Assembly (NCBI GenBank): GCA_017534535.1
Contig: JAFXVZ010000038.1
Coordinates: 1-64,000 of the forward strand
Reading direction: 5' to 3'
DNA length: 64,000 bases
From: Bacteroidaceae bacterium
GTDB taxonomy: Bacteria; Bacteroidota; Bacteroidia; Bacteroidales; Bacteroidaceae
The position numbers were made by a program, and so were the translations under genes. This document shows positions 1 through 64,000 of the stretch, piece after piece (position 1 is the first letter of the stretch; every line of letters starts with the position of its first letter). The notes below the pieces were generated by a model. The model had not been told where the DNA came from. It saw nothing but the letters and a program-made list of their open reading frames with translations, and made no database searches.

Positions 1-2
1 AG

Positions 3-401
3 CTCCTCAACTCGCGCAAGGTGAAGATTGACGGACTGGGCATCTTCTACCTCACGGCAGAGTGTACCAAGGGTGGCGCTGAGAGCCCTGAGAAGTTCAA
101 CGTGCAGAAGAACATCGAGGCACTGCACATCCGTTTCCTCCCTGACAAGGAACAGGAGACCAACATCTCCAGTCGTCAGTTCCTCAAAAAGGCGTCGTTC
201 GTCAACAAAGCAGCCCTGTTCAAGGATGCCGAGGAGGACGCTGAGGGCAGCGAGAACAGCGGCAGCGACAGCCAGGGCGGCAGCTCGCAGAGCAGCACCG
301 AGACCCCAGGCGGCACTGAGACCCCAGGCGGTGGTGAAACCCCAGGTGGCAACACGGGTGGCGGCGGTGACGACAATCCCGACGACGGAGTAATCTCTTA
401 A
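3..401 (+). CDS. HU-family-like DNA-binding protein, 3' part
   Basis: This is the end of a gene that starts before the window; the frame is open from base 3. The first ~75 residues (VKIDGLGIFYLTAE, IRFLPDKEQE, SRQFLKKASFV) resemble the C-terminal half of the Bacteroidota HU-related histone-like domain, so nucleoid or DNA binding is likely. The last ~50 residues are low complexity: acidic/Ser-rich, then TETPGG-type Gly-Pro-Thr repeats and an Asp-rich end. Such tails are common in this family and are probably disordered. A strong hairpin terminator follows. The family call rests on half a domain, so it is moderate. Confidence 0.7.
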   Translation, partial: LLNSRKVKIDGLGIFYLTAECTKGGAESPEKFNVQKNIEALHIRFLPDKEQETNISSRQFLKKASFVNKAALFKDAEEDAEGSENSGSDSQGGSSQSSTETPGGTETPGGGETPGGNTGGGGDDNPDDGVIS

Positions 402-425
402 ACGGGAAGCGATACTGATCATAAT

Positions 426-460
426 GAAGGGATGCCCGCAAGGACATCCCTTCTTTCATC
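426..460 (+). terminator. Rho-independent terminator after the HU-like gene
   Basis: The arms GAAGGGATG (426-434) and CATCCCTTC (445-453) pair perfectly around a 10-base loop and are followed by a T-rich run. It ends the plus-strand HU-like transcript before the convergent helicase gene. Confidence 0.8.
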
Positions 461-549
461 TTTTTGCCATACTTTTGCCTCGCTCCAACCATACTATGAG
501 TAAGGCTATATTTCATAAGTTTCCTTATTAAAAAACATGTTTCATCATA

Positions 550-2598
550 TTATATTTTAGAGAGAGTTGTGCGAAGTTTTCTTATGCATTTCTCCTCATT
601 ACACTGCTCAAGCATTTTCAAGAAATCCTGATTAGAAATATTTTTATCTACGAATACTTTCAGCATGTCTGAATACTCTTCTTCAGGATCAAAGACAAGT
701 TCTAATCCAGAGGCATTAACTTCATTCCTTATCATGGTGTATGAGGAAAGGAACTCTGGACAAAGAGAAATCAACTGCTTAGCGATAGGGATGACAGAAT
801 TACCAATACGCTCATTAACTCTTGCCTCAAATAAAACCAATTTCTTATCAATGGCCTTTTTCTCCTCTCCTTCTTTGGAGATGCTTATTATTTGGTATAC
901 CACATCGTATGCCTCATCATTTCTTTTGAGTTCGTAAAGTGCACGCCCCTTAATAAACATCGCCTCTAAACAATTTTTCCTGCTTAAGACCATTTCTGCA
1001 TAACCAATGGCTTCTTCATAACGATTACTATACAGACAGAAAACAGCGTTGAGAAAGTTGCTGGTCATACTGCAATCCTTTAGAAGAGGAACATCATTTG
1101 TAAGCCCCATTAGGCATTTGTCATCAAGCATAATGTCAAACATTCTTTTTGCAACAAGTGCAGCATTACGTAAATCATTATGTTCAGCCTTTGCTATAAC
1201 TATATCCAGACATACTTCAGCAGCCAAGTCGTATTCTTTCTTGGCTAAATGGCTATATATTAATTTACCCATTTCGATTTCGTCATCTATCATTGTAGCA
1301 TCATTGAAAGAGTTTGCGAATGCACGTATCTCTGGATTCTGTGTTATGTGATGCGGCATAATAGGATGGCTTAATGTTAACCCGTCTAATGAACGCATAC
1401 GACTGATAGCGACATAAGCTTGACCTGCCTGGAATGTACCTCTGGAAAGATCAAAATGCATGCGGTCGAAAGTCATTCCCTGCGACTTGTGAATAGTTAT
1501 AGCCCATGCCAATTTAATCGGATATTGAGTGAATGAACCTATTACGGTAGATTCCATCTTGCGAGTTTTGCGATTATACTGGCTTTGGATATTTTCCCAA
1601 CTTACTGGGTGAACTTCAATTTCGCTGCCATTTTCAAGTCTGACAAGAATCTTGCTTTCATCCAAAGCAGAAACCTTAGCAATCGTTCCATTCATGTAAC
1701 CAGAATTCGGATTGTTACGACAGAAGATGACTTGTGCACCGACCTTTAATCTGAGAACTTCTGGTACAGGCACATCATTTTTCTTAAAATCGTCTTGAAT
1801 AGTAGCTTGATACAAAAATTCCTCTTCCTCAATTTCGTTTAGTTTTTCCTCATTAATTTTCTCTGCCATATAGTTGAAGGAGGTGAGGGTTACTGAAAAA
1901 TCCTCGTTGTTTTCATCTGTGCCTACATGTTTATTGAGCAAGGCAAGATCTTCTGACTTAACTTCACCATTACGCATCTTGTTCAGTATTGTGAGGAAAT
2001 CCTCGTCACTCTGACGATAGACCTTTTGAAACTCGATTTTTGGCAAGTTCATTCTTTTGAGGACGAATGCCTTATAGAAGAATGGAAGGCCTGGGCCATA
2101 CAGATCACGAAGCATCTCTGCATCTGCAGAACCTTGCTTGACAACAGGAGGAAGTTGGAATAAGTCGCCTACAAATACGATTTGCTTCCCTCCAAAAGCC
2201 ATATTGGTATTGAATGCCATTCTTAGATATCTATCCATACCATCTACCATATCGCTTCTTACCATAGAGGCTTCATCAACGATAATAGTATCAATCTCAT
2301 CAAGAAGCATTCTCTTTTCAGGTAATACGTCCAACCTAGTATGTGGACCCATCGCCTGCATGGGGAATCCGAAGAAGGAGTGCATGGTCTGGCCACCAAC
2401 TGCAATAGCGGCAATACCTGTAGGAGCCAATACCAAGAAGTTCTTGTTTATCTCTGCCTGAATACGCTTGATAAACGTTGTTTTACCAGTACCAGCCTTA
2501 CCCGTGATAAAGAGGCAAGTATTAGTATTTGCCACTAAGTCGAAAGCCTTCTGCTGTTCAACATTGTTCTTGTCGATTTGAATGTTTAAAGAATCCAT
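550..2598 (-). CDS. Pif1/RecD-like superfamily 1 helicase with TPR-like C-terminal extension
   Basis: A 682-residue ATPase. It has Walker A GKAGTGKT at residues 33-40, Walker B DEAS at about 108-111, the GDLFQLPPV segment typical of Pif1/RecD-type SF1B helicases, and the UvrD-like C-terminal motif AITIHKSQGMTFD followed by AYVAISRMRS (about 365-405). Residues ~420-682 are helical and TPR-like (repeated EAMFIKGRALYELKRNDEAYD-type pattern), an addition to the basic helicase. It should translocate 5'-3' on DNA; the role of the extension is unknown. It is the last unit of the accessory block and has its own ECF-type promoter (2615-2657), 17 bases upstream of the start codon. That suggests inducible rather than housekeeping expression. 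Confidence 0.85.
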   Translation of the reverse strand: MDSLNIQIDKNNVEQQKAFDLVANTNTCLFITGKAGTGKTTFIKRIQAEINKNFLVLAPTGIAAIAVGGQTMHSFFGFPMQAMGPHTRLDVLPEKRMLLDEIDTIIVDEASMVRSDMVDGMDRYLRMAFNTNMAFGGKQIVFVGDLFQLPPVVKQGSADAEMLRDLYGPGLPFFYKAFVLKRMNLPKIEFQKVYRQSDEDFLTILNKMRNGEVKSEDLALLNKHVGTDENNEDFSVTLTSFNYMAEKINEEKLNEIEEEEFLYQATIQDDFKKNDVPVPEVLRLKVGAQVIFCRNNPNSGYMNGTIAKVSALDESKILVRLENGSEIEVHPVSWENIQSQYNRKTRKMESTVIGSFTQYPIKLAWAITIHKSQGMTFDRMHFDLSRGTFQAGQAYVAISRMRSLDGLTLSHPIMPHHITQNPEIRAFANSFNDATMIDDEIEMGKLIYSHLAKKEYDLAAEVCLDIVIAKAEHNDLRNAALVAKRMFDIMLDDKCLMGLTNDVPLLKDCSMTSNFLNAVFCLYSNRYEEAIGYAEMVLSRKNCLEAMFIKGRALYELKRNDEAYDVVYQIISISKEGEEKKAIDKKLVLFEARVNERIGNSVIPIAKQLISLCPEFLSSYTMIRNEVNASGLELVFDPEEEYSDMLKVFVDKNISNQDFLKMLEQCNEEKCIRKLRTTLSKI

Positions 2599-2614
2599 AT
2601 AGCTTTGAATTTTA

Positions 2615-2657
2615 TTTGTTTCTACCCTTTATGACATATAAGACAGAAAGGTTAACA
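2615..2657 (-). promoter_or_regulatory. ECF-type promoter element, copy A
   Basis: On the minus strand TGTTAACC (2650-2657) is followed after exactly 13 bases by TGTCAT (2631-2636), then after 6 bases by TAGAAACAAA (2615-2624). Three more copies in this block have the same -35/-10 spacing. It lies just upstream of the helicase gene. Layout (AACC, 14 bases, GTC) fits an ECF sigma promoter; assignment to the sigma factor at 11308-11925 is inference. Confidence 0.75.
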
Positions 2658-2660
2658 AGA

Positions 2661-2694
2661 AAACAATAAAGAACGGTGTAAGTCGTTCTTTATT
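2661..2694 (-). terminator. Terminator after the 210-aa gene
   Basis: AATAAAGAAC (2665-2674) and GTTCTTTATT (2685-2694) form a 10-bp stem; on the minus strand it is followed by TGTTTTC. It separates this unit from promoter copy A. Confidence 0.7.
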
Positions 2695-2696
2695 CA

Positions 2697-3329
2697 CTAG
2701 CTATATGCTGGTCTTTCAGAGTATTGGTCAATTAGTTTATGTAGTCTTTCTTTATCGTACCCCATCTCGTTAGCGATATTGTATAGAAATTCGAATGCCT
2801 CTGCTTTCCCAGACATTTTCGTAAGATCATAACAGGTAAGTAATATGAACTCCCGTGACTTTCTGTCTTTAATAGTCAAAACTGTATCAATCAATTTGTC
2901 TGCATCTTGATATTTGGGCAAGGCTGTTGTCAGAGTCTCTTTATAGTTTCCTATACCAAAGAAGATGGCTGATTGATATGAGACCATATAAGCTGATCCA
3001 TCAGTGGTGAGGTCATCATTATAACCAGCAAAAAATGCAATTAGACAAAGAGCTGCTTCTTTTTGTTCAAAGGTTACAGGTGCACATTGCTCCGCATTAT
3101 TTGTTTCAGCCTTTTCCTCTCTTACCTGAGTTTTCTCTGGTTGTTTCGGCTCTATAGGTTTCACAATGGTCTTTTCCGCATTTGTTACTTCCTTCTCTCT
3201 CTTCAGATAAATCAATACACTACCTATCCCAATCCAGAACAAGGGGCCAAACACACTATGACCTTTTGATGCTGCACCTATGAATGCCAATACACCTATC
3301 ACGATAAATATCCAACCTGCTGTTTTCAT
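2697..3329 (-). CDS. Hypothetical membrane protein, 210 aa
   Basis: I do not recognise a named family. The N-terminus has two hydrophobic segments (about residues 4-20, IFIVIGVLAFIGAAS; and 26-42, VFGPLFWIGIGSVLIYL), then a charged Lys/Glu-rich linker (45-80) and a soluble helical domain (~85-210) with no recognisable catalytic motif. It begins 3 bases after the 60-aa membrane ORF and is probably co-transcribed with it from promoter copy B. A terminator follows. Context suggests a component or target of the inducible block. Confidence 0.7.
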   Translation of the reverse strand: MKTAGWIFIVIGVLAFIGAASKGHSVFGPLFWIGIGSVLIYLKREKEVTNAEKTIVKPIEPKQPEKTQVREEKAETNNAEQCAPVTFEQKEAALCLIAFFAGYNDDLTTDGSAYMVSYQSAIFFGIGNYKETLTTALPKYQDADKLIDTVLTIKDRKSREFILLTCYDLTKMSGKAEAFEFLYNIANEMGYDKERLHKLIDQYSERPAYS

Positions 3330-3332
3330 ATC

Positions 3333-3515
3333 TTACTCCTCCTTATTATTATTTGTTTCAAGTTTCTTTGAGCATGCTACGGCAATAATGCCAACAAGCA
3401 AATTAACCAACGCAAGGACGAAAGCCAATCCAAAACCAATCTTGCGGGTTCTACCCCAGCAACCAACTGCGTATGCTAATGATACTGCAATAACTAAGAA
3501 TAATAAAGTCTCCAT
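3333..3515 (-). CDS. Small two-helix membrane protein, 60 aa
   Basis: A short protein with two predicted membrane segments (about residues 3-19 and 27-48, GFGLAFVLALVNLLVGIIAVA) separated by a basic WGRTRK turn, ending in a hydrophilic KKLETNNNKEE tail. No family recognised. It is real rather than chance: it lies directly downstream of ECF-type promoter copy B, whose leader closely matches that of copy C, and it is followed after 3 bases by the 210-aa membrane gene. Small hydrophobic proteins in such settings can be effectors that disturb membranes, but nothing in the sequence proves this. Confidence 0.65.
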   Translation of the reverse strand: METLLFLVIAVSLAYAVGCWGRTRKIGFGLAFVLALVNLLVGIIAVACSKKLETNNNKEE

Positions 3516-3542
3516 AAATCAAATTTTAAATTGTTATTATTG

Positions 3543-3585
3543 TTTGTTTCTACCTTTAATGACATATAAAAGCAAAAGGTTAACA
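3543..3585 (-). promoter_or_regulatory. ECF-type promoter element, copy B
   Basis: TGTTAACC (3578-3585), 13 bases, TGTCAT (3559-3564), 6 bases, TAGAAACAAA (3543-3552), all on the minus strand. The leader continues as AATAACAATTTAA, nearly identical to copy C. It precedes the 60-aa membrane protein gene by 27 bases. Confidence 0.75.
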
Positions 3586-3601
3586 GGGCTGATAAAATAT
3601 T

Positions 3602-4048
3602 TTAATTTGGCTGTAAAAACAACTCAAAACTCTCAAACACCTTTTCGTCCTTATTGGCAGGGAAAGTCCATACTTTCTTCTGTTTGCCAGAGGCTATCAC
3701 TGTAATTGTTAGTGGTTTGTGCTCTGTGATTGGGGCGTTTAGTCTTACTATTACATTGACTTCGTTTCTTCTGTAAATTGATTCAGGAAAATCCGTATTG
3801 TAAGTGTAATGTTTAACCAATTCAAATCCCTTATCCTCAAAATATCGATTAACCCATCTCGTATGTGCGAGAAAATCTAATGGGTATTTCGTACGGAATC
3901 CTAATTCTAAGAGGATGGCTAAAAACACTAGGAAGCAAATAACACCTCCAATAAGTATAACTATTATCAACCCTATCCACATCCCATAATGTATGAGAAC
4001 GCCAAGAAGTACAAGATAGACTAATGTTAGTAAGCACGATTTTCGCAT
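3602..4048 (-). CDS. Hypothetical membrane protein, 148 aa
   Basis: No family recognised. Residues ~5-20 and ~25-50 are strongly hydrophobic (LLTLVYLVLLGVLI; IGLIIVILIGGVICFLVFLAILL), giving two membrane helices. A soluble C-terminal domain of ~90 residues follows, with an alternating beta-strand-like pattern (ESIYRRNEVNVIVRLN, PLTITVIASGKQ). Expected topology is a membrane anchor with one exposed beta-rich domain. It probably belongs to the unit started by promoter copy C, behind two micro-ORFs. Confidence 0.65.
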   Translation of the reverse strand: MRKSCLLTLVYLVLLGVLIHYGMWIGLIIVILIGGVICFLVFLAILLELGFRTKYPLDFLAHTRWVNRYFEDKGFELVKHYTYNTDFPESIYRRNEVNVIVRLNAPITEHKPLTITVIASGKQKKVWTFPANKDEKVFESFELFLQPN

Positions 4049-4097
4049 TTCCTAAGTGAATTATCAGTGAATGATACTATAGAATTATCAATTTTCG

Positions 4098-4157
4098 CTA
4101 ATTAAATATTGAAGCAATGCCACTGATGATGGCTACAAAAAAGAGGAACATAATCAT
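4098..4157 (-). CDS. Possible 19-aa hydrophobic micro-ORF
   Basis: ATG at 4157 opens a 19-codon frame (MIMFLFFVAIISGIASIFN) that is almost entirely hydrophobic, like a single-pass membrane microprotein. It starts one base after the stop of the 35-codon ORF, an arrangement that allows translational coupling. Too short for statistical support; listed because of its position and hydrophobicity. Confidence 0.3.
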   Translation of the reverse strand: MIMFLFFVAIISGIASIFN

Positions 4158-4158
4158 T

Positions 4159-4266
4159 CTAATACTTGTGCAAAGATTGTTGATCAAAAAAACCTAAGAA
4201 GCTGTTAGAATGATAGATTCCCTCACCTCTCTTGTTTACCATTGTGTAACGAGATTTTGTTTCCAT
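4159..4266 (-). CDS. Possible 35-aa small protein behind promoter copy C
   Basis: ATG at 4266 opens 35 codons (METKSRYTMVNKRGEG... ending SLHKY). The argument for it is positional. Measured from the GTAGAAAC leader box, its start codon is 39 bases away, against 38 for the 60-aa gene behind promoter copy B, and the two leaders share AATAACAATTTAA. Without this ORF, promoter copy C would have an unexplained leader of about 240 bases before the 148-aa gene. Product basic and hydrophilic; function unknown. Confidence 0.4.
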   Translation of the reverse strand: METKSRYTMVNKRGEGIYHSNSFLGFFDQQSLHKY

Positions 4267-4294
4267 AACTATGAATATTAAATTGTTATTAATG

Positions 4295-4337
4295 TTTGTT
4301 TCTACCCTTTATGACAGAAATAATGGAAAGGTTAACA
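4295..4337 (-). promoter_or_regulatory. ECF-type promoter element, copy C
   Basis: TGTTAACC (4330-4337), 13 bases, TGTCAT (4311-4316), 6 bases, TAGAAACAAA (4295-4304) on the minus strand. It sits just after the terminator of the preceding unit and drives the micro-ORFs and probably the 148-aa gene. Confidence 0.75.
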
Positions 4338-4354
4338 ACTCATTGTATTTATTT

Positions 4355-4393
4355 TCGAAAAAAAGATGGCGTGTTTCTCAACAAACCATCTTT
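4355..4393 (-). terminator. Terminator after the 127-aa gene
   Basis: On the minus strand AAAGATGG (4386-4393) pairs with CCATCTTT (4362-4369) and runs into a T tract. It closes the unit started by promoter copy D. Confidence 0.8.
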
Positions 4394-4446
4394 CTAGCGC
4401 CGTATGATTTACATACTTATGGAAAGATATTGTAATTGAGAGTGAG

Positions 4447-4830
4447 TTATTCACCTATCAACTCGAAATAGCCAGTAAGCTCAATAATCCTCAATGGACT
4501 GAGCATGGCAAATCGAATACATGTTTTGTTAGCAAAGATTTCACAGACAAGCGGATCTGTAGGGTCTTGCCAACTAAAGTTATCAGGAAGGCGACCATAC
4601 ATAATACGATCTTCAAGAATGTCACCACGTTCAACACCAAACACTGGTAGCCCAAAATTCCGTTTCATATTCATGGGCATATTCCCTTCCAAGTGGAACA
4701 TGGCACAATTATTAATCACTTTAGAGATGATTTGAATGTCTACATTCTGATGGCCAATACAAATACCATCTTTGTACTCTTCATAACGTGTTGCTCTGAA
4801 CACAAATGGGGTAAGATAAATACTCTTCAT
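4447..4830 (-). CDS. Hypothetical protein, 127 aa
   Basis: A soluble protein with no signal peptide, no membrane segment and no family I recognise. It contains short conserved-looking stretches (FRATRYEEYKDGICIGHQNV; WQDPTDPLVCEIFANKTCIRF) that suggest a compact alpha/beta domain. It forms a one-gene unit between ECF-type promoter copy D and a hairpin terminator. Its isolation with a dedicated promoter suggests it is a member of the induced set, but whether it is an effector, inhibitor or adaptor cannot be told from sequence. Confidence 0.65.
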   Translation of the reverse strand: MKSIYLTPFVFRATRYEEYKDGICIGHQNVDIQIISKVINNCAMFHLEGNMPMNMKRNFGLPVFGVERGDILEDRIMYGRLPDNFSWQDPTDPLVCEIFANKTCIRFAMLSPLRIIELTGYFELIGE

Positions 4831-4861
4831 AACTTCTATTGTTTTTTTACGATAATTGCTA

Positions 4862-4905
4862 TTTGTTTCTATATCTCTATGACAAATAGCAGTAAAAGGT
4901 TAACA
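4862..4905 (-). promoter_or_regulatory. ECF-type promoter element, copy D
   Basis: TGTTAACC (4898-4905), 13 bases, TGTCAT (4879-4884), 7 bases, TAGAAACAAA (4862-4871) on the minus strand. It is the most divergent copy between -10 and leader box, but keeps the same 13-base spacer. It starts the 127-aa gene and lies just beyond the caspase operon terminator. Confidence 0.7.
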
Positions 4906-4911
4906 AACGAT

Positions 4912-4945
4912 AGAAAAAAGAGCTTCAAATTAAACTTTTTCTCTT
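4912..4945 (-). terminator. Probable terminator of the sigma-CHAT-caspase operon
   Basis: AAAAAAGAG and CTCTTTTTT arms flank an A+T-rich loop directly after the caspase stop codon. The stem is weak (mostly A-T), so read-through into the next unit is possible. Confidence 0.5.
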
Positions 4946-4948
4946 TTT

Positions 4949-5815
4949 TTATTTGCTATATTCCATAACCAAGTTTTGATTTATTAATCGAGGATCTTTT
5001 TCCATCATTTCTTTCACCGTCCCTATCCATTTGCTGTCTTTAGACAGCTCATGATTAGATAGAACTCGGTTTATATAATAGGATAAAGCACCAAAGTGCT
5101 TACCACCTTCTACTATTTCTTTGTTGACCTGATGAGATCTACAAGCCTCTATAAAAACTACTTTTCCAAGTGATGGTGAGGAAGGTATGTTATAGTAATT
5201 GCCTTTCTCTAACTTTTGAGGACGATAATATTTGCCACTACGTGTAAAACCAGCTTTCGTGCCTCGAATTACATCATCTTCAATTCCCATGGAAGCCTTT
5301 CCTGCATGGCATGCATCTATTACGACATATAGCATTCCTTTTGTACCGATTACCTTTCTAATTCTTGTGCAGTACTCATGCAGCTCGTCGTCTATCAAGT
5401 GGTTCTCTCCCTCGTATTTTCCCTTGGTATATTCAATCGGTGCGTCCACAGGCACAATAGATTCGTCCCAACCGTCATCCTCATCACCACTTTCGTCCTC
5501 GAATGGTTGTCCATGAGTGGAAAAGTGTAGATAAACAATGTCGCCAGTTTTACATTGAGATATCAACACTTTCAAGGCTTTATCAATCCCTGTCTTAGTA
5601 GCTCCTTTGTCATACAAGCATGATACAGATGCACCCCATTTTTTAAGGGTAGGACACAACATGTCAATGTCGTTTTTGCCATGAATATTATTCCATCCGC
5701 CATATTTATTGACACATTGATAGTCGGAAATACCAACTAGTAAGGCTCGTTTGTTTTGAGCCATAACCAGTTGTGTAAATATTGATATTGTCACGATAAA
5801 TAGTATTCTCTTCAT
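4949..5815 (-). CDS. Exported caspase-family (C14) peptidase
   Basis: A 288-residue caspase-fold protein. It begins with a signal peptide (MKRILFIVTISIFTQLVMAQ, likely cut near residue 20), then the metacaspase-like start KRALLVGISDYQ. The catalytic dyad is visible: His101 in FSTHGQ and Cys169 in IDACHAG. An acidic insert (FEDESGDEDDGWDES) follows the His, a typical position for specificity or Ca2+-binding loops. The signal peptide places it in the periplasm. It is last in the operon, 7 bases after the CHAT gene. Likely role: limited proteolysis within the CHAT/sigma pathway, as executor or as substrate of CHAT; inference. Confidence 0.9.
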   Translation of the reverse strand: MKRILFIVTISIFTQLVMAQNKRALLVGISDYQCVNKYGGWNNIHGKNDIDMLCPTLKKWGASVSCLYDKGATKTGIDKALKVLISQCKTGDIVYLHFSTHGQPFEDESGDEDDGWDESIVPVDAPIEYTKGKYEGENHLIDDELHEYCTRIRKVIGTKGMLYVVIDACHAGKASMGIEDDVIRGTKAGFTRSGKYYRPQKLEKGNYYNIPSSPSLGKVVFIEACRSHQVNKEIVEGGKHFGALSYYINRVLSNHELSKDSKWIGTVKEMMEKDPRLINQNLVMEYSK

Positions 5816-5822
5816 AACTGTT

Positions 5823-8800
5823 TCATTCTATTAAGATAAATGAATTACGAGTATCTTCATCAGCATTATCCATAGCTTCCCCAAACGAGTCATAGATGGA
5901 CTTTCCGATTGTAAGATTCTTGTAGAAATTAATCATGAATGATTGCGTTAGCTCATCGTCCACTTTCTTTAGACTTACAATCATATTTTTTGCACCTGCA
6001 ATCCGAAATGCTCGTTGAAGCCCCCAAACGCCATCTATATTGGTTTTACCTAAACCTGTATCGCAAGCCGATAACACAACGAGTTTTAGATTTGGGAAAT
6101 GTAGGTTCTCTATTTCATCACATGTCAGGATTCCATCATCCATATTGTCCAATGTGTCACCATTAAGTCCTCTGTTTGCACCAGTAAACAAAAGACCTGA
6201 TTCATAGTTATCAGAATTAAAGAATCCGTGTGTTGCAATGTGTATAATATCAATATTTTTCCTATTGAAATCCTTGATTACAGACTCAGTGGCATTGTTT
6301 TCCGTATATGCTTGTATTTTAATATTGTTTCGTTTGAACATATCAGAAATAGAGTCTATTTCAATCTTTGTTCCTGGTAAAGGTTGCCAGACAGTACCTC
6401 TGCTTTGTGAAGTTTCTGTTGTTGATTTATCATTGAATCGTGGATTTCCTATTGCTACGACATTCTTAATGTTAATTCTATTTTCTTTGCGAATGTTGCT
6501 TAAGTTTAGAACGCGATGAACCTCTATATTTGGAAAACTACTTCTAAAAAAAGACTCTATTGGAGTAATAGACATCGTTTCAGAAGGAGAAAAGAAAACT
6601 CTTTTTGCCCCCTTAATATTTGACGAAACTTTTTCTAAAGATTCATGAGATAATGTTTTAACCCCATCTGCAAAAGTAATTCGTTTGAGTTCTATAGGTT
6701 TATCCTTTTTGATAATATAAGCGTAAATAGTTGTAGTGTCAACATTGATAAAGTCTATAGCGACATCACCTTTTAAAAGTTTCTTCTTTACGTATGTTAT
6801 GTTACTATTGACAATATTTTTTAATCTTTTTGTTGATAAATCATTATATACGATACTACGGCTAATAGAATCCGGGCTACTTATAATATGATCAGAGACA
6901 CTAATTGCAGGTTCACTTCCTTCTTCGGTGTTTATTCCATGAGACTGAGATGTCTCTGAAACAAGAATGTTTTTCCCTAAACGCGACAGTTCGTCATTAA
7001 TTGCTTTTGTTGTTTGTGTTAAGCGACCTTTGCAGAAAAGAGAAGCATTCACTGCATTCTCTATAGATTTTGGTGTACAGGCATATTGGGCCAAACTTAT
7101 CTGCCAACCTTTGAGAAGTTGCAAAAAATTCACCCTTTCCTGGTCTGTTATATGATACCATTTTGATTCAACATCTTGGTACCATATAGATATATATTTA
7201 TCTTCCGTAATATCAAATTTGTCATATTCACCTAATTCCTTATATATATCCATAAGGTCTCCATATATGCGTGTCCCTGCAATAGAAAAATCTGAGGAAG
7301 ACAAATAACTTTCATAATAAGCAGCAGCTTTCTTTAAATCTTTTCTAGAATACTGCTCGTACAGTCCCAGATAATAATCTCTTTCATGTTCGCACTCTTG
7401 GGGCAATTTTGTTGATTTTATTACTTCTGCTAAACTATCTGCCTTGACATCATATCCAAATCTGCTATATGTATCTAATAATTGAAATCTTCGATAAATA
7501 TATGTGTTATTCATTTCTCCCTGCATTTGTTTTCTCATAGCCAAGGATTGCTCGGCAGCATAAACTAATTGAGGGTCATATCCATGAGATAACCCAAACA
7601 TTACAGTTCTATCGCAGAAATCTAGAAAATCTATACTAATGTCTTTGCTATTTCGAATATATACATCAGAAGCATGTTTATATAATAGAGCTGCCTGTTC
7701 AACATCCATCACCGAATTATAGTAATCGGCTATATCCGCTATAATGTGAGCATACATTATGCTGTCTGAAGTGTTATTATTATCAAATATTTTTAAGGCT
7801 TGTTGAAGTGCGGAAAACCTAAGATGTAAATCTGGAGCGACTTTTGCCTTATTCATATAATGGGTTATTTGTCGATTAACCAAAAGTTGAACATTTTTTG
7901 AAGTCTCATATTGTTCAGCCTCGCAGAAAGTCTTATATGCTTTATTACGGTCTATATTAGCAAGAATATTAGCTTTTGTGTTTAAAAACGTATAATGATC
8001 GATTGGGTTGTCTGTTTTTGGTTCATATTTATCAAGAAAATCCAATGCGACTTTTTCATTATTTTCATCAACCAAAAGAGATGATAAATTAACGGCATAT
8101 AATGATTTCGTATTCCTATCATCTGCCTTATCAATAGCCTTTATAAAGGAAATTACTGCAGGTTCATTCATGCCCAACGATTTATAACACATTGCTGCTT
8201 GATTGTATATCTTGTGTGAAAAAACATTTGTAGAATCTGTAGCCGAGAAATAGTCATTACATAAAGAAAGTGCCTTGTGATATTTATTTTGCCTACGCAA
8301 GCTAAATAAATATCCCGATAATGAATTAACATATTCCTCAGAGTCTATTCCGAATGCATTTTGAGAAACCTGTACAGCAAGACTATCATAATATGCGACT
8401 CTTTCTATGTCATTACGCCATAAATCATAGCGATTAGCTTGCTCTATCAATTCTTTGTAATAGACAGCAGATTTCTCTCCATAATAATTTTTTGTTGCTT
8501 CAATGTTTTTATCATAGAATAACAAAGCGTTTGTTTTATCAAATAATTCGTGTTCATAGTAGTAGGCAACCCACAACCAATTATGGGTTTTGAGGGTCGA
8601 TTTACTTCCATGAAAATGCCAATTCAAGTCATCTCGATTATTGCTTTGGGCAAAGGATATTGCTTTAATCAAGTAATCAACACAACGTTGAGGATTATTA
8701 TAGATGGAGAAACCTGTGGAATTCCATTTGTAATAATCAAATATATCCTCAATGCTGAAGTTGGAAAATCTTTTAGAGTTTTCAATGATGTCAAAAATAA

Positions 8801-9599
8801 AGTAGTCTTGATGTTTTGACGCTTCATGACATAGTGTCTGTATGTCCAAGAATCTATTATCCTCAAATTCTATTATACATTTTGCGATATCAGACTTGTT
8901 CCTATCGGAAAGAATCTCGTAATTGGTATTTAAGAAATAGTTAATTATAGTCCTCTTGTCTTGATGTGAAATTTCTGTATCACTAATTAGTTTGTCAAAA
9001 AAAGCTAAAAAGTCATTGTTTTTATGATGCGTTATATACAATTCTGCCAGGACACAATATGCTCCGGCTAATTCATTTGAGTTATTTGATTTCTTGGCAA
9101 AATCAAAACGCTTTTGTCCCCAATATATTGCTTTATTAAAATCGCCTAAATAACTGTATACATCAGAAAGTCCAACAGTAAATATATATTCGTTTGTTTC
9201 AGCTTGATGATAGTGCATTTCCAGAGATTTAAGGAAACTAATGAGATGCTTACGTTTCTTTATTCTAACATGATTATGTGCACTTTCAGTTAAAACGACA
9301 CTGCAAGCATCAATTAGGTTCCTGTATTGCATAGATGTTACTCCATATTTGTTTTCTATTTGTGGAATGATTGTGTTTAGCCGAGTAGCGATACTGTCAT
9401 AATATGAAACCATTAAAGAATCTTTCAGGTTATTAGCAACAAGATTGAGCAAAGCGTTTTCATATACAGTACTAGCAATGCCAACAGACGCTTCTGTAAA
9501 TTTTAACCACTGCCAATCTTTTTCAAAAGACTGAGCCCGAACAATACAACAATTATTCAGAAGAATAATGACCAATATGAGTATCTTGTTTATTTTCAT
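5823..9599 (-). CDS. Exported TPR-CHAT protease-like protein, 1258 aa
   Basis: A large protein with a signal peptide (residues 1-22, ILVIILLNNCCIVRAQ), about 900 residues of tetratricopeptide-like helical repeats, and a C-terminal CHAT domain (about 950-1258). The CHAT dyad is present: His1124 in IATHGFF and Cys1179 in LSACDTG, followed by the usual GVWGLQRAFRIAGA and DDELTQSFMINFY segments. CHAT is a caspase-related (clan CD) peptidase fold, and the TPR array usually senses a partner or ligand. TPR-CHAT is the protease subunit of type III-E CRISPR Craspase, but no CRISPR genes occur here. It overlaps the AbiH-family gene by 4 bases (ATGA), so the two are translationally coupled. The signal peptide indicates periplasmic action. 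Confidence 0.9.
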   Translation of the reverse strand: MKINKILILVIILLNNCCIVRAQSFEKDWQWLKFTEASVGIASTVYENALLNLVANNLKDSLMVSYYDSIATRLNTIIPQIENKYGVTSMQYRNLIDACSVVLTESAHNHVRIKKRKHLISFLKSLEMHYHQAETNEYIFTVGLSDVYSYLGDFNKAIYWGQKRFDFAKKSNNSNELAGAYCVLAELYITHHKNNDFLAFFDKLISDTEISHQDKRTIINYFLNTNYEILSDRNKSDIAKCIIEFEDNRFLDIQTLCHEASKHQDYFIFDIIENSKRFSNFSIEDIFDYYKWNSTGFSIYNNPQRCVDYLIKAISFAQSNNRDDLNWHFHGSKSTLKTHNWLWVAYYYEHELFDKTNALLFYDKNIEATKNYYGEKSAVYYKELIEQANRYDLWRNDIERVAYYDSLAVQVSQNAFGIDSEEYVNSLSGYLFSLRRQNKYHKALSLCNDYFSATDSTNVFSHKIYNQAAMCYKSLGMNEPAVISFIKAIDKADDRNTKSLYAVNLSSLLVDENNEKVALDFLDKYEPKTDNPIDHYTFLNTKANILANIDRNKAYKTFCEAEQYETSKNVQLLVNRQITHYMNKAKVAPDLHLRFSALQQALKIFDNNNTSDSIMYAHIIADIADYYNSVMDVEQAALLYKHASDVYIRNSKDISIDFLDFCDRTVMFGLSHGYDPQLVYAAEQSLAMRKQMQGEMNNTYIYRRFQLLDTYSRFGYDVKADSLAEVIKSTKLPQECEHERDYYLGLYEQYSRKDLKKAAAYYESYLSSSDFSIAGTRIYGDLMDIYKELGEYDKFDITEDKYISIWYQDVESKWYHITDQERVNFLQLLKGWQISLAQYACTPKSIENAVNASLFCKGRLTQTTKAINDELSRLGKNILVSETSQSHGINTEEGSEPAISVSDHIISSPDSISRSIVYNDLSTKRLKNIVNSNITYVKKKLLKGDVAIDFINVDTTTIYAYIIKKDKPIELKRITFADGVKTLSHESLEKVSSNIKGAKRVFFSPSETMSITPIESFFRSSFPNIEVHRVLNLSNIRKENRINIKNVVAIGNPRFNDKSTTETSQSRGTVWQPLPGTKIEIDSISDMFKRNNIKIQAYTENNATESVIKDFNRKNIDIIHIATHGFFNSDNYESGLLFTGANRGLNGDTLDNMDDGILTCDEIENLHFPNLKLVVLSACDTGLGKTNIDGVWGLQRAFRIAGAKNMIVSLKKVDDELTQSFMINFYKNLTIGKSIYDSFGEAMDNADEDTRNSFILIE

Positions 9600-10558
9600 A
9601 CGTGTATATCAAGATATTTAATCCCATTAATCATTGTAATGTTTTGTATATCATATCTTATGACGAAATCCATTAATCGCCTTCTATCATCTTGCGAATA
9701 CCATGAAATCACCCAATGTGTTTCTGGCTTTGTTCGCCTAATAATTTTCTCTAAATAAGGCATATCTATGGATGAAAACGAGAATCCATACACATATATC
9801 CTTTCGACATCAAGGATATCATTAAAGAATTGTTGATTCTTTTCTATACACCCCTCTACATCTTTCTTCAAAGACACTATAGATTCTAACGAGCTCAAAG
9901 TTGCCAGATCTTTATGTTTTGGTGTAACTAACTGAATCCTAGTCAGCATATTTAGCTTCTTATTCCAGACTTCACCTATTCGTGGTTCGTGACATTTAAG
10001 CATATCATTCAACTCTTCTTCTCCTAATCCGTGACCAACTACCATTGAATCCTTGTCATCAATTACGCCATGGATATGATAAACACGCTTGGCATCTATC
10101 TCGTAGATGTCCTCAAGAGTCTTGGTATAGTTAAAAGTGAGGAATATGCTACCTTCGCTTGGAAATAGTATCTTTTTTTCTTGGGGTCTCTTCTCATACG
10201 CCTCTGACAACCATTTCTGAAAGTCATGTCTCAAAGAATCTTTAATACTGTCAAATTCTTCCATAACTTTCCGAGAGGTAAACTCTGTTTTTTCTTCTAT
10301 CGAACCTTCTTTAATATATTCAGGGTCATATAAGTTCCCTTTTTTGTTGGCATAATAGCTAATGTTTAATTGGGCTAGGCTATTCTCAAAATCTCTCCAC
10401 CAATTATATTCCCAGGCACTATTATAAACCTGAGTTAATTTAAAGAAAAGACCTGCATCGTTTTTCTTCACCCATTTCATGAAATCCTCAAAACCACACC
10501 GAATGTCATGATGCAGGTCAAAACCATTACCAATTATGTATAGGTTCTTGTATATCAT
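9596..10558 (-). CDS. AbiH-family protein
   Basis: A 320-residue protein with the signature of the phage abortive-infection family AbiH. It has an N-terminal nucleotide-binding-like IIGNGFDLHHD (residues 8-18), FLTFNYTKTLE in the middle, VYHIHGVIDD and VVGHGLGEEEL, and a C-terminal IYVYGFSFSSIDMPYL. The order of the GNGFD, FNYT and HIHG motifs recalls SIR2-like folds, so a nucleotide such as NAD may be bound; that is inference. No signal peptide: cytoplasmic. It lies between the anti-sigma-like gene and the CHAT gene. AbiH in Lactococcus was described as a phage abortive-infection protein, which gives the operon a defence flavour. Confidence 0.88.
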   Translation of the reverse strand: MIYKNLYIIGNGFDLHHDIRCGFEDFMKWVKKNDAGLFFKLTQVYNSAWEYNWWRDFENSLAQLNISYYANKKGNLYDPEYIKEGSIEEKTEFTSRKVMEEFDSIKDSLRHDFQKWLSEAYEKRPQEKKILFPSEGSIFLTFNYTKTLEDIYEIDAKRVYHIHGVIDDKDSMVVGHGLGEEELNDMLKCHEPRIGEVWNKKLNMLTRIQLVTPKHKDLATLSSLESIVSLKKDVEGCIEKNQQFFNDILDVERIYVYGFSFSSIDMPYLEKIIRRTKPETHWVISWYSQDDRRRLMDFVIRYDIQNITMINGIKYLDIHV

Positions 10559-10593
10559 AGAAAATGTTAATTATGAGCCATTATTGCCTCTCA

Positions 10594-11295
10594 TTATCTA
10601 TTTAAGACCTCTCTTATCTTATCACCAAGAGCCGTTCCTTCAGGATATACTTGTTTCATTTCCTTCAGGATTTCTTTGGCCTTGGCTTTCTCATAGTTCT
10701 CCAAATAGCCTATAGCAAGATTCCACCCAATATACGGAGAATAATCTGTATAATCATTGTAGGACTCCTGTTTTGACAGCTCCCATAACGTTTTGAGCCG
10801 AGAAGTGGTATTATCCAAATCTCTGTTTTGTGCTACATTATCGAAGAGAGCCTTCAGCTCTGATTCTACATCGGTGTTTAATTCTCCTCTTACAATAGAT
10901 GAAGTTGGAAATGCATTAGCATATTCTTTTCCCAAGTTTGTTGTATCGTAATAGTCGTAGGATTTGAAACCGACAAATACAATAAACACCACTGATGCAG
11001 CAATAGCAAGCCATCTAGTTGAGCGATTCTTTCTGGCAGTTACCCGGTTGGCTATATTTCGTATCGTTTGCTCATCAGTTCGTTGGAACATTTCTTTCAG
11101 TTCTTCGTCAACTTGCTTCATCCCCTTTACAAGTCTTGCTTGGGCTATGGCCTGATTACGCAGTTCCTCATTATTCTTCAGTTCTATCTGGAAAGCATCT
11201 TCTTCATCAGCCTCCATAAGCCCTTGCATAAAACGACTTATTCGCTCGTCATTTACCAAATCTTTTTCTTGGATTATATTCTCTTTTCCATTCAT
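10594..11295 (-). CDS. Membrane anti-sigma-like protein with periplasmic TPR-like domain
   Basis: 233 residues: a cytoplasmic acidic helical region (1-90, including ERISRFMQGLMEADEEDAF, the usual look of Bacteroidota anti-sigma N-termini), one membrane helix (95-110, WLAIAASVVFIVFVGF), and a periplasmic domain (111-233) whose end resembles a TPR (GWNLAIGYLENYEKAKAKEIL). It follows the sigma gene by 12 bases, the standard position of a cognate anti-sigma factor. With two exported clan CD proteases in the same operon, its periplasmic half is an obvious candidate substrate. No zinc-binding HxxxCxxC motif is seen, so it is not a ZAS-type anti-sigma. Confidence 0.75.
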   Translation of the reverse strand: MNGKENIIQEKDLVNDERISRFMQGLMEADEEDAFQIELKNNEELRNQAIAQARLVKGMKQVDEELKEMFQRTDEQTIRNIANRVTARKNRSTRWLAIAASVVFIVFVGFKSYDYYDTTNLGKEYANAFPTSSIVRGELNTDVESELKALFDNVAQNRDLDNTTSRLKTLWELSKQESYNDYTDYSPYIGWNLAIGYLENYEKAKAKEILKEMKQVYPEGTALGDKIREVLNR

Positions 11296-11307
11296 AACGA
11301 CTCTGTT

Positions 11308-11925
11308 TTAGAATAATGATTTGCTCATTTCGCTATACCTTATACGGAATTTCTCACAGCAGCGGTGTTTCGTAACCTTAACAGCATTCTCGCTCGCATA
11401 GTTAAACATTTCTGCAAGCATCTTCATTGAGTGACCATCGCCATAGTAGCCCCATAAAAGTTCGTTACAAGGTGAAGGTAAGTTTTTAACAATATCCCTT
11501 ACTAGAGCTTCTTTCTCCTTTTGAATATTCTCATGGGCATCTTCCAAAGAAAGAATCCTTTCAACCTGATCTTCTTGGTAATCATGGTGATCCCTATTTG
11601 GATTTATCTCATATGGAGTCGTCACATATCTACTCTTGAATCTTAATAGCTCCATGGTCTTATTACGACAGATTGTCATGAAGTAAGTTGAACTTGACAT
11701 GCCTGTACTGTCGAGGTTCACTTTGTTTTCTTTATAATTTTTCCACAAAATGACTAAAGAATCTTGGAATACGTCAGCACATTCATCCTCTGACAAAGAA
11801 TATCGACTAATCAGATATGCCCTCGTCTTTTGCCATTGTTTTTTGGCAAAATCATCAAGAGTTACTTCTATCTCATCCTTTTTCTTTCGTAAGCTAATAA
11901 GCATAACACATATTGAGGATTTCAT
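11308..11925 (-). CDS. ECF-type RNA polymerase sigma factor
   Basis: 205 residues. Region 2 is seen at ~25-105 (ECADVFQDSLVILWKNY, then STYFMTICRNKTMELLRF), and region 4 at ~145-200 (LVRDIVKNLPSPCNELLWG, MKMLAEMFNYASENAVKVTKHRCCEKFR, the HTH that reads the -35 element). It heads the AbiH/CHAT/caspase operon and is preceded by a housekeeping TATATTTG box, so it is probably made constitutively and kept inactive by the next gene's product. The start at 11925 is the first in frame after that box; an internal Met at residue 8 is an alternative. It is the likely reader of promoter copies A-D. Confidence 0.9.
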   Translation of the reverse strand: MKSSICVMLISLRKKKDEIEVTLDDFAKKQWQKTRAYLISRYSLSEDECADVFQDSLVILWKNYKENKVNLDSTGMSSSTYFMTICRNKTMELLRFKSRYVTTPYEINPNRDHHDYQEDQVERILSLEDAHENIQKEKEALVRDIVKNLPSPCNELLWGYYGDGHSMKMLAEMFNYASENAVKVTKHRCCEKFRIRYSEMSKSLF

Positions 11926-11943
11926 TTATTCTTAATAATGGGA

Positions 11944-11951
11944 CAAATATA
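11944..11951 (-). promoter_or_regulatory. -7 box of the sigma-CHAT-caspase operon
   Basis: TATATTTG on the minus strand matches the Bacteroidota TAnnTTTG consensus and lies 18 bases before the sigma gene's start codon. No TGTTAACC/TGTCAT element is present here, so the operon itself is not obviously autoregulated. Confidence 0.6.
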
Positions 11952-12147
11952 CGAAGTTTTTCTGAAAAATAGGGTTTATAGGGCGCATTTTACACATTAT
12001 TTAATATTGAAAAGATGTAAACGACTATATTTATATGCATTTATTGGTAACCTTTTCCTTTTCAAGAATACTCTTGAGATAACTGTTGATTTCAGAATGT
12101 ATCTATGTCTCACTTTTGGGGCTAAAAGGTCACCTGAAGGTCACCGA

Positions 12148-12185
12148 CAAAAGAAAAAGCACTTGTGAGAAACTCGTAAGTGCTT
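12148..12185 (-). terminator. Terminator after tRNA-Met
   Basis: AAGCACTT (12178-12185 and 12157-12164 as complementary arms) with a 13-base loop, followed on the minus strand by TTTCTTTT. It lies 11 bases after the tRNA 3' end. Confidence 0.8.
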
Positions 12186-12196
12186 GATTTTCAGTG

Positions 12197-12270
12197 TGGA
12201 CCAGCCAGGGCTTGAACCTGGGACCTCCAGATTATGAGTCTGTTGCTCTAACCAACTGAGCTACAAGTCC
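12197..12270 (-). tRNA. tRNA-Met (CAT), elongator type
   Basis: 74 bases fold as a cloverleaf: acceptor GGACTTG/CTGGTCC (one T-T mismatch), anticodon stem CAGA/TCTG with loop CTCATAA, and a T arm containing GGTTCAAGC. The anticodon CAT plus a normal G1-C72 pair indicates elongator Met rather than initiator; a lysidine-modified Ile tRNA cannot be fully excluded. CCA is not encoded. Its 3' end faces the accessory block. Confidence 0.9.
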
Positions 12271-12371
12271 TACTTTTGCCTTCTTGGGAAAGGCGATGCA
12301 AAATTAGTCTTTTCTTGAGAATTATGCAAACATTTGGTCTCAAAATTGCATAATCTCTGTGCCATTACTTG

Positions 12372-12830
12372 TTAAACCTCGATGGGCACCTCTTTCTTGA
12401 TGCTCTGATCCAGAGAAATCAAGGTCTCAGTGGCATTCACACCAGGAATCTGCTGTAGCTTGTTGTTCAGCAAGTCCATCAAGTGCTCATTATCGCGAGC
12501 ATACAGTTTTGCAAGCATGGTATAAGGGCCAGTGGTAAAGTGGCACTCAACAACCTCGGGTATCTTATTGAGTTCGGTTACTACTGCTTTGTACATAGAA
12601 CCTTTCTCCAGGGTAATGCCCACATAAGTGCAAGTCATAAAGCCCAGTGACTTGGGATTTACCTCATAACCAGAGCCTATGATGATACCCAAATCTATCA
12701 TGTGTTGTACACGCTGGTGAATAGCAGCGCGAGAAACACCACATTGTGCTGCCACATCTTTGAAAGGAATGCGGGCATTCTTCGAAATGATGGTCAGTAT
12801 TTGCTTGTCAAGTCTGTCAATCTTATCCAT
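12372..12830 (-). CDS. Lrp/AsnC-family transcriptional regulator
   Basis: 152 residues, normal for the family. The N-terminal AsnC-type winged helix (residues ~5-60) starts with IDRLDKQILTIISKNARIPF and contains the recognition helix in VAAQCGVSRAAIHQRV. The C-terminal RAM/ACT-like effector domain (~65-140) contains YVGITLEKG and VVECHFTTGPYTMLAKLYA, the position that usually binds an amino acid. It is expected to act as a dimer or octamer on amino-acid metabolism genes; the specific effector cannot be read from sequence. It is monocistronic, with a TATATTTG box at 12870-12877, and sits between tRNA-Met and the FKBP pair. Confidence 0.95.
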   Translation of the reverse strand: MDKIDRLDKQILTIISKNARIPFKDVAAQCGVSRAAIHQRVQHMIDLGIIIGSGYEVNPKSLGFMTCTYVGITLEKGSMYKAVVTELNKIPEVVECHFTTGPYTMLAKLYARDNEHLMDLLNNKLQQIPGVNATETLISLDQSIKKEVPIEV

Positions 12831-12869
12831 ATCAATGAAATTAGTTAGTTAAGTATAACATTTTGTGAG

Positions 12870-12877
12870 CAAATATA
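12870..12877 (-). promoter_or_regulatory. -7 box of the Lrp-family gene
   Basis: TATATTTG on the minus strand, 40 bases before the start codon, matches TAnnTTTG. Confidence 0.55.
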
Positions 12878-12930
12878 ATGCTTTTTTTATTCTTACCAAT
12901 CATTTTGACAAAAAATTTGCAGAATATTTA

Positions 12931-12963
12931 CAAAAAAGCCACCCTTGACGAGCAAGAGTGGCT
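12931..12963 (-). terminator. Terminator of the FKBP operon
   Basis: AGCCACTCTTG and CAAGGGTGGCT form an 11-bp stem with a 5-base loop and one G-T pair; TTTTTG follows on the minus strand. Confidence 0.85.
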
Positions 12964-12985
12964 ACTTTTGGGGGTATTTGACAAT

Positions 12986-13852
12986 TTATTTGACAATTTC
13001 CAGCAGCTCAACCTCGAAGATTAAAGCAGAGTAAGGCTTGATGACATCACCTGCGCCACGAGAACCGTAGCCCAGTTCCTGTGGGATATAAACCATCCAC
13101 TTAGAACCTACTGGCATCAGTTGCAGAGCCTCTGTCCAACCAGAGATAACCTGATTGGCACGGAAAGTAGCAGGTTCGTTGCGTGAGTAAGAGCTATCGA
13201 ACTCAGTACCGTCAATCAAGGTACCACGATAGTTCACCTTCACCTGACTGTTGGCAGATGGCTTCTCGCCCTTGCCCATAGTGATGACCTTATACTGCAG
13301 ACCGCTTTCAGTAGTTACAACACCTTCCTTGGTCTTATTATCAGCCAAGAACTGCTCACCAGCGATGCGATTTTCACCATAGTTCTTCTCCAATACGCGT
13401 TCACGAAGCTCATTTGATTTCTGGTTAGCATATGCCTGAGCCTTCACTTGATCCATCACTTCAGTCTTCTTAGCGATGGCATCTACTAAACCTTTCACGA
13501 ATAAAGTGCGGTTCAGTTCCATGGTAGAGTCGTTACCAAAGATGCTTTGGTTTGCTTGGGGCAGAAAGTCGAGGAACATCTTAGCTACATTAGAACCTAC
13601 GCGACGTGCATTGAACTTTTTGTCGTCCACATTCTTCACACCCTCATCGAAACCTTTGAGGAAATCTGCCATCATAGTGCTGTCAACGCCCTGAGCCAGC
13701 AGATAGTCTGTCAAGCCTTCAAAACGAGAGAAACCAGAAGCATAAGATAATGAGTCGATGTCTGACTTGAAACTGCCAGATTGTCCTTGTGCTGTGCATG
13801 ATGACATCATTGTTACCAATGCCATCACCACTAAAATTGATAATTTTTTCAT
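12986..13852 (-). CDS. FKBP-type peptidyl-prolyl isomerase lipoprotein (FkpA-like)
   Basis: 288 residues. A lipoprotein signal ends in MMSSC with the lipid Cys at residue 19. Next comes an FkpA/Mip-type N-terminal helical domain (~30-165, dimerisation and chaperone arm), then an FKBP catalytic domain (~180-288) with [39 protein letters not shown] and [25 protein letters not shown]. It would catalyse cis-trans proline isomerisation during folding of envelope proteins, anchored to a membrane facing the periplasm. It follows a second FKBP gene after 24 bases in the same operon. Confidence 0.93.
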
Positions 13853-13876
13853 TTTGCTTTTTTTTATTTTATTGAT

Positions 13877-14482
13877 TTATAATATTTTCAGTAATTCTAC
13901 GTCGAAAATCAAGGCACTGTGAGGAGGAATCACCTGGCCGGCACCCTGAGCACCATAAGCCATCTCTGATGGGATAAAGAGGGTCCACTTAGCACCTTCT
14001 GGCATCAGCTGCAAAGCCTCTGTCCAACCCTGAATCACCTGGTTTACACCAAAAGTAGCTGGTTCGCCACGCTGATAAGAACTATCGAACACACTGCCAT
14101 CCAGGAGACGACCCTCATAGTGGCACTGAACACGGTCGGTTTCTTTCGCACGTTTGCCATCCACATTACCAGGGTTTGCCACATAATACTGCAATCCGCT
14201 TGGCAATTCCACCACATCAGGGCGTTTCCGATTCTCCTCCAGGAACTGCTTGTTGGCTTCCTGACGAGCAGCTGTCATCTTCTTATCCAGTTCATCGATA
14301 TACTGGCTGACGATGATTTGAGCCGTCTTGTGGTCCATCTCCAACTTGTTGCCTTCCAGCACATCCTTCACTCCGTGAGCGAACTCATCGATATCAATAT
14401 CTTTGGCACCCATGCCCATCAGGTTCTGGCCAATACCCAGTCCCAATGCATAACTAACTTGTTTCTTATCCATATTTTTCAT
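13877..14482 (-). CDS. FKBP-type peptidyl-prolyl isomerase without signal peptide
   Basis: About 201 residues with the same two-part layout as its neighbour: an N-terminal helical FkpA-like region, then an FKBP domain ([54 protein letters not shown]). No export signal is seen, so it is probably cytoplasmic, unlike the lipoprotein paralogue. The frame is open to a TTG at 14497, but that TTG lies inside the TAACTTTG promoter box (14495-14502), so I place the start at the ATG at 14482; the ATG at 14473 (MDKKQVSY) is equally plausible. The two isomerases form a duplicated pair sent to different compartments. Confidence 0.92.
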   Translation of the reverse strand: MKNMDKKQVSYALGLGIGQNLMGMGAKDIDIDEFAHGVKDVLEGNKLEMDHKTAQIIVSQYIDELDKKMTAARQEANKQFLEENRKRPDVVELPSGLQYYVANPGNVDGKRAKETDRVQCHYEGRLLDGSVFDSSYQRGEPATFGVNQVIQGWTEALQLMPEGAKWTLFIPSEMAYGAQGAGQVIPPHSALIFDVELLKIL

Positions 14483-14494
14483 TCTAAAAGCGTG

Positions 14495-14502
14495 CAAAGT
14501 TA
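14495..14502 (-). promoter_or_regulatory. -7 box of the FKBP operon
   Basis: TAACTTTG on the minus strand, 12 bases before the ATG at 14482. Its position decides the start-codon choice for the first FKBP gene. Confidence 0.65.
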
Positions 14503-14575
14503 GTGCTTTTTATTGAAACTTGAGGTATTTATGCATTTAAATTAGCTTATCATTGCTTTTCTTGATTGTTTTTTG

Positions 14576-14583
14576 TACTTTTG
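14576..14583 (+). promoter_or_regulatory. -7 box of the Sir2 deacylase gene
   Basis: TACTTTTG matches TAnnTTTG, 20 bases before the ATG at 14604. Confidence 0.55.
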
Positions 14584-14603
14584 GATGACTAAAACTATCG
14601 GAT

Positions 14604-15305
14604 ATGAAGAATTTAGTGTTTTTAACAGGTGCTGGCATGAGCGCTGAAAGTGGCATCAGCACATTCAGGGATTCTGGTGGATTATGGGAGCAGTACAAAG
14701 TAGAAGATGTTGCTTCCATTGAAGGTTATTGGCGCAATCGCCAATTGGTACTGGATTTCTACAACCAGCGACGCAATGAATTGCAGGGTACAAAACCCAA
14801 TGCTGGACATTATGGTGTGGCCGAGTTGGAGAAAGATTTTAACGTGACGGTGGTGACACAGAATGTGGATAACCTGCACGAAAAAGCAGGTAGTACCAGG
14901 GTGGTGCATCTGCATGGCGAGCTTACTAAGGCTTGCTCAGAACGTAACCCCAATGACCCTCGTTACATTCGTGAACTGAAAGTTGGCGAGGAGATTCATC
15001 TGGGAGATAAGGCAGGTGATGGGTCGCAGTTACGTCCTTTCATTGTATGGTTCGGCGAGTCGGTGCCAGAAATAGAAACTGCTATCAATTATGTAGAAAA
15101 AGCTGATATCCTAGTGATTATCGGCACCAGTCTGAATGTCTATCCTGCTGCAGGTTTGTTGCATTATGCTCCAGTGGATGCCGACATTTATTTGATTGAT
15201 CCCAAGCCGGTAGAGACTCATTCTTACCGCAACATTCATGTTATTAGGAAAGGAGCGTCAGAGGGAGTGAAGGAGCTGATGCAATTAATTAAGAATGAAG
15301 AATGA
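14604..15305 (+). CDS. cobB: Sir2-family NAD-dependent protein deacylase (CobB-like)
   Basis: 233 residues with the Sir2 core: NAD-binding TGAGMSAESGISTFRDS (8-24), TQNVDNLHEKAG (85-96), and catalytic His104 in VHLHGEL. Y53 and R56 (YNQR) match the Tyr-x-x-Arg pair of Sirt5/CobB-type desuccinylases, so acidic acyl lysines may be substrates. The structural zinc site looks degenerate: the usual four Cys are reduced to Cys111, and the segment up to LRPFIVWFGE has no CxxC pair. It removes acyl groups from lysine using NAD+. The end of the gene runs into a heptanucleotide repeat shared with the convergent glycosyltransferase gene. Confidence 0.92.
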   Translation: MKNLVFLTGAGMSAESGISTFRDSGGLWEQYKVEDVASIEGYWRNRQLVLDFYNQRRNELQGTKPNAGHYGVAELEKDFNVTVVTQNVDNLHEKAGSTRVVHLHGELTKACSERNPNDPRYIRELKVGEEIHLGDKAGDGSQLRPFIVWFGESVPEIETAINYVEKADILVIIGTSLNVYPAAGLLHYAPVDADIYLIDPKPVETHSYRNIHVIRKGASEGVKELMQLIKNEE

Positions 15306-15356
15306 ACAATGAACAATTATCCATTCCCCATTATTTATTTTTCATTATTCATTATG
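15292..15356. repeat. AATGAAN-type heptad repeats forming a convergent-gene hairpin
   Basis: Units of about 7 bp (AATGAAG, AATGAAC) run through the cobB stop codon. They are mirrored by CATTATT/CATTATG-type units before the glycosyltransferase stop. The opposed arrays can pair and may act as a bidirectional terminator. The same design recurs at 61350-61437. Confidence 0.6.
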
Positions 15357-16107
15357 ATTTCTTCATTAATCTTACGATGAACCAAAGGTGCATGAGGATG
15401 GCAGTAAACCAACCATAATGCTTTGCCATAATGCGGAGGCGCTCTAAAAGAGAAGCCTTGTGGTGACGGGTGGTCATACCCTCATCGAGGTAATCAATAA
15501 GAATAAGGTGGGTGTTGGTAATGACATCCGCCTTTTTCATCATGCGTATGCACCAATCGAAATCCGAGGAATACTTATAATGCAGGTTGTAAGGCTCTGC
15601 TAATGTGCGTTTGACAAAGAATGCCTGGTGGCACACCAACATGCCCTGCTTGAAACTTTTCCAAGTCAAGACTTCAGGAGCCGTATGATGTCGCATACGT
15701 AAGAATTGACGGTCAGCATTCACTATTGCAGTTTGACCGTATAAAATTGACGATTGACGATTGACAATTGACAATTCCCTATTTCCATTAACTATTTTCT
15801 CTAAAGTATCTACTTCGTGGAAAGTATCGCCAGCATTCAGGAAGCAGAGGTAATCGCCTTTGGCAAGGTGGATACCCTTGTTCATAGCATCATATAGTCC
15901 CTTATCTGGCTCACTGATGACATGCAGGTAGCTATCTTTGTATTTCTCTATAATAGATAAGGTATGGTCTTTCGAGCCACCATCCACAATGATATGCTCT
16001 ATCTGGCGGTAGGTCTGTTGTTGCACACTATGCAACGTTACCTCAATCGTAGCCTCCGCATTGTAGGTAACAGTGATGATGCTGAATGTAGGAGCCGTTT
16101 CATTCAT
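15352..16107 (-). CDS. Glycosyltransferase family 2
   Basis: 252 residues from the chosen start. A GT-A fold is shown by FSIITVTYNAEATIEVTLHS at the N-terminus, HIIVDGGSKDHTLSII, the donor-site SEPDKGLYDAMNKGIHLAKG and LNAGDTF (the DXD-equivalent), then a C-terminal hydrophobic segment near the membrane. It transfers a sugar from a nucleotide donor, probably in surface glycan synthesis. I start at the ATG at 16107 (MNETAP), which overlaps the upstream GT4 gene by 8 bases; the longer frame to 16152 lacks a domain. Residues ~112-121 are encoded by four TTGACNA-type heptads, an unusual insertion in a loop. Confidence 0.9.
   Translation of the reverse strand: MNETAPTFSIITVTYNAEATIEVTLHSVQQQTYRQIEHIIVDGGSKDHTLSIIEKYKDSYLHVISEPDKGLYDAMNKGIHLAKGDYLCFLNAGDTFHEVDTLEKIVNGNRELSIVNRQSSILYGQTAIVNADRQFLRMRHHTAPEVLTWKSFKQGMLVCHQAFFVKRTLAEPYNLHYKYSSDFDWCIRMMKKADVITNTHLILIDYLDEGMTTRHHKASLLERLRIMAKHYGWFTAILMHLWFIVRLMKKS
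15746..15773. repeat. Four TTGACNA-type heptads inside the GT2 coding region
   Basis: Four consecutive 7-bp units (ATTGACG twice, ATTGACA twice) are read through in frame and encode the ELSIVNRQSS segment. The same unit fills gaps at 62926-62981 and 63677-63760. Confidence 0.8.
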
Positions 16108-17368
16108 AAGTACCCAACAGTTTATTATAAACTTGGATATATCGCTTGGCAATCACGTCGCTCGAATAGTAGGTCTGCACCTTGCGGGTAGCTTCTGCCG
16201 ACATCCGCTGATAATCGGGTTCATTCAGAATCCAGTAGATGCCATTGGTGAAATCTTCCGTAGATTTATACTCAGCCACATAGCCATTGTGCAGGTGGTC
16301 AATCATCTCAGGGATACCACCCACATGGAAGCCCACACAAGGTACACCACACGCCATTGCCTCCATAATGGTATTGGGCAGATTTTCCTCTAATGATGGG
16401 GTCGCATAAAGATCCACACTGTTGTAGATATCAGCAATCATGTGGTCATCCATTAAGAACTCCTTAGGGAATACCTGGAAAGGCAACTGATTCTCCAAGT
16501 AATCAGAGCGATTGCCCAATACCACTACACCAATCTGGTCTTTTAGTTCGGGATGTTGTTCTGCCAAAAGCTTGCAAGAATCAATGAAATACAGTACTCC
16601 TTTGCGTTTATCTGTAATCTTCACCGAGTTAAAGAGAATCAGCTTCAAATTCTGTGGCAAGTCACAACGCTGGCGAGCCTCCTGTTGATTGGTAGGTCGA
16701 TAGAGCGAGGTATTGATGGGGTTAGGAATGCTTACAATACTTTGCCCCTGCAATAGTGAACTTTTTCGGGCCTGTCCTTCCATCCATTTACTACATGTAA
16801 CATAGCTGATATGCCTATCTCCCAAGTATTTCTTTTTCTTTTTATAGATAGTATAAGATAAATCATGTTTCTTGGGTTTCAGCAGATAAGGACAGTTGCC
16901 ACAATCCTGGAGATAACCTTCGCAATCCCTAGCGTGATGACAGATTCCCGTGCAGGGCCACATATCATGCATGGTCCATACGATAGGCTTGCCAGAATCC
17001 AAAATTTGTTTGATACCTTTCAGCGAAAGCATCCCCTGATTAATCCAATGTAAGTGAATGATGTCGGCCTGTTGGAACTCAGGCAGCTTTGTGATATCAT
17101 TGCCGGCATTGGCAATATCCACTTTAAATAAGTTCTGGCGATGAAAGCCATTGACTTGCCAAATACGTAAACGTTCCCACAGGAAATACCACAGCAGTTT
17201 CCAGCTATGAGGTAGTGGCACCACAGTAATCTCCTCCGTCTGTTTGTCACGTACCAACATCTTTGCTTTGATGCCATTTGCCTTCAAAGCTTCCATCAGG
17301 CGTCCGCATGAGATAGCGGCACCACCTATTCTCTCTGATGTGTTAACCAATAGAACTCGCATTTTCAC
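16100..17368 (-). CDS. Glycosyltransferase family 4
   Basis: 422 residues, GT-B fold. The N-terminal acceptor domain starts MKMRVLLVNTSERIGGAAIS. A Cys-rich insert follows WTMHDMWPCTGICHHARDC (about 135-165), seen in a subset of GT4 enzymes. The C-terminal donor domain carries LFNSVKITDKRKG and the E-x7-E segment EENLPNTIMEAMACGVPCVG. Likely role: retaining sugar transfer in exopolysaccharide, O-antigen or capsule synthesis. It is translationally coupled to the GT2 gene, so the two probably act on the same glycan. A TAACTTTG box lies upstream at 17382-17389. Confidence 0.93.
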   Translation of the reverse strand: MKMRVLLVNTSERIGGAAISCGRLMEALKANGIKAKMLVRDKQTEEITVVPLPHSWKLLWYFLWERLRIWQVNGFHRQNLFKVDIANAGNDITKLPEFQQADIIHLHWINQGMLSLKGIKQILDSGKPIVWTMHDMWPCTGICHHARDCEGYLQDCGNCPYLLKPKKHDLSYTIYKKKKKYLGDRHISYVTCSKWMEGQARKSSLLQGQSIVSIPNPINTSLYRPTNQQEARQRCDLPQNLKLILFNSVKITDKRKGVLYFIDSCKLLAEQHPELKDQIGVVVLGNRSDYLENQLPFQVFPKEFLMDDHMIADIYNSVDLYATPSLEENLPNTIMEAMACGVPCVGFHVGGIPEMIDHLHNGYVAEYKSTEDFTNGIYWILNEPDYQRMSAEATRKVQTYYSSDVIAKRYIQVYNKLLGTYE

Positions 17369-17381
17369 TTGCTTTTGCTTG

Positions 17382-17389
17382 CAAAGTTA
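17382..17389 (-). promoter_or_regulatory. -7 box of the glycosyltransferase pair
   Basis: TAACTTTG on the minus strand, 13 bases before the GT4 start codon. Confidence 0.6.
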
Positions 17390-17419
17390 AGGATTTATTC
17401 CCTTTCCATCAACATTTTT

Positions 17420-18724
17420 TCAATCAAACTCCAACTGGAATGTCACTGGCCAGCCGTTACTACCCGTCTTGAGCAAAGTGATGCTGCCTCCCGAAAGCTT
17501 CATAATTTGCCGAGACAGTGACAAACCGATGCCACTGCCCTCATGCTTTGTTGTAAAGAAAGGCACGAAAATCTGTTCAGCCACATCGGCAGGGATGGCA
17601 GGGCCATTATTGCTGACATTGATAAATACTTGCTCTGTTTCATTGGTATAAGCCGAGATATGGATGCTGCCTGGAGCATCGCCAATGGCTTGTGTGGCAT
17701 TCTTAATCAGGTTAATCAGCATCTGACGTACCAAGTTGGGGTCGGCAAACAACATCAGGTCTTCAGGTATTACCTGTGTGGTAAGCGTGATATTTTCTGG
17801 TATTATATTGAGGCTCTTGAGTCTTTGCAATGCCTCATTGATGTAAAATGCCTCAGGTTGAGGTTTCTGCAATGCTGAGAATTTGCGATAGCTATCCACA
17901 AACCCTATGAGACCTGTTGAGGTGTCGTGGATAGCACGCATACCTTCAAACAGAGGTCCATTCACCACATCCTCACGATGCATAAAGGTATCGCTAATAG
18001 AAGATATAGGGGCGATGCTGTTCATAATCTCATGGGTTAGTACACGCGTCAATTTAATCCAGGAATCCAACTCTTTTTCATCCAATTCATTGCGGATATC
18101 ATTCAGAATCAGAATCCTTACTGGATTGCTGTTTAGGATAGTGCGCACACAAGTCACTGATAGATTCCTCTCCCCCTTGTTGGTTTGCAGGTGCAGCTGA
18201 CTACGTTCGCCTACTTGCATATTACGGAACAAGTCAGCTACATCCTTCCCATATTTTTCCAATTGGTTGAGGGTACTTGCTACAGGCAATCCTAACAAAC
18301 GGGCAGCTGCAGGGTTAGCTTGCAGGATGAAATCATTGTCTCCCAGCACCAAAATGCCCGTACTTACACTCGACATGATTTGTTCGTAGAACTTTTCACG
18401 TTGCACGGCCTCCTGCTTTTGTACGTTCATCAGATTACCAAACTGATTGATGGTATCTTGCAGGATTCGTTCGTTGGCAGGTTGGTAAGAAGTGGGTAGT
18501 CGGAAGCTATAATCGTTGTTGCGGATGGCCTCAACCATCAGGAAACACTTTTCCATCAATTGCTTGATACCTCGGCGATAAATAAGGAAAGTCAAGATGA
18601 TTAGGGCAAGACCTATTGCCACCAGCACATACTGCCTTTGGGTGATGCCCCAAGTGAGGGTTGCTGTGCCAATGATAAGCAACAAAGCACGTCCTGCTGA
18701 TGTGTTGATCCAGTTAAATCCCAT
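17420..18724 (-). CDS. Sensor histidine kinase (NtrB-like)
   Basis: 434 residues. Two N-terminal membrane helices (~12-27 and 32-50) have almost no periplasmic loop, so an internal or membrane signal is likely. They are followed by a PAS-like domain (~115-205, STGILVLGDNDFILQANPAAARLLG), a dimerisation segment with phospho-acceptor His231 in LTHEIMNSIAPIS, and an ATPase domain with NLIKNATQAI, the NNGPAIP stretch and GSGIGLSLSRQ. It should phosphorylate the response regulator encoded just upstream; its start overlaps that gene's stop by 11 bases. The HEIMNS variant is shared with the second kinase at 58656-59945. Confidence 0.94.
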   Translation of the reverse strand: MGFNWINTSAGRALLLIIGTATLTWGITQRQYVLVAIGLALIILTFLIYRRGIKQLMEKCFLMVEAIRNNDYSFRLPTSYQPANERILQDTINQFGNLMNVQKQEAVQREKFYEQIMSSVSTGILVLGDNDFILQANPAAARLLGLPVASTLNQLEKYGKDVADLFRNMQVGERSQLHLQTNKGERNLSVTCVRTILNSNPVRILILNDIRNELDEKELDSWIKLTRVLTHEIMNSIAPISSISDTFMHREDVVNGPLFEGMRAIHDTSTGLIGFVDSYRKFSALQKPQPEAFYINEALQRLKSLNIIPENITLTTQVIPEDLMLFADPNLVRQMLINLIKNATQAIGDAPGSIHISAYTNETEQVFINVSNNGPAIPADVAEQIFVPFFTTKHEGSGIGLSLSRQIMKLSGGSITLLKTGSNGWPVTFQLEFD

Positions 18725-20084
18725 AGCGTTTAATCTTACTATACAGGGTTTGTCTGCTGATACCCAATACCTGAGCTACCTGTGTCATATTGCCTTCAAA
18801 TTCCATCATAGCCCTTTGAATGGCATCCTTTTCAGCTGCTTCCAGTGTCTGCAAAGGAGTAGCCTGTTGCTCTGCTTGCAAAGAAGCAGGCTTAGTGGTA
18901 TTATTCAGTTCCAGGTGTTCTGGCTTCAATTCGACACCATCAGCCATAATCACGGCTTTTTCGATGGTGTGTTGCAACTCACGGATATTTCCATACCACG
19001 GATGCTTTTGCAACATCGCAGTAGCCTCTGAGGAGATGCTTTTCAAATGCCTTCCATATTGCTCATTGTATTGCTGCAAGAAACGTTCTGCCAAAGGAAG
19101 GATATCCTCCTTGCGTTCTCTCAAGGCAGGGATATGCAGATGAATGGTGTTGATGCGATATAGCAAATCCTCCCGGAAATCTCCTTGTTTCACCATCTCA
19201 TCCAAGTTGCGGTTCGTGGCACAGATGAGACGGATATTAGTAGGTTGTGGGGCATTGCTACCCACTTTTACATAGCTACGCTTCTGTATGGCTGTCAGCA
19301 ACTTGGGCTGTAGATGTAGAGGCAGGTTGGCTATTTCATCTAAGAACAAGGTACCTCCATCAGCTGCTTCAAATCGTCCCATTCTATCGGCATGAGCATC
19401 GGTAAAAGAGCCTTTCACGTGGCCAAATAGCTCACTTTCAAACAATGTTTCCGTAATGGCACCCATATCTACCGACACAAAAGGTCCTTCGTGGCGATTG
19501 CTGAGACGATGTACCTCATGTGCCAGCATATCCTTACCCGTACCGTTCTCACCCGTAATGAGGATGTTGGCATCGGTGGTACTTACTCGCTTTACTGTGA
19601 GTTTCAACGGACGTATAGCAGCAGACTCACCCCAATACATTTGGCTCTCTTTATTATAAATAGGTGTAAAATCAGCTTTCTGCTTGGGTTTGCCCTGTAG
19701 TGACTTGTCGAGAGCCTCTAAGAGTGTCTGCACCAAGCGGGCATTGTCCCAAGGCTTCACTACAAAATCAGTGGCACCATCCTTCAAGCCTGTTACTGCC
19801 AGGTTGATATCAGCGTATGCGGTAAAGAGTACTACCTGTGTCTGCGGACGGAGGCGTTTGATTTCCCGAAGCCAATAGAGTCCCTCGTTGCCAGTATTCA
19901 GTCCTGAGGAAAAGTTCATATCGAGTAAAACCACATCAGGCCTCTTCTGTTGTAACACAGTAGGCAGCGTTACAGGACTGTTCAGAGTCAGCACCTGGGC
20001 AAAGTAGCTGTCAAGCAGGTATTGCAGAGAAGTAAGAATATTTTTATTGTCGTCTACAACCAGCAATGTTCCATTTTTGTTCAT
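18714..20084 (-). CDS. Sigma-54-dependent response regulator (NtrC family)
   Basis: 456 residues. The receiver domain has phospho-acceptor Asp55 in VVLLDMNF. The AAA+ domain has Walker A GENGTGKD, ESELFGHVKGSFTDA (the usual GAFTGA sigma-54 loop reads GSFTDA), Walker B GGTLFLDEI, and the arginine-finger region. The C-terminal Fis-type HTH is NMTQVAQVLGISRQTLYSKIK. It activates sigma-54 promoters from upstream sites when phosphorylated. It lies divergent to the efflux operon at 20302, whose upstream region holds twin palindromes and a sigma-54 promoter, so that operon is the obvious target. A TAACTTTG box at 20105-20112 serves its own transcription. Confidence 0.95.
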   Translation of the reverse strand: MNKNGTLLVVDDNKNILTSLQYLLDSYFAQVLTLNSPVTLPTVLQQKRPDVVLLDMNFSSGLNTGNEGLYWLREIKRLRPQTQVVLFTAYADINLAVTGLKDGATDFVVKPWDNARLVQTLLEALDKSLQGKPKQKADFTPIYNKESQMYWGESAAIRPLKLTVKRVSTTDANILITGENGTGKDMLAHEVHRLSNRHEGPFVSVDMGAITETLFESELFGHVKGSFTDAHADRMGRFEAADGGTLFLDEIANLPLHLQPKLLTAIQKRSYVKVGSNAPQPTNIRLICATNRNLDEMVKQGDFREDLLYRINTIHLHIPALRERKEDILPLAERFLQQYNEQYGRHLKSISSEATAMLQKHPWYGNIRELQHTIEKAVIMADGVELKPEHLELNNTTKPASLQAEQQATPLQTLEAAEKDAIQRAMMEFEGNMTQVAQVLGISRQTLYSKIKRYGI

Positions 20085-20104
20085 ACACTTATGATTTATG
20101 GGGG

Positions 20105-20112
20105 CAAAGTTA
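20105..20112 (-). promoter_or_regulatory. -7 box of the regulator-kinase operon
   Basis: TAACTTTG on the minus strand, 20 bases before the regulator start. It lies 50 bases from the first activator site, so divergent autoregulation is possible. Confidence 0.6.
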
Positions 20113-20160
20113 GCATTTCATCGTCAAATTCGCAATACCTCCAAAAAGGAAAAATGGCGA

Positions 20161-20201
20161 GTGTCTAATAATTTGACACCAACTGTCCAATTATTGGACA
20201 C
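20161..20201. promoter_or_regulatory. Twin palindromic upstream activator sites
   Basis: TGTCTAATAATTTGACA (20162-20178) and TGTCCAATTATTGGACA (20184-20200) match at 14 of 17 positions. Each is dyad-symmetric (TGTC...GACA), and their centres are 22 bp apart. They end 54 bases before the -24 element, the normal place for an NtrC-type enhancer. The regulator at 18714-20084 is the likely ligand. Confidence 0.8.
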
Positions 20202-20254
20202 TTTTGAAAAATAGCAAAACAGCTAAAGTGCACATAATAAACAAATTACAACTT

Positions 20255-20270
20255 TGGCACGGTCTTTGCA
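20255..20270 (+). promoter_or_regulatory. Sigma-54 (-24/-12) promoter of the efflux operon
   Basis: TGGCACGGTCTTTGCA matches the consensus TGGCAC-N5-TTGCA. Initiation is expected about 12 bases after TGC, near 20281, giving a leader of ~20 bases before the ATG at 20302. Confidence 0.9.
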
Positions 20271-20301
20271 ATAATATTAGCGTAAGAAAAAACTTTTTTG
20301 A

Positions 20302-21660
20302 ATGATGAAGAAAACAATAAAAACAGTAGCACTGGCAACATTGATAACGGTTAACTGTCAATGGTCAATGGTAAACGCACAGGAAGCTTGGTCTGTAGAT
20401 CAGTGTATGGCATATGCCGTTGCCCATAACCACCAGGTGCACCAAAAAGAGCTGGAGGTGAAGAACAACCAGATGGACAAACTCAGTGCCATAGGCAACT
20501 TCATACCTTCTGTTGATGGAGGCGTCAGTGCACGCTATGGCTTTGGTCGAGGCATTGACCCCGAGACCAACGTATATGACAATATCTCTACCTTTCATAA
20601 TAACTATTTCATTGAAGCCAGCATGCTTATCTTCCAAGGGGGAAGTCTTGTTAACCAGGTCCGTAAGGCGCAAGCCAATGTGAAGATGGGTAAGGTAGCC
20701 TTGCAGGAAGCGCAGGATAATACGGCACTGGACACTTTCCAGGCGTATATCCAGGCGCTTTACTGCATGGGTACCGTCAGGATGGCGAAGCAGAAGTTGG
20801 CAGAAAGCGACTCTTTATTATACAAGGCTCGTTTGCAGGAAGAAATTGGTATGAAGGGTATGGCGGATGTTGCGCAGATGGAGGCTCAGCAGGCTACCGA
20901 TGCTTATAACTATACGCATCAGCAGCATCTTTTTGAAACTGCAATGTTAACGCTCAAACAAAAGATGAACTACCCGATGGAGGATGAACTCCTGCTCGAT
21001 TCTACCTTATTGGATAGCCCCGTAATGGAACAAGCTAATTTGGACTTGGTAGAAAAGGAACAGGTGGTGAACCTCGCTTTGGCAGGCAACCCCACCTTAC
21101 AGAAAAGTCTGTTCAAAGCTCAGGCCCAGAAGATGGAGAGTCGAGGAGCATGGAGCGAAGTATTGCCCAGCATCAGTTTGTATGCAGGCCTCAACACCTC
21201 TTACTACAAGCAGTTGCATGTGGATACCTACCCATCCTTTAAGAACCAGTTTAAGGACAACTATGGTTCCTACATCGGCATCTCACTTAGCGTCCCCATT
21301 TTCTCTCAGTTTAAGGGAGTGAGTAGTGTACGCAAGGCTCGCAATAGCTATCGAATTGCAAAAGAGCAGTATGAGGAGCAGAAGTTGGAGTTGCGTAAGT
21401 TAGTGGAGCAGGCAGTAATGGACCGAGAGGGCTATCTGAGAGAAAGCATCCAGATGGAGAAGAAAGTTGCTTCTGATCAGTTGGCATATCAGGTGACGAA
21501 ACGCAAATATGAGGAGGGTTTGATGACCTCGCTGGATGTGCAGCATAATGCCGCTACATGGCTGGAGTCACAAGCCAGTCTGTTGCAAAGCAAACTCACC
21601 TACTTCCTCAAGTGTAGGTTAGTGGAATATTACAAAGGAAATGACATTATTCAGCAATAA
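20302..21660 (+). CDS. TolC-family outer membrane efflux protein
   Basis: 452 residues with a signal peptide (cleavage near AQ at 26-27), then the two-fold repeated coiled-coil and beta-strand layout of TolC/OEP proteins (EEIGMKGMADVAQMEAQQA; VTKRKYEEGLMTSLDVQHN). As a trimer it forms the outer-membrane channel for the exporter encoded downstream. It is the first gene after the sigma-54 promoter. Residues 17-26, the end of the signal peptide, are encoded by TTGACNA-type heptads on the opposite strand (GTCAATG units, 20350-20377). There are two possible starts, ATGATG; the first is used. Confidence 0.93.
   Translation: MMKKTIKTVALATLITVNCQWSMVNAQEAWSVDQCMAYAVAHNHQVHQKELEVKNNQMDKLSAIGNFIPSVDGGVSARYGFGRGIDPETNVYDNISTFHNNYFIEASMLIFQGGSLVNQVRKAQANVKMGKVALQEAQDNTALDTFQAYIQALYCMGTVRMAKQKLAESDSLLYKARLQEEIGMKGMADVAQMEAQQATDAYNYTHQQHLFETAMLTLKQKMNYPMEDELLLDSTLLDSPVMEQANLDLVEKEQVVNLALAGNPTLQKSLFKAQAQKMESRGAWSEVLPSISLYAGLNTSYYKQLHVDTYPSFKNQFKDNYGSYIGISLSVPIFSQFKGVSSVRKARNSYRIAKEQYEEQKLELRKLVEQAVMDREGYLRESIQMEKKVASDQLAYQVTKRKYEEGLMTSLDVQHNAATWLESQASLLQSKLTYFLKCRLVEYYKGNDIIQQ
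20350..20377. repeat. Heptad repeats within the TolC signal peptide
   Basis: Four 7-bp units (two perfect GTCAATG flanked by GTTAACT and GTAAACG) encode VNCQWSMVNA, the region just before the predicted cleavage site. Confidence 0.65.
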
Positions 21661-21671
21661 AAGAAAATACT

Positions 21672-22922
21672 ATGGATATACAGTTAGAAAAAAAGAAAGG
21701 CATTCAGAAGAAGCACCTGCCATATATTGCAGGAGGAGGCGTAATCATCCTATTGCTGGTATGGATTATCTTCGGCAATCACGCTTCTACTATGCGTGTG
21801 GATAGCAAGTCAGTCAACATTGCGGATGTAACTTACGGAGAGTTCAACGACTATATTCGTCTGAACGGACGGGTTCAACCCATCAGCATCGTGCAGATAA
21901 GCCCAGAGGAAGGCGGAATAGTCATGGAGAAGGTTGTAGAGGAAGGAGCTCAGGTGAAGAAGGGTGATGTTATTCTACGTCTCGCCAACTCCAACCTCGA
22001 CCTCTCCATCCTCAATGCTGAGAGTGAATTGGCAGAGAAGCAGAACCTGCTCCGCAATACGCAGGTGGCAATGCAGCAAGACAAGCTGACCAACGAGACG
22101 GAGAAGGCTACCCTCGACATTGACACCCAGCGCAAGCAACGTACCTACAAGCAGATGGAGCGTCTGTATAACGAGAAGCTGGTAAGCAAGGAGGAGTATA
22201 TGCAGGCGAAAGAGGATTTCGAGTTGGCACAACGTAAACACAACCTGGTGTCACAGCGTTTGGAGCAAGACAGCATCTATCGCACCGTGCAGATGGACCA
22301 GATGGAGGACAACCTTCAGAATATGCGCCAGAACGTGGCAATGATACGTGAGCGTAAGAACAAATTGGAGGTACGTGCTACCATCAGTGGCGAGTTGGGC
22401 TTGTTGGATGCTGAATTAGGACAGAACATCAGTGCCGGACAGATGGTGGGACAGATCAACGACTTGAGCGACTTCAAGGTGGAGGCACAGGTGGATGAGC
22501 ACTATATTGATAGGGTCACTAATGGCTTGCCTGCAACTTTTCAGCGTCAGAACGCGTCTTTTGGTTTGAAGGTGCGTAAGGTATATCCCGAAGTACGCGA
22601 GGGCAGGTTCCGCACTGACTTTGTGTTCACTGGCGAGCGTCCTGACAATATCCGAAGTGGACAGACCTACTACATCGACCTGCAGTTGGGTGAGCCTACT
22701 GAGAGTGTGCTGATTCCTAAGGGCACCTTCTTCCAGGTCACAGGTGGCAACTGGATCTTCGTAGTAGATAAGGATGGCAAGAAAGCTTATCGCCGTACCA
22801 TCCGTATTGGACGCCAGAACCCACAATACTACGAAGTGCTGGAGGGCTTGGAGCAAGGCGAGCGCGTCATCGTGAGTGGCTATGAAGGCTTTAAGGATAA
22901 TGAAGTGTTAGTATTGAATTAA
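21672..22922 (+). CDS. HlyD/MacA-type periplasmic adaptor subunit
   Basis: 416 residues. One N-terminal membrane anchor (~20-36, YIAGGGVIILLLVWIIFG), a lipoyl half-domain (VQISPEEGGIVMEKVVEEGAQVKKGDVILRL), a long coiled-coil hairpin (~115-235), the second lipoyl half (LEVRATISGELGLLDAELGQNISAG), and beta-barrel and membrane-proximal domains to the end. It bridges the inner-membrane ABC permeases and the TolC channel. It starts 11 bases after the tolC-like stop. Confidence 0.93.
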   Translation: MDIQLEKKKGIQKKHLPYIAGGGVIILLLVWIIFGNHASTMRVDSKSVNIADVTYGEFNDYIRLNGRVQPISIVQISPEEGGIVMEKVVEEGAQVKKGDVILRLANSNLDLSILNAESELAEKQNLLRNTQVAMQQDKLTNETEKATLDIDTQRKQRTYKQMERLYNEKLVSKEEYMQAKEDFELAQRKHNLVSQRLEQDSIYRTVQMDQMEDNLQNMRQNVAMIRERKNKLEVRATISGELGLLDAELGQNISAGQMVGQINDLSDFKVEAQVDEHYIDRVTNGLPATFQRQNASFGLKVRKVYPEVREGRFRTDFVFTGERPDNIRSGQTYYIDLQLGEPTESVLIPKGTFFQVTGGNWIFVVDKDGKKAYRRTIRIGRQNPQYYEVLEGLEQGERVIVSGYEGFKDNEVLVLN

Positions 22923-22939
22923 GAATTAAAATAAGTATT

Positions 22940-23284
22940 ATGGAAAAGAATAAGATTATCAAGGTTATAGGCATTATCGTAGTGGTATTGCTGGTGTTAT
23001 ATGCACAAGCTGGACACATCAACTTGCCAGGACACGGCAACAGAGAGCAAAAGAACTTGCAGGAAGCAGTGGTGAACTATGTCGCTTCTCAGCTGACTAA
23101 TGGCGAAACGGTAGAGTTTGGCACCAAGTATAATAGCAATGACTACAAAGAAAATGGCGAAGTGCGTTACTCTGCTACTGTTGAATACTATGTAGTGGCA
23201 AAGGATGGCACCAAGGTGAAGCGCACAGCACAGGTGGTTACCAACGAGGATAAGGATAAGATTATCGAATGGAAAGACCAATAA
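22940..23284 (+). CDS. Small membrane-anchored protein, 114 aa
   Basis: No family recognised. An N-terminal anchor (residues ~5-23, IIKVIGIIVVVLLVLYAQA) is followed by a ~90-residue exposed domain with alternating strands (EVRYSATVEYYVVAKDG, VKRTAQVVTNEDKDK). It lies between the adaptor and the first permease with gaps of 17 and 3 bases, so it is part of the efflux operon. An accessory or assembly role is inference from position only. Confidence 0.75.
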   Translation: MEKNKIIKVIGIIVVVLLVLYAQAGHINLPGHGNREQKNLQEAVVNYVASQLTNGETVEFGTKYNSNDYKENGEVRYSATVEYYVVAKDGTKVKRTAQVVTNEDKDKIIEWKDQ

Positions 23285-23287
23285 ACG

Positions 23288-25654
23288 ATGAAAACAATAG
23301 TTAGGAACTTTACATCTATTTTCAAGAAGTTCGTTACTGCCAATGTGCTGAATCTGTTAGGACTTAGCTTAGCGTTCGCCTCCTTCTTCGTCATCATGAC
23401 TCAGGTGAGCTACGACCTGAGCTACAACAAGAGCTTTGCGGAGCACGAAAACCTGTTCAGGATGACAATGGATTTGGGACCCAGTGAAGGCCATCTCACC
23501 TCTCTGGCTCGCCCTGTAATAGAACGCTTGGCAGTGACATCGCCCCATGTCATCAGTTATGGCAGCTATCAGGGTTGGGTGAATTTTGACCAATATTGCA
23601 TAGGCGAGAAAGAATTTAGTTTGAATGAACGATTTGGCAACAATGATTTCCTCAGTGTTTTCAAGCCTACAGTCATAACAGGCAATCTGGAAGGACTGAA
23701 ACAGCGTTATAACATCGTACTGCCCCGTTCAGAGGCGATGCGTCTGTTCGGCACGACAGATGTGGTGGGGCAGACATTGAAATACAAGTGGGAAGATAAT
23801 CTGTACTACAATGTGTGTGCCGTGATAGAAGATTATCCGGCAAATAACTTCTTGCATGGCAATTGCTTTATCGGTACCGATTATAACAAGGACAGCTACA
23901 ATAACTGGAACTACGATGCCTATATTCGGGTGGATGATGCCAGCAATTTACCAACTGTAGTGCAAACCCTGAGAAGGACTGCTATCGAGCTTTTTAAAGA
24001 GAAGTACAACATGACCACCCAGGAAGAGGAAGATGCTTTGCAGATCATCTTTACCAATGTGGCAGATGCCCATTTCTCTAAAGACCTGAACAAGGCAGCT
24101 CCTGGCAGAAGCTCCGTCTATCTGCTGATATGTTTCTCTTTGCTGATAGTGGTAATTGCAGCAGTAAACTTTATGAACTTCACCTTGGCAGAGACTCCGA
24201 TGCGCATCCGCAGCATCAATACCCAGAAAGTGTTGGGTGCTACAGCAGCAAAACTGAGAGCCAGCTTGTTGATAGAGGCAGTTATCATCAGTCTGATAGC
24301 TTTTGTGGTGGCATTGCTGATCGTCTATCTGGCGCACGACTTCGGCTTGCAGGAATTAGTACAGGCAAGCATCTTGTTACAAGATCATCCACTACTGATA
24401 GCCATCACGTTAGCATTGAGCATCGTAGTGGGCATTTTGGCTGGTGCCTATCCCTCCTATTACGTCACCTCATTCCCTCCTGCATTGGTGCTGAAAGGCT
24501 CATTTGGCTTGTCGCCTAAGGGCAGGGTGTTGCGAACTGTGCTCATCTGCCTGCAGTTTGTGGTTTCCTTTATGTTAGTGATTGGCGTGGGCATCATGTA
24601 TCTGCAGAGTTATCTCATTTACCATACCGATTACGGTTTCGATAAAGACGAAGTGTTGACACTCCCAGCCACCCCAGCCACACGCCAACAGCTTGATGCG
24701 GTAGATGCGGAACTGAGATCCATCTCTGGCATTGAGGGTGCCAGTATAACACAGGGTATTCTTGGCAGTAGTGACAGTTATCAAACGTGGGGCAGGGGCA
24801 GTGGCGACAAACACATGAACTTTACCTGTCTCTTTGTGGATTGGCGGTTCTTGGATGTGATGGGTATTGATGTTGTTGAAGGTCGTAACTTTAGAGAATC
24901 AGATGGCGATGTGTATATCCTCAATGAGTCAGCCAAAAAACAATACGACTGGCTGAGGGTGAATGAACCCATTACTGATGGCGATCTCCCTGTTATAGGT
25001 TTCTGTAAGGATATCAAGTATTCCACTTTGCGAGTCGATGACTCTGAATTGCCTATTGCCTTCTTCGTACCGAAACCAGGAGGGGAATATGCTCAATGGT
25101 CTTGGCAGAACAATGTATTGGTGCGTGTATCTAAAGGTGTGGACAAACGTCAAATCAAGCAGAAGGTATTAGATGTAGTCAATAGGATTGAGAAGGAATA
25201 TACCTTAGACCTTAGCGAGTTGAATTACATTGACGAGGTGTTAGAGAGGTCCTATCAGCAAGAATCCCTCTTCACCAAGCAGATATTGCTCTTCTCATTG
25301 TTGGCTATCCTCATCAGCATCATAGGTGTCTTTGGCTTGACGATGTTTGAGAGCGAGTACCGCCGCAAAGAGATAGGCATCCGCAAGGTGTTTGGCAGTT
25401 CCACCCGTGAGATTCTCCAGATGTTCAACAAGCGATACCTCTATATCCTGTTGGGTTGTTTCGTGGTGGCTGCACCAGTGGGCTATCTCTTGGGGCAGCA
25501 TTGGCTCGAAGGCTTTGCCGTTCGCACTGCCATCAATCCCTTGCTGTTCTTGGTATCTTTCTTGTTGGTTACCCTCATCACCATGCTGACGGTCACCTAC
25601 CAGAGCTGGAAGAACGCCAGTGAGAACCCTATTAACTCGATAAAAACGGAATAA
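23288..25654 (+). CDS. ABC transporter permease (MacB/FtsX type), first
   Basis: 788 residues: a membrane helix at ~15-38, a large periplasmic MacB-like domain, three helices at ~280-430 (FSLLIVVIAAVNFMNF and following), a second periplasmic domain, and a final three-helix FtsX block (~675-780) with YRRKEIGIRKVFGSSTREIL, the coupling segment that contacts the ATPase. It has eight helices overall, the duplicated FtsX layout common in Bacteroidota, and lacks a fused ATPase. The partner ATPase is encoded at 28071. It probably transmits ATP-driven movement to the adaptor-TolC channel. Confidence 0.92.
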   Translation: MKTIVRNFTSIFKKFVTANVLNLLGLSLAFASFFVIMTQVSYDLSYNKSFAEHENLFRMTMDLGPSEGHLTSLARPVIERLAVTSPHVISYGSYQGWVNFDQYCIGEKEFSLNERFGNNDFLSVFKPTVITGNLEGLKQRYNIVLPRSEAMRLFGTTDVVGQTLKYKWEDNLYYNVCAVIEDYPANNFLHGNCFIGTDYNKDSYNNWNYDAYIRVDDASNLPTVVQTLRRTAIELFKEKYNMTTQEEEDALQIIFTNVADAHFSKDLNKAAPGRSSVYLLICFSLLIVVIAAVNFMNFTLAETPMRIRSINTQKVLGATAAKLRASLLIEAVIISLIAFVVALLIVYLAHDFGLQELVQASILLQDHPLLIAITLALSIVVGILAGAYPSYYVTSFPPALVLKGSFGLSPKGRVLRTVLICLQFVVSFMLVIGVGIMYLQSYLIYHTDYGFDKDEVLTLPATPATRQQLDAVDAELRSISGIEGASITQGILGSSDSYQTWGRGSGDKHMNFTCLFVDWRFLDVMGIDVVEGRNFRESDGDVYILNESAKKQYDWLRVNEPITDGDLPVIGFCKDIKYSTLRVDDSELPIAFFVPKPGGEYAQWSWQNNVLVRVSKGVDKRQIKQKVLDVVNRIEKEYTLDLSELNYIDEVLERSYQQESLFTKQILLFSLLAILISIIGVFGLTMFESEYRRKEIGIRKVFGSSTREILQMFNKRYLYILLGCFVVAAPVGYLLGQHWLEGFAVRTAINPLLFLVSFLLVTLITMLTVTYQSWKNASENPINSIKTE

Positions 25655-25656
25655 CT

Positions 25657-28032
25657 ATGAAGACATTTTTCACTTTTTTGAATAGAAACAAACTCTTTAC
25701 TTTGGTGAATGTGGCAGGACTGAGCATCAGTCTGATGTTCGTCCTGCTCATCAGCAACATGGTGACACGCCAGCTCACTGTCGATAGCAACGTACCAGAT
25801 GCTGACCGCATCAGCGTGTTTTCCAACGAGTACTGGGCTGGGGCGCACTACAACTTAGGTAATCACTTGCAGAGCCGCTATCCTGAGATAGAGGACTGGA
25901 CTGCCGTTAGCTCGGTAGTTGAAGATATGTATTTTGCCCGCATAAATGAGCATAATATAAACTTTAAAGCTCTCATTGCTAAAAAGAACTTCCTTGATTT
26001 CTTCGGATATCAGGTGGCAGATGGGGCGCAGGATGCCATGAAAGCAGCAAACGATGTGGTGCTGACCAAATATGGTGCCAAGAGGCTATTTGGAACAGAG
26101 CAGGCTGTAGGTAAGACTTTCCAGATACCTGCTTTCGATAATCAGACCTATACCGTAACGGCAGTGATGGATGATTTCAACAATTCTATCTTCCCCCATG
26201 ATACGGATGTGATCATCCCCTTCGAGAACATGAAGTATTATAACGAGTCGTGTGCCGAAGAGGAGTCCTATATGAACAATGCCGCAGGTACCGAACTGTT
26301 CCTCAAGACTCCGCAAGGCGTTGACCTGAATGGCAAGGCTCAGGAAATCAAGGAATACCTGAAGACGTTCTTCTGGATATACGAACAAAATGTGATGCAG
26401 GAAGTGAAGTTCATCCCGATGCGTGATTTCTATTTCAGTGAAATTACCAACACCCAAGAATTGAACCAGTACAGCAAGACTCAGGTGATTGTCTATATTG
26501 TGGTGGGTATCCTTATCTTGCTCATGGCGGTATTCAACTATATCAGTATGGCGGTGGCACAGACCTCATACCGTGCCAAAGAGATGGCGACACGTCGTCT
26601 GTTGGGCAGCAACAAACGGGATGTCTTCTGGCGTATGATAGGCGAGTCGTTCTTTATGACGCTGATAGCCTTCCTGCTGGGATTCTTGATGGCAAAGGCG
26701 GTGGAGCCATACGCTTCTGACTTATTCCAAACATCTTTCGACTTGATAGGCGACCTTAACATCTACACCATTCTTATATATTTGGCTGGTGTATGTGCCT
26801 TGGCATACGTGGCAGGCTTCTTCCCTGCCACCATCCTGAGCCAGTATAATCCGATGGATGTGGTGAAGGGTACTTTCCGTCGCAAGACCAAGGCTCTGTG
26901 GCTGAGGATGCTCAATATCTTCCAGAGTGGTATGACTATAGGTCTGCTTACCTGTGCACTGACTATGATGCTGTTGATGCACTATGCTGTCAACAAGCCG
27001 TTGGGGTATAATCAGCAAGATATTTTGGTGCTTGATGCCGTACTGGATGAGGGTAAATACAGTACGTTGTGTAACGAACTGAGGCAGCTGCCATACGTGA
27101 TGGACGTGAGTTGCTCTTTGGGTACTCCCGGTAGTGGTGGCAATAACAATACCATGAGTGTGCAGAACCTGAAGACGGGTGAAGAAGAGGTTTTCAGCTT
27201 CCAAGTGTTTATGGTGGACAGTGCTTTCCTCAAGGTATATGACATTGATATCCTGGAAGACCGCCATCTTTCAAAGTCAGAAGATCCTAACTTTTTGGTG
27301 AGCGACAGTACCATGCTGATGCTGCGCAATATAGGCTATGAGGACAAAGTACTCAGCCCTAAGACTTACAACTTCAATATTGCTGGGCAGTTCCGGCATT
27401 TCCGCCCTTTCTCATTGATGAATGTAGGGGGAACTAGACCTATGTTGATGCAAATACTTCCAGTTGACAAGATGACGGGCAATTTTGAACCCTGGAATGT
27501 GAGTGTGCGCTTCTATCCCGGAGGCGATAAGGTTTCGCAACGTGAAGAGGTGGAACGTATTTACAGGAGACTGGCGGGTGAAACACCATTTGGTTCCGAC
27601 TGGTATGAGGATCAGATGAAGCAGGAGTACGAACCGATTTCGCAGACCCGCAATCTGATAGTTGTGTTCACGTTCGCTGCATTAGTGATTTCTATTCTTG
27701 GCCTAACTGCCATGAGCATCTATTTCATTGCCCAGCGAAAACGTGACATTGCCATCCGTAAAGTGTTCGGTTCTACCAGCCGTAGCGAAATGCTGCACCT
27801 GATACGTTTCTCTGGGTTGAGCCTGCTGGCAAGCTTGGTGATTGCCATTCCGCTGATATGGATTGGGGTGAAGAAGATACAAGACATCCTCCCAATTGAG
27901 GGCTTCTCCATGCCTTGGTGGGCTCCATTCGCAGGCTTTGCCATTGTGGCGTTGGTTTCCCTCCTCTCTGTGTTTGTAATCAGCAAACAGGCTACAGAGG
28001 AGAACCCTGTGAATAACTTGAAAACTGAATAA
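25657..28032 (+). CDS. ABC transporter permease (MacB/FtsX type), second
   Basis: 791 residues with the same plan as the preceding gene: N-terminal helix (~17-33, LVNVAGLSISLMFVLLI), periplasmic MacB-PCD domains, a middle helix set (~270-420) with YRAKEMATRRLLGSNKRDVF, and a final block with QRKRDIAIRKVFGSTSRSEM. The two IRKVFGS-type coupling helices suggest it pairs with the ATPase at 28071. It starts 2 bases after the first permease, so translation is probably coupled. Substrate unknown. Confidence 0.92.
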   Translation: MKTFFTFLNRNKLFTLVNVAGLSISLMFVLLISNMVTRQLTVDSNVPDADRISVFSNEYWAGAHYNLGNHLQSRYPEIEDWTAVSSVVEDMYFARINEHNINFKALIAKKNFLDFFGYQVADGAQDAMKAANDVVLTKYGAKRLFGTEQAVGKTFQIPAFDNQTYTVTAVMDDFNNSIFPHDTDVIIPFENMKYYNESCAEEESYMNNAAGTELFLKTPQGVDLNGKAQEIKEYLKTFFWIYEQNVMQEVKFIPMRDFYFSEITNTQELNQYSKTQVIVYIVVGILILLMAVFNYISMAVAQTSYRAKEMATRRLLGSNKRDVFWRMIGESFFMTLIAFLLGFLMAKAVEPYASDLFQTSFDLIGDLNIYTILIYLAGVCALAYVAGFFPATILSQYNPMDVVKGTFRRKTKALWLRMLNIFQSGMTIGLLTCALTMMLLMHYAVNKPLGYNQQDILVLDAVLDEGKYSTLCNELRQLPYVMDVSCSLGTPGSGGNNNTMSVQNLKTGEEEVFSFQVFMVDSAFLKVYDIDILEDRHLSKSEDPNFLVSDSTMLMLRNIGYEDKVLSPKTYNFNIAGQFRHFRPFSLMNVGGTRPMLMQILPVDKMTGNFEPWNVSVRFYPGGDKVSQREEVERIYRRLAGETPFGSDWYEDQMKQEYEPISQTRNLIVVFTFAALVISILGLTAMSIYFIAQRKRDIAIRKVFGSTSRSEMLHLIRFSGLSLLASLVIAIPLIWIGVKKIQDILPIEGFSMPWWAPFAGFAIVALVSLLSVFVISKQATEENPVNNLKTE

Positions 28033-28070
28033 TAAACTGAATAATAATAACTAAATAAAACAATACGATT

Positions 28071-28748
28071 ATGATTAAGATTGAAAACTTAGTGAAGAAG
28101 TTCACTACAACCGAAGTAGAGACGATTGCTTTGAACAATGTAAGTCTGGAAGTGGCAGACAAGGAGTTTGTGGCTATCATGGGACCTTCAGGTTGTGGCA
28201 AATCCACCTTGCTGAACATCATGGGCTTGCTGGACAACCCTACATCGGGCGACTACTATCTAGGAGAACAGGAAGTGGGACACCTGAAGGAAAAAGACCG
28301 CACCAAGGTACGCAAGGGCAATATCGGTTTCGTGTTCCAGAGTTTCAACCTGATTGACGAACTGAACGTGTATGAGAATGTGGAACTGCCCTTGACTTAC
28401 TTAGGTGTTCCTGCCGATGAACGCAAACGCAAGGTAAATGAGATATTAAAACGTATGGCGATTAGTCATCGTGCCAAGCACTATCCTCAGCAACTCAGTG
28501 GTGGACAGCAGCAGCGTGTCGCCATTGCCCGTGCGGTGGTGTGTGAACCCAAGATTATCCTGGCCGATGAGCCAACGGGTAACCTCGACTCTAAGAACGG
28601 TTTGGAGGTGATGCAGTTGCTTACCGAACTGAACAAGGAGGGCACTACCATCGTGATGGTGACACACAGTCAGCGTGACGCAGGCTTTGCTACCCGTGTA
28701 ATCAACCTGTTTGATGGTCAAGTTGTAAGTACTGCAGAAGGATTATGA
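28071..28748 (+). CDS. ABC transporter ATP-binding protein (LolD/MacB type)
   Basis: 225 residues: Walker [10 protein letters not shown] (38-46), Q-loop [10 protein letters not shown], signature LSGGQQQR, Walker [14 protein letters not shown] and switch His in VTHSQRD. The FQSFNL and DEPTGNLD sequences are typical of the LolD/MacB/FtsE group that powers FtsX-type permeases without moving substrate through the membrane helices. It overlaps the third permease gene by 4 bases (ATGA). Confidence 0.95.
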
Positions 28749-31138
28749 AACAAGCAATCAACTCATTATTCAGAAAGGGGCAAGCCAATGTGGTGAAGAT
28801 CATCTGTCTGAGCATTGGCTTGGCTTTGGGTTTGCTGATGATAGCCGAGGTCATCTTCGAGCGAAGCTACGACAACTACATCCCACGCCTGGATGATACC
28901 TATCGCGTGACGGCCACCTATCAGATGCAAGAAGGAGATCCCAAAGATTACAACCAGACAGCAGGTGCCATTGCCCCGGGCATCAAGAATGTATGCCCCG
29001 AAGTCGAGGCTGCCACCCGCTACACCTGGTTGAGCGGTGACGATGAGACCTTCCTGACAGAAGACAACCTGGCCTTCAAGGGTAATATACTGATGACTGA
29101 TTCCTCGTTTTTCGATGTGTTCCCCCGCAAGATACTGTTTGGCGAGGATCCACATAAAGGACTAAAAGAGGTGTATCAGGCGTATATCTCCGACAAACTC
29201 TTGAAAACCGTTGGTACTGATATCATTGGCAAGACGGTGAGGTATAAGGCGAATGAGGCAGTCCATTTCCAAGTGGTGGGCGTATTCGAAGCCTTTCCTG
29301 AGAATACCCATTTGCCACAGATGGATATCTTGCTGTCACTGCCTACCTACAAGCTGTTGCAGGGCGGTAACTTTGACAGTGCCAACAACTGGCTGGGCAA
29401 CGATCGCTACAGAAGTTATGTCCGTTTGGCTCCAGGCGTACAGCCAGAGGCTTTGCAAGGGCGCATTGACCAGATGGTGGAAGACCGCATGGGCGAGCAG
29501 TTGAAACAGGCAGGCGTCGGATACGCGTTGAGCCTGAAGCCCGTCAGGAACCTGATTCTCACGGAATCCGACTACAACCGTGTGATGAACTATGTGTTCT
29601 TGGCATTTGGCATCATCATGCTGGCAGTGTCTATCCTGAACTATATCCTGTTGGTGGTATCATCCATGGTGAACCGAGCCAAGAGCATTGCCACCTATCG
29701 TTGCTATGGCGCTTCAGGCAAGGATATCTACAAGATGATTCTCAGCGAGTCGTTCCTTCATGTGGTATGTATCAGTCTGCCGATAGCCATCCTGATTATG
29801 CTAGGCTTGCAAGACTTCATCCAAGAGAACATCGCCCACTCGCTGCAGAGCCTTTTCCCGACATCCACCATCATTATCTGTGCAGTGATCACCTTGGCGG
29901 TAACGCTGATTTGCGGCATGATGCCCGGCTATCTCTATACCAAGATACCAGTGACTTACGCTTATCGTCGCTATAGCGAGAACAAACGCCATTGGAAGTT
30001 GGGTTTGCTGTTTGCACAGTTCCTGTTGGCAGCATTCTTTGTGAATATGCTGGTAGTGTTAGGATTGCAATATAGCAAGATGACCAACTACAACTTGGGC
30101 TATGACTACCAGAACACGCTTGCGATTTCTCTTCGCGGCATACCCGACAACGAGGCGGAGCGTGCCGTGCAGGAGTTGAAGCGAGACCCACGGGTGGCTG
30201 GTGTTTCTTGGGCTTATCAGTCATTGGAAAACGGTGCCAGTGGCGACAATGTAATCAATGAGGAAACGTATGAGCACTACATGAACATTGCCAATTTGTT
30301 TGAGGTAGGCGATAACTTCTGTGAGGTGATGGACATACCTATTATAGAAGGCAAGGCGTTTACTCCAGGCTTGAACGACAGCATACAAACCGAGATCATG
30401 GTGAGCCGCAGTTTTGTGGAACGAATGCGTGAGATAGCCGGTTGGGAAGGTTCCGGCATCGGTAAAGAGGTGTTCATCACTTCGCATGATAAGGCACCCA
30501 CCACCATTGTGGGAGTATATGAAGACCTGAAGTTAGGTTCGTTTGTGGATGGTACCGATCATCGCCCGTCGGTGATGTACTATGGCTCTGTAGGCCATCC
30601 TTTTATCCAGCGCCTCTATGTACGATTGCACGACTTCAATGAAGAGGCTGTGAATCAGGTGCAGCAGATTGTGAACCAGACGCTGACCTCAGAGCAGGTG
30701 ACGGTGATGCCAATGCGTATGCTGGTGGGCAACAACTACGAAGGTTTCAAGCATGTGCGCAATGCTGTGCTGCTGGCTGGCTTGAGTATCTTCATCATAG
30801 CTATGATAGGACTGATAGCCTACCTGATGGATGAAGTGAACCGCCGCAAGAGCGAGATAGCCATCCGCAAGATTGTGGGAGCCACGGTGATGAATGTGCA
30901 GCGCATCTTCCAGCGCGACTTGCTGTTCATTGCCATTCCTGGCATGCTGATAGGTTTGTTGGTAGCTTGGTTGGTAGCTCGTCAGGTGCTGCAGCTTTTT
31001 GAGGTGAAGATTGCCCTTACCGTATGGCTCTTTGGTGGATGCACCATCGCCATCCTCTGCTTGGTACTGCTGGTATCTGCATATTTGGTGTGGAAAGCCT
31101 CTTGTGCCAATCCAACTGAGAATTTACGTACCGAATGA
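28745..31138 (+). CDS. ABC transporter permease (MacB/FtsX type), third
   Basis: 797 residues, again the eight-helix duplicated FtsX plan: N-terminal helix (~16-36, IICLSIGLALGLLMIAEV), a periplasmic domain, a middle block (~280-420, including NRAKSIATYRCYGASGKDIY), a second periplasmic domain, and an end block with RRKSEIAIRKIVGATVMNVQ. Three permeases with one ATPase suggest alternative complexes or a hetero-oligomer. A hairpin at 31230-31257 ends the operon. Confidence 0.92.
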   Translation: MKQAINSLFRKGQANVVKIICLSIGLALGLLMIAEVIFERSYDNYIPRLDDTYRVTATYQMQEGDPKDYNQTAGAIAPGIKNVCPEVEAATRYTWLSGDDETFLTEDNLAFKGNILMTDSSFFDVFPRKILFGEDPHKGLKEVYQAYISDKLLKTVGTDIIGKTVRYKANEAVHFQVVGVFEAFPENTHLPQMDILLSLPTYKLLQGGNFDSANNWLGNDRYRSYVRLAPGVQPEALQGRIDQMVEDRMGEQLKQAGVGYALSLKPVRNLILTESDYNRVMNYVFLAFGIIMLAVSILNYILLVVSSMVNRAKSIATYRCYGASGKDIYKMILSESFLHVVCISLPIAILIMLGLQDFIQENIAHSLQSLFPTSTIIICAVITLAVTLICGMMPGYLYTKIPVTYAYRRYSENKRHWKLGLLFAQFLLAAFFVNMLVVLGLQYSKMTNYNLGYDYQNTLAISLRGIPDNEAERAVQELKRDPRVAGVSWAYQSLENGASGDNVINEETYEHYMNIANLFEVGDNFCEVMDIPIIEGKAFTPGLNDSIQTEIMVSRSFVERMREIAGWEGSGIGKEVFITSHDKAPTTIVGVYEDLKLGSFVDGTDHRPSVMYYGSVGHPFIQRLYVRLHDFNEEAVNQVQQIVNQTLTSEQVTVMPMRMLVGNNYEGFKHVRNAVLLAGLSIFIIAMIGLIAYLMDEVNRRKSEIAIRKIVGATVMNVQRIFQRDLLFIAIPGMLIGLLVAWLVARQVLQLFEVKIALTVWLFGGCTIAILCLVLLVSAYLVWKASCANPTENLRTE

Positions 31139-31224
31139 AGCGTTTAAAGGCAGGAATTTTTCAGAATTATAATCATAACTAATCTATTTAATTATTGATG
31201 AATTTGCCACGAAGTGGCTTTATA

Positions 31225-31262
31225 AATAAGAGGGGGAGCCAACAATAACTCCCCCTCTCAAT
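31225..31262. terminator. Bidirectional terminator between efflux operon and HU gene
   Basis: GAGGGGGAG (31230-31238) and CTCCCCCTC (31249-31257) form a strong 9-bp stem flanked by A+T-rich sequence on both sides. It serves the convergent efflux operon and HU gene. Confidence 0.8.
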
Positions 31263-31285
31263 AAATCTTCTTGCTGAAAACTGTA

Positions 31286-31549
31286 TTACAGCTCCAGTTC
31301 TGATCCAGCCTTAAACTTGACGCTCTTCTTTGCTGCGATCTCGATAGCCTGACCAGTTGCAGGGTTGACACCCTGATGGGCAGCACGCTCAACCACAGAG
31401 AATGAGCCAAAACCAACTAATGACACCTTGTCACCATCCTTTAAGGCTTTGCTGACTGCTGCTATAGCAGCTTCCAGCGCTTTTTTGCAGTCGGCTTTAG
31501 TTAAGCCTGACTGAGCAGCCATTGCACTTACAAGTTCTGATTTGTTCAT
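31286..31549 (-). CDS. hup: HU-family DNA-binding protein
   Basis: 87 residues, a complete HU/IHF fold: an N-terminal helical part (NKSELVSAMAAQSGLTKAD), the VSLVGFGSFSV strand pair, the DNA-inserting arm tip around Asn-Pro (QGVNPATGQ), and a C-terminal VKFKAGSEL. It bends and compacts DNA as a dimer. Promoter box TACATTTG lies at 31614-31621. It differs from the HU-related protein at the window start, which has a long low-complexity tail. Confidence 0.96.
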   Translation of the reverse strand: MNKSELVSAMAAQSGLTKADCKKALEAAIAAVSKALKDGDKVSLVGFGSFSVVERAAHQGVNPATGQAIEIAAKKSVKFKAGSELEL

Positions 31550-31613
31550 AAATAAATATTCAATTAATATTACACTTTAAGTCGGTATGATATTCAAAAC
31601 CTTTTTCACGGAA

Positions 31614-31621
31614 CAAATGTA
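31614..31621 (-). promoter_or_regulatory. -7 box of the HU gene
   Basis: TACATTTG on the minus strand, 64 bases before the start codon, matches TAnnTTTG. Confidence 0.5.
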
Positions 31622-31726
31622 GGGCATTATTTTTACATAATCAAGCAAACTGTCTAAAAAAACACCCTGAAAATGAAAAAAAACATAAACAGAGCCTAAA
31701 ATGTAGGGAAACATAGATTTTATTGC

Positions 31727-31734
31727 TATTTTTG
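31727..31734 (+). promoter_or_regulatory. -7 box of the rhomboid operon
   Basis: TATTTTTG, 22 bases before the ATG at 31757. Confidence 0.6.
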
Positions 31735-31756
31735 CATTGTTAAATTGAGATAATAC

Positions 31757-32437
31757 ATGAATAACTTACCGACAATTACCAAAAATCTGCTTATCATCAA
31801 TGTACTGATGTATCTGGCAACTGTGGTGCTGCAATCTCGCTTCGGCATCGACTTGGCGGATTACTTAGGCTTGCATTTCTTCATGGCAAGCGACTTCAAG
31901 ATTTGGCAACTCTTCACCTATATGTTTATGCATGGCAGTTTTATGCATGTGTTCTTCAATATGTTTGCCGTGTGGATGTTTGGTCGCATCATGGAGCAGG
32001 TATGGGGGAGCCACAGGTTCTTGTTTTTCTACTTAGTGTGTGGCGTGGGTGCCGGTTTGGTGCAGGAGGTGGTGCAGTATATACAATATGTGGTTGAACT
32101 CTCACAATACTCACAGGTGAACCTGGGCTATGCTACCGTCAGCATGGATGAATACCTGAATATGCTTACCACGGTAGGTGCCTCGGGTGCCGTTTATGGC
32201 ATTCTGTTGGGCTTTGGTATGACTTTCCCAGAAGAGAAAATTTTTATTTTCCCGTTGCCTGTGCCCATCAAGGCGAAATATTTTGTGGCTTTTTATGCAG
32301 TGATTGAACTGTTAGAGGGCTTAAGCTTGTCTGATAACGTGGCACATTTCGCCCATCTCGGTGGTATGATCTTCGGTTATATATTAATAAGGTCTTGGCG
32401 CAAGAAGCATAAAAACAATGGCTACTATTATCAATGA
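31757..32437 (+). CDS. Rhomboid-family intramembrane serine protease, first
   Basis: 226 residues, six membrane helices. The catalytic Ser143 is in GASGAVYG and the catalytic His200 in HFAHLGG; the HG..MH..FNM segment (residues 59-69) forms the usual oxyanion-side motif of the family. It cleaves membrane proteins within or near their transmembrane helix. Its end overlaps the start of a second rhomboid gene by 20 bases in a different frame, so the two are co-translated. Confidence 0.94.
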   Translation: MNNLPTITKNLLIINVLMYLATVVLQSRFGIDLADYLGLHFFMASDFKIWQLFTYMFMHGSFMHVFFNMFAVWMFGRIMEQVWGSHRFLFFYLVCGVGAGLVQEVVQYIQYVVELSQYSQVNLGYATVSMDEYLNMLTTVGASGAVYGILLGFGMTFPEEKIFIFPLPVPIKAKYFVAFYAVIELLEGLSLSDNVAHFAHLGGMIFGYILIRSWRKKHKNNGYYYQ

Positions 32438-33347
32438 CTTGAAAGAAACCTTCCGCAGGGGTGAGATACACATTAGGCTGATTTTCATCAATGCTGCTGT
32501 GTTCCTCCTGTTTACATTGGTGCAGGTGGTATTAATGCTGTTCAATGTCAGCATCAGTCACTGGTTGCAATGGTTGGAGATGCCTGCATCGGTGACCAAT
32601 TTCCTTCAGCAGCCTTGGTCTATCTTGACCTATATGTTTATGCATGGAGGTGTGATACATTTGCTGTTCAATATGCTGTGGCTCTATTGGTTTGGACAGT
32701 TGTTCCTATATTTCTTCTCCGCCAAGCATCTTAGGGGGCTTTATCTCTGGGGAGGTATCTGTGGAGCCTTGCTGTATTTGTTGGCTTTCAATATCTTCCC
32801 TTATTTCATCCCTTACGCCGAATATACCTATATGGTGGGGGCATCTGCTTCTGTGCTGGCGATAGTGGCTGCTGTGGCTTACAGGGAACCCAACTACCGA
32901 GTGAACCTGCTGCTGTTAGGTAGTATGCCCTTGAAGTATTTCGCCCTATTGGTTATTGGTGCTGACATGCTGTTTGTCACGGGTGAGAATGCTGGTGGGC
33001 ACATCGCCCATTTGGGTGGTGCCTTGGGTGGCTTGCTATTTGCCTACCTCTTGCATAAGGGAACCGACTTGACTCGCTATATCAACAATGTGATAGATTT
33101 CTGTATGAATCCTTCGATATTCAAACCGAATCCTGGAAAGCCTAAGATGAAAGTGAATTATGGCTCAAAGGCTCAGAAATCTGCAGATACTACAACAAAA
33201 AAGCAACAGAAGGCTGAGGAGCCCAAGTCTCAGGACGTCTCTCAGCAGGAACGCATCAATAAGATCCGTGAGAAAATTAAGCAGTCGGGTTATCAGGGCT
33301 TGACTGAGGAGGAAAAACGAGAATTGTTTAATGCAAGTATCCGCTAA
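32418..33347 (+). CDS. Rhomboid-family intramembrane serine protease, second
   Basis: 309 residues: six helices with Ser143 in VGASASVL and His198 in HIAHLGG, then a cytoplasmic tail (~215-309) absent from the first rhomboid. The tail is Lys/Gln-rich (KKQQKAEEPKSQ) and ends in a helical ERINKIREKIKQSGYQGLTEEEKRELF motif, common in Bacteroidota rhomboids. The tail may recruit partners. It lies 3 bases before an EEP-family gene, so the three genes form one operon. Confidence 0.93.
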   Translation: MATIINDLKETFRRGEIHIRLIFINAAVFLLFTLVQVVLMLFNVSISHWLQWLEMPASVTNFLQQPWSILTYMFMHGGVIHLLFNMLWLYWFGQLFLYFFSAKHLRGLYLWGGICGALLYLLAFNIFPYFIPYAEYTYMVGASASVLAIVAAVAYREPNYRVNLLLLGSMPLKYFALLVIGADMLFVTGENAGGHIAHLGGALGGLLFAYLLHKGTDLTRYINNVIDFCMNPSIFKPNPGKPKMKVNYGSKAQKSADTTTKKQQKAEEPKSQDVSQQERINKIREKIKQSGYQGLTEEEKRELFNASIR

Positions 33348-33350
33348 GTT

Positions 33351-34448
33351 ATGAAAGGCTTGGGCAAACTCCTGTCGTTTGTAGTGTGGACTATTGTCAT
33401 CCTGGCATCTCTGGGCTTGCTTTTTGCGGCTTTTTCACAGATGTTGGTGCCACCCGTCAGGTTTCCCATTCTTTCATTAGCAGGTTTTGTCTTCCCCCCT
33501 TTGGTGGTGTTAAACTTTTGTCTCATATTGCTTCTCCTATTGTTACGACACTTTAAGTATTGTTGGCTCCCCTTGTTTAGCTTGGCTTTATGCTATTCTC
33601 AGATACACGACTGTCTTCCTTTCAACACCCCTGTGGTCACAAAGCCTGAGGGCAGCTTGAAGATACTTTCCTACAACACCATGAACTTGGGTAGTATGGA
33701 GAAGAAAGAGGGCATAAATGCAGTGTTGGAGTATCTCAAGGCAAGTGATGCCGATATTATTTGCCTACAGGAGTACAATGTGAGCACTAACAAGAAGCAT
33801 GTTACACAAGCCGATGTAGATAAGGCTTTGAAAGCCTATCCCTACAGGGCTACAAAGTTGGCTAAAGGTCAGAAGGATTTGCCCCACTTGAATATCTATT
33901 CGAAATTGCCTGTGCTCAAAACTGAGCGAGTGAGTATGCAGAGCAGTAGCAATGGGGCGATGGCATATCATATCAAGTGGGGGATGGATACCCTGCTGGT
34001 AGTGAATTGCCATTTGGAATCGAACAAGCTCACCACCCAAGACAAGGAGATGTATGAGCAGATGATTGAGAAACACGAGAAGGAGCAAATGAGGGCTGGC
34101 GTAAAAGTGTTGGTGAGGAAACTGGCAGATGCTGCAGCCATTCGTGCACCCCAGGCTGATTCCATCGCGGGTTACCTGAAAACTATACCTTATATATATA
34201 AAGTGGTGTGTGGCGATTTCAACGACATCCCCCTCTCTTATACTCATCATGTGCTGACCCGTGAATTGCATGATGCCTTTACCGAATCGGGTAGGGGCTT
34301 TGGCTTGTCGTACCACAAAAACAAATTCCTCTTCCGCATTGATCATATACTTATCAGTGACGCCTTAAAATCTCAGAATTGTGCCGTAGATGCCTCAATT
34401 CAGGCCTCAGACCACTATCCAATATGGTCGTATGTAGAAAAAAATTAA
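33351..34448 (+). CDS. Membrane-anchored endonuclease/exonuclease/phosphatase-family protein
   Basis: 365 residues. Three N-terminal membrane helices (~5-30, 33-65, 70-90) precede an EEP domain (~100-365). Metal and catalytic residues are visible: Asn in LSYNTMNLG, Glu in IICLQEYN, Asp/Asn in VVCGDFNDIP, and the final SDHYPIW His. The family includes nucleases and phosphodiesterases acting on lipids or nucleic acids; a membrane anchor favours an envelope substrate, but the sequence does not decide. Last gene of the rhomboid operon. Confidence 0.88.
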   Translation: MKGLGKLLSFVVWTIVILASLGLLFAAFSQMLVPPVRFPILSLAGFVFPPLVVLNFCLILLLLLLRHFKYCWLPLFSLALCYSQIHDCLPFNTPVVTKPEGSLKILSYNTMNLGSMEKKEGINAVLEYLKASDADIICLQEYNVSTNKKHVTQADVDKALKAYPYRATKLAKGQKDLPHLNIYSKLPVLKTERVSMQSSSNGAMAYHIKWGMDTLLVVNCHLESNKLTTQDKEMYEQMIEKHEKEQMRAGVKVLVRKLADAAAIRAPQADSIAGYLKTIPYIYKVVCGDFNDIPLSYTHHVLTRELHDAFTESGRGFGLSYHKNKFLFRIDHILISDALKSQNCAVDASIQASDHYPIWSYVEKN

Positions 34449-34488
34449 ATATTTGGCTTAGTTTTGTGGTTAAATGGAAAAAAACTCC

Positions 34489-34496
34489 TAACTTTG
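34489..34496 (+). promoter_or_regulatory. -7 box of secDF
   Basis: TAACTTTG, 54 bases before the ATG at 34551. Confidence 0.6.
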
Positions 34497-34550
34497 CAGC
34501 TTCGTAAAGTGGGAAACAAAAAAAACATATAAAATTAACTCAAAACTAAG

Positions 34551-37526
34551 ATGCAGAACAAAGGATTTATTAAGATTATTTCCGTCTTGCTGATTTTGGT
34601 TTGTCTGTTCTACCTGTCATTCTCAGCCGTTGTTCGTTACTACGACAACAAGGCTAAGCAGATTGCGAATGGTGACGAAGCTGTGGAGCAGGCTTATTTG
34701 GACTCTCTGTCAAATGAGAAGGTTTACTTCGGTAACTGGACTTTGAAGGACTGCCGCGAGATGGGAATTAGTTTGGGTCTGGACTTGAAGGGTGGTATGA
34801 ACGTCATCCTTGAGGTGTCAGTTCCCGATGTTATCAAGGTCCTGTCTGACAACAAGCCAGATGCTGTGTTCAATGAGGCATTGAGCAACGCCGCTAAAGA
34901 GGCTGTTAATAGTCAGGATGACGTTATCACATTATTTATTAGAGAGTATCATCGTCTGGCTCCTGGTCAGCCTCTTGCCCAGATCTTTGCTACTCAGCAG
35001 TTGAAGGACAAGGTGACGCAGAAATCTACTGATCAAGAGGTGGAACGTGTACTGCGTGACGAGGTAAAGGCTGCCGTTGACAACTCATTTAACGTGCTCC
35101 GTACTCGTATCGACCGCTTCGGTGTGGTTCAGCCTAACATACAGACACTGACTGGTAGCTTGGGTCGCATTATGGTGGAACTTCCTGGTATCAAGGAACC
35201 TGCCCGTGTAAGAAAGTTGCTGCAAGGCTCTGCTAACCTGGAGTTCTGGGAGACTTACGAGGCTCAGGATGTGGCTCCTTATCTGCAGAATGCTGACGTG
35301 AAGCTGCACAATCTCCTCACTACTTCTGAGGCTACTGACGACACTGCTCCCGTAGCAGCTGCCGCTCCTGTAAGTGCTTCTGACAGCTTGGCAGCTGCCA
35401 TCCGTGGTGAGGCAAGCACTGCCAATAACGAACAACTGAAGCGTGAGCACCCACTGCTGTCTATCCTGCAGGTATTCAATGGTCAGGGTAGCATCGTGGC
35501 TTATGCTAATGCAAGGGATACTGCTGAGGTGAACCGTTATCTGGCTATGCCTGAGGTTCAGGCTGAGTTGCCTAAGGACCTGCGTTTGAAGTGGGGTGTG
35601 GCTCCTACCGATATGGATCCTAAGCAGCAAACATACGAGTTGTATGCAATTAAGTCAACCCAGCGCAACGGTAAGGCTCCTCTGGAGGGTGATGTCGTGG
35701 TGGATGCCAGTGATAAGTTCGACCAGTACGGTAAGCCTGCTGTGAATATGAGCATGAACTCTGACGGTTCTCGTCGTTGGGCTCAGCTGACTAAGCAGAA
35801 CATTGGCCGCAGCATTGCCATCGTTTTGGATGACTATGTATATTCTGCTCCTCGTGTGAACAGTGAGATTACTGGTGGTAACTCTGAAATAACTGGTAAC
35901 TTCACTCCTGAGCAGTCTAAGGACTTGGCAAACGTGTTGAAGTCTGGTAAGATGCCGGCTCCTGCACACATCGTTCAAGAAGACATTGTTGGTCCATCAT
36001 TGGGTCAGGCATCTATCAATGCAGGTATCACCTCATTTATTGTCGCCCTGATTCTGTTGATGATCTACATGTGCAGCATGTATGGCATCGTTCCTGGTAT
36101 GATTGCCAACTGTGCACTGATTATGAACCTGTTCTTCACCTTGGGTATCCTGTCATCTTTCCAGGCTGCTCTGACTATGTCAGGTATCGCTGGTATGGTG
36201 TTGACCTTAGGTATGGCTGTGGATGCTAATGTGCTGATTTATGAGCGTACCAAGGAAGAGCTTCGCGCTGGTAAGACTACCAAAGATGCTCTTGCAGCAG
36301 GTTATAAGAATGCGTTCAGTGCCATCTTCGACTCTAACGTGACTTCATTGCTGACAGGTATCATTCTGTTCAACTTTGGTACAGGTCCTATCCGTGGTTT
36401 CGCAACCACTTTGATTATCGGTATCTGTATTTCCTTCTTTACCGCTGTGTTCATGACCCGTTTGGTTTATGAGTACTTCATGGGTAAGGACAAACTGTTG
36501 AACCTCACATTCACAACTAATATATCCAAGAACTTGATGACCAACGTTCACTTCGACTTCATGGGTCCTCGTAAGCGTTGGCTCACCATCGGTGGTGTGG
36601 TATTCCTGATTTGCATTGGCTTTATGGCTATCCGTGGTCTGAGCCGTAGTATCGACTTCACTGGTGGTCGCAACTTCAATGTTCAGTTTGAGAATGCCGT
36701 TGAACCAGAAGAGGTTCGCTCTCTCGTTGCTAACAGCTTCGAAGATGCTAACGTTAGTGTAATCGCTGTGGGTACAGATGGTCGTACGGTTCGTATCAGT
36801 ACCAACTACCGCATCAACGAGGATAATCAGAATGTGGATTCTGAGATTGAAAGCCGTTTGTATGAGGCAGTGAAGCCTCTGCTGACCCAGAATATCTCAT
36901 TGGATACTTTCATCGACCGTGATAACTACACTGGTGGTAGTATCATCAGTTCGCAGAAAGTGGGTCCAAGTATTGCTGAAGATATCACTTACTCGGCTAT
37001 CTGGTCAGTCATCCTGGCTTTGATTGCTATTGGTATCTATATCCTCATTCGCTTCTACAACGTGGCTTACTCAATTGGTGCAACAGGTGCGTTGATTCTC
37101 GATACCTCTATCATCTTGGGTGCTTACTCAATGTTTTGGGGTATCCTGCCATTCTCTCTGGAGATAGACCAGACCTTCATCGGTGCTGTGTTGACCGCTA
37201 TCGGTTACTCTATCAACGATAAGGTGGTTATTTTTGACCGTGTGCGCGAATATACCCAGTTGTATCGTAAACGTGGCATGTTGCAGGTGTTCAACGACTC
37301 TTTGAGCTCTACATTGGCACGTACCATCAATACTTCTATCAGTACGCTGATTGTGTTGCTGTGTATCTTCATCCTTGGTGGTGAGTCTATCCGCAGCTTT
37401 GCATTTGCTATGATCCTGGGTGTTATTTTTGGTACACTGTCATCTCTCTTCATCGCTTCTCCTATTGCTTATCAGATTATCAAGATGACAAGCAAGAAGG
37501 GTGAGAAGGAAGAGGAAGCAAAATAA
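34551..37526 (+). CDS. secDF: Protein translocase SecDF fusion
   Basis: 991 residues, SecD and SecF in one chain. The SecD part (1-~640) has an N-terminal helix, the GLDLKGGMNVILEV motif, P1 periplasmic domains with an Ala/Ser-rich insert at ~260-285, and five helices including GMAVDANVLIYERTKEEL. The SecF part (~650-991) has RSIDFTGGRNF and AIGYSINDKVVIFDRVREY. It uses proton flow to pull secreted proteins across the inner membrane after SecYEG. Codon use and length are normal for Bacteroidales. Confidence 0.97.
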   Translation: MQNKGFIKIISVLLILVCLFYLSFSAVVRYYDNKAKQIANGDEAVEQAYLDSLSNEKVYFGNWTLKDCREMGISLGLDLKGGMNVILEVSVPDVIKVLSDNKPDAVFNEALSNAAKEAVNSQDDVITLFIREYHRLAPGQPLAQIFATQQLKDKVTQKSTDQEVERVLRDEVKAAVDNSFNVLRTRIDRFGVVQPNIQTLTGSLGRIMVELPGIKEPARVRKLLQGSANLEFWETYEAQDVAPYLQNADVKLHNLLTTSEATDDTAPVAAAAPVSASDSLAAAIRGEASTANNEQLKREHPLLSILQVFNGQGSIVAYANARDTAEVNRYLAMPEVQAELPKDLRLKWGVAPTDMDPKQQTYELYAIKSTQRNGKAPLEGDVVVDASDKFDQYGKPAVNMSMNSDGSRRWAQLTKQNIGRSIAIVLDDYVYSAPRVNSEITGGNSEITGNFTPEQSKDLANVLKSGKMPAPAHIVQEDIVGPSLGQASINAGITSFIVALILLMIYMCSMYGIVPGMIANCALIMNLFFTLGILSSFQAALTMSGIAGMVLTLGMAVDANVLIYERTKEELRAGKTTKDALAAGYKNAFSAIFDSNVTSLLTGIILFNFGTGPIRGFATTLIIGICISFFTAVFMTRLVYEYFMGKDKLLNLTFTTNISKNLMTNVHFDFMGPRKRWLTIGGVVFLICIGFMAIRGLSRSIDFTGGRNFNVQFENAVEPEEVRSLVANSFEDANVSVIAVGTDGRTVRISTNYRINEDNQNVDSEIESRLYEAVKPLLTQNISLDTFIDRDNYTGGSIISSQKVGPSIAEDITYSAIWSVILALIAIGIYILIRFYNVAYSIGATGALILDTSIILGAYSMFWGILPFSLEIDQTFIGAVLTAIGYSINDKVVIFDRVREYTQLYRKRGMLQVFNDSLSSTLARTINTSISTLIVLLCIFILGGESIRSFAFAMILGVIFGTLSSLFIASPIAYQIIKMTSKKGEKEEEAK

Positions 37527-37530
37527 ATTG

Positions 37531-37660
37531 ATTGACGATTGACAATTGACCATTGACAATTACCATGCGGATGAAAATCCGTCCTGATATTTCCTCTTTG
37601 TTTGTGAGAAGGGGAGTTAGTTAAGATGGGGGAGTAATGGTCAATTGTCAATTGTCAATT
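37531..37660. repeat. Inverted arrays of TTGACNA heptads between secDF and tRNA-Arg
   Basis: Four units (ATTGACG, ATTGACA, ATTGACC, ATTGACA; 37531-37558) are mirrored by GGTCAAT/TGTCAAT units at 37639-37660. The two ends match as an inverted repeat of about 25 bp with two mismatches, around a ~70-base loop. It may terminate the secDF transcript. Confidence 0.7.
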
Positions 37661-37668
37661 AAAAGTAG

Positions 37669-37739
37669 GTCCTGTAGTTCAATGGATAGAATGGAGGTTT
37701 CCTAAACCTTAGATCCGAGTTCGATTCTCGGCGGGACTA
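37669..37739 (+). tRNA. tRNA-Arg (CCT)
   Basis: The acceptor GTCCTGT pairs with GCGGGAC, the anticodon arm GAGGT/ACCTT has loop TTCCTAA (anticodon CCT), and the T arm is CCGAG/CTCGG with TTCGATT. CCA is not encoded. The exact 3' end is uncertain by one base. Confidence 0.92.
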
Positions 37740-37768
37740 CTAAGTTTTCATTATCAAATACATTTTTT

Positions 37769-39616
37769 ATGGCTAACGAGATTGAAGTCAAAGAACTCGA
37801 GCAAGTTGTTGTTCGATTCTCAGGAGACTCAGGCGACGGTATGCAGCTCGCCGGTAACATCTTCTCAACAGTATCTGCTACTGTTGGTAATGACATCAGC
37901 ACCTTCCCCGATTATCCAGCCGACATCCGTGCTCCGCAAGGATCACTTACCGGTGTTTCAGGTTTTCAGGTTCATGTAGGAGCTGACAAGGTTTATACTC
38001 CAGGTGACCTGTGTGATGTGTTGGTAGCTATGAATGCAGCTGCCCTCAAGACACAGTATAAGTTTGCCAAGCCTACTGCCTGCATCATCATCGATACAGA
38101 CGCATTTAAGGCAACAGACCTACAGAAGGCGGAGTTTAAGACAGATAACCCTATCGAGGAAATGGGTATCAAACAGGATGTGATTGCTGCTCCTATCTCT
38201 AAATTGGTTCAGGAATGTTTGGCAGATTCAGGCATGGACTTGAAGTCTATGATGAAATGCCGCAATATGTTTGCTGTGGGTCTGGTATGTTGGTTGTTCA
38301 ACCGCGACCTGAAACTGGCTGAGAACTACATCCGCGAGAAGTTTGCGAAGAAACCTGCCATTGCTGAGGCTAATATCAAGGTAATCCACGCTGGTTATGA
38401 TTATGGTCACAATACGCATTCATCTGTGGCTCATACCTATCGCATCGAGAGCAAGGTTACTGTCCCAGGTAAATATATGGACATTACCGGTAACAAGGCT
38501 ACGGCATACGGCTTGATGGCTGCTGCTGAGAAGGTAGGCAAGAAACTTTTCTTGGGCTCTTATCCTATCACCCCAGCTACTGATATCCTACATGAGTTGG
38601 CTAAACACAAGTCAATGGGTGTCATAACCATGCAGTGCGAAGATGAAATCTCTGGCTGTGCATCAGCTGTGGGTGCTGCTTTTGCTGGTGCTTTGGCAGT
38701 AACCTCTACCTCTGGTCCAGGTGTTTGTTTGAAATCAGAGGCTATGAACTTGGCTGTTATCACAGAGTTGCCATTAGTATTGGTGGATGTACAGCGTGGT
38801 GGCCCTTCTACAGGTTTGCCTACCAAGTCTGAACAAGCCGACCTGCTGTTGGCGCTATTCGGCAGAAGCGGTGAGAGCCCATTGCCAGTGATTGCAGCTA
38901 CCTCTCCAACCGACTGCTTCGACAAGGCTTACATGGCTTGTAAGATTGCTTTGGAGCATATGACTCCTGTCATCCTTTTAACTGATGGCTTCATTGCCAA
39001 TGGTTCTTCAGCTTGGAAGTTGCCTAAGTTGGCTGACTATCCAGCTATCAATCCTCCATACGTTACTTCAGAGATGAAAGATAATTATGCGCCTTACTTC
39101 CGTAATCCTGAAACGGGTGTTCGCTATTGGGCAACTCCAGGTCAGGAAGGCTATGCACATATCGTGGGTGGTTTGGAGAAAGATAGTAAGACTGGTGCTA
39201 TATCCACCAATCCTGAGAACCACGACTTGATGGTTCGTCTGCGCGCAGAGAAGATCGCTAAGATTGAAGTACCTGATGTACTTGTTGAAGGTTGTGCCGA
39301 TGATGCCGACCTGCTGATTGTAGGTTTCGGTAGTACATACGGTCATCTGTATTCAGCTATGAAGGAACTCAATGATAAGGATAACAAGGTGGCTTTGGCT
39401 CAGTTCAGTTACCTCAATCCATTGCCAAAGAACACAGCAGAAGTGCTGAAGCGTTATAAGAAGGTAGTAGTGGCTGAGCAGAACCTTGGTCAGTTTGCCG
39501 GCTACCTGCGTATGAAGATCGATAATTTTGCACCTTATCAATATAATGAAGTGAAGGGCCAACCTTTCACTGTAAGTGCATTGGTAGATGCTTTCCAGGA
39601 AATAATCAACAAGTAA
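37769..39616 (+). CDS. korA: 2-oxoacid:ferredoxin oxidoreductase, gamma-alpha fused subunit
   Basis: 615 residues. The N-terminal gamma-type domain (residues ~10-190) begins VVRFSGDSGDGMQLAGNIF. A pyrimidine-binding alpha domain follows (~215-440: YPITPATDILHEL, VGAAFAGALAVTSTSGPGVCLKSEA, VDVQRGGPSTGLPTKSEQADL) and a C-terminal domain II. With the beta subunit it performs CoA-dependent oxidative decarboxylation of 2-oxoglutarate or a similar oxoacid, reducing ferredoxin. The fused gamma-alpha layout is the usual KorA form in Bacteroidales; the exact oxoacid is inferred. The beta gene follows by 18 bases. Confidence 0.95.
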   Translation: MANEIEVKELEQVVVRFSGDSGDGMQLAGNIFSTVSATVGNDISTFPDYPADIRAPQGSLTGVSGFQVHVGADKVYTPGDLCDVLVAMNAAALKTQYKFAKPTACIIIDTDAFKATDLQKAEFKTDNPIEEMGIKQDVIAAPISKLVQECLADSGMDLKSMMKCRNMFAVGLVCWLFNRDLKLAENYIREKFAKKPAIAEANIKVIHAGYDYGHNTHSSVAHTYRIESKVTVPGKYMDITGNKATAYGLMAAAEKVGKKLFLGSYPITPATDILHELAKHKSMGVITMQCEDEISGCASAVGAAFAGALAVTSTSGPGVCLKSEAMNLAVITELPLVLVDVQRGGPSTGLPTKSEQADLLLALFGRSGESPLPVIAATSPTDCFDKAYMACKIALEHMTPVILLTDGFIANGSSAWKLPKLADYPAINPPYVTSEMKDNYAPYFRNPETGVRYWATPGQEGYAHIVGGLEKDSKTGAISTNPENHDLMVRLRAEKIAKIEVPDVLVEGCADDADLLIVGFGSTYGHLYSAMKELNDKDNKVALAQFSYLNPLPKNTAEVLKRYKKVVVAEQNLGQFAGYLRMKIDNFAPYQYNEVKGQPFTVSALVDAFQEIINK

Positions 39617-39634
39617 CCCTAAAAAAGTAAAGAC

Positions 39635-40639
39635 ATGAGCGAACATACAGCAAAAGACTATAAGAAAGGACAACCCCGCTGGTGTCCGGGTTGCGGTGAC
39701 CACTTCTTCCTGGCTTCCTTGCACAAGGCGATGGCAGAACTGGGCGTTGACCCTTGGAATATTGCAGTAATTTCAGGCATTGGCTGCTCGAGCCGTCTGC
39801 CTTATTATATGAACACCTATGCTATGCAGACCATCCACGGACGTGCTGCTGCAATTGCCTCTGGTGCTAAGGTGACCAATCCTGATCTCACCGTATGGCA
39901 GGTATCAGGTGATGGTGATGGTTTGGCTATTGGTGGTAACCACTTCATCCACGCTATCCGTCGTAATGTAGATTTGAATATGATTCTGCTGAACAACCGC
40001 ATATATGGTTTGACGAAAGGTCAGTACTCTCCTACATCACCTCGTGGTTTTGTGAGCAAGTCATCCCCTTACGGTACCGTGGAAGATCCATTCCATCCAG
40101 CAGAGCTTTGCTTTGGCGCACGTGGCCGCTTCTTTGCTCGTGCTGCTGCTGTTGATGCTGCTGGTACTGTAGAAATTCTGAAGGCCGCAGCTCTGCACAA
40201 GGGTGCCGCTGTTTGTGAGATTCTGCAGAATTGCATGATCTTCAACAATGGTGTGTATGATGCTTTGGCTAAGAAAGAAGACCGTGCCAAGAATGCTATC
40301 TATCTGCAGCATGGCAAGCCTATGCTCTTTGGCGAGAACAATGAGTATGGTTTGATGCAGGAAGGCTTCGGCTTGAAGGTAGTGAAGTTAGGTGAGAATG
40401 GCATTACAGAGAAGGATATCTTGGTGCATGATGCTCATTGCGAAGATAATACCGTACATCTGAAGTTGGCTTTGATGGAAGGTCCTGACTTCCCTGTTGC
40501 CCTAGGTGTTATTCGTGATGTGGATGCTCCTACTTACAACGATGCAGTGAATGCACAGGTAGAGGAAATCAAGGCGAAGAAGAACTATCACAACTTCGAG
40601 GAATTGTTGCTTACCAACGATACTTGGGAGGTGAAGTAA
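39635..40639 (+). CDS. korB: 2-oxoacid:ferredoxin oxidoreductase beta subunit
   Basis: 334 residues. TPP-binding subunit: the N-terminal WCPGCGDHFF (Cys pair, iron-sulphur ligands), SGIGCSSRLPYYM, and the TPP/Mg motif GDGDGLAIGGNHFIHA...NNRIYGLTKGQ. It completes the KorAB enzyme with the preceding gene. A strong hairpin terminator lies 20 bases after the stop codon. Confidence 0.96.
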   Translation: MSEHTAKDYKKGQPRWCPGCGDHFFLASLHKAMAELGVDPWNIAVISGIGCSSRLPYYMNTYAMQTIHGRAAAIASGAKVTNPDLTVWQVSGDGDGLAIGGNHFIHAIRRNVDLNMILLNNRIYGLTKGQYSPTSPRGFVSKSSPYGTVEDPFHPAELCFGARGRFFARAAAVDAAGTVEILKAAALHKGAAVCEILQNCMIFNNGVYDALAKKEDRAKNAIYLQHGKPMLFGENNEYGLMQEGFGLKVVKLGENGITEKDILVHDAHCEDNTVHLKLALMEGPDFPVALGVIRDVDAPTYNDAVNAQVEEIKAKKNYHNFEELLLTNDTWEVK

Positions 40640-40660
40640 TTCTTCATCTGAATACAATAC

Positions 40661-40700
40661 TAGCGGCAGACCTTTTCCCAAAGGCCTGCCGCTATTCTTC
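40661..40700 (+). terminator. Terminator of korAB
   Basis: TAGCGGCAG (40661-40669) and CTGCCGCTA (40686-40694) pair, extended inward by CCTTT/AAAGG after one mismatch; TTCTTCTTG follows. Confidence 0.85.
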
Positions 40701-40740
40701 TTGTGTTCATCATAGTAACCTTAAAAACTATTTTATTGTC

Positions 40741-41110
40741 ATTGTTCTGGATAATGAGTGCTAAAACCTACATAGTTACACTATGCTTGTTAAACGATTG
40801 ATGTTTACTGGGTTAATGGCAGTGTACCTTTTGCAGAAAGTTACACTGCCATACGCTGCCACCAAAACAACTTGTTTTGATATTGTTAACCTCAAGAGAT
40901 CAGTTCATTAGAAGCAATCTGATGGCACCAAAACAACTTGTTTTGCTACGAAGGAGAGATTGCCCGTTATCGTGAGAATGTCTGTTTGGTATTAGCAATA
41001 GCCCTGCCTACCTATTACTAATCTCCCTGCCTTCACATTGGTAATGTCTCCGCTTTCACATTAGTAATGTCTCCACCTTCACATTGGTAATGTCTCTGCG
41101 TTCATTAATA
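40741..41110. repeat. Gene-free region with palindromes and a 23-bp tandem repeat
   Basis: No convincing gene lies in 40701-41135. It holds CATAGT-TAC-ACTATG (40771-40785) and a GGCAGTGTA/TACACTGCC hairpin (40818-40850). A 20-bp block containing the palindrome CAAAACAACTTGTTTTG occurs twice, 66 bp apart (40860-40879 and 40926-40945). Three good plus about two degenerate copies of a 23-bp unit (core CATTRGTAATGTCTC) lie at ~40985-41110. Function unknown. Confidence 0.75.
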
Positions 41111-41135
41111 TGGTGTGGGGAATCACATTGATAAT

Positions 41136-43445
41136 TTATTGTATTCTGTTGCGTTCCTCATTTGCTGCACCTGTTCCTTTATACTTACTTCTTGTTGTAT
41201 TGAAGTTATAGCGGAAAGTAAGTTCTATGGCGCGTGTATCGTTTATCTTGTGCATGAATATCTTGCGAACATCACTATAGAGCCAAGCCTTGCTGCGACT
41301 TGTGTTGAATACATCTTCGCAAGAGAGTTTCAAGCTCCATTTATCGTGAGCGAATGCCTTATAGATACTCAAGTCAAACTTCCACATCCCTTTCATGTAA
41401 AGGTTTTCCGTATTGCCATTTGTACGATAAGCAAAGTCAGCATTTATCCATGTGTCAGCTGGCAACTGAATAGCATTGTTGAAGCGGATTATACCTAATG
41501 GGTGGTTCATATTTTTCTTTTTGCCACAAAAAGTCAAGTTGAATTGTTGTGCCATCATGGCTGTCATCAATGTAGGATGCCAGATTCCGAAAGACGGGGA
41601 GATAGATACCATTGCCTGCAACTGGTTCAAACTTTTGGCATTCTGCTTTTGCAAGAGAGCAATGCTAGGATTGTCGCCATATTGTGTATAAGCAGTGATG
41701 ATGTAATCCGATGTGTGGCTGTACTCGAGCATCATATTCAGCCATTTGTAGCCTATTGCCAAAGAGATATTATCGCGATAGAATGGACGCAGGAATGGAT
41801 TTCCACTTTGGTAAGTATAGCGATTAATGTATTCCACGTTGCTGCTTAGCTGACTATAGGCAGGGCGTTCCACTTTTCGGTTATAACTCAATCTCACTCT
41901 TGTGTTTTTGATTGGAAACATCAGCATAGCCGATGGAAACAGGTTGTCATATATACGGCTTTGTTCCTGCATCTTCACATCGTGATCATAATAACGACTA
42001 TCGATGTGTTCGTAGCGTAATCCTGCACTTAGCATCACTTTGCCTATATTTTGCATTACTTCAACAAACAAAGCTCCATTAGATTCTTCGATACGTGTTT
42101 TGCTGTCATTAATAAGATGTTCCAAGTTGCTGTAATTATCAGTCCGATGGGTATGACTGAACTCTCCGCCGAATGAGAAATTGCCCTTGCCAAGCTGCCT
42201 TGTTGCAACTGCTTTACCTGCATACATACGGCTCTTGGCATCACTCTCTGTTGTTACAATCCTATCATCTGCCTGGGTGGATGTTTCTTTCAATAGCTGG
42301 TCGGTATTGGCTCTGTTCCACAAAGCATCTACGTTTATATCCATAGTCCATTTCCCGAAACTGCCATTGTAATATCCACTCAACAAATGATTGGTATTGT
42401 TTATATCGGCTTGACTGTTATTTGAGGTCTCATTGTCCAGCACTCCATCAATCGTCATTGTAGCAAACGATTCATTGTCCTGTTTCGTAGGACGGTATAC
42501 AGGTTGATAGATGGCACCAATGGAATGATGCTCATTAAAGACATAGTTAAATCCAATCTTGCTGGCAAATGTCTGGTTCTTATTGTAACGCTTGGCAATA
42601 CCATCTTGCAGCAAGCGAGGTGAGAGGAATGTCTCTTGTGAAGTGATATTCGTCACTCGGTCTTTTATATTGCTATATTCCAACATTCCGAAGATGTCAA
42701 ATCCTCCCTTTCGATAGTTGAAGTTGAATTCATCCAGCCCGTAGAAATAATGCCTGATGCCTGCTACCGCCCTATTGTCAAAACTCCATCCTTCACCTAT
42801 AGGCTTGATGGTGGTGATACGGATGACGGCATTGACGGTGGCATCATATCTTGCTCCAGGATTGGTTACTACTTCCACATTTTTCACTTGTGACGAATTC
42901 AACTGATCTAACTCAGAAGTATTACGCATTTGTCTGCCGTTGATGTAGATAAGTGGAGTGCCCTTGCCAAACACCTCAATGCCGCCATTACTGCTGATAA
43001 CCCCAGGTACTCTTGCCAATACATCGTTAGCGGTTCCTGCCCTTGATAAGGCACTACCTTGTACGGTAGTCACCAAAGCGTCTCGTTTCAGTTCTGTTTT
43101 GGGAAGATTAGCCTTTACAGTCACTTCACCAAGCAAGTTCTCACTTTCTGACATTTTTATATCCCCTAATTCACCATTGGCCTGATGTACAAACACATCG
43201 TCATAACCAATACAAGATATACGAATGAAACCAGCTTTATCAGTTTCCAATCTGAATAGGCCTTCGTTATCCGTTACCACACCATTTATATAGAGAGAAT
43301 CTCTTTCTTGCAGCAACACCACATTTGCATAGCTGATAGGTTTTTCTCTCGTGTCTGTCACTCTGCCACTAATGGCATTTTGGGCGTAGGTTGCCCCTGT
43401 GCTGATGCTCATGAGCACCAGCACCAATAGTTTTAATGCTTTCAT
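41136..43445 (-). CDS. Outer membrane beta-barrel receptor with carboxypeptidase-regulatory domain
   Basis: 769 residues. Signal peptide (1-21, ending YAQ), a carboxypeptidase-regulatory-like domain (~25-105, ISGRVTDTREKPISYANVVLL), a TonB-plug-like segment (~115-225, VLARVPGVISSNGGIEVFGKG, PLIYINGR), and a long beta-barrel to the end. It resembles the TonB-dependent/OMP barrel family of Bacteroidota, importing or sensing an unknown ligand. The C-terminus lacks the usual terminal aromatic barrel strand and ends in a basic tail. It is last in an operon with an ECF sigma factor and an anti-sigma-like protein, an arrangement that recalls surface signalling. Confidence 0.88.
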   Translation of the reverse strand: MKALKLLVLVLMSISTGATYAQNAISGRVTDTREKPISYANVVLLQERDSLYINGVVTDNEGLFRLETDKAGFIRISCIGYDDVFVHQANGELGDIKMSESENLLGEVTVKANLPKTELKRDALVTTVQGSALSRAGTANDVLARVPGVISSNGGIEVFGKGTPLIYINGRQMRNTSELDQLNSSQVKNVEVVTNPGARYDATVNAVIRITTIKPIGEGWSFDNRAVAGIRHYFYGLDEFNFNYRKGGFDIFGMLEYSNIKDRVTNITSQETFLSPRLLQDGIAKRYNKNQTFASKIGFNYVFNEHHSIGAIYQPVYRPTKQDNESFATMTIDGVLDNETSNNSQADINNTNHLLSGYYNGSFGKWTMDINVDALWNRANTDQLLKETSTQADDRIVTTESDAKSRMYAGKAVATRQLGKGNFSFGGEFSHTHRTDNYSNLEHLINDSKTRIEESNGALFVEVMQNIGKVMLSAGLRYEHIDSRYYDHDVKMQEQSRIYDNLFPSAMLMFPIKNTRVRLSYNRKVERPAYSQLSSNVEYINRYTYQSGNPFLRPFYRDNISLAIGYKWLNMMLEYSHTSDYIITAYTQYGDNPSIALLQKQNAKSLNQLQAMVSISPSFGIWHPTLMTAMMAQQFNLTFCGKKKNMNHPLGIIRFNNAIQLPADTWINADFAYRTNGNTENLYMKGMWKFDLSIYKAFAHDKWSLKLSCEDVFNTSRSKAWLYSDVRKIFMHKINDTRAIELTFRYNFNTTRSKYKGTGAANEERNRIQ

Positions 43446-43466
43446 TGATGATTATTTATTAATTAG

Positions 43467-44642
43467 TTATAGACCTCCCATAAATATCCATTCACCTTTT
43501 TCATTCTTGCCTAATGACAGGTTGTTTTGAACAGTCGTACTGTCATCACGAAGTTTCAATACATATGGCACATACTCGCAAGGCATAGAGCCAGATTGGA
43601 AAGGCTCTCCAATACTGAGCAGTCTGCAACCTTTAAAGACTGGACCAAACATCTCTGCTATGTTGGCAGGCATCATTTCCTCTAACGTCTCAGTATCCCA
43701 TGTACCTAATGATGTGAGGAACTTCTCTGCTACTTCTTTGGCTGACATTTCTGACAAGATGGATTTCCTGTTGCTGGGTGAGGAATCGGCATTACTGAAC
43801 TCAATGTCGGTGGGCTTAGCTAATACCTCATTCATTCCCAATGCTACTGAATAGTTGATACGTCTAGTCCTCATCACTTCCACTTCCTGGCCATCAACGA
43901 TGATACTCACAGACAGCTGCTTCAATTGCTTGGAATTTTTGTCGAATATGTAGCGCCTGAAATGTTCTGCATCTTTCAGTGATTTGTTGAGCATGAAGTC
44001 GTTGATATAGTTATAATGCAGGTATGCATGTACAGTCAGATGTATCTCATCGCCAACACGCTTTACCAAGTACTCATCGCCATCGTTCTTTTGTGAAAGT
44101 TCTAATTCACGTTCCAATATCTTATTTGGCTCCAATAATATACTGATGTAATCCAGGAAGGTTTCTTTGCCTTTTCCTGTTTCCCAACCCACTTGGTAGG
44201 CTGGCACCCAAGTAAAAGCACTGTCATTGATACCTGTGGCTATTCTGCCTTGTTTATCTACTCGCCAAGCCAACTCGTCACCATATACCACCTCTATCTG
44301 ATGGTTGACAAACGCTTCTTCTGCATCAATCATCTTGAAGTTTTCTTGGGGTAAGGTGCGTATCTCTACTTCCATCACCATCGAGCGTATGTTGTTGAGG
44401 TAGCTGATAGCATTTTGCAAAAGCGAACTGGCGGTAAGGCGAGAAGGGCTTAGCATCAAGATAACAGGCAAGCAAGCTGCAATACCTGATACTGATAGCC
44501 AGTGCCACATCCTAATCACATTACGTGGTTTACGGCTTTCTTTTGCTTTAGCCAACACTCGCTGCTTAAAGTCTTTCGATATGTGTACCTCACATTTTGG
44601 AGTCAGCTCCGTCCTTATCATATCAATATCTCTTTGATTCAT
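43467..44642 (-). CDS. Anti-sigma-like membrane protein with large periplasmic domain
   Basis: 391 residues: a cytoplasmic part (1-45), one membrane helix (~46-66, WLSVSGIAACLPVILML), and a ~320-residue periplasmic region. The first part of that region (SYLNNIRSMVMEVEIRTLPQENF..., then strands) resembles LolA/outer-membrane-lipoprotein-sorting-like folds often fused to Bacteroidota anti-sigma factors; the last ~80 residues form a separate domain. It overlaps the sigma gene by 4 bases, so it is probably its regulator. The LolA resemblance is by pattern only. Confidence 0.7.
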   Translation of the reverse strand: MNQRDIDMIRTELTPKCEVHISKDFKQRVLAKAKESRKPRNVIRMWHWLSVSGIAACLPVILMLSPSRLTASSLLQNAISYLNNIRSMVMEVEIRTLPQENFKMIDAEEAFVNHQIEVVYGDELAWRVDKQGRIATGINDSAFTWVPAYQVGWETGKGKETFLDYISILLEPNKILERELELSQKNDGDEYLVKRVGDEIHLTVHAYLHYNYINDFMLNKSLKDAEHFRRYIFDKNSKQLKQLSVSIIVDGQEVEVMRTRRINYSVALGMNEVLAKPTDIEFSNADSSPSNRKSILSEMSAKEVAEKFLTSLGTWDTETLEEMMPANIAEMFGPVFKGCRLLSIGEPFQSGSMPCEYVPYVLKLRDDSTTVQNNLSLGKNEKGEWIFMGGL

Positions 44643-45154
44643 ATTTTATCCTCCTGTTCCCATCTTTTCCTTAATTTGTCTATTCCGCTTTTAAACCTCG
44701 ACTTAATCGTGGTCTCTGGAGCTCCCGTTACTTTAGCAATCTCTACGAAGGTAAGGCCGTCTGTCAGGTGCATGGTAATAACATCAGCTTGATCCGAAGG
44801 CAATACACTCAACATTTCCCAGATACGGTTATATTCCTCTTGTAATGCCTGTTCCTCATCATTTGCCATTTGCACTTGTTCTAAGGGAATGGGCTCTTGC
44901 TGTTTATTCCGATACCAATCATTGCAGGCATTATATACCATTCTGTAGAGATACATTCGCATACTTTCGTCATTTTCTATTACGAACTCTTTTTCAAAGA
45001 GTCTCAAGAACACATCTTGTATGATGTCTTCCGCATCTTCTCTGTTGCCGATACGGAAGTAGGCGAAGCGAAACAGGTAATCCTGGTTCTGCTCTATCAC
45101 CGTTTCCAACCTCTTATATCTTTTTTCATTTTTCATTTCTCTTTTGCTTTTCAT
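44639..45154 (-). CDS. ECF RNA polymerase sigma factor
   Basis: 171 residues. Region 2: QNQDYLFRFAYFRIGNREDAEDIIQDVFLRLFEKE (~22-57), then YLYRMVYNACNDWYR. Region 4: IWEMLSVLPSDQADVITMHLTDGLTFVEIAKVTGAPETTIKSR (~112-155). It should direct transcription of its own operon or of envelope genes and be held by the next gene product. A start at the Met at 45136 is also possible. Confidence 0.93.
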   Translation of the reverse strand: MKSKREMKNEKRYKRLETVIEQNQDYLFRFAYFRIGNREDAEDIIQDVFLRLFEKEFVIENDESMRMYLYRMVYNACNDWYRNKQQEPIPLEQVQMANDEEQALQEEYNRIWEMLSVLPSDQADVITMHLTDGLTFVEIAKVTGAPETTIKSRFKSGIDKLRKRWEQEDKI

Positions 45155-45260
45155 TTCATAAGACGGATTTGGGAGGCAAAAAGACGAAAAGAATGGATAA
45201 AAAGTTTCTGCAATTCAAATTTAATGTGTATCTTAGCGGCAAACTTTAAAACTAATTGTT

Positions 45261-45434
45261 ATGAAAGAGAAAGTATTACAAGCTATGCGTGAAGCTGGCA
45301 AGCCAGTATCGGCAGGTGATGTGACAAAGGCATTAGGTGCCGATCGTAAGGAAGTTGACAAGGCATTTGCTGAACTGAAGAAGGAAGGTGCTATTGTGTC
45401 TCCAGTACGTTGCAAATGGGCACCTGCTCAGTAA
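45261..45434 (+). CDS. Small winged-helix-like protein, 57 aa
   Basis: ATG at 45261 opens 57 codons (MKEKVLQAMREAGKPVSAGD ... ending RCKWAPAQ). The pattern helix-turn-helix (VLQAMREAGKPVSAGDVTKA, then DRKEVDKAFAELKKEGAI) followed by a short hairpin is a minimal winged helix, suggesting nucleic-acid binding. A TATCTTAG box (45231-45238, one base off TAnnTTTG) lies upstream and a strong terminator follows. It is divergent from the ECF sigma gene. The clean codon use and tight signals argue for a real gene. Confidence 0.75.
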   Translation: MKEKVLQAMREAGKPVSAGDVTKALGADRKEVDKAFAELKKEGAIVSPVRCKWAPAQ

Positions 45435-45453
45435 GAGTCTTAACAAGGAAGAT

Positions 45454-45486
45454 AAAAAGGAGTATTGAACCAATACTCCTTTTTTA
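45454..45486. terminator. Bidirectional terminator
   Basis: AAAGGAGTATTG and CAATACTCCTTT pair around a 3-base loop and are flanked by A and T runs. It serves the 57-aa gene (+) and the convergent ExbB-like gene (-). Confidence 0.85.
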
Positions 45487-45496
45487 ATGATAACTT

Positions 45497-45805
45497 TTAT
45501 ACCCTTGGTTTCTGAATGATGCGGATAACCAGAGAAATGATATAAACGATAACGCCATACATCAAGGGAATCAATGCCATACGAAACCCTCCAAAAGCTA
45601 TCGTGGATTCCACATCAACTCTGCTCATAGTCAGAAAACCCACATATACAGAGAGTAGGCACGAGAAGAAGCCAAATGCCAATGCCACTAAACCTGCCTC
45701 TTTTACCCAAGCAGGAGCTTTCCATGCAGCATACAATAACAACACCAAAATTAATGTGATGACTGACATAAAGATCAGTCCTCCTTCATAAAACAATGTA
45801 CTCAT
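45497..45805 (-). CDS. Small ExbB/TolQ-like membrane protein, 102 aa
   Basis: Three membrane helices (about SVITLILVLLLYAAW; GLVALAFGFFSCLLSVYV; ALIPLMYGVIVYIISLVIRII). The EGGLIFMS start, WKAPAWVKE turn and IIQKPRV end match the protein at 51510-51827 over the full length. The overall pattern resembles a shortened MotA/TolQ/ExbB proton-channel protein. I start at the ATG at 45805 so that it aligns with that paralogue; a longer frame to 45832 exists. It follows the permease gene by 35 bases. Confidence 0.75.
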   Translation of the reverse strand: MSTLFYEGGLIFMSVITLILVLLLYAAWKAPAWVKEAGLVALAFGFFSCLLSVYVGFLTMSRVDVESTIAFGGFRMALIPLMYGVIVYIISLVIRIIQKPRV

Positions 45806-45840
45806 AACACAAATCTTATTTTTTATTGACAATTAATAAA

Positions 45841-48198
45841 TTATTCACTCTTCAACACATCAATTAGATTGACATGGGATACTTTTATTACTTGTTTGAT
45901 GACGCTTAATAACACAAAGAACATGACCAAACAGCAGATACCAAATAACATAGTAAGTGTTATGGAAATACGATAAGCAAAACCTTGAAGCCAATAATTC
46001 ATTGCAATCCATGATACTGGCAAGGCAATCAGGCTAGCCATAACTACCATGATAACATATTCTTTCATCAGAAAGGCAACGATTCCCGGCTCTGAGGCAC
46101 CCATTACACGACGGACAGCTATTTCTTTGCGTCGTTTTCTGGCTGATATTATGGCAATAGCATTTACACCCACCAATGAAATGGCGAAACTTACGAAGGT
46201 TAGGATAGAGAACAGCTTGGTACCAACTTGCTCAGATTTGTTGAGTTCGTCATAAAGATGCTGCATTGGCATTACTCGTGCATTGATTAAACTTCCATGG
46301 ATATTGGGCAATAATTCGTATATTTTACCTATCAGTTGGCTTACTTCATCAGAAGTGGTGCGAACATACAGAATGTTACCAAACATACCAGCAGGCAACA
46401 TGATAGTGGGATTGATTTGATGTCGAAGCGATAATGTATGGAAATCCTTTACCACACCAATTATACTATAATCTTGCCTAATGGAAGGATCCATAATGGA
46501 AGGCATGTTGATAACCTTGCCGATGGGGTCTGAGAGTTGCATAGACTTAACAGCCTCTTCGTTGAGCACGATGGAATTGGTTTGGTTTTGGTGCCACCAA
46601 GTACCATCTACCATTGACAAACCCATAGTGGTGAAAAAAGCATCGTCTGTTAAAAGCAAGTCAAAGGCAACATTCACATCTATTCCCTTGCCCTCCCACG
46701 ATACGTCAGAAATCACAAATGAAGGATTTGTTTCATGTTGGGGCTCAAAGAAAGAGTCAGAAATGTCCTTGACTTGAGGCAATTGTTTGATCCCATTTAT
46801 CAACTTTCTTTCTACTCCACCAGAATAATCTTGAAAACCTTTGAGCATGACAATCTCATTGGAGGGAAATCCAAGGTCCTTATGGGATACGAAGTTCATC
46901 TGCTTAAACATCACAACAGAAACTACCGCAAGCAAGATACTAACTATTAATTGCATTGTGATTGCCAATCTTTTTAACATTAGCTGGCTTGTGGCTGATT
47001 GTCCAGAAAATGGGAGAATGGCTCTGGAGCTTATGAAAAAATAAACGGCTATAGAAATCAAAAGTATCAAAACATAGGTCATCAGTAGAACTAATAATTG
47101 TAATTTGAACATGCTCCAAACACTAATGTCAATCTCCAAGAGGTTTATTAAGAAAGGCCTGATTATTACAACCAATAGGAATGACAACAATGCTATGATA
47201 AATAAAGCAGTGAAAAGTTCAGTCAACATCTGTATCATCAACATACTTTTAGAGGCACCATGCACATATCGCATGCGAAACTCCTTCATGCGCAAAAGAA
47301 GTCCTTCCGCATTGAAATTGATGAAGTTGAAAACACTAGCCAACATCAACAAAATACCCGCCATAACAAACAGATTGATGAAATCGAGAGAAAACGACAC
47401 ATTCTTGCCAACAGCATGACGTATATCTTGTATGGGCACCATATCCAATTCAATTTTAACCCTATGCATAGCAGGTAACTTGCTTATCTGACTTTTAATC
47501 AATTCAATATCTGCATGTCGAATGGTCTTGACAAATACCTCCAAGGGGAAAACAGACCATTGTTCCTCTTCTGGAATGGAAGCAAAATATCGCAACATAT
47601 CATGGTTGACTATGGCATCAAACAAAAGATTGGAGTTACTAGGTGGGTCTTTAACTACTGCTGTCACCAAATAGGGCTCAAGGTCAGGCCTGATGGTATT
47701 TTGAATGTACTGACCTAATGCTTTTTCACTATCACCAAATAGTTTTTGAGCCATACTTTCTGTCAATACCATGTTGTTGAGCGTGGAAAGGGGGTTAAGG
47801 TAATCCCCACAGACATTGTTTTGAGGGAATAATGAAAGGAAAGTGCTATCGGCATATATGAGTTGTAGGCTTATATAGGGAATTTCTTTTGTCTTGCAGT
47901 TTTCCTGGCTTTTGATAATTGCTGTAGATGACTCGATGGATGGTACTTGATCTCGAAGTGTTACTTCTATCCCTTTTGAAGCATCATTCATGGTATCTGA
48001 TTCTTTGTCAAAGGTAAATACCTTATAAATATGTTTTGACTCAGGATAGAAACTATCAAAAGTGGTTTCATATAGAATCCAGTATAGTGCAGCAACTATT
48101 GTTATAATGGCAAATGTCATACCAATATAAGAAGAGGCGTATTGAACGATGTTCTTTCTTATATGCAAAAAGAAAATATGTAAAAGTTGCTTATACAA
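45841..48198 (-). CDS. ABC transporter permease (FtsX type)
   Basis: 785 residues: N-terminal helix (~17-42), periplasmic domain (VTLRDQVPSIESSTAIIKS and following), a middle helix block (~270-420), a second periplasmic domain and a C-terminal block (~665-780) with RRKEIAVRRVMGASEPGIV. The plan is the same as the three permeases at 23288-31138, but no ATPase, adaptor or TolC lies beside it, so it must borrow an ATPase or be an orphan. Promoter box TATCTTTG at 48226-48233. The ExbB-like gene follows in the same operon. Confidence 0.9.
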   Translation of the reverse strand: MYKQLLHIFFLHIRKNIVQYASSYIGMTFAIITIVAALYWILYETTFDSFYPESKHIYKVFTFDKESDTMNDASKGIEVTLRDQVPSIESSTAIIKSQENCKTKEIPYISLQLIYADSTFLSLFPQNNVCGDYLNPLSTLNNMVLTESMAQKLFGDSEKALGQYIQNTIRPDLEPYLVTAVVKDPPSNSNLLFDAIVNHDMLRYFASIPEEEQWSVFPLEVFVKTIRHADIELIKSQISKLPAMHRVKIELDMVPIQDIRHAVGKNVSFSLDFINLFVMAGILLMLASVFNFINFNAEGLLLRMKEFRMRYVHGASKSMLMIQMLTELFTALFIIALLSFLLVVIIRPFLINLLEIDISVWSMFKLQLLVLLMTYVLILLISIAVYFFISSRAILPFSGQSATSQLMLKRLAITMQLIVSILLAVVSVVMFKQMNFVSHKDLGFPSNEIVMLKGFQDYSGGVERKLINGIKQLPQVKDISDSFFEPQHETNPSFVISDVSWEGKGIDVNVAFDLLLTDDAFFTTMGLSMVDGTWWHQNQTNSIVLNEEAVKSMQLSDPIGKVINMPSIMDPSIRQDYSIIGVVKDFHTLSLRHQINPTIMLPAGMFGNILYVRTTSDEVSQLIGKIYELLPNIHGSLINARVMPMQHLYDELNKSEQVGTKLFSILTFVSFAISLVGVNAIAIISARKRRKEIAVRRVMGASEPGIVAFLMKEYVIMVVMASLIALPVSWIAMNYWLQGFAYRISITLTMLFGICCLVMFFVLLSVIKQVIKVSHVNLIDVLKSE

Positions 48199-48225
48199 AT
48201 CAAAAATACTTCGTTAAATTCGTTG

Positions 48226-48233
48226 CAAAGATA
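48226..48233 (-). promoter_or_regulatory. -7 box of the orphan permease gene
   Basis: TATCTTTG on the minus strand, 27 bases before the start codon. The possible LytTR-type repeats at 48258-48289 lie directly upstream. Confidence 0.6.
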
Positions 48234-48257
48234 CGAACAATTGAAGCTAATGTGTTC

Positions 48258-48289
48258 AGTCAAAAGCCAAAGGTGGGAAGACAAATCCC
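48258..48289 (-). promoter_or_regulatory. Possible LytTR operator (direct repeats 21 bp apart)
   Basis: On the minus strand GGGATTTGTCT (48289-48279) and GGCTTTTGACT (48268-48258) are offset by exactly 21 bp and end 24 bases before the -7 box. They resemble the repeats at 51384-51415. Weakly conserved, so tentative. Confidence 0.4.
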
Positions 48290-48341
48290 ATAAGTGGACT
48301 AATTAGGGGCTAATATGTGCGATAATTTCAAAGGGAATCAC

Positions 48342-48349
48342 TATTTTTG
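48342..48349 (+). promoter_or_regulatory. -7 box of the first LytTR gene
   Basis: TATTTTTG, 26 bases before the ATG at 48376. Confidence 0.6.
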
Positions 48350-48375
48350 CATCAGATTCATACGGATGATAAAAG

Positions 48376-49080
48376 ATGAAGCACATTATCATTATAGGAA
48401 GTTGGATGATTGAAATCATATTAGTTGCCTTCTTGCTCACCAGTTTGGGCTATAGTTTCCCCCAAGCTTTGTGGCTTGGTAGTATGTTCATGCCTGTATT
48501 GCTAATCATGAAATACCATTTGCCTTTGCTCAGGTTTGAGAGACAATATATAATAGGTGTGGTGTGCCTTTTCTTCTCTTTTCTGGTGTTGGAGTATTTG
48601 CTCTTGATGTTTTGTCATGCACTCATCAGCGACTTTAACCCCAAAATGCCCTCCATCTTAACCAATCCCGTTTTCATCGTATTAGTGCTTGCCGTTTTGC
48701 TGGTCTTTGATACTTGGATTGGCACCATCCTTGACAAGAGGTTTGGCAAGATGCCTGCAAGTGTGACGTTTACCTCAGAACGCAGTAAGATTACCCTTAA
48801 CACTTCTGAGATTCTTTATGTGGAGAGTCTTGACACAGAGACTCGGCTTCACACGCTTAATGGCGAGGTGTATCGCAGTCGTACTCCTATATCCCAATGG
48901 CAAGAGATTTTGGAAGACGGCTTCCTTCGTACCCATCGTTCTTTCTTGGTAAATACCAACCACATATTATCTGCATCTGAAGATGAAGTAATGCTTGGAG
49001 AAATTACTATTCCTATCTCAAGAAAATATAAGTCGCAAGCATCGTTCAAACTGAATAACTATCGTATGAGGAAGAACTAA
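48376..49080 (+). CDS. Membrane-bound LytTR-family regulator, first
   Basis: 234 residues: four membrane helices (~5-22, 27-45, 56-80, 90-112) in place of a receiver domain, then a LytTR DNA-binding domain (~130-230) with ILYVESLDTETRLHTLNGEVYRSR and FLRTHRSFLVNTNHILSA, the standard core. LytTR proteins bind paired direct repeats about two helical turns apart. It is divergent from the orphan permease and ExbB-like genes, which are likely targets. The whole protein is similar to the regulator at 51864. Confidence 0.93.
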   Translation: MKHIIIIGSWMIEIILVAFLLTSLGYSFPQALWLGSMFMPVLLIMKYHLPLLRFERQYIIGVVCLFFSFLVLEYLLLMFCHALISDFNPKMPSILTNPVFIVLVLAVLLVFDTWIGTILDKRFGKMPASVTFTSERSKITLNTSEILYVESLDTETRLHTLNGEVYRSRTPISQWQEILEDGFLRTHRSFLVNTNHILSASEDEVMLGEITIPISRKYKSQASFKLNNYRMRKN

Positions 49081-49127
49081 AAAGAGTATCCGAATGAACC
49101 TCTGACCATCATAGCTTAAAGGTATCT

Positions 49128-49213
49128 CCAAAATTCTCGAGAGAATTTTGGCATTTGCTTGGACTAAACGAGCTGTTTGCTTGGGGCTCGTCTTCAAATT
49201 CTCTCGAGAATTT
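49128..49213. repeat. Nested inverted repeats between LytTR gene and esterase gene
   Basis: The gap 49081-49391 holds no gene. CCAAAATTCTC-GA-GAGAATTTTGG (49128-49151) is an 11-bp-arm hairpin. A second hairpin, AAATTCTC-TC-GAGAATTT (49196-49213), is its reverse complement over 19 bases, so the outer copies can also pair with each other. Between them ACGAGC/GCTCGT arms (49168-49192) form an inner stem. The rest of the gap shows nothing further. Confidence 0.75.
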
Positions 49214-49391
49214 TATAGGTAGTTTAAACCTATCTTTATATTAGGGCTATCAAAGAGGGTGGTTAGCTTCACCACAAAGTTCTGATTAGAAGAGGATTTA
49301 TTATGATACACCCTCATTATTTTGTCCTTTTTAAGACTTCAAGTCCTTTGTTTATCTTTAGAGATTGAGTGTGATTACTCGTCTGTATCAG

Positions 49392-51197
49392 TTATTTCCC
49401 AGGTCTCCAGAGATTAGGGTCACCTTTAAGATAGCGTGAGAAAGGTTTCACCTCATTACTGATGAAAATGGTTGCACCTGTTTCAATCATGGGGTCAAAC
49501 ACATCAGCAGGTTTGTCATCGTGCGTCATGTCACGGAAATTGCCTGCATAACCCTTACCACTGATGTCCATAGCCACGCGACACACTTGCAACGTCTGCT
49601 TCAAGGCGGCAGGTAATAATGCATTGGCTTTGTTGGCAAAACGTAGTTCTACAGCTACAGGTTTCTGTTTCAACCATGTTTGCAACTGGGTCATGGCATT
49701 GAAGGAATCAAGGTTAACTACGGGCATAAACAATAATCCTTTGGTATCAACCTGTTCTGTGAGTCCACCTACAATGACCATCTTCTCAGCTCCCAAAGAA
49801 TGAACTACTTCTGCTATCTTGTCGATATTTGCAGACGAATTTTTGATGAGCAATAGGATTTTGCCCTGTGCAAAGGCAATGGCATCAGATAAGGTTGGCA
49901 CTACCTTGTCGGTATATGGGTCACTTCCGCTTTTGCGGTAAGCATATCTTCTGAGTTCCTTCAACGTCAGGTCTTTCACATATACAGGTTTGCCTTCTAC
50001 ATACATCACGCGGTTCAGCGAATCATCTTTCATCAACACCAATTCACCATCTTTCGTCAACTGCAAGTCGATAGGAACGATGGCAGCATCTTTCTCCACT
50101 GCCTTCTCGATAGAACGAAGGGAGTTCTCTACCGTCCCATGCCAATCGCCCATATCGGCAGCCAGAAGCACATCTTTATTATCCTTATCTTTCAGCTTGT
50201 TGCTCAAACTGATGCCTTTACGCTGAGAGAACAGCCAGTCGCGTATAGCCTCTATGCTATAGGTGGTGAGCCAAGAGCACATGTGATCGGGGGTTCCACG
50301 CATATCACTCAAAGCCTTTGGCACCACATCGCTTAGTACCAAGTAGTTGATGTTAGCATGTTTAGCCAGCATTTCTTTCACCTTGAAGTCAAGTTGAGCA
50401 TCGGTAGATTGAGCACTGATGTAATCTTTAGTAATGGTAGCGCCCTTGGTTTGCAGATACTCTGTAATGGCATTCATTCCGGGATAAGCGCGCATATCCC
50501 CTTCAGCCACACAGATCCAGATATTCATCTTTGCTAATGGAGCAGTCACTGTTGGTTCCCACTGGCCTGAGCATAAATATGATGCGGCAAATAGCTCGGG
50601 GTATTTGATGTTGAGGGCTATGCTTGCCATACACCCACCTGATTGTCCTGTAGTATAGATGCGATCAGCATCGATAGAATATTGTGATTGTAGGCCATTG
50701 ATTAGACTCACTGTAGCATCCAATGCAGGACTTGCCTCGCTTTTGTCGTTGGCTATAGTGGTAGCATATTGGGGTGCCAACACGAAGCATGGGTGTTTTT
50801 GTTGCTCATAATCACTTGCCCAAACAACGGCTCCCAGCCCCTGTGTCAGAGTAGCTGTTACTTCGCGACCTGTAACACTTGCATCGTGCATGAACAATAC
50901 CAATGGATACTTTATAGATGGGTCATAGTCTTTGGGAACAAACAGGTTGTAAGGCAAATCTATGCCAGTAGTCTTGTCTTGGTAGCTGAGTTGCTTGAAC
51001 TTGGCAATGGTCTCCTTGAACACGATGGAGTCGGGGATTGCCTTGTCATAACGGAAATAGGGTACCCAGCTGCGGGTAGGCCCTCCACCTCTGCCTGCTT
51101 GCTGACCACGAGGAGGTTGTGCCATAACTAAATTGGTAGAAATAAACCATACTGCCATGAATGACACAACGAGTGCTTGAATACATTTCTTGCACAT
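49392..51197 (-). CDS. Secreted esterase fused to a degenerate GDPD domain
   Basis: 601 residues with a signal peptide (to ~27). Residues ~60-325 form an alpha/beta hydrolase: LVLFMHDASVTG oxyanion region, nucleophile Ser186 in TGQSGGCMAS, and probable His305 in TPDHMCSW. Residues ~343-590 resemble glycerophosphodiester phosphodiesterase (GDPD), yet all key catalytic positions are changed: HRG is DMG (348-350), E.D is P.D (375, 377) and HD is KD (390-391). The C-terminal half is therefore probably a binding or structural module. The esterase substrate may be a glycan acyl or feruloyl ester; inference. A TATATTTG box lies at 51286-51293. Confidence 0.85.
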   Translation of the reverse strand: MCKKCIQALVVSFMAVWFISTNLVMAQPPRGQQAGRGGGPTRSWVPYFRYDKAIPDSIVFKETIAKFKQLSYQDKTTGIDLPYNLFVPKDYDPSIKYPLVLFMHDASVTGREVTATLTQGLGAVVWASDYEQQKHPCFVLAPQYATTIANDKSEASPALDATVSLINGLQSQYSIDADRIYTTGQSGGCMASIALNIKYPELFAASYLCSGQWEPTVTAPLAKMNIWICVAEGDMRAYPGMNAITEYLQTKGATITKDYISAQSTDAQLDFKVKEMLAKHANINYLVLSDVVPKALSDMRGTPDHMCSWLTTYSIEAIRDWLFSQRKGISLSNKLKDKDNKDVLLAADMGDWHGTVENSLRSIEKAVEKDAAIVPIDLQLTKDGELVLMKDDSLNRVMYVEGKPVYVKDLTLKELRRYAYRKSGSDPYTDKVVPTLSDAIAFAQGKILLLIKNSSANIDKIAEVVHSLGAEKMVIVGGLTEQVDTKGLLFMPVVNLDSFNAMTQLQTWLKQKPVAVELRFANKANALLPAALKQTLQVCRVAMDISGKGYAGNFRDMTHDDKPADVFDPMIETGATIFISNEVKPFSRYLKGDPNLWRPGK

Positions 51198-51285
51198 AGT
51201 AATTAAAGGATGGAGTTTAATTTGAACTTGTGAAGTTCAGGTCTCTACCAAGACCCCTTGGGTTAGATGTCTTAATTTGGTACTG

Positions 51286-51293
51286 CAAATATA
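51286..51293 (-). promoter_or_regulatory. -7 box of the esterase-GDPD gene
   Basis: TATATTTG on the minus strand, 88 bases before the start codon. Confidence 0.55.
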
Positions 51294-51361
51294 CGAAAAA
51301 AAGTTTTTGTGGCAAAATCTCACAGAATAATTGAGATTTAAAACCATTCTGCTTGTGTACT

Positions 51362-51457
51362 ATCCCCTTCTAAGACCCAGAAGGGGATTTGACATTTTCA
51401 CAAAGGGATATGACAAGTCAATAATTTGGCATTGTTCTGTATCTATGCTTATCTTTG
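51362..51457 (+). promoter_or_regulatory. Promoter region of the second ExbB-like/LytTR module
   Basis: A hairpin ATCCCCTTCT/AGAAGGGGAT (51362-51388) overlaps the first of two direct repeats, GGGATTTGACA (51384-51394) and GGGATATGACA (51405-51415), offset by 21 bp. The -7 box TATCTTTG follows at 51450-51457, 34 bases after the second repeat. Repeat spacing and placement fit an activator such as LytTR. Nothing else is seen in the 312-base gap. Confidence 0.55.
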
Positions 51458-51509
51458 CAGCATCGGTCGCGACCCGTTAAGAAATTGTCTAACTTAAAAA
51501 AGAATTGTT

Positions 51510-51827
51510 ATGAATGTATTTGTATTATTTACAGAAGGTGGTTTATTAGGCATGGCAGTGTTGACCATCCTGTTGGTACTGATGCTTTTTGCAGCTTGGA
51601 AGGCTCCGGCTTGGGTGAAGGAGATAGGGCAAGCGGCATTGGTTTGGGGACTCTTTTGGGGCTTTGCTGGTGTATATCAGATGTTGGGTGCCTTAAAGAC
51701 TTTGACGGATGTACCTACTTCTGTTATCTATGGAGGGGCAAGGGTGACGTTAGTGCCTGTGATGTATGGCATGCTAATTTATCTTGTCTCACTTGTCATC
51801 ATTTTGGTGCAGAAGCCTAGGATTTGA
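51510..51827 (+). CDS. Small ExbB/TolQ-like membrane protein, 105 aa
   Basis: Three membrane helices (MAVLTILLVLMLFAAW; AALVWGLFWGFAGVYQML; TLVPVMYGMLIYLVSLVIIL) with the same EGGL start, WKAPAWVKE turn and VQKPRI end as the protein at 45497-45805. The GVYQ and GGARVTLVPVMYG segments resemble the pore helices of MotA/TolQ/ExbB proteins in a very short form. No ExbD or TolR partner is nearby. It is followed after 36 bases by a LytTR regulator, which probably controls it. Confidence 0.78.
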   Translation: MNVFVLFTEGGLLGMAVLTILLVLMLFAAWKAPAWVKEIGQAALVWGLFWGFAGVYQMLGALKTLTDVPTSVIYGGARVTLVPVMYGMLIYLVSLVIILVQKPRI

Positions 51828-51851
51828 GATTTGTGTTTCTAATCTTTTTAT

Positions 51852-51859
51852 TACTTTTG
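51852..51859 (+). promoter_or_regulatory. Possible internal -7 box before the second LytTR gene
   Basis: TACTTTTG lies 4 bases before the ATG at 51864, which would give an almost leaderless transcript independent of the ExbB-like gene. Confidence 0.45.
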
Positions 51860-51863
51860 CAGT

Positions 51864-52562
51864 ATGAAATACCTCATTGCCATAGGATGTTGGATGGTGG
51901 AAGTGCTATTGTTAGCTTCCCTTCTAGTAAGCATGGACTATACGTTTATGCAGGCTTTGATGCTTTCCTCGATGTTCTTGCCCGTACTATTGGCGATGAA
52001 GTATTTCTTACCGCAAGTAAAACTGGAATGGACACGCAAATCCATTGCTGGAGTTATGTGTCTGTTCCTCTCTTTTTTAGTATTGGAGTATTTATTGCTG
52101 ATGTGTTGCCATACTTGGATGATGAGTTATGATAGCGGTATGCCTTCAGTGCTGCTCAACCCTGTGTTTCTGGCACTTGTTTTGGCTATACTCTTTGCTT
52201 TGGATACATCAATTGGGAAGAAGCTCGATCAGCATTTTGGCAAGACGCCCAAAAGCATCACTTTCATCTCAGATCGTAAGAATGTGACATTACTAACTGA
52301 GCAAATCCTTTATGTGGAGTCGAATGATGCCGAGACTTGGGTGCATACCCTTGATGGCAAGCGTTATCGCAACAAGACGAATATCTCACAATGGGAGCAA
52401 ATCCTGGAAGAAGGCTTTCTTCGTACTCATCGTTCTTTCTTGGTCAATATCAATCAAGTCACCAAAATGGAAACGGATAGTATTCAGCTTGGTGAAACTT
52501 CTATCCCTGTGTCGAGGAAATATAAAGAAGTGGTAGTTGCAAAAGTCGCAACTACCACTTGA
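51864..52562 (+). CDS. Membrane-bound LytTR-family regulator, second
   Basis: 232 residues, four membrane helices (~4-20, 27-45, 58-82, 90-112) and a LytTR domain (~130-225: ILYVESNDAETWVHTLDGKRYRNK; FLRTHRSFLVNINQVTKM). It is the paralogue of the regulator at 48376, and each is beside an ExbB-like gene, so the pair was probably duplicated as a module. The last codons (KEVVVAKVATTT) coincide with a perfect 13-bp hairpin that serves as terminator. Confidence 0.93.
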   Translation: MKYLIAIGCWMVEVLLLASLLVSMDYTFMQALMLSSMFLPVLLAMKYFLPQVKLEWTRKSIAGVMCLFLSFLVLEYLLLMCCHTWMMSYDSGMPSVLLNPVFLALVLAILFALDTSIGKKLDQHFGKTPKSITFISDRKNVTLLTEQILYVESNDAETWVHTLDGKRYRNKTNISQWEQILEEGFLRTHRSFLVNINQVTKMETDSIQLGETSIPVSRKYKEVVVAKVATTT

Positions 52563-52580
52563 AAGTAAGTAAGAGTTTTT
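52528..52580. terminator. Terminator hairpin overlapping the LytTR coding end
   Basis: AAGTGGTAGTTGC (52528-52540) and GCAACTACCACTT (52548-52560) form a perfect 13-bp stem with a 7-base loop inside the last codons; GTTTTTTC follows about 12 bases after the stop. It may also stop the convergent GIN-domain transcript. Confidence 0.75.
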
Positions 52581-53366
52581 TCAGAAGTTATTCAGTTTTG
52601 ATACATCAATCTTGGTAACGCCTGTGTTTTGGATGGAAGTAGAGTCAGCTGTTCCAGAAACGACTATCTTACCTACTCCAGAGTTGGTGGCTTCAAGGTG
52701 TTGGCAATCCACTTCAAGGCTAATGGTTCCAGTACCGCTTTTCTTGATCTTCACCTCTTGACCCTTGAAATCAAACTCTATGTTGTCAACACCACTTGAA
52801 CTGATATCCAGATTGTCGGCTTTAACTTTCATCTCGCCATTTGTTACGCCCTTGCTCTTGAAATTTAACGATTTGGCATCGAACTGAAAGTTTAGGTTGG
52901 TTACACCAGTCAAGTCACAACTAGCATTAGAGCAAGAAACTAGCTTAGGATTCATGCGCAAAACGCCATTGCTCTGGAGGGAGAAATCATTCGTCTTTAG
53001 GCACTCAGTCTCAAATGTCATCATTCCCTTGTTATCTATGCGATTCATGTCTGGTGAAGTGATGTAGAAAGTCATTGACTTGTTATTGTTGCTACTTTCC
53101 TTTTGTTTCTTGTGCGAAATAACCAACATTCCATCTGACACCTCCAATATCAGTTGCTTAAACTGTTCTTCAGTACCTTCAGCCTTGATGCTATAACTAT
53201 CCCCCTGTGTGTAATAAATCGTTACAGCATGATTGTTTTTCAGGCCATAGAAGCCACTCAGATTGAATTCTTTAGTAATCACAGATTCATTGTTATTAAG
53301 GTTTGATGCCCCTGCGCTTGTCATTGTCATCAGGGCCAATGTTGCCCATAAAATCATCTTTTTCAT
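52581..53366 (-). CDS. Secreted GIN-domain (DUF2807) protein
   Basis: 261 residues with a signal peptide (1-20, ending SAGA). The rest is a repetitive parallel beta-structure typical of the head-GIN/DUF2807 family: FNLSGFYGLKNNHAVTIYYTQ, then repeated N/D/S-rich turns (LDISSSGVDNIEFDFKGQEV; LEATNSGVGKIVVSGTADS). Such proteins are exported, probably to the periplasm or surface, with no known enzymatic role. It is last in an ECF sigma operon, so it is probably a target or output of that pathway. Confidence 0.88.
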   Translation of the reverse strand: MKKMILWATLALMTMTSAGASNLNNNESVITKEFNLSGFYGLKNNHAVTIYYTQGDSYSIKAEGTEEQFKQLILEVSDGMLVISHKKQKESSNNNKSMTFYITSPDMNRIDNKGMMTFETECLKTNDFSLQSNGVLRMNPKLVSCSNASCDLTGVTNLNFQFDAKSLNFKSKGVTNGEMKVKADNLDISSSGVDNIEFDFKGQEVKIKKSGTGTISLEVDCQHLEATNSGVGKIVVSGTADSTSIQNTGVTKIDVSKLNNF

Positions 53367-53385
53367 CTTTCTATAGGTTTTTAAA

Positions 53386-53778
53386 TTATTTGTATTTAAT
53401 AATGATTGTCACTTTTCCGTTGGTGAATGATGCTCCATGATTCTCGTATTGCATCATATATACACGGTTTTCTTGGTTGTTCTCAACAGTCAGAGTCATT
53501 GTCTCCTCATTGTCGTTGGTGACGATACTGAATTGCCCGCTTTCTTGTTCGTTGAGAAAAGCCCTACGCAACTTATTGATAGTAATGTTAGTAGGTTGCA
53601 GAACCTTTACCACTTTCAGCACCTTGCGAGTTTGAGGATCTCGCTCTACGGCAGATGTAAACTTACTATTGCCGATAGACGAATACTCATCCACTGCTTT
53701 ATCTATGGCATTTTGGGCAAAGAGTCCCAAGGATGTGAAGAGCAGTGCCAATGTGCATAAAAACATTTTTAGTTTCAT
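53386..53778 (-). CDS. Secreted small protein, 130 aa
   Basis: Signal peptide (1-21, ending LFAQ) and a ~105-residue mature domain with alternating strands (QTRKVLKVVKVLQ; ETMTLTVENNQENRVYMMQYE; GKVTIIIKYK). I recognise no named family with certainty. It sits between the anti-sigma-like gene (15 bases after) and the GIN-domain gene (19 bases before), so it shares their operon and is probably a periplasmic companion. Confidence 0.8.
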   Translation of the reverse strand: MKLKMFLCTLALLFTSLGLFAQNAIDKAVDEYSSIGNSKFTSAVERDPQTRKVLKVVKVLQPTNITINKLRRAFLNEQESGQFSIVTNDNEETMTLTVENNQENRVYMMQYENHGASFTNGKVTIIIKYK

Positions 53779-53793
53779 ATAACTGATTTATTA

Positions 53794-54366
53794 TTATTGG
53801 TTCAACAATGCTTGGATGCGTTCCCTTTCCTTTGCATCCTGAATATGATTCAGCAGGTCTTGTTCTGCTTGGTTGATCAAGTCGGTAGGCGAGGGTGCCT
53901 CATAGGCATCAGCCAGGCTTAGGGCGCTTTTGATTTGAGGCAAAATCTCTTGCAGATTATCTATGCGTTTACCATCCACTATCATGTAGCTTCCACCATA
54001 TATATTTTGTAGTTGGATGTTCTGGTAAGTCTGATAACTCCAGATAGAACCAACAATAATGGCTATCATAGCGGCTATGCCTACCACCTGCTTCCACGAT
54101 GTGCGGTATTTAGGAGGGGTAAGTGAGATGGCTTGCTCAACTTCGGGTAAAGAGTTTGCTGGCTCTGCCCCAGTCATTTCTGCTGATGAAGCATCGTCCA
54201 GAGTAATGGCATCGAAGCCCAAGAACATTTCTCTATACGCTTCCAGTTCCTGAGGTAAAACTTTCGTTTGCTTGAAATAGTTGTATAGCCATCGTTCTTC
54301 CTCCAAGGAGGTATCCCCCTCGAAGAATCGCTCTATCAATGTCAATATTTCATCTATAGTTTTCAT
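53794..54366 (-). CDS. Anti-sigma-like membrane protein, 190 aa
   Basis: An N-terminal cytoplasmic region (ILTLIERFFEGDTSLEEERWLYNYF, the usual Bacteroidota anti-sigma start), one membrane helix (~94-110, VVGIAAMIAIIVGSIWSY), and a short periplasmic part (~110-190) with YGGSYMIVDGKRIDNLQEI and a helical end. It follows an ECF sigma gene after 78 bases and precedes two exported proteins. Its role as anti-sigma is inferred from layout and position. Confidence 0.78.
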   Translation of the reverse strand: MKTIDEILTLIERFFEGDTSLEEERWLYNYFKQTKVLPQELEAYREMFLGFDAITLDDASSAEMTGAEPANSLPEVEQAISLTPPKYRTSWKQVVGIAAMIAIIVGSIWSYQTYQNIQLQNIYGGSYMIVDGKRIDNLQEILPQIKSALSLADAYEAPSPTDLINQAEQDLLNHIQDAKERERIQALLNQ

Positions 54367-54416
54367 TATACTTTATATCAATTCTGTTACGACTCGGCAT
54401 AGTTCAAGCAAGCTTG

Positions 54417-54441
54417 ACTCTGCCCTCGCTGCTCCAGAAAG
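54417..54441. repeat. 25-bp dispersed repeat, copy 1
   Basis: The 25 bases here are identical to 60920-60944. They lie just after the ECF sigma stop codon. The element contains GCCCTCGCTGCTCCAG. Origin unknown. Confidence 0.8.
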
Positions 54442-54444
54442 TGT

Positions 54445-54927
54445 TCATCTTCTATGTTCAATCATTTTATCCCTTACCGCTTGTCTGGCTCGGCTAAGAG
54501 CCTTCCTTACAGTTGCCTCCTCCATCTGCAACAAGTGGGCAATATCTTTCATCTCCATCCCATCCATGTGCCTGAGCCTGAGGATTGTTTGTGGGATTTC
54601 TGGCAAGTTCTCCACCACTTTCATCATACTTTCTATGCGTTGATGCTCCTCTGCTTCATCATTCCCTCTAAAAGCCACAGGAGGCAAAGATTCAATGCCT
54701 TCTCGTGGCTTTCTTCTACGAATGGCATCCAAGCAAAGATTCCGTACCAATACACGAGCCAACCCATCTACCGGACTCTTCAATTGTGCACACATCTGCC
54801 AAAGTCTCATCATGGCATCCTGCACCATATCTTCGGCATCAGCAGTATCACCCAAATATCTGTTGGCATCAGCCATCAGGGTGGGCCGGAGTCGTAGCAT
54901 CGCTATTTCATACTCGTCTTTTGTCAT
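54445..54927 (-). CDS. ECF RNA polymerase sigma factor
   Basis: 160 residues. Region 2: ANRYLGDTADAEDMVQDAMMRLWQM (~20-45) and LARVLVRNLCLDAIRRRKPR. Region 4: VVENLPEIPQTILRLRHMDGMEMKDIAHLLQMEEATVRKALSRAR (~105-150). It heads the operon with an anti-sigma-like gene and two secreted proteins and is divergent from the hydrolase gene at 55034. Confidence 0.93.
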   Translation of the reverse strand: MTKDEYEIAMLRLRPTLMADANRYLGDTADAEDMVQDAMMRLWQMCAQLKSPVDGLARVLVRNLCLDAIRRRKPREGIESLPPVAFRGNDEAEEHQRIESMMKVVENLPEIPQTILRLRHMDGMEMKDIAHLLQMEEATVRKALSRARQAVRDKMIEHRR

Positions 54928-54999
54928 CCGTTTTTGCTTGTTCGTACATAATTAATACGCAAAATAAGATGTTTTGTGACACAATTCAAAAAAAATTTG

Positions 55000-55007
55000 T
55001 ACATTTG
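55000..55007 (+). promoter_or_regulatory. -7 box of the secreted hydrolase gene
   Basis: TACATTTG, 26 bases before the ATG at 55034. Confidence 0.6.
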
Positions 55008-55033
55008 CCATATTAATTAATAATGTAGAAGCT

Positions 55034-56095
55034 ATGAAAAAGTTTTTATTATCGGCTATGTTGATAGCTGCAAGTGTGGGGCTTAATGCCCAAACTGCCC
55101 GTAAGCAGGTGGTAGAGAATGGTGGTACAGGACCGTACAAAGCTGAAGTGGTGGAGGATGTCTCTTGTCCCAAGTTTACGACCTATCGTCCTCAGAACTT
55201 GAAAGATGTGGTGGCGAAAACAGGTAAAGTGCCTGTAATTGTATATGCCAATGGTGGATGTGCAAACAACAATGTGGAGATGCGCTTCTTGCTAACTGAG
55301 GTATGTTCTTACGGCTATGTAGCCATTGCTATTGGCCCGTACGATGAAAATGATGTTAATGCCAAATGGAAGGATGTTTTGGAATATTCATATCCAGAAG
55401 GTAAGGAAGTTGTGATGCTGGCCAATGGTGAACGCATCTTGCAGAAATCGCCTGAAGAAATAAAGGCTCATCAGGAACAAATGCGTAAGCAGATTGAGAA
55501 GATGATGAAGGAACAGGCAGAGGCTCGTGCCAAAGCAGGTAATAAGCAGCAGGCAACCCCTGTGCAGGAAACTTATCCTAGGATGCTGTTAGAGGCTTTG
55601 GATTGGTTAACTGACCAGAATGCAGATCCGAAATCTGACTATTACCATTGTTTAGACCTTGACCATGTAGCAGCTATGGGACAGTCATGTGGTGGCGCAC
55701 AAGTATTAGGTGTTGCTCACGACCCACGCATCAAGACCTGTGTGATGTTGAACACAGGTATTGCTGATATGGAAATGCAGGGTGTTACTTTAGAAGCTCT
55801 GAATAGCTTGCATCAACCTATGTTCTATCTGATAGGTGGCCCTGCTGATGTGGCTTTCCCGAATGCACAGAAAGATTTCGACCGCATCAAGGATTTGCCT
55901 GTTGTGATGATGAACACCAAAGACGGACATAGTGGCACCTATTATGAAAAGAATGGTGGAAGCTATGCTGTGGCAGTATTGAAATGGCTTGATTGGCAGT
56001 TTAAGGGAGAGGTTGGCAAGGCTGCTTTCTTCCTCGATGATGACTACTTGAAATACCAATACCCAGATTGGAAGGTAGTTCGTAAGAATTTCTAA
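55034..56095 (+). CDS. Secreted alpha/beta hydrolase
   Basis: 353 residues, signal peptide (1-19, GLNAQ). Alpha/beta hydrolase features: VIVYANGGCANNN (oxyanion region), nucleophile Ser in AAMGQSCGGAQVLG (about residue 217), and a late Asp/His pair (IGGPADVAF; TKDGHSGTYYE). An insert of ~40 charged residues (about 137-180, KAHQEQMRKQIEKMMKEQAEA) forms a helical lid or coiled coil. Substrate not identifiable. Monocistronic, with a bidirectional terminator shared with upp. Confidence 0.85.
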   Translation: MKKFLLSAMLIAASVGLNAQTARKQVVENGGTGPYKAEVVEDVSCPKFTTYRPQNLKDVVAKTGKVPVIVYANGGCANNNVEMRFLLTEVCSYGYVAIAIGPYDENDVNAKWKDVLEYSYPEGKEVVMLANGERILQKSPEEIKAHQEQMRKQIEKMMKEQAEARAKAGNKQQATPVQETYPRMLLEALDWLTDQNADPKSDYYHCLDLDHVAAMGQSCGGAQVLGVAHDPRIKTCVMLNTGIADMEMQGVTLEALNSLHQPMFYLIGGPADVAFPNAQKDFDRIKDLPVVMMNTKDGHSGTYYEKNGGSYAVAVLKWLDWQFKGEVGKAAFFLDDDYLKYQYPDWKVVRKNF

Positions 56096-56098
56096 AAA

Positions 56099-56127
56099 GG
56101 ATGAGGCTCAACTGAGCCTCATTTCCT
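56099..56127. terminator. Bidirectional terminator between hydrolase and upp
   Basis: ATGAGGCTCA and TGAGCCTCAT (56101-56122) form a nearly perfect palindrome between convergent genes, with A-rich and T-rich flanks. Confidence 0.75.
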
Positions 56128-56817
56128 TTATTTCTTGTCAGCAATCTTGCGGAATGATTGCAACTTCTCACCATAACACAGGTCACCACAATCGCCAAAG
56201 CCAGGCACGATGTACTTTTGTTCATTCATGCCCTCATCGATAGAGGCACACCAGATAGTCGAGTTGTCAGGTAAGGCCTCTTTTACTACCTCGATACCCT
56301 CAGGAGCGGCAATTAAGCAACAAACGTGGATGGTCTTAGGCTTACCAGCTTGAAGCAATGCTTCAATAGCAGCAGCCATACTACCACCAGTAGCAAGCAT
56401 TGGGTCGGCAATAATTAGCGTCCTGCCCTTCACGCTTGGGGTGGCAATATATTCAGCATGTACACCTACTTCTGTGTGTTCACGGTTCAGGTACATACGG
56501 AAAGCGGATACAAAGGCATTGTCGGCACCATCGAAGATATTTAAGAAACCCTGATGGAAAGGCAATCCCGCACGAAGCACAGTGGCAATCACAATGTCCT
56601 CCTGCTTCGTCAGGGGGATTTCGATGCTACCCAGTGGGGTCTTGATGATTTTGGGCTTATACTCCAAAGTTTTTGACACCTCATACGCCATCAGCTCACC
56701 TACACGCTCCACATTATGACGGAATGTCAGACGATTCTTCTGATAACTCTTGTCACGCATTTCAGCCATATAATGGTTGATAATCGAATTTGATTCTGCA
56801 AAATTGTGTATCTTCAT
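56128..56817 (-). CDS. upp: Uracil phosphoribosyltransferase
   Basis: 229 residues from the chosen start (MKIHNFAESNS). It carries the PRTase PRPP loop TLIIADPMLATGGSM, VLRAGLPFHQGF and the C-terminal uracil-binding PGFGDCGDLCYG. It makes UMP from uracil and PRPP. The frame is open to 56880, but the extra 21 residues do not match the family, so I use the ATG at 56817. Confidence 0.95.
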   Translation of the reverse strand: MKIHNFAESNSIINHYMAEMRDKSYQKNRLTFRHNVERVGELMAYEVSKTLEYKPKIIKTPLGSIEIPLTKQEDIVIATVLRAGLPFHQGFLNIFDGADNAFVSAFRMYLNREHTEVGVHAEYIATPSVKGRTLIIADPMLATGGSMAAAIEALLQAGKPKTIHVCCLIAAPEGIEVVKEALPDNSTIWCASIDEGMNEQKYIVPGFGDCGDLCYGEKLQSFRKIADKK

Positions 56818-56890
56818 TTGTTTAGATATTAATTTTTGCAAAGAAACAAAATATTTAGTAAATATCCGCCAATGTTTCAAAGAAAAATGC

Positions 56891-56898
56891 TATTTTTG
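56891..56898 (+). promoter_or_regulatory. -7 box of pckA
   Basis: TATTTTTG, 63 bases before the ATG at 56962. Confidence 0.6.
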
Positions 56899-56961
56899 CA
56901 GTCGATTTGAAAAGGTGAACAAGATTTACATTAATAATTACATAATTTAACCAATAACAAA

Positions 56962-58575
56962 ATGGCAAATTTAGATTTAACTAAGTATGGTATCACTGGT
57001 TCAACCGTGATTGGTCACAATCCTTCTTACGAAGCATTGTTCGAGGCAGAAATGAAGCCAGGTTTGGAAGGCTATGACAAAGGTCAGCTGACTGAGCTGG
57101 GTGCTGTTAACGTGATGACTGGTATCTTCACTGGTCGTTCTCCTAAGGACAAATACATCGTAATGGATGACGTATCTAAGGACACTGTATGGTGGACAAC
57201 TGAAGGTTACAAGAACGATAACCACCCAATGTCAGAGGCTACTTGGGCAGCTGTTAAGGAAATGGCTATCAAGGAGCTCTGCAACAAGGATCTTTATGTT
57301 GTTGACGCTTTCTGCGGTACCAATGAGGATACTCGCATGGCTGTTCGCTTCATCGTTGAGGTAGCTTGGCAGGCACACTTCGTAAAGAACATGTTCATCC
57401 AGCCAACCGCTGAGGAACTGGAGAACTTCGAGCCAAACTTCGTTATCTACAATGCTTCTAAGGCTAAGGTAGAGAACTTCGAGGCTCTGGGTATGCGTTC
57501 TGAGACTTGCGCTGCTTTCAATGTAAAGAGCCGCGAGCAGGTGATTCTGAATACTTGGTATGGTGGTGAGATGAAGAAGGGTATGTTCTCAATGATGAAC
57601 TACTACCTGCCTCTGAAGGGTATCGCTTCAATGCACTGCTCTGCAAACACTGATATGGAAGGTAAGAATACCGCTATCTTCTTCGGTCTTTCTGGTACAG
57701 GTAAGACCACTCTGTCAACCGATCCTAAGCGTCTGCTGATTGGTGACGATGAGCACGGATGGGATGACAATGGCGTGTTCAACTTCGAAGGTGGTTGCTA
57801 TGCTAAGGTTATCAAGCTTGACAAGGAGTCAGAGCCAGATATCTACAACGCTATCAAGCGCGACGCACTGTTGGAGAACGTAACTGTTGACGCTGAGGGC
57901 AAGATTGACTTCAACGACAAGAGCGTTACCGAGAATACTCGCGTATCTTATCCTATCGAGCACATCACCAACATCGTTAAGAAGGTGAATGGTAAGAGTG
58001 CAGGTCCAGCTGCTAAGCAGGTTATCTTCCTGTCAGCTGACGCATTCGGTGTACTGCCTCCAGTATCTATCCTGACTCCTGAGCAGACAAAGTACTACTT
58101 CCTGTCAGGTTTCACTGCTAAGTTGGCAGGTACAGAGCGTGGTATTACTGAGCCTACTCCTACTTTCTCAGCTTGCTTCGGCCAGGCATTCCTGGAACTG
58201 CACCCAACCAAGTACGGTGAGGAGCTGGTTAAGCGTATGGAGAAGAGTGGTGCTAAGGCATACTTGGTGAACACAGGTTGGAACGGTACTGGCAAGCGTA
58301 TCTCTATCAAGGATACTCGTGGCATCATCGACGCTATCCTGAACGGTTCTATCAACAACGCTCCTACCAAGAAGATTCCTTACTTCGGTTTGGAAGTTCC
58401 AACACAGCTCGACGGTGTAGCTTGGGGTATTCTTGATCCACGTGATACTTATCAGAATCGCGCTGAGTGGGAAGAGAAAGCTAAGGATTTGGCTGCTCGC
58501 TTCATCAAGAACTTCGACAAGTACACTACCAACGAAGCTGGTAAGGCGCTGGTAGCTGCTGGTCCTCAGCTCTGA
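56962..58575 (+). CDS. pckA: Phosphoenolpyruvate carboxykinase (ATP)
   Basis: 537 residues, full family length. Motifs in order: [40 protein letters not shown] (kinase-1a, Walker A; split here for reading: [17 protein letters not shown]), [21 protein letters not shown] (metal/kinase-2), RVSYPIEHI, and [11 protein letters not shown] near the end. In Bacteroidales it typically fixes CO2 onto PEP toward oxaloacetate and succinate, conserving ATP. Monocistronic with its own promoter and terminator. Confidence 0.97.
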
Positions 58576-58601
58576 TCTTGAGTTGTTTGATTAGTAATCA
58601 T

Positions 58602-58637
58602 AAGGAAAGGTGAGCCGCAAGGTTCACCTTTCTTATT
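58602..58637 (+). terminator. Terminator of pckA
   Basis: AAAGGTGAGCC (58606-58616), loop GCAA, GGTTCACCTTT (58621-58631) with one G-T pair, followed by CTTATTTTAT. It also faces the convergent kinase gene. Confidence 0.85.
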
Positions 58638-58655
58638 TTATGAATATGTGTATCA

Positions 58656-59945
58656 TTAGAATCTTATCTTGAAACGTGTGAGCCCATCAGGATAAGTGCG
58701 CAGGGAGAAGGTACAGTTATGCTTCATCAATACCTCACGAATAAAGATGAGGCCGATGCCTTGTCCGTTGGGCTTCGTTGAGAAGAAAGGGGTAAAGAGT
58801 TTCTTTTCCGTTTCAGGACTGATGCCTTTACCATTATCCGCAATCTCTATGGCGTTTGCTTGTGTTGTTATAATAATTTCTCCATGAGTACCAATGCTTT
58901 CAGCTGCATTCTTAACAATGTTTATTAATACCTGCTCAAAGAGGATGGGGTCGATATGCACCTTGTTCTCACCTTCACAGAGATTCATGGTCATGTGGAT
59001 ATCCTTGTCGGCACAGATACTTTCCATAAACAATTTACACCCCAATACCAACTGATTCAGCTCTATATCCTGCAATTGAGGTTCAGGAATCTTTACCACA
59101 TCCGCAAAACGAGTGATAAACTGACTCATCCCCAAGCATCGTTCACTACCTGAGGCCATTACCTCACGCAAGTCATCGGTGTTAGGGATGTTCACTAAAG
59201 CATCACTTACCGAATCGAGGGCAGAGGTGACACCAGCAACGGTGTTGTTCACCTCATGGGCTATCATGCGGATAACCTTCTCATAGGCTTTCTTCTCTGC
59301 TTTCATCACCTCGTGCGTCAAGCTCTCAATCAAGATAAAAGGGTGGGCAAAGCCTCTATCCATAAAGCTCAGGTGACTGCATCGGTAAATCATCGAGTCA
59401 CTGAGCCTGATGGTTTCGGCATTGTCTAAGGGAATACGGGCAACCTCTTGTGCCAAAGGAGAATCCACCTCCTGCAAAGGCTGATGCAAAACTCGCTCCA
59501 CATCATTGATTTCAAGGAATCGCTTGGCGGCATCGTTCATTAGGGTAATGTGTTCATCAAAGTCTAACATCACTACTCCCATTGGCGAGGCACTGATAAG
59601 CAAGTCCAAGAAGCGGTTTTGTTCTTGAATGCGCAATTTCTCATCCTTCAACTGATCCATCATCTTATTGAAAACCTGCACAATGCGGTCGCTCTCCTGT
59701 TGTCCCACTGGCCTTAGCTTACTACTGAAATCCTGCTCGTTCAGCAAATCCATACCATTGCCTATCGTATCGAGTGGCTTCAATACCTTATAATAAAAAT
59801 AGACGAGGAATATCAGCACCACTACCACTACGCCTTCCCCTATATACAATAAGGTGTTCTGACTTTGGGCAGCAAAGTAGAACAGCAGTACCAAAAGCAC
59901 TATCTGCAGGAATGCTAATATGTAGAACAAATGCCTGAGTTTCAC
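58656..59945 (-). CDS. Sensor histidine kinase of the second sigma-54 system
   Basis: 429 residues: two N-terminal membrane helices (~5-25 and 32-52), a HAMP-like linker (53-105), a PAS-like domain (~112-205), phospho-acceptor His230 in RMIAHEVNNTVAGVTS, and an ATPase domain with NIVKNAAESI, IADNGKGIS and GQGIGLIFIRE. It belongs to the same NtrB-like group as the kinase at 17420. It overlaps the regulator gene by 4 bases, so they are partners. Confidence 0.94.
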   Translation of the reverse strand: MKLRHLFYILAFLQIVLLVLLFYFAAQSQNTLLYIGEGVVVVVLIFLVYFYYKVLKPLDTIGNGMDLLNEQDFSSKLRPVGQQESDRIVQVFNKMMDQLKDEKLRIQEQNRFLDLLISASPMGVVMLDFDEHITLMNDAAKRFLEINDVERVLHQPLQEVDSPLAQEVARIPLDNAETIRLSDSMIYRCSHLSFMDRGFAHPFILIESLTHEVMKAEKKAYEKVIRMIAHEVNNTVAGVTSALDSVSDALVNIPNTDDLREVMASGSERCLGMSQFITRFADVVKIPEPQLQDIELNQLVLGCKLFMESICADKDIHMTMNLCEGENKVHIDPILFEQVLINIVKNAAESIGTHGEIIITTQANAIEIADNGKGISPETEKKLFTPFFSTKPNGQGIGLIFIREVLMKHNCTFSLRTYPDGLTRFKIRF

Positions 59946-61330
59946 ACCATCTTAAACTTTTCCAATCTTCTATATAAAGCCTGACGACTCAACCCCAAGG
60001 CTGATGCCATCTGCGACACATTGCCGTGATACTTTTCAAATGCTTTCTTAATGGCGATATACTCCACCTCATCCAGTGTCAACCCATCGGAATTAGCATT
60101 GGGAATGTTAGCTCCTTGATATTGTTGCTGGAAATCTGAAGCCAGCAAAGGATTGTTGGCACTCACCAAAATAGTTCGCTCCACCAAATTCTTCAATTCT
60201 CGGATATTCCCAGGGAAGGGCAACGAAGCCAAATAGTCATTGGCTTCCTGGGAAATCTCCACCAAAGGCAATCCATTCGCCTCACATTGCTTTTTGGCGA
60301 AATAGTTTGCCAAGAGAGGAATATCTTCTTTACGCTCTCGCAAAGCAGGAAGATGGATGGTAATGAGGTTGATGCGATAGAACAAATCCTCACGGAAAGT
60401 TTTGTCTTGTACCATCTGGGGCAAGTTGGCATTGGTGGCACTCACCACACGGATATCTACCTTCTTAGGTTTGCTGTCACCCAGAGGCTCAAAGGTTTGT
60501 TCCTGCAACACACGCAAGAGCTTCACCTGACAACTCAAATCCAGTTCGCCAATCTCATCCAGGAAGATAGTGCCTTTATCTGCCAACTCAAAGCGTCCCT
60601 TCCTGTCAGCTACGGCATCGGTAAAAGCTCCTTTCTTATGTCCAAACATCTCGCTTTCAAACAAACTTTGTGAGATACCGCCTAAGTTAACCTTTACGAA
60701 TGGCTTGTCGGCTCGTTGGCTATTCTTATGGATGGCTTCTGCAATCAGTTCCTTGCCTGTTCCACTCTCGCCTGTGATTAACACTGAGGCATTGGTGTTG
60801 GCAATGCGTTCCACCACCTTCAACACATCATTCAAGGCACGGCTTTCTCCTATGATGAAACTTCGGTCAATACCATTGACCATTGACGATTGACGATTAG
60901 CGATTGACGATTGAGCATCACTCTGCCCTCGCTGCTCCAGAAAGAGACCATTATCTCTTGATTCTGTCAGTTGCAGAGCTGTTTCTATGCGTTGCATCAG
61001 AGCAATATTGTTCCAAGGTTTCGTCACGAAGTCGAATGCTCCAGCCTTCATTCCCTCAACGGCGAGGTTGATGCTACCCCAAGCCGTCATTAGGATTACG
61101 GGTACTTCAGGACGAAACAGCTTCACTTGTTTGAGCAGGGTAAGTCCTTCTTCGCCAGAGGTGGCAAGGCTGAAGTTCATGTCCATCAGTATCAGGCGTG
61201 GTGCTTCCTCTCGCACTATCGCCATCGCATCCTTAGGACCTGCAACAGCCTGTACCTCATAACCTGCTCGCTTCAGCATAAAGCCCAATGAGGTTCTTAT
61301 CGCACTATCGTCATCAATTATCAGTATCAT
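59942..61330 (-). CDS. Sigma-54-dependent response regulator with repeat-encoded linker
   Basis: 462 residues. Receiver domain with Asp50 (LILMDMNF); AAA+ domain with GESGTGKE, ESEMFGHKKGAFTDA (GAFTGA loop reads GAFTDA), GTIFLDEIGEL and RREDLFYRINL-like sequence; Fis-type HTH NVSQMASALGLSRQALYRRLE. The linker (~128-155) is unusual: residues 129-137 come from a 25-bp dispersed repeat and 139-152 from six 7-bp heptads, 14 codons in all. Promoter box TAACTTTG at 61335-61342. Likely controls the TolC/ABC genes just upstream on the same strand. Confidence 0.95.
   Translation of the reverse strand: MILIIDDDSAIRTSLGFMLKRAGYEVQAVAGPKDAMAIVREEAPRLILMDMNFSLATSGEEGLTLLKQVKLFRPEVPVILMTAWGSINLAVEGMKAGAFDFVTKPWNNIALMQRIETALQLTESRDNGLFLEQRGQSDAQSSIANRQSSMVNGIDRSFIIGESRALNDVLKVVERIANTNASVLITGESGTGKELIAEAIHKNSQRADKPFVKVNLGGISQSLFESEMFGHKKGAFTDAVADRKGRFELADKGTIFLDEIGELDLSCQVKLLRVLQEQTFEPLGDSKPKKVDIRVVSATNANLPQMVQDKTFREDLFYRINLITIHLPALRERKEDIPLLANYFAKKQCEANGLPLVEISQEANDYLASLPFPGNIRELKNLVERTILVSANNPLLASDFQQQYQGANIPNANSDGLTLDEVEYIAIKKAFEKYHGNVSQMASALGLSRQALYRRLEKFKMV
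60875..60916. repeat. Six TTGACNA heptads in the regulator linker
   Basis: Six 7-bp units (ATTGACC, ATTGACG, ATTGACG, ATTAGCG, ATTGACG, ATTGAGC), 42 bp, stay in frame and encode 14 residues (QSSIANRQSSMVNG). Confidence 0.85.
60920..60944. repeat. 25-bp dispersed repeat, copy 2
   Basis: Identical over 25 bases to 54417-54441, here inside the regulator coding sequence and only 3 bases from the heptad array. Confidence 0.8.
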
Positions 61331-61334
61331 ACTG

Positions 61335-61342
61335 CAAAGTTA
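61335..61342 (-). promoter_or_regulatory. -7 box of the second regulator-kinase operon
   Basis: TAACTTTG on the minus strand, only 4 bases before the start codon; the transcript would be nearly leaderless. Confidence 0.6.
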
Positions 61343-61349
61343 CATTATT

Positions 61350-61437
61350 TTAATGAAGAATGAATAATGAATAATGAAGAATTTACCTTTTTCAATTATT
61401 CACTATTCACTATTCATTATTCATTTTTCATTAGCTC
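61350..61437. repeat. Opposed AATGAAN heptad arrays
   Basis: AATGAAG/AATGAAT units (61353-61383) are mirrored by ATTATTC/ACTATTC/ATTTTTC units (61398-61437), reaching the TolC stop codon. They can fold as a long A+T-rich hairpin and probably terminate the TolC transcript. Confidence 0.7.
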
Positions 61438-62915
61438 TTTATAATCGCTTCAAAGTCGGCATCGATATTCGTGCCCTTCTCAAAGTCCCAAAGTGTGAGG
61501 CTACGCAGGCGATAGTAATAATACCAATAGTAGAACAATTCATTGACGTGCTTCTGTCTTGCCTCGTCCTTACGCACTTGTGCATCGTTTAAGTCGAGTG
61601 TAGATATTTTACCAATCATAAAAGTTTCCACATTCGTGGCATAACGCTTTTGTGCTATCTGGTCACTCTCATCAGCAATGGTCAGTTGTGCCAACTGATT
61701 ATTGTATTGCTGTACCAATACAAACAGGTTCTGGTTAAACTCCTGTGTTTCTTGTCTCAATTTGCTTTCCGTTACTTCGCGATTACTCTTAGCAACACGC
61801 ACCTGCCCCTTGCGTCTGCCCCAATCCAGTATTGGAATCTTCACGCCCACCTCTACAATCTGGTTCGACTTCAACCCATCGTAGGCAGAGCGGAAAGTAT
61901 GATCCGTACCTGTCAAACCCACCTGGGCATATAACTGTATTTCTCTCAGGTTGCCTCTGGCTTTTGCCACCTCATAATCCGCTTCCAATTGCCTACGCTG
62001 GATATTCTGAGCGAACGAGTTGTTTTGAAGGGCTTTCTGCAACACATCATCATAATAAAGCTCAACAGACGGCGCTGTCTCAGGTACCACAGGTTCCAAG
62101 TCCACGTCCTCTCCAATAGCAAGGAAAGAACGCAGCTTAAACATACAGCTCTTAAGAGTTGTCTCGTTCTCAGTGAGCGACGACTGAGCATCCAGCACAT
62201 TCAAGCGGAGTTGCAGCAGGTCGTTCTCGCTTATCTGTCCCATTTCCCGTTTCACCTTCGCCACCTCATAGAGTTTCTCTGCATTGTCAAGGTTCTGCTG
62301 AGCAATTGCCACCCTCTCTTTTGCCAAAAGCAGATTGAAAAAATGATTGATAGTAGCTATGGTCACATCTTCAGTAGCACTGAGGAAAGCTGCCTTTGCC
62401 TCACGATAGCGCACAGGCTCAATACGTCTGTCCCACTTGATGCGGTTCACTCCAAAGATGGGCTGGTTCAGTGTCAAGGCTATTGGCACCGTCATGAAAC
62501 TATGGTCCTTGCTACCTGTAAACTGCTTCAGGTAATCCAATGAGGTGTTCAGTGAGAGCGTATCACCCGTCAACCAGATATTCTGGTCAATGCTCAGTTC
62601 CCCACTCATCCGCATATAGTCGCCTCGCAAGTAGCTGTATTCGCCCGCATCATTCTGATAGGCAGTATAGCTCTTGTTATAGGATGGCAAGGTAGCTCTA
62701 AAGTTCACCTCAGGCAATAATTCTGCCTTGTAGGTGCGATACTCCCAGTAAGCCGTCTTCAACTCATTGAGAGCTACCGCAGCATCCACACTCTGCACCC
62801 TAGCCAGGCGGATGGCCTCGTCGAGTGATATCTCTCTTACTGAGGTCTCCACCTGAGCATGCAACGAAAGGGTGCTCATCACCAAGGCTAATAAGGAATA
62901 GATTATTCTTTTCAT
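61431..62915 (-). CDS. TolC-family outer membrane efflux protein, second
   Basis: 494 residues. Signal peptide (1-20, LSLHAQ) and the duplicated OEP fold (EISLDEAIRLARVQSVDAAVALNELKTAYWEYRTYKAELLPEV at the N-terminus; VAQQNLDNAEKLYEVAKVKREMGQISENDLLQLRLNVLDAQ in the first coiled coil, split by strands). It is the channel for the ABC exporter encoded next to it. Downstream on the same strand is the two-component pair. Confidence 0.93.
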   Translation of the reverse strand: MKRIIYSLLALVMSTLSLHAQVETSVREISLDEAIRLARVQSVDAAVALNELKTAYWEYRTYKAELLPEVNFRATLPSYNKSYTAYQNDAGEYSYLRGDYMRMSGELSIDQNIWLTGDTLSLNTSLDYLKQFTGSKDHSFMTVPIALTLNQPIFGVNRIKWDRRIEPVRYREAKAAFLSATEDVTIATINHFFNLLLAKERVAIAQQNLDNAEKLYEVAKVKREMGQISENDLLQLRLNVLDAQSSLTENETTLKSCMFKLRSFLAIGEDVDLEPVVPETAPSVELYYDDVLQKALQNNSFAQNIQRRQLEADYEVAKARGNLREIQLYAQVGLTGTDHTFRSAYDGLKSNQIVEVGVKIPILDWGRRKGQVRVAKSNREVTESKLRQETQEFNQNLFVLVQQYNNQLAQLTIADESDQIAQKRYATNVETFMIGKISTLDLNDAQVRKDEARQKHVNELFYYWYYYYRLRSLTLWDFEKGTNIDADFEAIIKS

Positions 62916-62925
62916 ATACTAATGG

Positions 62926-62981
62926 TCAATGGTCAATAGTCAATAGTCAATGGTCAATCGTCAATGCTCAATCGTCAGTGG
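62926..62981. repeat. Eight-unit TTGACNA heptad array
   Basis: Eight 7-bp units (TCAATGG, TCAATAG, TCAATCG and variants) occupy the gap between the TolC start (62915) and the ABC ATPase stop (62982) almost exactly. Confidence 0.9.
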
Positions 62982-63656
62982 TTACTCCACCTGCCTACCA
63001 TCGAAGAAGCGGATGGTACGGTCGGTCAGTTTGGCTTGCGCCTCATTGTGTGTTACCATTACGATGGTACGCCCGTCTTGCTTGTTTAGTTCATGCAAAA
63101 GTTCCATGATCTCAGCACCCATCTTGCTGTCCAAGTTACCTGTTGGCTCATCGGCAAGGATAATCTCAGGATTTCCCACGATGGCACGTGCAATGGCTAC
63201 TCGCTGACACTGACCACCACTCAACTGGGTTGGCATGTGGCGCATACGATGGCTCAAGCCAACACGCTCCAACACCTGCTTCGCCAGTTCCTCACGCTTT
63301 GTGCCCGACATCTTGCGATAGAGCAGAGGAATCTTCACGTTGTCAATCACGTTGAGGGAGTTAATCAGGTGGAAGCTTTGGAACACAAAGCCTAACTTCT
63401 CATTACGAAAAGCTGCCAACGCTTTATCACTCAGTTTCTCTGTTGCAGTACCGTCAATCAGCACACTGCCAGAGGTAGGCGCATCGAGCAAGCCCATGAT
63501 ATTTAATAAGGTGGATTTGCCACAACCTGAAGGTCCCATGATGCTAAGGAACTCGCCCTTATTCACTTGCAGGTTTACATTCTCCAATGCCTGCGTTTCC
63601 ACTTCGTCTGTACGGTATATCTTGTTAATACCCTTTAATTCAATAATTGTCTCCAT
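62982..63656 (-). CDS. ABC transporter ATP-binding protein (LolD/MacB type), second
   Basis: 224 residues from the chosen start. Walker [11 protein letters not shown]-loop GFVFQSFHLI, signature LSGGQCQR, Walker [14 protein letters not shown], and switch His in VTHNEAQ. It is highly similar to the ATPase at 28071. I start at the ATG at 63656 (METIIELKGI), where family similarity begins; the frame is open to 63680. It powers the FtsX-type permease encoded upstream. Confidence 0.94.
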   Translation of the reverse strand: METIIELKGINKIYRTDEVETQALENVNLQVNKGEFLSIMGPSGCGKSTLLNIMGLLDAPTSGSVLIDGTATEKLSDKALAAFRNEKLGFVFQSFHLINSLNVIDNVKIPLLYRKMSGTKREELAKQVLERVGLSHRMRHMPTQLSGGQCQRVAIARAIVGNPEIILADEPTGNLDSKMGAEIMELLHELNKQDGRTIVMVTHNEAQAKLTDRTIRFFDGRQVE

Positions 63657-63676
63657 ATTTATAATCTTTTTTATTA

Positions 63677-63760
63677 TCAATCGTCAATAGTCAATGGTCA
63701 ATAGTCAATGGTTAATAGTCAATCGTCAATTGTCAATCGTCAATCGTCAATAGTCAATCG
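63677..63760. repeat. Twelve-unit TTGACNA heptad array
   Basis: Twelve consecutive 7-bp units (TCAATCG, TCAATAG, TCAATGG, one TTAATAG; 84 bp) fill the gap between the permease stop (63763) and the ATPase start. The third base pair of the variable part differs from unit to unit, the rest hardly varies. Confidence 0.95.
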
Positions 63761-63762
63761 AC

Positions 63763-64000
63763 TTATTCATCTCTCAGCGCTTCCGTTGGCTGGACATGAC
63801 TAATCTTGTGTGCAGGGATAAAGATACCAATCAGTACCACAATAGTCATAATGAGCCAAATAATGCCGCTCACGATGAGGAAATGCTGTGGGAAACTGTC
63901 TATCCAAGAGTCAGCTACCATAGGAGAGTCGGCACGTGCTCCTCCCCACATATAGTCGTTCACCAAGCCTTCACTGATGCCATACTGCATATAGATGAGG
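63763..64000 (-). CDS. ABC transporter permease (FtsX type), 3' part
   Basis: The end of a gene that runs off the window. The visible ~78 residues include a membrane helix (FLIVSGIIWLIMTIVVLIGIFIP) and the terminal AHKISHVQPTEALRDE, the standard end of MacB/FtsX-type permeases. Cognate to the ATPase at 62982 and the TolC at 61431. Confidence 0.85.
   Translation of the reverse strand, partial: LIYMQYGISEGLVNDYMWGGARADSPMVADSWIDSFPQHFLIVSGIIWLIMTIVVLIGIFIPAHKISHVQPTEALRDE

Follow-up and report, generated by a model that had tools for sequence, protein, structure and literature searches.

The window, a 64,000 nt stretch of DNA from a Bacteroidaceae bacterium, contains a gene set that probably encodes a periplasmic circuit of regulated proteolysis. 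An exported TPR-CHAT protease would cut a single-pass anti-sigma factor after Arg136, and this cut would start the release of an ECF sigma factor. The proposal is drawn from sequence comparisons, and the cleavage step is supported by the covariation of anti-sigma residue 136 with the predicted substrate pocket of the CHAT protease. No description of this gene set was found in the open-licence PMC literature, a weak absence because subscription papers lie mostly outside its scope.

Organization and recurrence of the gene set

Five ORFs were found, all on the minus strand and at the coordinates given by the initial annotation, with intergenic gaps of 12, 35, -4, and 7 bases from the sigma factor gene to the caspase gene. 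These spacings, the gene content, and the catalytic dyads of both proteases (His1124/Cys1179 and His101/Cys169) were borne out. The following features were assigned:

11944..11951, minus strand: TATATTTG, upstream of the sigma factor gene, similar to a -7 box (read from the upstream sequence)
11308-11925, minus strand: ECF sigma factor, 205 aa (NCBIfam TIGR02937, ECF superfamily, 2.6e-13, above the cut-off)
10594-11295, minus strand: anti-sigma-like single-pass membrane protein, 233 aa (topology; AlphaFold model, pLDDT 84.5)
10966..11022, minus strand: transmembrane segment, anti-sigma residues 92-110 (hydropathy; model helix 93-125)
10885..10890, minus strand: predicted cleavage site between Arg136 and Gly137 of the anti-sigma (conservation, coil in the model, covariation with the CHAT pocket)
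9596-10558, minus strand: AbiH-family protein, 320 aa (Pfam AbiH 5.5e-50, above the cut-off; 4-base overlap with the CHAT gene)
5823-9599, minus strand: TPR-CHAT protease, 1258 aa, predicted to be exported (Pfam CHAT 2e-46; signal-peptide-like N-terminus)
9531..9599, minus strand: signal-peptide-like N-terminus of CHAT, residues 1-23 (crude self-made rule, not SignalP)
6360..6362, minus strand: CHAT Glu1080 in the LPxSxxE motif, predicted S1 pocket residue (top covarying column)
6228..6230, minus strand: CHAT catalytic His1124 (alignment, dyad intact)
6063..6071, minus strand: CHAT Ser1177 (pocket, two before Cys) and catalytic Cys1179 (alignment, column scan)
5955..5957, minus strand: CHAT Asp1215, predicted pocket residue (SLWxVxD motif, SLKKVDD in the window; column scan)
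4949-5815, minus strand: metacaspase-like protease, 288 aa, predicted to be exported (Peptidase_C14 8.7e-16)
5759..5815, minus strand: caspase residues 1-19, resembling a signal peptide (crude rule; 70/81 homologues positive)
5513..5515, minus strand: caspase catalytic His101 (invariant in 55/55 aligned)
5309..5311, minus strand: caspase catalytic Cys169 (invariant in 55/55 aligned)
5261..5266, minus strand: Arg184-Gly185 of the caspase, a possible site of processing or a structural motif (invariant in 55/55)

The initial annotation had treated all five genes as one unit, which did not hold. AbiH was present in only two of the 76 caspase loci, and the caspase of each matched that of the window exactly; AbiH was therefore rejected as a core part. 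The recurrent unit consists of caspase, sigma, anti-sigma, and CHAT genes. The latter three were all present within five ORFs in 49 of the 76 caspase loci (a sigma label, irrespective of the other two, in 58), and the full unit was found in 37 of the 47 loci flanked by over 4 kb at each end. Because the linkage recurs across loci, it is not due to chance. The module recurs in gut and rumen Bacteroidales, and a caspase-free sigma-anti-sigma-CHAT version is present in other orders of the same class. In 114 loci from these orders, the sigma factor gene adjoined 101 of 115 anti-sigma genes, and a CHAT gene was located within five ORFs of 80.

The sigma factor scored only 2.7e-4 in a Pfam profile search, and none of 73 sigma factors had a signal peptide by the crude rule. 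The sequence TATATTTG resembles the Bacteroidota housekeeping -7 box. A clear ECF motif was not found upstream of the 72 module operons: among dyads free of long A/T runs, the best occurred in 7 of the 72 upstream regions, while shuffles reached 4-5, a TAnnTTTG-like box was present in several, and GGTAAC in a few.

The identity of the anti-sigma was inferred from gene order and topology, as its profile matches are weak and all below threshold (DUF3379 in Pfam, 1.3e-4; putative anti-sigmaE in NCBIfam, 2.1e-4). A fold search yielded no match at E 0.001, and TPR folds were retrieved only as non-significant matches. The model comprises helices 10-87, predicted to be cytoplasmic, the transmembrane helix, and periplasmic helices 141-232, and 69 of 71 homologues contain exactly one transmembrane segment. 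A sigma factor adjoining a single-pass putative inhibitor with an outer domain, as seen here, is the arrangement typical of regulated anti-sigma proteolysis.

Signal-peptide-like starts, which would place the first protease on the outer side, were detected by the crude rule (not SignalP) in 72 of the 89 caspase-set CHATs and in 76 of the 94 wide-set CHATs. A C-terminal transmembrane segment is likewise present in 76 of the 94 CHATs in the wide set. Given these starts on both proteases and the single transmembrane helix of the anti-sigma, proteolysis is expected to occur in the periplasm. The initial annotation had not mentioned such starts on either protease.

Covariation of anti-sigma residue 136 with the CHAT pocket

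Among the 76 caspase-linked anti-sigmas, only Met1 is more conserved than Arg136 (Arg in 73/76, followed by Gly in 67/76). In the AlphaFold model, Arg136 is located in a coil (134-140) where the confidence drops locally, between the transmembrane helix and the periplasmic helices, and model and topology place this loop just outside the membrane. Because the site is nearly invariant in the caspase-linked set, the window's own branch provides no covariation test.

Covariation was quantified with 77 anti-sigma/CHAT pairs, all of which are caspase-free, since the caspases near anti-sigma genes in other orders occur without CHAT. The pair of residue 136 and Glu1080 ranked first of 69,762 inter-protein column pairs (z 9.6). 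It also ranked first of 61,517 pairs when the caspase set was added and first of 68,838 after removal of the Met clade. In 15 permutations of the partners, the maximum z was 4.9-6.2, versus 9.3 for the real pairing. Arg136 was combined with Glu1080 in 55 pairs and with another residue in 2, whereas a residue other than Arg was combined with Glu1080 in 1 pair and with another residue in 19 (Fisher 8e-15, uncorrected for kinship). The exceptions were L230, L234, and L239, together with a dropped duplicate row, L200, which combines Lys with Glu1080.

An unbiased scan compared 251 CHAT columns with the Arg/not-Arg class, with no position picked beforehand. Column 1080 scored highest, followed by 1215 and 1177. 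An acid was missing at 1080 and 1177 in 13 of 13 CHATs paired with Met sites (one with a gap at 1080), and Asp1177 was present for 2 of 4 Lys sites. Eight genomes encode both Arg and non-Arg sites, and in seven of these only the neighbour of the non-Arg site lacks Glu1080. Without the Met clade, the pair 136-1215 dropped from rank 4 to 44 and the pair 136-1177 from 8 to 10. Inclusion of the caspase set put these pairs at ranks 28 and 23, respectively. The tree shows 8 changes of the residue at P1 and 8 of Glu1080. Well-supported branches contain 2-3 independent pairs, none of them discordant, a number with which a sign test cannot reach 0.05, and the small number of supported branches puts a kinship-corrected test of 136-1080 out of reach.

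A profile built from the CHAT ends matched the TPR-CHAT chains 7x8a (2e-10) and 7y9x, named Csx29 (4.8e-5). The Arg reader of separase has been equated with a residue that aligns to residue 1219 of the window's CHAT (PMC9729208). Asp1215 as the counterpart of this P1-Arg reader was therefore rejected, because the published residue aligns four positions further on. At the position of separase D2151, the window has Gln1219 and not an acid; the acids are at 1080 and 1215 instead, and column 1219 ranked only 61 of 251 in the scan.

Proposed circuit, cargo, and alternative explanations

In the proposed circuit, the sigma factor would be held by the single-pass anti-sigma until an envelope signal of some kind switches on the exported CHAT protease via its TPR part. 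CHAT would then cut the periplasmic loop after Arg136, the step to which the covariation points. By analogy with sigma-E-type pathways, intramembrane and cytoplasmic proteases would finish the inhibitor and free the sigma factor; the genome of the window encodes an M50 protease. The freed sigma factor would raise expression of its regulon, to which the operon itself may belong; the outcome might be defence, a stress response, or cell death.

On indirect evidence, the caspase probably acts in this response as a second protease that depends on CHAT, which may activate it at the invariant Arg-Gly. It has a caspase fold, a His/Cys dyad, and acidic S1 residues, as expected for a metacaspase-like C14 protein; the residues presumed to line S1 were assigned from metacaspase structures. 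Of 29 other C14 proteins from Bacteroidota, 5 share Arg184-Gly185 and 11 have a gap at this position. R184 falls within an ordered part of the model (block confidence 91), and the low-confidence linker comprises residues 171-180. More speculatively, CHAT might cut both the anti-sigma between R136 and G137, turning transcription on, and the caspase between R184 and G185, activating it, in one periplasmic cascade. Swappable abortive-infection genes would be the cytoplasmic cargo, and pocket residues 1080/1177/1215 would be a class-wide CHAT specificity code that separates parallel pathways in one cell; we hold this extended version only tentatively.

AbiH would be cargo in a slot that is occupied by other genes elsewhere. 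An AbiH relative was found in 5 of 149 genomes of the genus, including that of the window; in G044 and G111, it is on a different contig from the module, and G123 and G132 yielded no caspase match. AbiH matched SIR2_2 below the cut-off (7.8e-4). Genes of the SIR2_2, DUF2971, RhuM, Lit/U49, SLFN_AlbA_2, or DUF3990 families are present in other operons. AbiH, SIR2, Lit, or DUF2971 genes are interchangeable cargo in some operons, a hint of a role in defence that falls short of proof. These occurrences and the 4-base overlap of AbiH and CHAT could also be explained by an anti-phage system with AbiH as the effector and the remaining genes as its switch. However, only 13 of 72 extra ORFs from 71 operons belong to these families, and, when defence enrichment was examined (alignment-wide family tables, at least 25 families each for cargo and control flanks), the 72 flanking control ORFs also contained defence-type matches. 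In addition, caspase relatives were absent from phage records, and 4 pattern matches in viral contigs yielded 0 confirmed cases; plasmids contained 6 records (Nostoc, Sinorhizobium, Sulfitobacter, Rhizobium) with at most 32% identity. An anti-phage system with AbiH as its effector is rather unlikely.

Alternatively, the caspase might cut at Arg136, with CHAT acting upstream or elsewhere. The best-scoring solved sequences for the caspase are metacaspases, and the closest folds are GSU0716, metacaspases, and MALT1. Metacaspases and MALT1-type relatives prefer Arg or Lys, and by analogy the caspase may cleave after these residues; D49, S99, and D167 are invariant in the 55 aligned sequences. Yet, of the first 40 loci examined in other orders, 33 retain Arg at this site, and in those orders only 2 of 115 anti-sigma genes have a caspase within five ORFs, both without CHAT. 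The caspase was rejected as the main cutter, because site and covariation persist in caspase-free loci, and we regard this alternative as quite improbable. It is also improbable, if marginally less so, that CHAT and caspase are mere outputs of the sigma factor that never touch the anti-sigma, and that the covariation reflects shared ancestry. Many ECF operons encode their own outputs, the genus contains TPR-CHAT genes without a neighbouring sigma factor or caspase (L012-L017, L019-L021), and independent changes on supported branches are few. However, ancestry should lift all column pairs equally, which is at odds with the rank of 136-1080 and its survival of Met-clade removal, and in 7 of 8 genomes the paralogous pairs match individually.

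It is highly implausible that the genes form a type III CRISPR-type protease circuit whose CRISPR part is encoded at another place in the genome. The sigma factor scored 6.2e-8 with the type III-E sigma model, which does not pass the cut-off, but both proteases appear to be exported, and Cas1 was not found in the 89% complete genome. No Cas7-11-type family was found in the operon or the downstream genes, and the 25 cargo families listed include no cas family apart from weak helix-turn-helix matches of L079 to CARF, Csa3, and WYL models. The covariation and the lack of Cas1 in this genome support the claim that CHAT targets the anti-sigma in a circuit free of CRISPR. The analogy to Craspase stands for the predicted action of CHAT on a sigma inhibitor and fails for the location, because the inhibitor is a membrane protein and cleavage is expected in the periplasm; a cytoplasmic analogue was rejected in view of the signal-peptide-like starts.

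Comparison with known systems

To our knowledge, Craspase has neither an exported protease nor a transmembrane inhibitor. Several systems share features with the proposed circuit. In Craspase (type III-E Cas7-11/Csx29/Csx30/CASP-sigma), a TPR-CHAT protease, with a His/Cys dyad as in the window, also cuts an ECF sigma inhibitor in a flexible loop; it is, however, RNA-guided (PMC10028731, PMC11106740). Its cut sites, between L and D, M and K, and A and S, are not conserved, unlike Arg136, and chain 7x8a has Ser at the Asp1215 position. The type III-B SAVED-CHAT/PCaspase cascade, reportedly described by Steens et al. in 2024, likewise uses a CHAT protease in a chain of proteolytic steps, but is activated by cyclic nucleotides and linked to CRISPR. 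It is cytoplasmic and also includes a caspase-fold protease. CalpL/CalpT/CalpS also frees an ECF sigma factor by cleavage of its anti-sigma, but with a cA4-activated, CRISPR-linked Lon-family protease. The first protease of the RsiW pathway is PrsW. Cleavage of a single-pass anti-sigma starts sigma release in both the RsiW and the RseA/DegS sigma-E pathways, and in the latter the first protease is DegS rather than a separase-like CHAT (PMC10028731). Predicted bacterial caspase systems with coupled ECF sigma and DUF1822 TPR genes have been described, but these are centred on TRADD-N/EACC2, and the available text mentions no sigma-adjacent CHAT, anti-sigma, or cut site (Kaur et al. 2021, PMC8195603). 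ECF54 sigma factors have CHAT genes nearby and proteolytic control was proposed, but they are said to work without an anti-sigma, and the available text gives no site or test (PMC8999054).

CHAT proteases are common in bacteria, but very few have a known substrate. Here, sequence alone names a candidate CHAT substrate, its cut site, and the residues that would read it, each open to a single-substitution test. The circuit would move a Craspase-like logic from CRISPR to the envelope of bacteria that abound in gut and rumen. If true, it would assign a role to the exported caspase homologues that bacteria encode next to sigma factors, and it could represent a new route by which these bacteria sense envelope trouble.

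The gene set and its recurrence with the caspase

The five minus-strand genes were found at the coordinates claimed in the initial annotation, in the order sigma-anti-sigma-AbiH-CHAT-caspase and with gaps of 12, 35, -4 and 7 bases. The sigma factor was classified as ECF by an NCBIfam model (2.6e-13), and profile matches were obtained for AbiH (5.5e-50), CHAT (2e-46) and the C14 caspase (8.7e-16). For the 233-aa protein, the anti-sigma-type profile matches were weak. The source assembly comprises 2.7 Mb and is 89% complete. The nearest named loci, L050 and L051 from two Prevotella sp. records, encode caspases 100% identical to that of the window. A tRNA-Met gene (window 12196-12270, same strand) lies just upstream of the operon and is a possible integration site. 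Window positions 550-2598 encode a PIF1-like helicase whose tail is weakly TPR-type; such a helicase was again found in the stretches fetched for nine loci of the caspase set (L040, L050, L051, L055, L058, L062, L073, L081, L098), and in none of those fetched for the 120 loci of other orders (wide set, see below).

In the genus, a search with the caspase matched 18 of 149 genomes, including that of the window. At the 19 other caspase places, a sigma factor was labelled nearby in 17 cases and CHAT in 18; L037 is cut by a contig end, and L027 carries an unlabelled 202-aa ORF at the place of the sigma gene. The caspase of L043 is interrupted by a stop. CHAT matched 26 of the 149 genomes, and many of these matches belong to different TPR-CHATs, which have neither sigma nor caspase as a neighbour (e.g. 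L012-L017).

A scan of genome contigs yielded 351 caspase relatives, the best 80 of which were analyzed; the caspase ORF was called in 76 loci and missed in four. Among these 76, sigma was present in 58, anti-sigma in 60 and CHAT in 62, and all three partners were present in 37 of the 47 loci with more than 4 kb on each side. Repeats are included, as L050/L051 and L084/L085 share identical anti-sigmas. The anticipated recurrence of all five genes thus held for caspase, sigma, anti-sigma and CHAT, which occurred together in 49 of the 76 loci, most commonly in the order caspase-sigma-anti-sigma-CHAT; it did not hold for AbiH, which was confined to L050 and L051. In some loci, such as L071, L074, L076 and L125 (the last close to a contig end), caspase and CHAT stood side by side and neither a sigma nor an anti-sigma was labelled in their vicinity, which makes them a sigma-free protease pair. 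Close relatives of the Bacteroidales module in L053, L070, L112 and L129, titled Lachnospiraceae or Erysipelotrichales, are probably located on misbinned contigs.

Cargo genes and the caspase-free version

Caspase, sigma and anti-sigma form a single run in 71 operons, some of which are repeats. The distinct non-core ORFs of these operons comprise 18 that are flanked by core genes and 54 at the operon ends. These 72 ORFs included DUF2971 (four), SIR2_2, U49/Lit and DUF3990 (two each), and AbiH, RhuM and SLFN_AlbA_2 (one each). As a control, 72 ORFs were drawn randomly from 351 flanking ORFs; none of these cargo families was among the 25 of 76 control families listed. The control ORFs carried other defence-type matches, and 43 PADLOC families were found in the control versus 87 in the cargo. 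Among the families listed for each, an enrichment of defence-type genes in the cargo is suggested. Two loci (L099:12184-12923, L100:12125-12855) have, shortly after the anti-sigma gene, a toxin-antitoxin-like arrangement in which a small ORF precedes the gene of a DUF3990-type protein.

Anti-sigma profile searches at E 1e-5 were positive in 98 of 296 genomes of the phylum; at E 1e-10, 243 of 396 genomes of the class contained a match. Many of the weaker matches spanned the N-terminal part alone. From the tops of both lists, 120 loci with mostly full-length matches were chosen blind to their neighbours, all from genomes of the same class. They yielded 115 anti-sigmas in 114 loci, and none at the cut-off in six. 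A sigma gene was adjacent in 101 cases, CHAT was within five ORFs in 80, and a caspase was present in two, both of which lacked CHAT. We infer that sigma, anti-sigma and CHAT form an older core to which the caspase was largely added in Bacteroidales. Seven loci of other orders (L146, L148, L157, L158, L159, L166, L168) encode a secreted protein, roughly 650 aa long, that adjoins the CHAT gene beside the sigma-anti-sigma pair.

The predicted cut site and CHAT pocket

In 76 caspase-linked anti-sigmas, Arg136 was conserved in 73 (exceeded by Met1 only) and Gly137 in 67 (numbering of the window's proteins). In an AlphaFold model (56 rows, pLDDT 84.5), residues 134-140 form a coil that divides the transmembrane helix from the periplasmic helices; the ten-residue block to which they belong has a mean confidence of 71, between blocks of 91 and 94. 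In the first 40 loci of other orders, position 136 was R in 33 and K in 3, followed by a small residue (G 25, S 11, N 3). A ten-member CHAT clade has Met-site anti-sigma neighbours, mostly DPGLPxxM|S (L169, L173, L176, L187, L206, L222, L225, L235, L236, L244).

For 78 wide-set anti-sigmas with a catalytic CHAT nearby, the site was compared with Asp1215 of the CHAT motif SLWxVxD: R/D 57, R/other 0, not-R/D 6, not-R/other 15. Because position 1215 had been picked by eye, all columns were scanned. Among 251 usable CHAT columns, 1080 (in motif LPxSxxE) ranked first, 1215 second and 1177, two residues before the catalytic Cys, third; after reduction of the Met clade to a single row, 1080 was first, 1177 second and 1215 fourth. 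Conversely, 136 ranked first among 191 anti-sigma columns scanned against Asp1215. By their fold position relative to caspase structures, we place 1080, 1215 and 1177 in what is presumably the S1 pocket.

In 77 pairs (one duplicate CHAT row, Lys with Glu1080, left out), 136 versus 1080 gave R/E 55, R/not-E 2, not-R/E 1 and not-R/not-E 19; Fisher values for this table ignore kinship. Among 69,762 column pairs, 136-1080 ranked 1 (z 9.6), 136-1215 ranked 4 and 136-1177 ranked 8. The first rank of 136-1080 persisted when the caspase set was added (145 rows; 136-1215 fell to 28, 136-1177 to 23) and when the ten-row Met clade was removed (67 rows; 44 and 10, respectively). Fifteen random re-pairings gave maximum z values of 4.9-6.2, versus 9.3 for the real pairing. 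On a tree, site and 1080 each change 8 times; supported branches hold 2-3 independent paired changes and 0 discordant ones, too few for significance.

The pocket changes appear in part chemically sensible. Arg sites go with Glu1080, and Met sites lack an acid at 1080 or 1177 (13/13, one gap). The Lys sites are mixed: L153 and L177 have Asp1177, L162 has no acid at either position, and L200 has Glu1080. In seven of eight genomes with both R and non-R pairs, Glu1080 was missing from the non-R pair alone, the exception being L230; in L224, one of the seven, the site is unaligned and 1080 is Asp. According to excerpts of PMC9729208, the equivalent of separase D2151 is a residue other than Asp1215; it aligns to CHAT 1219, which ranked 61 in the column scan. 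In 7x8a, a TPR-CHAT chain of a Craspase, the residue aligned with 1215 is Ser, and Craspases are described in parts of PMC11106740 as cutting after Leu, Met or Ala, which fits the trend for one lineage.

In the caspase-linked set (67 pairs, up to five repeats), R/E was found in 64, R/not-E in 1 and not-R/E in 2. The site is nearly constant here, and the mechanism for the window is therefore carried over from caspase-free relatives.

Topology, the caspase and a possible mechanism

Signal peptides and transmembrane segments were called by crude custom hydropathy rules. By these, CHAT and caspase of the window have signal-peptide-like starts, and the anti-sigma has a single segment (residues 92-110). 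Such starts were found in 70 of 81 caspases and in none of 73 sigmas; among the CHATs, they were present in 72 of 89 from the caspase set and in 76 of 94 from the wide set. Exactly one transmembrane segment was found in 69 of 71 anti-sigmas. Both proteases are therefore expected on the same side of the membrane as the outer portion of the inhibitor. A C-terminal transmembrane segment was present in 76 of 94 wide-set CHATs versus 0 of 89 in the caspase set.

The His/Cys dyad, D49, S99 and D167 were invariant in 55 of 55 caspases. The closest solved sequences are metacaspases, and the closest folds are GSU0716, metacaspases and MALT1. These relationships suggest that this caspase prefers Arg/Lys. 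Arg184-Gly185 was invariant (55/55), whereas only 5 of 29 further C14 proteins from Bacteroidota carry it and 11 of the 29 are gapped there; it is therefore a marker of this caspase family. It could be a site of CHAT cleavage or self-processing; the model places it in an ordered region, which counts against processing.

No account of this gene set was found in the open-access literature. Excerpts of PMC8195603 report ECF sigmas in caspase neighbourhoods for TRADD-N/EACC2 systems, and those of PMC8999054 describe ECF54 sigmas with CHAT genes near and no anti-sigma. In its mode of working, the module would resemble Craspase-sigma, as outlined in parts of PMC10028731, and DegS-RseA. However, it belongs to neither: no Cas1 was found in the source genome (89% complete), and the first protease or the place of action differs.

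The gene set, the topology (by simple rules), the conserved site and the pocket-site covariation are documented in the sequences. In the proposed mechanism, the TPR part of CHAT would sense the trigger and CHAT would cleave the anti-sigma after Arg136. An M50 protease, a gene for which is present in the source genome, would finish sigma release together with cytoplasmic proteases, and the caspase would act downstream or in parallel.
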